From Oscillospiraceae bacterium (GTDB taxonomy: Bacteria > Bacillota > Clostridia > Oscillospirales > Oscillospiraceae), in assembly GCA_017624645.1 (NCBI GenBank), contig JAGAMQ010000007.1, positions 1-15,646 of the forward strand: DNA of 15,646 nt, in the 5' to 3' direction. Below the pieces are notes generated by a model. It saw only the letters and a program-made list of their open reading frames with translations, was not told the DNA's origin and did not search any database. Below are positions 1 to 15,646 of this stretch, piece after piece. Positions within the stretch are counted from its first letter, which is position 1, and each line of letters starts with the position of its first letter. Made by a program: the position numbers and the translations under genes.

Positions 1-4
1 CGAC

Positions 5-33
5 AAAAAAAGCTGCCCTTAGGCAGCTTTTTT
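5..33 (-). terminator. Rho-independent terminator of the ricT transcript
   Basis: A perfect 6-bp GC-rich stem (GCTGCC at 12-17 with GGCAGC at 22-27, loop CTTA) is flanked by a run of A on the left and T on the right. On the minus strand the stem is followed by a seven-U tract, directly after the ricT stop codon. The A and T runs on both sides mean it could also work for plus-strand transcripts entering from the left. Confidence 0.93.
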
Positions 34-35
34 GT

Positions 36-1295
36 TTATGCTTCGGGGGCGTTATTGCCACTGTTGCCGCCGGGTCTGTGGCGGCGGTGGTGATTGCGTC
101 GCCGGGGCTTATTGGGCTTCTCCCCTGCCCCTTCCCCGGGTACCTTCTTGGGGGTAGCTTCTGCATTGGGGGGCTGTTCCTGCTTGGGCTTATTGTCGGT
201 CCGGCGGCGACGGTTGTTGCGGCTGCGCTGGGGCTTCTTCTCGCCCTCCGGGGTTTGCTCGGCTTTCTGTGCCGGCTGCGCCTGTTTGCTTTCCTCCACG
301 CCCTCTGCCACGGTCTCTGTGCTGTAGCGGAACTTGATGGGATCCAGCAGCCGGGGAGTTTCCTCCAGCTCCGGCTGGAAACGGCGGCGCTTACCGCCCC
401 CGGAAATGGGTGCAAGGTCTGCCGGGATGGGGGGATCGTTCTTTTTTGCCTTGCCGTTGCGCAGAACGGCAATTTCGCTGTTGTGATAGATACCGATGGT
501 GTCTGTCTGCTCCTCCATCCGCACCTTCACCCGCTGCCGCAGTAGGTCCACCTCCACAACGGTACCTCTGCCGTCAGGGGTGTCCACAAAGGATTCTGCC
601 TTGGGGCTGGAGCGGATCAGATCCTCATAGGCGTCCTGCTCGTATTTCAGGCAGCACATCAGCCGTCCGCAGGTGCCGGAGATCTTGGTGGGGTTCAGGC
701 TCAGATTCTGGGTCTTTGCCATTTTTATGGACACCGGCTGGAAATCGTCCAAAAAGCTTGCGCAGCAGAAGGGTCTGCCGCAGATGCCCAGACCGCCTAC
801 CATTTTTGCCTTATCCCGGACACCGATCTGCCGTAGCTCGATGCGGCAGTGGAAAGAACTGGCAAGGTCCTTTACCAGCTCCCGGAAATCCACCCGTTCG
901 TCGGCAGTGAAGAAGAACAGGATCTTGCTGCCGTCAAAGGCACACTCGGCGGACACCAGCTGCATATCCAGCTGATGCTCCCGGATCTTGTCCAGGCACA
1001 CGGTGAAGGCATGCTTTTCCTTTGCCCTGTTGGCCTTGGCGATCTTCTGGTCCTGCTCTGTGGCAAGGCGGATCACTTTGCGCAGGGGTGCCACCACCTC
1101 TGCAGGATGTACCTGGTGGTTCCCGGCGGTACAGATGCCGTATTCAGCGCCCCGGGCGGTATCGATGATCACATGATCTCCCGCCTTGCAGGAGATCCCT
1201 GCCGGATCAAAATAATATACCTTTTGTCCCTGCCGGAACTGGATGTCCACCACCTCAACAGGGGTGACCGGCTGGGTATTTGTCTCGTTTTCCAT
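36..1295 (-). CDS. ricT: RicT (YaaT/PSP1-domain) RNase Y specificity factor with long basic C-terminal tail
   Basis: RicT (YaaT) in Bacillus subtilis forms the Y-complex with RicA and RicF, which carries Fe-S clusters and directs RNase Y to mRNA maturation. The 419-residue protein has the PSP1 core at about residues 15-280. The diagnostic cysteines lie in GICGRPFCC (C172, C177, C178) and GTCGRLMCC (C209, C214, C215). Residues from about 300 to 419 are low complexity, rich in Arg, Lys, Pro, Gln and Glu, with clusters such as NRRRRTDNK and RRRNHHRRHR. That tail is well over 100 residues longer than the Bacillus protein as I recall it and is probably disordered and RNA-binding (inference). The start is supported by AAAGGAG at 1302-1308, six bases upstream. 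It sits 16 bases after holB, the same order as holB-yaaT in Bacillus, so the two are one operon. Confidence 0.95.
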   Translation of the reverse strand: MENETNTQPVTPVEVVDIQFRQGQKVYYFDPAGISCKAGDHVIIDTARGAEYGICTAGNHQVHPAEVVAPLRKVIRLATEQDQKIAKANRAKEKHAFTVCLDKIREHQLDMQLVSAECAFDGSKILFFFTADERVDFRELVKDLASSFHCRIELRQIGVRDKAKMVGGLGICGRPFCCASFLDDFQPVSIKMAKTQNLSLNPTKISGTCGRLMCCLKYEQDAYEDLIRSSPKAESFVDTPDGRGTVVEVDLLRQRVKVRMEEQTDTIGIYHNSEIAVLRNGKAKKNDPPIPADLAPISGGGKRRRFQPELEETPRLLDPIKFRYSTETVAEGVEESKQAQPAQKAEQTPEGEKKPQRSRNNRRRRTDNKPKQEQPPNAEATPKKVPGEGAGEKPNKPRRRNHHRRHRPGGNSGNNAPEA

Positions 1296-1311
1296 GTTTT
1301 TCTCCTTTGGG

Positions 1312-2259
1312 TTATTTCAACGCCCAATAAAGATGCCACATGACGGTGGCGCAGTTTACATTAGACAGGGCGTAATGGATGCTTTTTCGCAGGAGCTTTG
1401 CGGCGTCCAGCAGTTCTTCAGGCCGCCGGGCCAGGGCCATTTCCCGGGCAAGGGGCAGCACCGCCGTGACTCCGGACCGGTACAGAAGTGCCTGCTGCAC
1501 CAGCTCCAGCCATACCCCCAGCTCTGTGCTTACCTTGTCCCGTTTCCATTTTTCCATGGGAACGGTGACCTGCAGCAGCTCCAGGCTGTCCCCGGAGGCA
1601 AAGCTTTTACAAAACGCCACGGTTTCCGGGGAAAGTCCGGTACCGCCGGACAGATAAGCTTTCGCCTGCCCCAGATAGCCACCGCTGCGGAAAATGGCGG
1701 CGTTAAGGGTCTGAGGGTCTGCATCGGGGAAATCCCGGGACAGTGCCTGCCGCAGAGTATCCTCTGGCAGTGCCTGCAGCCGTAGTTCGGTGCTTCGGGA
1801 CCTGACGGTGGTGAGGATCTGCTCCGGATGCTCCGTCAGAAGCATAAATACGCCGTAGCTGGGGGGTTCTTCCAGCACCTTCAAAAGGGCGTTGAGGCCC
1901 TCGTCCCGGATATCCTGGGCGAAAAGATAGATTTTTTTGCTGCCCTCATTGGGGCGGATAAATACATCCTCCCGGATCCTCCGCACCTGCTCCACCAGGA
2001 TCTTGGTGTGCTTGGGGTCGGTGACGGTGATAAAGTCCGGATGGGTGTCAGCCATGACCTTTCGGCAGTGGCTGCAGGAAAGGCAGGGCTTATTCTCCCC
2101 TTCACACAGGATGGCAGCTGCCAAAAGCCGTGCAAGGGTCTTTTTTCCGGAGCCGGCGGGACCGGAGATGAGGTAGCAGTGGGAGGTCTTCCCTCTTCCT
2201 GCCCCGGCGGCCAGATTCTCCTTCAGCCGGGGGTTGCCCAGCAGACTGTCAAAGCCCAT
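1312..2259 (-). CDS. holB: DNA polymerase III subunit delta prime (clamp loader)
   Basis: This is the delta prime subunit of the clamp loader that places the sliding clamp on DNA. The 315-residue protein has a P-loop-like GPAGSGKKT (residues 33-41), four zinc-ligand cysteines (C52, C59, C62, C65), the conserved LLKVLEEPP segment (about 125-133), and the arginine-finger motif as SRS (154-156) where most clamp-loader subunits have SRC. Length is normal for the family. An in-frame TTG at 2271 gives four more residues, but it lies within the ribosome site; the ATG at 2259 has GGAGG five bases upstream and begins the usual sequence MGFDSLLGN. It is followed 16 bases later by ricT. No clear promoter or terminator separates it from ppaC upstream, so it may be read as ppaC-holB-ricT. 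Confidence 0.95.
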   Translation of the reverse strand: MGFDSLLGNPRLKENLAAGAGRGKTSHCYLISGPAGSGKKTLARLLAAAILCEGENKPCLSCSHCRKVMADTHPDFITVTDPKHTKILVEQVRRIREDVFIRPNEGSKKIYLFAQDIRDEGLNALLKVLEEPPSYGVFMLLTEHPEQILTTVRSRSTELRLQALPEDTLRQALSRDFPDADPQTLNAAIFRSGGYLGQAKAYLSGGTGLSPETVAFCKSFASGDSLELLQVTVPMEKWKRDKVSTELGVWLELVQQALLYRSGVTAVLPLAREMALARRPEELLDAAKLLRKSIHYALSNVNCATVMWHLYWALK

Positions 2260-2264
2260 AGTTT

Positions 2265-2269
2265 CCTCC
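2265..2269 (-). promoter_or_regulatory. Ribosome binding site that fixes the holB start
   Basis: GGAGG on the minus strand lies five bases before the ATG at 2259. The alternative TTG start at 2271 would overlap this site, so the ATG is preferred. Confidence 0.85.
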
Positions 2270-2329
2270 AATGTTCGGACATCTTTAAAGCTGTATCTGC
2301 ATTTCTGCCGTTACAAAACTGCATCCGCA

Positions 2330-2449
2330 ACTTGTAGGAAGCCCCTGTTGCGGTGCCCGAGGATCGCCTCGGCGCGAACGCCTTCGTTGCTCGTCGACCG
2401 CGGCCATTGCGCTCCCTCGCTTTTTCTGCCACCGGCAGCGCTCGGTCGC
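2330..2449. other. CpG-rich non-coding spacer between ppaC and holB
   Basis: The 190-base gap between holB and ppaC holds no gene I can support. From about 2350 to 2449 it carries about 18 CpG dinucleotides in roughly 100 bases, much denser than in neighbouring genes. It contains small hairpins, for example CCGAGG-CGAT-CCTCGG and CTGCC-GGT-GGCAG read on the minus strand, but neither is followed by a U tract. It starts exactly at the ppaC stop codon. A minus-strand open frame runs through it, but it has no ribosome site of its own, overlaps holB and matches no family I know. It may be a dispersed repeat. Confidence 0.45.
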
Positions 2450-4063
2450 TTAACCCCACAATGCCGACAGCATGGGAATGACCTGCTTTTTACGGCTCAT
2501 AACCTTGGGTAGGAACAGGGTGTTGTCCTTGGGGGTGATGTTAAAGGCCTGCTCGATGGTCTCGTCGCTGCCCACATAGATCAGCTGGGTGCCCTCCAGC
2601 AGCACATCCGTGAGCATAAGGATGACCATGGAATACTGATTCTCCTGGGCGGTCTTGCGCATGATGGAAAGGAACTCTTCCTTCCGCTCCAGCATGTTGG
2701 GGCTGTCCACGCAGGTGATCTGACCCACAGCCAGGTCGTGACCGGCGATGTGGAACACCTTGTAGTCGGAGAACAGCAGCTCGTCAGCACTTTTGTTTTC
2801 TATGGAAGCGGTAAAGATCTCCTTGCCCAGATCTTCCAAAGAAATATTGGCAATCCGCGCCATCCGTTCCGCAGTCCGGCGGTCCCGGTCGGTGCAGGTG
2901 GGGGATTTGAACATGACGGTATCCGACAAAATCGCGGCTGCCATCATACCTGCCATGCCGGCAGAGGGCATAAGACCCCGGTCCTGGAACATGCCGGCGA
3001 TGATGGTGTTGGTGGAGCCTACCGGCTCATTGCGCACATAAATGGGATTGGTGGTCTGAATATCTGCCAGACGGTGGTGGTCGATGATCTCCAGAATGTC
3101 CGCTTCCTCCAGACCGGGGACGGACTGGGAAATCTCGTTGTGGTCCACCAGCACCACTCTTTTTCTCCGGGGACGGAGCAGGTGATACCGGGTCAGGACG
3201 CCTACCACCTTGTCCTCGCTGTCCAGAATGGGATAGCAGGGATCACGGAACTGCAGCACCTTCTCCTTGACCTCGTCCAAGCGGTCGTCCAGATGGAAGC
3301 ACACCAGATTCTGGGTCCGGCAGATGCTGCCGATGGATGCGGACTGGAAGATCAGCCGGGCGGCACGGTATGCGTCATAGGGGGTGGCAATGATGCAGGT
3401 GGTGGTGGGCAGTTTGCGCAGATCCTCCGACAGCTCTGACTGACACAGCACCAGACAGTTTACGTTCATTTCCAAGGCTCTGCGGATCATATCCGGCTGA
3501 TGGCCGCACAGGACAATGGAATCCTTTCTGTTAAACAGCAGATTCTCCTGCTCCTGGGGCAGAGCAATGGTGACCTCACCGGAGATGGTGTCGGTATTCT
3601 CACCGGCTTCGTTGAGCAGCTTGCCCTCCAGCACGGAAAGGACATTGAAAAGGGGTACGCTCCGGAGCACTGCCTCTGAGGACAGCTCCATATGGTATTG
3701 TGCCACATTTTCCCGGGACAGCATACCGTACAGGGTGCCGTCCTCCCGGGTCACCGGGACAGCGGAAATATTCTTCTGCTGCTGGAGCACCTTCCATCCT
3801 CTGCCCATGGTGACGGCAGCGGATAAAAGGGGCGGTGTATCAAACTCCAGGTCTTTCACCTGAGTGTGCATACTGGTAATGAGCTTGGGACTTTCAAAAC
3901 CGAACCGGTCCAGCACGATTTGGGTCTCGTCAGACACATGGCCCAGGCAGGCGGCTTCGTATTCTCCGTCGCCGATGGCATTGCGCAGGGCAGCATAAGC
4001 CATAGCGGCAACGATGGAATCGGTATCCGGGTTCCGGTGACCGGTAACATAAATGGGATCCAT
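2450..4063 (-). CDS. ppaC: Family II manganese-dependent inorganic pyrophosphatase with CBS-DRTGG regulatory insert
   Basis: It hydrolyses pyrophosphate to phosphate in the cytoplasm, pulling biosynthetic reactions forward. The 537-residue protein has the DHH phosphoesterase signature split by an insert: metal ligands in GHRNPDTDS (H9, D13, D15), then CBS domain 1 (about 68-125), a DRTGG domain (about 140-235), CBS domain 2 (about 245-297), then DHN (307-309), DHH (328-330) and D381. The C-terminal DHHA2 domain carries the active-site SRKKQ (523-527). Plain family II enzymes are about 310 residues; the extra length is the insert, which in studied relatives binds AMP, ADP or diadenosine polyphosphates to tune activity. 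AAAGGAGG lies seven bases before the ATG, and a consensus promoter lies at 4112-4140. No U-tract terminator follows the stop. Confidence 0.95.
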   Translation of the reverse strand: MDPIYVTGHRNPDTDSIVAAMAYAALRNAIGDGEYEAACLGHVSDETQIVLDRFGFESPKLITSMHTQVKDLEFDTPPLLSAAVTMGRGWKVLQQQKNISAVPVTREDGTLYGMLSRENVAQYHMELSSEAVLRSVPLFNVLSVLEGKLLNEAGENTDTISGEVTIALPQEQENLLFNRKDSIVLCGHQPDMIRRALEMNVNCLVLCQSELSEDLRKLPTTTCIIATPYDAYRAARLIFQSASIGSICRTQNLVCFHLDDRLDEVKEKVLQFRDPCYPILDSEDKVVGVLTRYHLLRPRRKRVVLVDHNEISQSVPGLEEADILEIIDHHRLADIQTTNPIYVRNEPVGSTNTIIAGMFQDRGLMPSAGMAGMMAAAILSDTVMFKSPTCTDRDRRTAERMARIANISLEDLGKEIFTASIENKSADELLFSDYKVFHIAGHDLAVGQITCVDSPNMLERKEEFLSIMRKTAQENQYSMVILMLTDVLLEGTQLIYVGSDETIEQAFNITPKDNTLFLPKVMSRKKQVIPMLSALWG

Positions 4064-4111
4064 AGAAGAACCTCCTTTAAAGGGAATAGTACCTACACTT
4101 ACTCATCCTCT

Positions 4112-4140
4112 ATTATACTCCCGAAAAAGGAAAATAGCAA
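4112..4140 (-). promoter_or_regulatory. Sigma-A type promoter of ppaC
   Basis: On the minus strand, -35 TTGCTA (4135-4140), a 17-base spacer and a perfect -10 TATAAT (4112-4117) point toward ppaC, giving a leader of about 40 bases before the ribosome site region. Confidence 0.88.
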
Positions 4141-4166
4141 GAAGAAATCTGCCCTCCTCTACCGTC

Positions 4167-4402
4167 TAAATTCCAGTTTATCGAACAGATGCGTGCAGGC
4201 TCCCTCTGATGAGGGAGCTGTCAATTGCCGAATCCAGGCAATTGACTGAGGGAGAGATAATGCTCCGATTCTATCCGCAATTGCGGACAATCGCAGAATT
4301 TACTACCCCTTAGACGAAAATCAAAGATTTTCGCCAGCTCCCCTGACAAGGGGAGCCTTTGGCTGGTGCGAAATTTGAAACCGTTTGAAAAATGGGAATT
4401 TA
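4167..4402. mobile_element. MITE-like palindromic element, copy 1 (upstream of the lysine operon)
   Basis: A 236-bp non-coding element. Its ends are imperfect inverted repeats: 4167-4188 matches the reverse complement of 4381-4402 at 17 of 22 bases. Inside is a 160-bp core (4198-4357) beginning GGCTCCCTC and ending GGGGAGCC. The core holds hairpins GCTCCCTC-TGAT-GAGGGAGC, GTCAATTGCC/GGCAATTGAC (4220-4245), the palindrome TCCGCAATTGCGGA (4274-4287), CGAAAATC-AAA-GATTTTCG (4315-4333) and GCTCCCC/GGGGAGC (4337-4356). The ends begin and finish with TA. A second copy lies at 7867-8092. No ORF or transposase is present, so it is non-autonomous if mobile. It lies between the divergent ppaC and dapA promoters, ending four bases before the dapA -35 box. 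Confidence 0.78.
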
Positions 4403-4405
4403 TCA

Positions 4406-4434
4406 TTGACATTGGGACTTTAGTATGTTAAACT
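4406..4434 (+). promoter_or_regulatory. Promoter of the dapA-ddh-lysA operon
   Basis: A perfect -35 TTGACA (4406-4411), a 17-base spacer and -10 TAAACT (4429-4434) place the transcript start near 4441, just before the lysine aptamer begins. The spacing and position fit a riboswitch-led transcript. Confidence 0.87.
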
Positions 4435-4445
4435 GTCCTCACATA

Positions 4446-4605
4446 TTGATAGAGGCGCGTCGCATCAAGAGTATTCCTGCCCGCAGGCTCTCGCAAAGCT
4501 GTGGCAGGGGGAAAGGGATCGTCGCCGAAGGAAGCCGAGGCGAAAGGCCTTCCTGGGCAAACAGGAAATACCTGTTTGACTGTCGCATCAGCGGAGTGCT
4601 ATCAG
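4446..4605 (+). promoter_or_regulatory. Lysine riboswitch (L-box) aptamer
   Basis: The aptamer senses lysine and controls the operon below it. Conserved L-box blocks are visible in order: AGGCGCGTCGCATCAAGAGTA (starting at 4453, with the GAGTA loop sequence), GGGGGAAAGGGATCGTCGCC, CCGAAGGAAGCCGAGG, CTTCCTGGGCA, and the closing GGAGTGCTATC. The P1 stem is TTGATAG (4446-4452) with CTATCAG (4599-4605), using one G-U pair. A further hairpin, AAACAGG/CCTGTTT, lies near 4558-4577. Location upstream of dapA and the terminator at 4642-4670 agree with this call. Confidence 0.95.
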
Positions 4606-4641
4606 TTGCAGCAAATCTGTGTTTGTTTTGTTGTCTATGGT

Positions 4642-4670
4642 AGCCAATGCGCTTATGCATTGGCTTTTTT
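4642..4670 (+). terminator. Riboswitch-controlled terminator before dapA
   Basis: A perfect 9-bp stem (AGCCAATGC 4642-4650, GCATTGGCT 4657-4665; loop GCTTAT) is followed at once by a six-T tract. It lies between the lysine aptamer and the dapA ribosome site, as expected for lysine-induced termination. Confidence 0.93.
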
Positions 4671-4692
4671 AGTTTTAAAGGAGTGTTTGAAA

Positions 4693-5583
4693 ATGAAAAA
4701 AGAGACGATTTTTACCGGTGCGGCTACCGCAATTGTCACCCCTATGAACCCCCAGGGGGTGGATTATCCCGCCTTTGAGCGGCTTCTCAAGTGGCAGGTT
4801 GCCCAGGGCATTGACGCACTGGTGATCTGCGGAACCACCGGCGAAAGCTCTACCCTCACTGACGAGGAGCACCGTGCTGTTTTACAGTTTGCTCTGGATA
4901 CCGTGGGTGGCCGTGTCCCCATGATCGCCGGCACCGGCTCCAACGATGCGGCCTACGCCATGGAGCTGTCCCGTTTTGCCTGTGACATCGGCTATGACGC
5001 CGTTCTGCTGGTAACGCCCTACTATAACAAGACTACCCAAAAGGGTCTTGTGTCCTTCTTCAGCACCATTGCCGACGCCTGTACCAAGCCAGTGATCTTG
5101 TACAATGTGCCCTCCCGGACCGGTGTGAACATCGAACCGGCTACCTATGCCAAGCTGGCGGAGCATCCCATGATCCGGGGCATCAAGGAAGCCGGAGGCA
5201 ACATCTCCAAGATCGTGGAGACTGCCGCGCTGGTGGGTGACAAGCTGGATATCTATTCCGGTAACGATGATCAGATCGTGCCGATTATGGCCTGCGGCGG
5301 CAAGGGCGTGATCTCCGTTCTGTCCAATGTGCTGCCTGCTGAGACCTCCCTGCTGTGTAAGAAGTTCTTCCATGGCGATGTTGCCGGAGCTATGGAAATG
5401 CAGAAGCAGTACCTGCCTCTGATCAATGCTTTGTTCTGTGAGGTCAATCCCATTCCCGCCAAGGCAGCCACCGCTGCCATGGGTTACGGAGAAAACTATC
5501 TCCGCCTGCCTCTGGTGCCTATGGATAAGGAGCATGAGGAAGTACTCCTTGCCTGCATGCGGGAAGTGGGGGTACAGGTATGA
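4693..5583 (+). CDS. dapA: 4-hydroxy-tetrahydrodipicolinate synthase
   Basis: It condenses pyruvate with aspartate semialdehyde, the committed step of the diaminopimelate/lysine pathway. The 296-residue protein has the full active site of the family: Schiff-base lysine in RGIKEAGGN (K165), Tyr in LYNVPSRTG (Y137), the CGTTGES loop (T48, T49), Y111, and R142 for substrate carboxylate binding. Length is typical. The ATG at 4693 is preferred over in-frame extension to 4501 because that extension would run through the riboswitch and terminator; AAAGGAG (4677-4683) lies nine bases upstream. The gene leads the operon and is controlled by the L-box. Its TGA overlaps the ddh start in an ATGA junction, so translation of the two is probably coupled. 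Confidence 0.97.
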   Translation: MKKETIFTGAATAIVTPMNPQGVDYPAFERLLKWQVAQGIDALVICGTTGESSTLTDEEHRAVLQFALDTVGGRVPMIAGTGSNDAAYAMELSRFACDIGYDAVLLVTPYYNKTTQKGLVSFFSTIADACTKPVILYNVPSRTGVNIEPATYAKLAEHPMIRGIKEAGGNISKIVETAALVGDKLDIYSGNDDQIVPIMACGGKGVISVLSNVLPAETSLLCKKFFHGDVAGAMEMQKQYLPLINALFCEVNPIPAKAATAAMGYGENYLRLPLVPMDKEHEEVLLACMREVGVQV

Positions 5584-6563
5584 TCCGTATTGGTATCGTT
5601 GGCTACGGAAACCTTGCCAGGGGCGCGGAATGTGCCATTGCCCAAAACCCGGATATGTGTCTTGCGGCAGTATTCACCCGCCGGGACCCGGCGGCGGTGA
5701 CGATCCGGACCCCGGATGTGCCGGTGGTGAAGCTTGGGGACATTGCTCAGTGGAAAGACCGGATCGATATTCTTTTGATCTGCGGCGGCAGCGCTACGGA
5801 TCTGCCGGAAATGACTCCGGCACTGGCACGGGATTTCCATGTCATCGACAGCTTCGATAACCATTCCAATATTCCTGACCACTACGCCGCGGTGGATGCC
5901 GCTGCCCGGGAAACAGGACACATTGCCTTGATTTCCGCAGGTTGGGACCCGGGGCTTTTCTCCATCAACCGGCTTTACGCCGAGGCGGTGCTGCCGGAGG
6001 GTAAAAACTATACATTTTGGGGCAAGGGCGTCAGTCAGGGTCACTCCGATGCGGTGCGGCGGATCCCCGGTGTGGTGGATTGCCGTCAGTACACCATCCC
6101 TGTAGAGCAGGCCATGGAAGCGGTCCGTGCCGGCAAGGATCCGGAGCTGACCACCCGGCAGAAGCACACCCGGCTTTGCTACGTGGTGGCTGCGGAGGGC
6201 GCGGACCGGGCAGCCATTGAGGACGCCATCAAGACCATGCCCAGTTATTTTGCCGACTATGACACCACCGTAGAGTTTATCACGGCAGAGGAGCTGCAAA
6301 GAGATCACAGCGGCCTGCCCCATGGGGGCAGCGTGATCCGCAGCGGTGTCACCGGTTGGGACCGGGAGTGCCGGCAGACCATTGAGTATAAGCTGACCTT
6401 GGAATCCAACCCCCAGTTTACCGCCAGTGTGCTGGTGGCTGCGACACGGGCTGTCATGAAAATGTATCAGAGGGGTGAGCGGGGCTGCAAGACGGTCTTC
6501 GACATCGCCCCGGCAGATCTCAGCAGGTTCTCCCGGGAGGAGATCATTGCCCATTTGCTATAA
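5580..6563 (+). CDS. ddh: meso-Diaminopimelate dehydrogenase
   Basis: It converts tetrahydrodipicolinate, ammonia and NADPH directly to meso-diaminopimelate in one step, bypassing the acylated intermediates or DapL/DapF route. The 327-residue length is right for the family. The N-terminal Rossmann motif is IGIVGYGNLARG (4-15). Family-typical blocks follow: ICGGSATDLPE (67-77), DSFDNH (90-95), SAGWDPGLFS (119-128) and GKGVSQGHSDAVRR (148-161), the last near the diaminopimelate site. The start overlaps the dapA stop (ATGA), with only a weak G-rich ribosome site, which suggests translational coupling. lysA follows after ten bases. The product is also needed for peptidoglycan, so the operon may supply both wall and lysine. 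Confidence 0.95.
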   Translation: MIRIGIVGYGNLARGAECAIAQNPDMCLAAVFTRRDPAAVTIRTPDVPVVKLGDIAQWKDRIDILLICGGSATDLPEMTPALARDFHVIDSFDNHSNIPDHYAAVDAAARETGHIALISAGWDPGLFSINRLYAEAVLPEGKNYTFWGKGVSQGHSDAVRRIPGVVDCRQYTIPVEQAMEAVRAGKDPELTTRQKHTRLCYVVAAEGADRAAIEDAIKTMPSYFADYDTTVEFITAEELQRDHSGLPHGGSVIRSGVTGWDRECRQTIEYKLTLESNPQFTASVLVAATRAVMKMYQRGERGCKTVFDIAPADLSRFSREEIIAHLL

Positions 6564-6573
6564 GAGGAGAAAT

Positions 6574-7869
6574 ATGTTATACGAGAATCTTTCTATCGGT
6601 CCTCAGGGACATTTGGCCTTTGCCGGCTATGATACCCTCTGGCTGGCAGAGGAATACGGCACCCCCTTGTTTGTAATGGATGAAAAGCGGATCCGTCAGC
6701 GGTGCCGGGAGTATCAGCAGGCAATGGAAGAATATCTTCCTGCCGGTTCCCGACCCCTCTATGCCAGCAAGGCCATGAGTATCCGCAGGATCTATCAGAT
6801 CATGGCCCAGGAGAATATGGGTGTGGATGTGGTGTCTCCCGGGGAGCTGTATACCGCGGTGCAGGCGGGTTTCCCCATGGAAAATGCCTTTTTCCACGGC
6901 AGCAGTAAAACCGATGCCGACATCCGGTTCGCCATGGAGCATAAGGTAGGCTTCTTTATCTGTGACAACGCAGACGAGTTGCTTGCCGTTGATGCCGAGG
7001 CTGCCCGGCAGGGCATTTGTCAGAAGATCCTACTGCGTCTGGCACCGGGCATCGATCCCCATACTCATGAGAAGATCAACACCGGCAGGGTGGATTCCAA
7101 GTTCGGTGTTGCCATTGAGACCGGTCAGGCAGCGGCGTTGGTGGAAAAGATCCTGTCCCTCCGGAATATCGATCTGTGGGGCTACCATTGCCATGTAGGC
7201 TCCCAGCTTTTTGATGAGGTGCTGTTCTGCGATTCTGCCACCAATATGCTCACCTTTGCCGCGGATATGGAAAAGCGGTTCGGCTTTTCCCCGAGGATCG
7301 TGAATCTGGGCGGCGGCATGGGTGTACCCTATACCCAAGAGCAGAACGCCGTGGACTATGCCGGCAACATCCGCAAGCTGGGTGCGCACATTGATGAGCT
7401 GTGCGGCAAGCTGCAGATCAATCCCCCGGCGATCCTCATGGAGCCGGGACGGAGCATTGTGGCTGATTCCGGCATTACCCTGTACACCGTTACCGGCACT
7501 AAGGAGATCCCCGGGTTCAAGAATTATGTGGGCATCGATGGAGGCATGACGGATAATCCCCGGTATACCCTGTATCAGGCACCCTATACCGTGTATAACG
7601 CCGGCAAGATGCAGGAAAAAGCGGATTTTGTGGGTACCGTTGCGGGACGCTGCTGCGAAAGCGGCGACTTGATCCAGGAGAATGTGCCTTTGGCACGGCC
7701 TGTCCGGGGCGACATTCTGGCGGTGCTGACTACCGGTGCCTATAACTACTCCATGGCATCCAATTACAACCGGGTCCCCAGACCTCCGGTGGTCATAATC
7801 GGTGAAAACGGCCCTTATGTCGCCGTACGCCGGGAGACCTACCAGGACCTCCTGCTGTGCGATCTCTAA
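6574..7869 (+). CDS. lysA: Diaminopimelate decarboxylase
   Basis: This PLP enzyme decarboxylates meso-diaminopimelate to L-lysine, the last step of the pathway. The 431-residue protein is a fold III PLP decarboxylase: PLP lysine in LYASKAMS (K66), HVGSQ (207-211), the phosphate-binding GGGMG (246-250), EPGRSIVADSG (290-300), and the partner-subunit substrate loop CESGD (361-365), then YNYSM (390-394). The ATG at 6574 is chosen over an in-frame start at 6475 that lies inside ddh; AGAGGAG (6563-6569) precedes it. It is the last gene of the L-box operon. Its TAA stop (7867-7869) is the first three bases of the left end of the second palindromic element. No U-tract terminator of ordinary type follows on the plus strand. 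Confidence 0.96.
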   Translation: MLYENLSIGPQGHLAFAGYDTLWLAEEYGTPLFVMDEKRIRQRCREYQQAMEEYLPAGSRPLYASKAMSIRRIYQIMAQENMGVDVVSPGELYTAVQAGFPMENAFFHGSSKTDADIRFAMEHKVGFFICDNADELLAVDAEAARQGICQKILLRLAPGIDPHTHEKINTGRVDSKFGVAIETGQAAALVEKILSLRNIDLWGYHCHVGSQLFDEVLFCDSATNMLTFAADMEKRFGFSPRIVNLGGGMGVPYTQEQNAVDYAGNIRKLGAHIDELCGKLQINPPAILMEPGRSIVADSGITLYTVTGTKEIPGFKNYVGIDGGMTDNPRYTLYQAPYTVYNAGKMQEKADFVGTVAGRCCESGDLIQENVPLARPVRGDILAVLTTGAYNYSMASNYNRVPRPPVVIIGENGPYVAVRRETYQDLLLCDL

Positions 7870-8092
7870 ACTCCAATTTGTCCAGCAGTTGACGAACGCA
7901 GTAATGAAGGCTCCCTCTGATGAGGGAGCTGTCAGCGTAGCTGACTGAGGGAGAGAGAACGTTCCGATTTTATCGAAAGTTGCAATATTAACTACCCCTC
8001 AGACGAAAATCAAAGATTTTCGCCAGCTCCCCTGACAAGGGGAGCCTTTGGGACGGTGCAACTTTTCAAACAGCTCCATAAATCGCAATCTG
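7867..8092. mobile_element. MITE-like palindromic element, copy 2 (downstream of lysA)
   Basis: It is in the same orientation as the copy at 4167-4402. The 138-bp core (7909-8046) shares long blocks with it: GGCTCCCTCTGATGAGGGAG, CTGAGGGAGAG, ACTACCCCT, AGACGAAAATCAAAGATTTT and CAGCTCCCCTGACAAGGGGA. The left end TAAACTCCAATTTGTCCAGC resembles the left end of copy 1; the right end (about 8071-8092) is a more decayed inverted repeat (about 12 of 22). The second hairpin differs from copy 1 but remains perfect (GTCAGC-GTA-GCTGAC, 7931-7945). The palindrome at 4274-4287 of copy 1 has no counterpart here. No coding capacity is visible. Confidence 0.75.
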
Positions 8093-8093
8093 A

Positions 8094-8129
8094 AAAAGTA
8101 CCCCCCGTGGCAGCTTGTTGCCACGGGGG
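8094..8129 (-). terminator. Terminator of guaB
   Basis: An 11-bp perfect stem CCCCCGTGGCA (8102-8112) with TGCCACGGGGG (8119-8129), loop six bases, is followed on the minus strand by a short interval and TTTTT. It lies 15 bases after the guaB stop. On the plus strand the T content after the stem is poor, so it is mainly a minus-strand terminator. Confidence 0.85.
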
Positions 8130-8144
8130 TGTTCCGTCTTTTGA

Positions 8145-9650
8145 TTACTTTACGGTGCTGGTGGAGCGCAGGGTGACATCGTGGGCACCGCCCTCCACGA
8201 TGGAAACGGAGGAAACCAAGGTGAGCTTGGCATCCCTTTGCAGGTCGGGGATGTTGGTCACGCCCACATTGCACATGGTGGACTTGACCTTGTATAGGCT
8301 GGCCTCCACATTGTCATGGAGCGTACCGGCATAGGTGACGTAGGAATCCACGCCCTCTTCAAAGCTGAGCTTGGTCTTGCCGCCCAGGTCGTAGCGCTGC
8401 CAGTTACGGGCACGGTTGGAACCCTCGCCCCAGTACTCCTTCATATAAGCGCCGTTCACCATCACCTTGGGGGTGGGAGATTCGTCAAACCGGGCGAAAT
8501 ATCTGCCCAGCATCATGAAGTCCGCGCCCATAGCCAGTGCCAAAGTCATGTGGTAATCGTGGACGATGCCACCGTCGGAGCAGATGGGCACATAGATGCC
8601 GGTCTCCTTGAAGTACTCATCCCGGGCTGCGGCAACCTCGATCAGAGCAGTAGCCTGACCTCTGCCGATGCCCTTGGTCTCACGGGTGATGCAGATAGAG
8701 CCGCCGCCGATGCCCACCTTGATGAAGTCAGCACCTGCCTTGGCAAGGAACAGGAAGCCGTCCCGGTCTACAACGTTGCCGGCACCGATCTTCACGGTGT
8801 CGCCATAGGTCTCCCGGACCCAGGCGATGGTTTTTGCCTGCCAGCAGGTGTAGCCCTCGGAGGAGTCGATGCACAGCACATCGGCACCTGCCTCCAAAAG
8901 GGCGGGGATGCGCTGGGCGTAGTCACGGGTGTTGATGCCGGCACCCACCAGATAGCGCTTCTTGTCGTCCAGCAGCTCCTGGGGGTTTGCCTTATGGGAA
9001 GCGTAATCCTTGCGGAATACGAAATACATCAGATGGTCGTTTTCATCCACGATGGGCAGGCTGTTGAGCTTGTTCTCCCAGATGATGTCGTTGGCTGCCT
9101 TCAAAGTGGTGTCGGCAGGGGCGGTGACGAGCTTTTCCCGGGGGGTCATGAAGGAGCTGACCTTCTCGTCCCCTTCCATACGGCTGACACGGTAATCTCT
9201 GCCGGTGACGATGCCCAGGAGCTTACCGGTGGGAGTGCCGTCATGGGTGACGGCAACGGTGGAGAAACCATTCTGCTCCTTCAGCGCCAGCACATCCTGC
9301 AATGTTGCGTCGGGGGTCAGGTTGGAGGCGGAAACCACAAAGCCTGCCTTATGGTTTTTGACCTTAGCCACCATCTCTGCCTGAGACTCGATGGACTGGG
9401 AACCGAAGATAAAGCTGATGCCGCCCTCCTTTGCCAGTGCAATGGCAAGGGTGTCATTGGACACGGACTGCATAATGGCAGAGGTCATGGGAATGTTTAG
9501 GCTGATGGCCGGCTCTTCCTCACCCTTGCGGTACTTAGTCAGAGGGGTGCGCAGGCTGACGTTGTCGGGAATACAGTCCTCGGAGGTGTAGCCGGGGATC
9601 AGCAGGTATTCACTAAAAGTGTGGCTGGGTTCAGAGTAGTAGTAAGCCAT
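8145..9650 (-). CDS. guaB: IMP dehydrogenase, Tritrichomonas-like subfamily
   Basis: It oxidises IMP to XMP with NAD, the rate-limiting step to guanine nucleotides. The 501-residue protein has the catalytic barrel interrupted by a CBS pair (about residues 105-220). Catalytic Cys320 sits in [12 protein letters not shown], the IMP phosphate/ribose site in CSDGGI (357-362), and the Arg-Tyr pair at 419-420 in [11 protein letters not shown]. Most bacterial enzymes have GPGSICTTR and a shorter flap; this one instead agrees over long blocks with the T. foetus enzyme as I remember it ([40 protein letters not shown]). The start has AGGAGG (9658-9663) seven bases upstream and a consensus promoter at 9722-9750. 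It is a single-gene unit, convergent with lysA and divergent from typA. Confidence 0.95.
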
Positions 9651-9721
9651 GGTGGTTCCTCCTGTGTAGATGGTAGTAATAAGGATGCCGCCTTTGGGCG
9701 GATTGTATTTTGTTACATCAT

Positions 9722-9750
9722 ATCATACCACACGCAGAGAAGTTGGTCAA
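9722..9750 (-). promoter_or_regulatory. Promoter of guaB
   Basis: On the minus strand, -35 TTGACC (9745-9750), a 17-base spacer and -10 TATGAT (9722-9727) preceded by TGG (extended -10). It gives a leader of about 65 bases that contains only a small CCGCC/GGCGG hairpin (9688-9701); I see no riboswitch in it. Confidence 0.85.
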
Positions 9751-9820
9751 GCATTGCGAGGCGTAGAAAAACGGAATATTTTTCCTTGTTTCTTTGTGAT
9801 GTTTATTGCAATCGGGGAGA

Positions 9821-9829
9821 TGGTATGAT
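9821..9829 (+). promoter_or_regulatory. Probable extended -10 promoter of typA
   Basis: TGGTATGAT is an extended -10 box (TG-N-TATGAT) about 45 bases before the typA start. The -35 region at the right distance (about 9800-9806) is T-rich but not consensus. It is divergent from the guaB promoter within a 223-base gap. Confidence 0.55.
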
Positions 9830-9873
9830 ATATTTCTATATTGAGAGAATATGCCGCTAAAAGGAGAATTCAT

Positions 9874-11709
9874 ATGGCACAACAGGATAAGATCAGAAAT
9901 ATCGCCATCATCGCCCACGTAGACCACGGTAAGACCACTCTGGTGGACGAGATGCTGAAGCAGGGCGGTATCTACCGGGAAAACCAGGCCACCGTGGACC
10001 GGGTCATGGACTCCGGGGATCTGGAGCGGGAGCGTGGCATTACCATTCTTGCAAAAAACACCGCGGTTCAGTATAAGGATACCAAGATCAACATTGTGGA
10101 CACCCCCGGTCACGCCGACTTCGGCGGCGAGGTGGAGCGGATCCTGAAGATGGTCAACGGCGTTCTTTTGCTGGTGGATGCGGCGGAGGGCCCCATGCCC
10201 CAGACCCGGTTCGTACTGCAGAAGGCACTGGAGCTGGGCCATAAGGTCATCGTGGTGGTGAACAAGATCGATAAGCCCGATGCCCGGATCCGGGAGGTCA
10301 TGGACGAGGTGCTGGAGCTGTTGCTGGACCTCAACGCCACCGACGAGCAGTTCAACTCCCCCACCGTGTTCTGCTCCGGCAGACAGGGCACCGCTGCCTA
10401 CGGTCCCGAGGAGACCGGCAAGGATCTTGTGCCGCTGTTTGAGACCATTGTCAACTATATTCCTGCCCCCTCCGGTGACCAGGAAGCACCTTTGCAGCTT
10501 CTGGTGTCCTCCATCGATTATAATGAGTATGTGGGCAGAATTGCCGTGGGCAGAGTGGAGCGGGGCACTATTAAGGTGGGCCAGGAGGTTGCCATCTGCG
10601 ACTACCACGACCCCGAAATGAAAAACAAGGGCAAGGTGGTTGCCCTGTACGCCTACGATGGACTGGGCAAAGCTCCCATTCAGGAGGCTTCCGCCGGTGA
10701 GATCGTTGCCCTTTCCGGTATGGCGGACATCACCATCGGCAGGACCCTGTGCGCCCCCGAGGCCATTGAGCCTTTGCCCTTTGTGAAGATCTCCGATCCC
10801 ACCATCGAAATGACCTTTTCCGTCAACGATTCTCCCTTTGCCGGCAAGGAGGGCAAGTTTGTCACCTCCCGGAATCTCCGGGACCGGCTGGAAAAGGAGC
10901 TTTTGAAGGATGTTTCCCTGCATGTCACCGAAGCAAGCACCGATTCCTTCAATGTGGCAGGCAGAGGAGAGATGCACTTGTCCATCCTTATGGAGACCAT
11001 GCGCCGGGAAGGCTATGAGTTCTCCGTGTCCACCCCCCGTGTCCTGACCAAGGAAATCGACGGCAAGCTCTGCGAGCCCATTGAGCGGATGGTGGCAGAT
11101 GTGCCGGAGGAGTGCATGGGTGCTGTCATTGAAAAGATGGGCCGCCGCAAGGGTGACCTTTTGGGCATGACCCCCATGGGTAACCGCTACCGTCTGGAGT
11201 TTTTGGTTCCCTCCCGGGGCCTGTTCGGCTACCGCAGCGAGTTCCTCACCGATACCCGTGGCGAGGGCATCATGTCCAGCGTGCTGGACAGCTACGCGCC
11301 TATGAAGGGGGAAGTGGAGCGCCGGCTCACCGGCTCTTTGATCGCCTTTGAAACAGGAGATGCCAGCTCCTACGGCCTGTTCAATGCTCAGGAGCGGGGT
11401 GCGCTGTTCATCGGTGCCGGCACGCCTGTGTACGCCGGCATGGTGGTGGGTATCTGCAGCCGCAATGAGGATATGACCGTAAATGTCTGCAAGAAAAAGC
11501 AGCTGACCAATATGCGTGCCGCGGGTTCTGACGAAGCCCTGCGACTGGTTTCTCCCAAGGTGTTCTCCTTGGAGCAGTGTCTGGAATTTTTGGCAGATGA
11601 CGAAATTCTGGAGTGCACCCCCAAGAGCCTGCGTATCCGCAAACGGGAGCTGGACCACGGTCTGCGGATGCGTAATCTGATGAAAAAGAGAAATCAGGAG
11701 AACGGATAA
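9874..11709 (+). CDS. typA: TypA/BipA ribosome-associated translational GTPase
   Basis: TypA (BipA) is a GTPase related to EF-G that binds ribosomes and helps ribosome assembly and growth under stress or cold. The 611-residue protein has G1 HVDHGKTT (15-22), switch I ERGITI with T57, G3 DTPGH (76-80), G4 NKID (130-133) and G5 around SGRQG (168-172), then the beta-barrel domain II, EF-G-like domains and the BipA-specific C-terminal domain ending in a basic stretch (KSLRIRKREL near the end). Length matches the family. The ATG at 9874 has AAGGAG (9861-9866) seven bases upstream, better than the in-frame start at 9841. Its TAA stop overlaps the next ATG by one base, so the following kinase gene is co-transcribed. 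Confidence 0.97.
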   Translation: MAQQDKIRNIAIIAHVDHGKTTLVDEMLKQGGIYRENQATVDRVMDSGDLERERGITILAKNTAVQYKDTKINIVDTPGHADFGGEVERILKMVNGVLLLVDAAEGPMPQTRFVLQKALELGHKVIVVVNKIDKPDARIREVMDEVLELLLDLNATDEQFNSPTVFCSGRQGTAAYGPEETGKDLVPLFETIVNYIPAPSGDQEAPLQLLVSSIDYNEYVGRIAVGRVERGTIKVGQEVAICDYHDPEMKNKGKVVALYAYDGLGKAPIQEASAGEIVALSGMADITIGRTLCAPEAIEPLPFVKISDPTIEMTFSVNDSPFAGKEGKFVTSRNLRDRLEKELLKDVSLHVTEASTDSFNVAGRGEMHLSILMETMRREGYEFSVSTPRVLTKEIDGKLCEPIERMVADVPEECMGAVIEKMGRRKGDLLGMTPMGNRYRLEFLVPSRGLFGYRSEFLTDTRGEGIMSSVLDSYAPMKGEVERRLTGSLIAFETGDASSYGLFNAQERGALFIGAGTPVYAGMVVGICSRNEDMTVNVCKKKQLTNMRAAGSDEALRLVSPKVFSLEQCLEFLADDEILECTPKSLRIRKRELDHGLRMRNLMKKRNQENG

Positions 11710-12518
11710 TGAAGCAAGTGCTGTCTGTGCAGGATCTTTCCTGTGTGGGAAAATGCTCTCTGACGGTAGCGCTTCCTGTGGTCAGTGCCATGGGCTGTGC
11801 CTGTTCGGTGCTGCCCACCACACTGCTCTCCACCCATACCGGCTTCCCGGAGCCTTACCGCAGAAGTCTTACCGGAGATATGGACGCCGTGTGCGACCAT
11901 TGGCAGAAAATCGGGGCGGATTTTGATGCAGTGAGTGTGGGATATCTGTGCGACCCGGAGCAGGCAGCGGCGGTAGCCAGATTACTGGAGCGCTTCGGGG
12001 GCATCCGGGTCATCGATCCGGTGATGGGTGACCACGGAAAGCTGTACCGCTCCATTACCGAAGCCCATGTGGAGGCAATGCGCACCCTGTGCCGCAAGGG
12101 TACGGTGCTGCTGCCCAATCTGACGGAAGCGGCGCTTCTGACGGGTCTTCCCTACCGGGAGCAGCCTACCCGGGAGCAGTGCCGGCAGCTTCTTGCAGGC
12201 ATGGAGGAATTCGGGGCGGAAACGGTGATCCTCACGGGAGTTTCCCGGCAGGAGGAGCTGGGCTTTGTGGGTAGTCATAAGGGAGAGGAATTTTCCTTTT
12301 TTGCTCCCAAGGTGCCCCGGCAGTGCCACGGCACGGGGGATCTCTTTGCCGCGGTGGTCACCGGCGCTCTGGTGCTGGGGAAAACACCCTCCCAGGCGGC
12401 GACCCTTGCTGCCCGGTTCGTTGCCCGGGTCATTCAAGCAACAAAGGAGGCCACCCCCTTTGGGGTATCCTTTGAGGGCGAGCTTCCCTTTTTGTGGCAG
12501 GAACTTCATATGCTGTAA
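11709..12518 (+). CDS. pdxK: Pyridoxal/pyridoxamine kinase (PfkB-like fold)
   Basis: It phosphorylates vitamin B6 vitamers to make or salvage PLP. The 269-residue protein shows the ribokinase-like family features: SVQDLSCVGKCSLTVALP at the N terminus (6-23), the LPTTLLSTHTGFP substrate segment (35-47), VIDPVMGDHGKLY (101-113), LLPNLTEA (134-141), and the ATP/anion-hole motif HGTGD (207-211) with D211 as likely base. This pattern fits the enzymes usually named pyridoxamine kinase in Firmicutes; the precise vitamer preference cannot be read from sequence, and pdxY is an alternative symbol. Its ATG overlaps the typA stop by one base, with AGGAG (11696-11700) eight bases upstream. It is the last gene before a strong terminator at 12524. 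Confidence 0.87.
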   Translation: MKQVLSVQDLSCVGKCSLTVALPVVSAMGCACSVLPTTLLSTHTGFPEPYRRSLTGDMDAVCDHWQKIGADFDAVSVGYLCDPEQAAAVARLLERFGGIRVIDPVMGDHGKLYRSITEAHVEAMRTLCRKGTVLLPNLTEAALLTGLPYREQPTREQCRQLLAGMEEFGAETVILTGVSRQEELGFVGSHKGEEFSFFAPKVPRQCHGTGDLFAAVVTGALVLGKTPSQAATLAARFVARVIQATKEATPFGVSFEGELPFLWQELHML

Positions 12519-12523
12519 AGCAC

Positions 12524-12557
12524 CGGGGGAACGGCATTTGCCGTTCCCCCGATTTTT
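12524..12557 (+). terminator. Terminator of typA-pdxK
   Basis: A perfect 12-bp stem CGGGGGAACGGC / GCCGTTCCCCCG with loop ATTT is followed by ATTTTTA. It begins six bases after the kinase stop codon. The opposite strand has no U tract after the stem, so its use by the convergent ABC operon is uncertain. Confidence 0.92.
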
Positions 12558-12571
12558 ATCAGTTGAGATTT

Positions 12572-14323
12572 TTAATATACATTAAAAGAACCTATGTTTA
12601 TGTTTTCCTGGGTGATGGTCCTGTCGGGACTTTCCCTGCCTGCGTCATAGAATTGCTGCAGCAGAGCATAGGTGTTGTTCTCCGTGTTGATCTCCACACC
12701 CATATACCGGACGCCGTAGCCTGTATCCCCTTTCAGGGTCAGCTCCAGATAATAGAGGGTCTGTCCGTCGGGGAAGGCTTTCTCGGTTTGTGCCATGGTG
12801 CCATCCCGACAGTCCTTTTCCATGGCTTGCAGCAGGCGGTTTTTCAGTTCCGGCACCTGCACCTTCACATCGTTGTGCGCCGGGGCATCCCCCTCTCCCA
12901 CAAAGATGCCGATGCTGCCTTCGGGCTTTTCCGCCCGTACAGAGATCAGCCGCTGGGAAAGTTCTTCATAGCTCAGTTCGAAAACTGCTTCCCAGGAGGA
13001 CATGACCTTCACCAGCGCCTCCTCCTCCGCCAGCTCCACAGGATAGTACCGGCGCATGGTAGTGCCGTCGGACAGACGGTAGGTCAGATACAGCATTTGT
13101 CCGTGGGGCTGGGTGTCGTTCCGGTTTTGGGCCAGCTTTTCATGGGTCTGCACCAAGCTTTCGATATGCGACCGATCCGTGATCCGGTTTTGGTCGTAGA
13201 AATAGCTTTGATAGTATTTTCCGTTGGCGTAGGGGTGGACATACACCTGCGCATACCGGACCTGGGCAGCCTCCGGCACCTGCCAGGTGACCCCAAAAGG
13301 ATCCATGCTGCACAGCAAAAGACTGCCGAAAAGGGCAAAGACCAGAATTCCAAACCACAAAAATGCCTTGCTTTGGAACACGTTTACTCGCTTTTCCACC
13401 AACATTCTGCCACCGAAGAAGCCGATGAACAGATAGGGGATCAGCAGGCCCAGCAGGCTTGTTCCGTGACCCATGATGGAGAACAGTGCCACCGCCACCA
13501 GCAGGGAAAAGGCTCCCACGAAGATCGGCTGCAGCAGCCGCAGACTGATAAGGTCGCCGGCAGTTTCCAACGAGCGCTTCCGGTACAGAAGCAGGGCAGC
13601 GGCAGCCATTGCAGCACCCGCACCGCCGCAGATCAGCAGATACCCCCAATCCTTGGGCTGTACACCGGTAAAGCTGTCGTGATACAGGTCAAAAAGGTTC
13701 TCTGCTTCCTCCATGAGATTCATCAGCGGCGACCATGGGGCAAAGGAATCGGCGTTGAGGGGTACGCCGTACAAAAGGGGCTGATACAGGGTGTTGCCCA
13801 CCCATTGCAGGATGGGTGCCATGAAATTCAGCAGGGCAAAGAGGATCACTGCCCCTACCCGGTTGCCGCAGAGCATGGTGCACAGCAGTGCCAAGCCGAA
13901 AAACAAAAAGAATTCCAACAGACCAATGCCGGTTCCCATGGCAACCACGGCGATATCGCTGCCTGTGAGCCCCAGGATAAACTGGAAGCACAGGAAAGGA
14001 ACGGCGAAAAACAGCAGCCCGGCGGCACTGTGGGTGAAAAACCAACCCTCTCTGCGCAGAGGCAGGGCGTGGAGGGCGTTGCACAGCCGGCTCTGATACA
14101 GGTCTGCGAAAAGGGTCAGCGCGCACACCAGGGCGTAGGCGGCAACTGCCCAGCCTCCGGTGATATACACAGGGACCACTGCATCTCCGCTTCGGGGAGG
14201 ATCCAGCCGCAGGGAAAGGAACAAAAGCCCCAAAAGGATCGCAAAAATACCCCAAACCGGAAAGAAACGGGTGATATCCCGGCGCAGCACCGAAGCATTA
14301 AAGAAGGATCGTCTTGACCGCAT
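12572..14323 (-). CDS. ABC transporter permease with large C-terminal soluble domain (YtrC/D-like module)
   Basis: This is the membrane partner of the ATPase gene just upstream. The 583-residue protein has about nine hydrophobic segments (near residues 21-39, 56-76, 99-120, 125-151, 155-176, 227-247, 267-285, 288-305, 320-340), followed by a hydrophilic domain of about 240 residues (345-583) with no motif I can name. The ATG at 14323 is preferred over an in-frame upstream start because GGGAGG (14332-14337) lies eight bases before it. It overlaps the ATPase gene by 26 bases. GntR plus ATPase plus permease resembles the Bacillus ytr module induced by wall-active antibiotics, but the substrate here is unknown. 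The plus strand also has a long open frame over this gene, judged a shadow. Confidence 0.88.
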   Translation of the reverse strand: MRSRRSFFNASVLRRDITRFFPVWGIFAILLGLLFLSLRLDPPRSGDAVVPVYITGGWAVAAYALVCALTLFADLYQSRLCNALHALPLRREGWFFTHSAAGLLFFAVPFLCFQFILGLTGSDIAVVAMGTGIGLLEFFLFFGLALLCTMLCGNRVGAVILFALLNFMAPILQWVGNTLYQPLLYGVPLNADSFAPWSPLMNLMEEAENLFDLYHDSFTGVQPKDWGYLLICGGAGAAMAAAALLLYRKRSLETAGDLISLRLLQPIFVGAFSLLVAVALFSIMGHGTSLLGLLIPYLFIGFFGGRMLVEKRVNVFQSKAFLWFGILVFALFGSLLLCSMDPFGVTWQVPEAAQVRYAQVYVHPYANGKYYQSYFYDQNRITDRSHIESLVQTHEKLAQNRNDTQPHGQMLYLTYRLSDGTTMRRYYPVELAEEEALVKVMSSWEAVFELSYEELSQRLISVRAEKPEGSIGIFVGEGDAPAHNDVKVQVPELKNRLLQAMEKDCRDGTMAQTEKAFPDGQTLYYLELTLKGDTGYGVRYMGVEINTENNTYALLQQFYDAGRESPDRTITQENINIGSFNVY

Positions 14324-15179
14324 CGTTGACACCTCCCAGCTCATAAATAAAGATTTCCTCAAGGGACAGAGGCAGCACATCGAAATAGGCAGGGTCTGCC
14401 TTTTGCAACTTCCGTTCCGTCTCCTCTGCCGTGCCCCGGACGATGAGCGTTTGCAGCCGACCGGAGTGGCTTTCGTGGAGGATCTGCAGATCCTCCGGGA
14501 CTTTGCCCGCTACCTGCACCTTTACGGTGCTTCCCTGCATATCCGCAAGGCTTCGCTCCAGCAGCATTTTGCCGTGGTCCATGATACCCACATGGTCGCA
14601 GATATCCTCCAGCTCCCGGAGGTTGTGGGAGGAGATCAGCACGGTGGTCTGCCGCTCCGCCACCTCTGCAAGGAGCAGACTCCATACCTGCCGGCGCATC
14701 ACAGGGTCCAGTCCGTCCACCGGTTCGTCCAGAATCAGCACCTCCGGGCGGGCGCTGAGGGCTAGCTGAAACGCCGCCTGCTTTTGCATACCCTTGGAAA
14801 ACCGCCGGAGCTGACCCTTCAGATTCAGCCCGAATACCTCCTGTAAACGGTAAAACAATGCTTTGTCAAACCGGGGATAGATCCCGGCATAGTAGCTGCA
14901 CATATCTGCCAAAGTGGCAGAGGGGAAGAAAAATACCTCGTCGCCGATGCAGCAAAGGCGCTCCTTGGCGGCAACATTTTCAAAAACCGGCGTATCTTCC
15001 AAAAGCACCTCTCCCGCGTCCGGACGGTATACTCCGGTGAGGTGACGGATGGCGGTGGACTTTCCTGCGCCGTTGGGGCCTACAAGGCCGTAGACGGCAC
15101 CCTTGGGAACCGTCATATTCAACCCGTCCAGTGCCTTGAAAGTGCCAAAATGCTTGGTAACATTACACATTTTCAGCAT
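14298..15179 (-). CDS. ABC transporter ATP-binding protein (YtrB-like)
   Basis: It is the energising subunit for the permease that follows. The 293-residue protein has Walker A GPNGAGKST (34-42), an ABC signature of divergent form FSKGMQKQ (127-134), Walker B VLILDEP (147-153), D-loop GLDP (156-159) and switch histidine H185 in SSHNL. The usual Q-loop glutamine is not evident; the segment reads IGDEVFFFP (78-86), as in some YtrB-like exporters. About 75 residues follow the switch region as an accessory C-terminal domain. The gene overlaps gntR by 17 bases and the permease gene by 26 bases, so all three are translated as a coupled unit. GGAGGAGGGAG lies about 10 bases before the start. Confidence 0.94.
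   Translation of the reverse strand: MLKMCNVTKHFGTFKALDGLNMTVPKGAVYGLVGPNGAGKSTAIRHLTGVYRPDAGEVLLEDTPVFENVAAKERLCCIGDEVFFFPSATLADMCSYYAGIYPRFDKALFYRLQEVFGLNLKGQLRRFSKGMQKQAAFQLALSARPEVLILDEPVDGLDPVMRRQVWSLLLAEVAERQTTVLISSHNLRELEDICDHVGIMDHGKMLLERSLADMQGSTVKVQVAGKVPEDLQILHESHSGRLQTLIVRGTAEETERKLQKADPAYFDVLPLSLEEIFIYELGGVNDAVKTILL
14332..14337 (-). promoter_or_regulatory. Ribosome binding site that fixes the permease start
   Basis: GGGAGG on the minus strand lies eight bases before the ATG at 14323 and inside the end of the ATPase gene. The in-frame start further upstream (14380) has no such site. Confidence 0.8.
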
Positions 15180-15525
15180 GGTCCGTATCTCCCTCCTCCA
15201 ATTTTCTGATGATCTCCTGTCGGCTGATGCCCTTGGCTGTCAGCTTCTGCACTACCCGGTCCAATTCCTCCCAAAGGGGATCTTCCCGGCTTCTTGCCGC
15301 TACGAACATGCCCCGGCAGGGGACGGAATAGATCCAGCCCTCATGCTCCAGCTCCCGGTAGGCCCGCTGGATGGTGTTGGGGTTGATGGCAAGCTGATAG
15401 GCAAGCTCCCGGACCGAGGGCATCTTGTCCCCCTCCTGGAGCACACCGGCACAGATCTGTGCCTTGAAGCCGTCGCCGATCTGAACATAAACAGGCCGGG
15501 AATCCCGATGATCCAAATGTATCAT
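15163..15525 (-). CDS. GntR-family regulator, YtrA subfamily
   Basis: A 120-residue transcription regulator, the short form typical of the YtrA subfamily: one winged helix-turn-helix (about residues 10-78), with recognition segment SVRELAYQLAINPNTIQRAY (37-56) and wing EGWIYSVPCRGMFVA, then a short helical dimerisation tail (about 80-115) instead of an effector domain. Such proteins usually repress their own operon with an ABC transporter. The ATG at 15525 has TAGGAGGGG about eight bases upstream. It is the first gene of the operon; a TGTAC palindrome and an extended -10 promoter lie just upstream, consistent with autoregulation. Confidence 0.94.
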   Translation of the reverse strand: MIHLDHRDSRPVYVQIGDGFKAQICAGVLQEGDKMPSVRELAYQLAINPNTIQRAYRELEHEGWIYSVPCRGMFVAARSREDPLWEELDRVVQKLTAKGISRQEIIRKLEEGDTDHAENV

Positions 15526-15542
15526 ATGCGACCCCTCCTAAC

Positions 15543-15554
15543 TGTACTAGTACA
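15543..15554. promoter_or_regulatory. Probable operator of the GntR regulator
   Basis: TGTACTAGTACA is a perfect 12-bp palindrome between the promoter and the gntR ribosome site. A further half-site GTACAC (15571-15576) lies between the -10 and -35 boxes. TGTAC/GTACA halves are what I recall for YtrA-type operators. Binding here would block the promoter. Confidence 0.72.
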
Positions 15555-15559
15555 CTTAC

Positions 15560-15589
15560 AAGATAGCATAGTACACTGCCCCTTGTCAA
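15560..15589 (-). promoter_or_regulatory. Promoter of the gntR-ABC operon
   Basis: On the minus strand, a perfect -35 TTGACA (15584-15589), an 18-base spacer and -10 TATCTT (15560-15565) with an upstream TG (TGCTATCTT, extended -10). Transcription would start near 15553, inside the palindrome at 15543-15554. Confidence 0.78.
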
Positions 15590-15592
15590 GGG

Positions 15593-15646
15593 AAAATTCC
15601 AATTTATCGAGCTGTTTTATATCTTGCATAGGGGAGGGTCTTGACC
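15593..15646. repeat. Probable end of a third copy of the palindromic element, cut by the window edge
   Basis: AAAATTCCAATTTATCGAGC at 15593-15612 is like the left end of copy 1 at 4167 (18 of 22 bases over 15593-15614) and copy 2 at 7867. It continues with GCTGTTTTATATCTTGCATAGG, resembling the inward sequence of copy 2's right end. The core hairpins are not yet visible at the edge. It sits directly upstream of the gntR promoter. Confidence 0.45.

What the first reader, a model, noticed from the sequence alone, without database searches (positions are those of the whole stretch)
4167..8092. Lysine operon, with its promoter and riboswitch, is bracketed by two same-orientation copies of a palindromic element
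Copies at 4167-4402 and 7867-8092 share several blocks of up to about 40 identical bases. One ends four bases before the dapA -35 box and the other starts at the lysA stop codon, so exactly one complete regulated unit lies between them. This could be a cassette moved by recombination between, or trans-mobilisation of, the two elements, or chance insertion at transcription-unit borders, where such repeats tend to accumulate. The arrangement is seen directly; the cassette idea is inference.
Basis: partly seen in the sequence, partly recalled or inferred. Interest (0 to 1): 0.7.

Follow-up and report, generated by a model that had tools for sequence, protein, structure and literature searches.

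The report
Mobile-element shells bracket lysine operon
The two repeats around this bacterium's lysine operon are most likely two separate copies of a small mobile-element family with fixed ends and changeable palindromic middles, there by coincidence; related bacteria seem to swap the middles while the ends stay in place, which is unusual.

Summary
Observation confirmed: elements at 4168-4401 and 7868-8091, same orientation, longest identical run 51 nt. The first ends four bases before a TTGACA box; the second supplies two bases of lysA's TAA stop. The cassette reading is not supported. The copies are 80% alike, and each has closer kin elsewhere in the MAG (94-95%; 87%). With the 21 elements known in the MAG, 0.87 pairs this close are expected by chance (0.32 with the 13 of the same core type). 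In 20 congener loci the lysine unit lies among mostly different neighbours; none shows this element on both sides, yet the closest ones keep the same promoter and stop limits. The copies are MITE-like: a ~24-bp terminal inverted repeat ("shell") around palindromes ("core"). The same shell holds unrelated cores elsewhere, and at five of eight sites compared between species the shell is kept while the core differs, so cores seem to be exchanged inside resident shells. Shell edges fall on T|AA stop codons more often than on neighbouring offsets. No transposase with these ends and no target duplication was found. I rate the lysine arrangement ordinary and the shell/core behaviour a new variant of a known kind.

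The parts
4168..4401 (+). Element copy 1 (CTCCC core), shell edge to shell edge, between ppaC and the dapA promoter
4168..4191 (+). Left terminal inverted repeat of copy 1
   Evidence: 4 mismatches to AAATTCCAATTTATCGAGCAGTTT
4378..4401 (-). Right terminal inverted repeat of copy 1
   Evidence: 5 mismatches
4198..4246 (+). Left palindromic unit of copy 1 core
   Evidence: fold z -5.0
4315..4362 (-). Right palindromic unit of copy 1 core, inverted relative to the left one
   Evidence: fold z -5.0; the element matches its own HMM on both strands
4406..4434 (+). Promoter-like TTGACA-17-TAAACT of the lysine operon
   Evidence: sequence; congeners; consensus recalled
4442..4609 (+). Lysine riboswitch aptamer RF00168
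   Evidence: 91.3 bits, E 2.3e-23
4693..5583 (+). dapA
   Evidence: PF00701; congener homology
5580..6563 (+). ddh, diaminopimelate dehydrogenase
   Evidence: PF16654
6574..7869 (+). lysA
   Evidence: PF02784/PF00278; start and C-terminus by comparison with congeners
7868..8091 (+). Element copy 2 (CTCCC core, other subfamily); first two bases are part of the lysA TAA stop
7868..7891 (+). Left terminal inverted repeat of copy 2
   Evidence: 4 mismatches
8068..8091 (-). Right terminal inverted repeat of copy 2
   Evidence: 5 mismatches
8102..8129 (.). G+C-rich hairpin between lysA and guaB with a T run on the guaB side; likely terminator
   Evidence: read from sequence; no terminator scan was run
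15594..15646 (+). Start of a third element with the same terminal repeat and a GGGGAGGGTC core, cut by the window end
2450..4063 (-). ppaC-type pyrophosphatase with CBS and DRTGG domains
8145..9650 (-). guaB
   Evidence: PF00478

Best explanation
The two repeats are separate copies of a non-autonomous, MITE-like element: a ~24-bp terminal inverted repeat around two inverted palindromic units. They lie in gaps between transcription units: one fills the space up to the -35 box of dapA, the other abuts the stop codon of lysA. They bracket the lysine operon by coincidence, because the genome holds many such elements and they occupy such gaps. The operon is an inherited unit whose place differs between species, as do the joints around its neighbours, without these elements at its ends. 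Shown: the copies, their ends, subfamilies, other genome copies, and congener operons not flanked by them on both sides. Inferred: that each copy arrived in its own event, by a transposase acting in trans that I did not find.
For: Terminal repeat seen in an alignment of 12 own-genome copies. It occurs in 36 of 136 genomes of the genus, own included, at up to 3 mismatches; the reversed pattern gave 0 in every row. Copy 1 is 95% and 94% like the copies on C84 and C151 but 80% like copy 2; copy 2 is 87% like C183 and C143. Chance: 21 copies give 0.87 expected pairs within 3.7 kb, P of at least one 0.59; 13 copies 0.32 and 0.27 (contig lengths simulated). Operon in congeners: 20 loci (of 34 congeners with ddh), 15 with dapA-ddh-lysA, 4 with dapA-ddh, 1 with ddh only, mostly different neighbours. 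DNA homology starts at 4405-4406 in five congeners (G106, G109, G077, G095, G115) and ends at 7864-7870 in the closest ones. Other repeat families near the same borders in 5 of 17 congeners.
Against: No target duplication and no element carrying a transposase was found, so transposition is inferred. With the 13 copies of this core type alone a pair is the less likely outcome (P 0.27), and three elements in one 15.6-kb stretch exceed the mean density (21 in 1.34 Mb). The tree of copies puts copy 2 with C144, not with C183/C143, so its nearest kin is uncertain. G101 has a shell-type element about 80 nt upstream of its dapA TTGACA box, and its other side is cut 165 nt past lysA. In G011 and G022 the operon lies within about 4 kb of bipA, a neighbour of guaB, so part of the region may be old. 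No second strain shows either copy coming or going.
Confidence: 0.82

Rival explanations
1. The segment 4168-8091 is a composite, trans-mobilised cassette: a transposase acting on the outer ends of the two elements moved the whole lysine unit.
For: Same orientation, one complete regulated unit between the copies. Precedent: TIME-COMP2, 3892 bp with a miniature element at each end in the same orientation (PMC4133298, passages).
Against: The TIME-COMP end copies are identical or differ by 1 nt; here they are 80% alike and of different subfamilies. 0 of 20 congener operon loci show this element at both ends, though in G101 one side is cut. The unit has the same limits in congeners without it.
Confidence: 0.05
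2. The junction at copy 1 or copy 2 is an assembly chimera of the MAG, so the bracket is not real.
For: MAG of 190 contigs, 68% complete; many shell matches in these MAGs lie within 300 bases of a contig start; copy 1 is 94-95% like two others.
Against: The copies differ at positions spread over their length, so long k-mers should separate them (inference). Reads and depth were not available.
Confidence: 0.07
3. The elements were kept at these borders because their hairpins end or protect transcripts, or insulate the operon.
For: Strong hairpins; several congeners have a hairpin soon after the lysA stop, where copy 2 lies (read by eye); at site E shells lie between a hairpin and a TTGACA box (read by eye).
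Against: 12 of 17 congener operons had none of five repeat families within 400 nt; a separate terminator-like hairpin lies beyond copy 2; the CTCCC hairpins are not followed by a T run.
Confidence: 0.1

Closest known systems
MITEs (bacterial miniature inverted-repeat transposable elements), e.g. Correia elements, RUP, TIMEs
   Same: Short, multicopy, non-coding, terminal inverted repeats, mostly between genes (definition in passages of PMC4133298 and PMC10969869)
   Different: No target duplication and no autonomous partner found; one set of ends carries many unrelated palindromic middles, and middles differ at orthologous sites
REP / BIME / REPIN repeats with RAYT transposases
   Same: The CTCCC core is a pair of inverted palindromic units; such units also occur singly or paired without this shell in congeners; REPIN definition from passages of PMC3116915
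   Different: No Y1 transposase match in this MAG; in four congeners with one, no paired shell or full core beside it
TIME-COMP composite elements (Tn3-derived miniature elements around a cargo)
   Same: Two miniature elements in the same orientation around about 4 kb (PMC4133298, passages)
   Different: End copies 80% alike instead of identical or nearly so; no evidence that the segment moves
Microdiversity loci with segment replacement in E. coli and other species
   Same: Different short segments between the same conserved borders (PMC2884548, passages)
   Different: There the borders are backbone DNA; here the border is itself a repeated shell and the segments compared are palindromic repeats

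Membership tests
MITE | Terminal inverted repeats | tested here: met
   about 24 bp, agreement falls off just outside
MITE | Short, multicopy, no transposase gene | tested here: met
   52-440 bp in 54 elements, of pairs sought up to 600 bp; 43 ends in this MAG, 61, 144 and 276 in three congeners
MITE | Target-site duplication | tested here: inconclusive
   No excess of equal flanks for 2-10 nt in 54 elements; a constant AATT duplication within the ends cannot be excluded
MITE | Autonomous element with the same ends | tested here: inconclusive
   None in the stretches fetched; several ends stayed unpaired there and the genomes are incomplete
REP/REPIN with RAYT | Y1 transposase (PF01797) in the genome, next to the repeat | tested here: not met
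   0 in G000 (68% complete); one each in G088, G044, G081, G016; beside them only one unpaired shell-like match with 5 mismatches (L293) and a 27-nt weak core match, E 8e-4 (L291)
REP/REPIN with RAYT | Inverted palindromic units | tested here: met
Composite miniature-element transposon | Near-identical end copies | tested here: not met
   80%
Composite miniature-element transposon | Same segment with both ends at another place, or absent, in kin | tested here: inconclusive
   0 of 20 congener operons show both ends, one cut on one side; no genome of the same species
Lysine riboswitch operon | RF00168 upstream of a lysine gene | tested here: met

The most novel reading that the evidence does not exclude
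The element is a long-lived shell with exchangeable palindromic cores. Once a shell is in place, its core is replaced by recombination between terminal repeats of the many shells in the genome, or by cores entering an emptied shell, so one site shows unrelated palindromes in sister species while the shell descends vertically. The copies around the lysine operon would be two such docking sites, one fused to a stop codon and one to a promoter edge.
Probability: 0.55. Interest if true: 0.68.

Novelty: new variant of a known kind. Interest (0 to 1): 0.48.

Why it matters
Bacterial intergenic regions hold many palindromic repeats of unknown origin. If palindromes change places inside fixed shells, repeat families that look unrelated share one vehicle, and the site, not the palindrome, is what descends. 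That would explain how different repeat families come to occupy the same gap in sister species, and strain collections could test it. For the lysine operon the lesson is plain: a tidy bracket of repeats is not evidence of a cassette.

Tried and rejected
Cassette: rejected on subfamily, chance and congener evidence. Conserved synteny as refuter: fails. G018 has ppaC and guaB 6.4 kb apart in the same relative orientation, but other genes lie between them, so it is no empty site. Rfam at a loose threshold on 4060-4440: two matches below gathering scores (sR24, E 0.0024; TCV_Pr, E 0.29), taken as chance. RAYT link: not found at the elements. Autonomous element: a 3-kb pair of ends in G088 C65 fell apart, one end pairing with a nearer one and the other staying unpaired. 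Target duplication: none seen. Papers: listings of searches held no title on this shell or its CTCCC core; the shell and CTCCC strings matched no paper (its 8 hits were for GTCATTGCGAG and unrelated by title). Searches were for background. The empty site of the two window copies was out of reach: the nearest congeners are about 75% alike in the operon DNA.

Rows dropped: of 15 own-genome matches 12 were aligned; C68 (66 nt), C57 (25 nt) and a second small C134 match were left out. One search left out site A in G087 (no such shell), site B in G087 (contigs end inside the core) and three compared sites without the pattern (see full report). Copy 2 of the window is not among the 61 elements: its ends have too many mismatches.
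Full report
WHAT IS THERE. The window is C76:1-15646 of an incomplete MAG (1.34 Mb in 190 contigs, 68% complete). Genes around the finding: ppaC-type pyrophosphatase (minus), then dapA, ddh, lysA (plus) behind a lysine riboswitch, guaB (minus), bipA (plus). The repeats are at 4168-4401 and 7868-8091, same orientation, longest identical run 51 nt.

WHAT THE REPEAT IS. Aligning 12 of the 15 own-genome matches shows precise ends: AAATTCCAATTTATCGAGCAGTTT on the left and its reverse complement on the right. Inside are two palindromic units, GGCTCCC...GGGAGC each with a second stem, in inverted order; the element matches its own HMM on both strands. I call the ends the shell and the inside the core. 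The shell occurs in 36 of 136 genomes of the genus, own included (up to 3 mismatches), and the reversed control in none. A looser pattern gives 43 ends in this MAG, 144 in G044, 276 in G088 and 61 in G081, control 0. In 54 collected elements the first base is A in 104 of 108 ends, partly because the pattern asks for it; just outside, agreement drops to a weak TT-pyrimidine preference (94 of 108 have C or T next to the edge). Cores of the 54, sorted by first match: CTCCC 15, TAGGGCGGGG/TAGGGGCG 11, GTCATTGCGAG 10, three families of 3 each, 9 unsorted. One element is little more than two ends back to back, 52 bp (L178, G048). No element with a transposase was seen in the stretches fetched, though several ends stayed unpaired, and no target duplication of 2-10 nt.

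WHY THE LYSINE BRACKET IS ORDINARY. (1) Copy 1 is 95% and 94% like C84 and C151 but 80% like copy 2; copy 2 is 87% like C183 and C143, while the tree joins it to the diverged C144. (2) With 21 known elements random placement gives 0.87 pairs within 3.7 kb, P 0.59; with the 13 CTCCC copies 0.32, P 0.27. (3) ddh is found in 35 of 136 genomes, own included. Of the 34 congeners, 20 were taken with wide flanks: 15 loci hold dapA-ddh-lysA, 4 dapA-ddh, 1 ddh only. The unit is not always whole: G109, G077 and G112 have dapA-lysA without ddh between. Neighbours are mostly different; some species share some, e.g. G115/G095, G110/G090, G153/G098, and G073/G022/G018/G074 in part. PSP1-holB-ppaC is kept in 9 of 11 ppaC loci and guaB lies directly beside bipA in 8 of 12 guaB loci, window included; ppaC-dapA and lysA-guaB adjacency occur only in the window. 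Against a full shuffle, the operon lies within about 4 kb of bipA in G011 and G022. (4) DNA homology of the unit starts at 4405-4406 in five congeners and ends at 7864-7870 in the closest; a TTGACA-like box lies upstream of the riboswitch, and lysA ends at the matching place, in nearly all loci shown. So promoter and stop, not the elements, set the limits. (5) The own-copy HMM found single matches in four of the 20 loci: 7 kb from ddh (G081), between ddh and lysA (G098), and 1.8 kb or more away (G018, G074). A looser shell pattern found one pair, about 80 nt upstream of the TTGACA box in G101, whose other side is cut 165 nt past lysA, and unpaired matches in G106, G153 and G017; a CTCCC-like unit lies before dapA in G022. 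(6) Five repeat families sought within 400 nt of 17 congener units gave 3 hits upstream (G098, G073, G022) and 3 downstream of the last gene found (lysA in G098 and G090, ddh in G074); G098 has one on each side (edges estimated in some loci).

STOP CODONS. Copy 2 begins T|AA at the lysA stop. Among 61 elements, 112 ends had at least 460 nt of flank; in 12 the shell completes a TAA that ends an ORF of at least 150 codons, against 0 or 1 at each other offset up to 5 and 8 to 16 per bin of about 20-25 nt further out to 75. Part of this is mechanical: shells start with AA, so any in-frame T before them makes a stop, and an insertion inside a gene end would look the same. For lysA the stop is where congeners have theirs.

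CORES DIFFER AT ORTHOLOGOUS SITES. A G080 element was compared with related species: between the same two genes G080, G120 and G087 have a shell at the same place with three cores (CTCCC; a hybrid of GGGGAGGATC and half of CTCCC; AATGGATAATGG), while the stretches of G092, G110 and G048 show no shell. In all I compared eight sites where both flanks could be followed across species. At five (1, A, B, D in G080/G120/G087, and E in G088/G080) the shell is kept and the core differs. At L307:1493 G120 has a shell and G080 none. At site F, G016 and G015 share a CTCCC-type unit but the ends differ, the opposite pattern. At the eighth (L247/L312) the flanks lie 4.7 kb apart and it was not resolved. 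Shells are also missing in G087 at site A and in G120 at site D. One search counts 7 species pairs at the five sites. Left ends agree at 18-20 of 21 bases in six pairs and 13 of 21 at E; right ends at 14-18 of 21. Core scores lie within the range of 200 shuffles in 6 of 7 pairs (two of these, A and D, above the 95% level); the seventh, G080/G120 at site 1, shares half a core. Flanks agree, e.g. 57 of 59 and 53 of 60 bases at D; weak are the left flanks of site 1 for G080/G087 (8 aligned bases; another repeat lies there) and of A (16 of 20). At B the two G087 contigs end inside the core, which looks like the G080 core turned round (by eye); I do not rely on it. Variants of the ends run with the site: AATTG instead of AATTT at A and B in G080 and G120, CGGAAATTT at D in G080 and G087. 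This favours an inherited shell with a replaced core over repeated insertion, since the flanks show only a weak target preference. A and B share flanking sequence within G080, so they may not be independent.

HOW IT PROBABLY WORKS. Shown: fixed ends, variable palindromic cores, the same shell place in several species, an excess of edges at stops. Inferred: shells arrive by a transposase acting in trans; later the ends of many shells serve as short homology for exchange of cores, or cores enter emptied shells. A hot spot hit again and again is the alternative. No movement was observed.

COMPARISON. By the definition in PMC4133298 (passages) this is MITE-like, with target duplication and partner not established. 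The core resembles REPIN organisation (PMC3116915, passages), but no RAYT is linked (calling the Y1 genes RAYT-like is recall). Segment replacement between conserved borders is known (PMC2884548, passages). PMC10969869 (passages) notes that stretches flanked by MITEs can be mobilised, a precedent for the cassette idea. PMC2267715 was seen in passages only. In the listings of searches I found no paper on this shell or on cores differing inside one shell; most subscription papers are not in that library.

Noticed in passing
window 15594-15646: A third element with the same terminal repeat and a different core (GGGGAGGGTC) is cut by the end of the window; many shell matches in these MAGs lie close to contig ends.
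   Followed up: partly
L310, L323, L315, L306-L308, L193, L305: Same shell but different palindromic cores at five sites shared by G080, G120, G087 or G088.
   Followed up: yes
L271, L272 (G016): CTCCC cores with a variant terminal repeat, AAATTGGAATTTAGCGCACT.
   Followed up: partly
L178 1501-1552 (G048): A 52-bp element that is little more than two terminal repeats back to back, a possible empty shell.
   Followed up: no
L291-L294: One Y1 transposase match each in G016, G088, G044 and G081; hairpins of other families (GGGCGGATA, GGACACCCC) lie in or near the genes in G088 and G044.
   Followed up: partly
L090 about 8781-9760 (G090): ddh appears in two overlapping pieces in different frames in this MAG.
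   Followed up: no
L023-L030 and further rows: Many congeners have only a distant (about 30% identical) lysA-like decarboxylase.
   Followed up: no
window 12494-14380: Two long overlapping ORFs on opposite strands (607 aa plus, 602 aa minus); the minus one has no Pfam match, the plus one was not searched.
   Followed up: no
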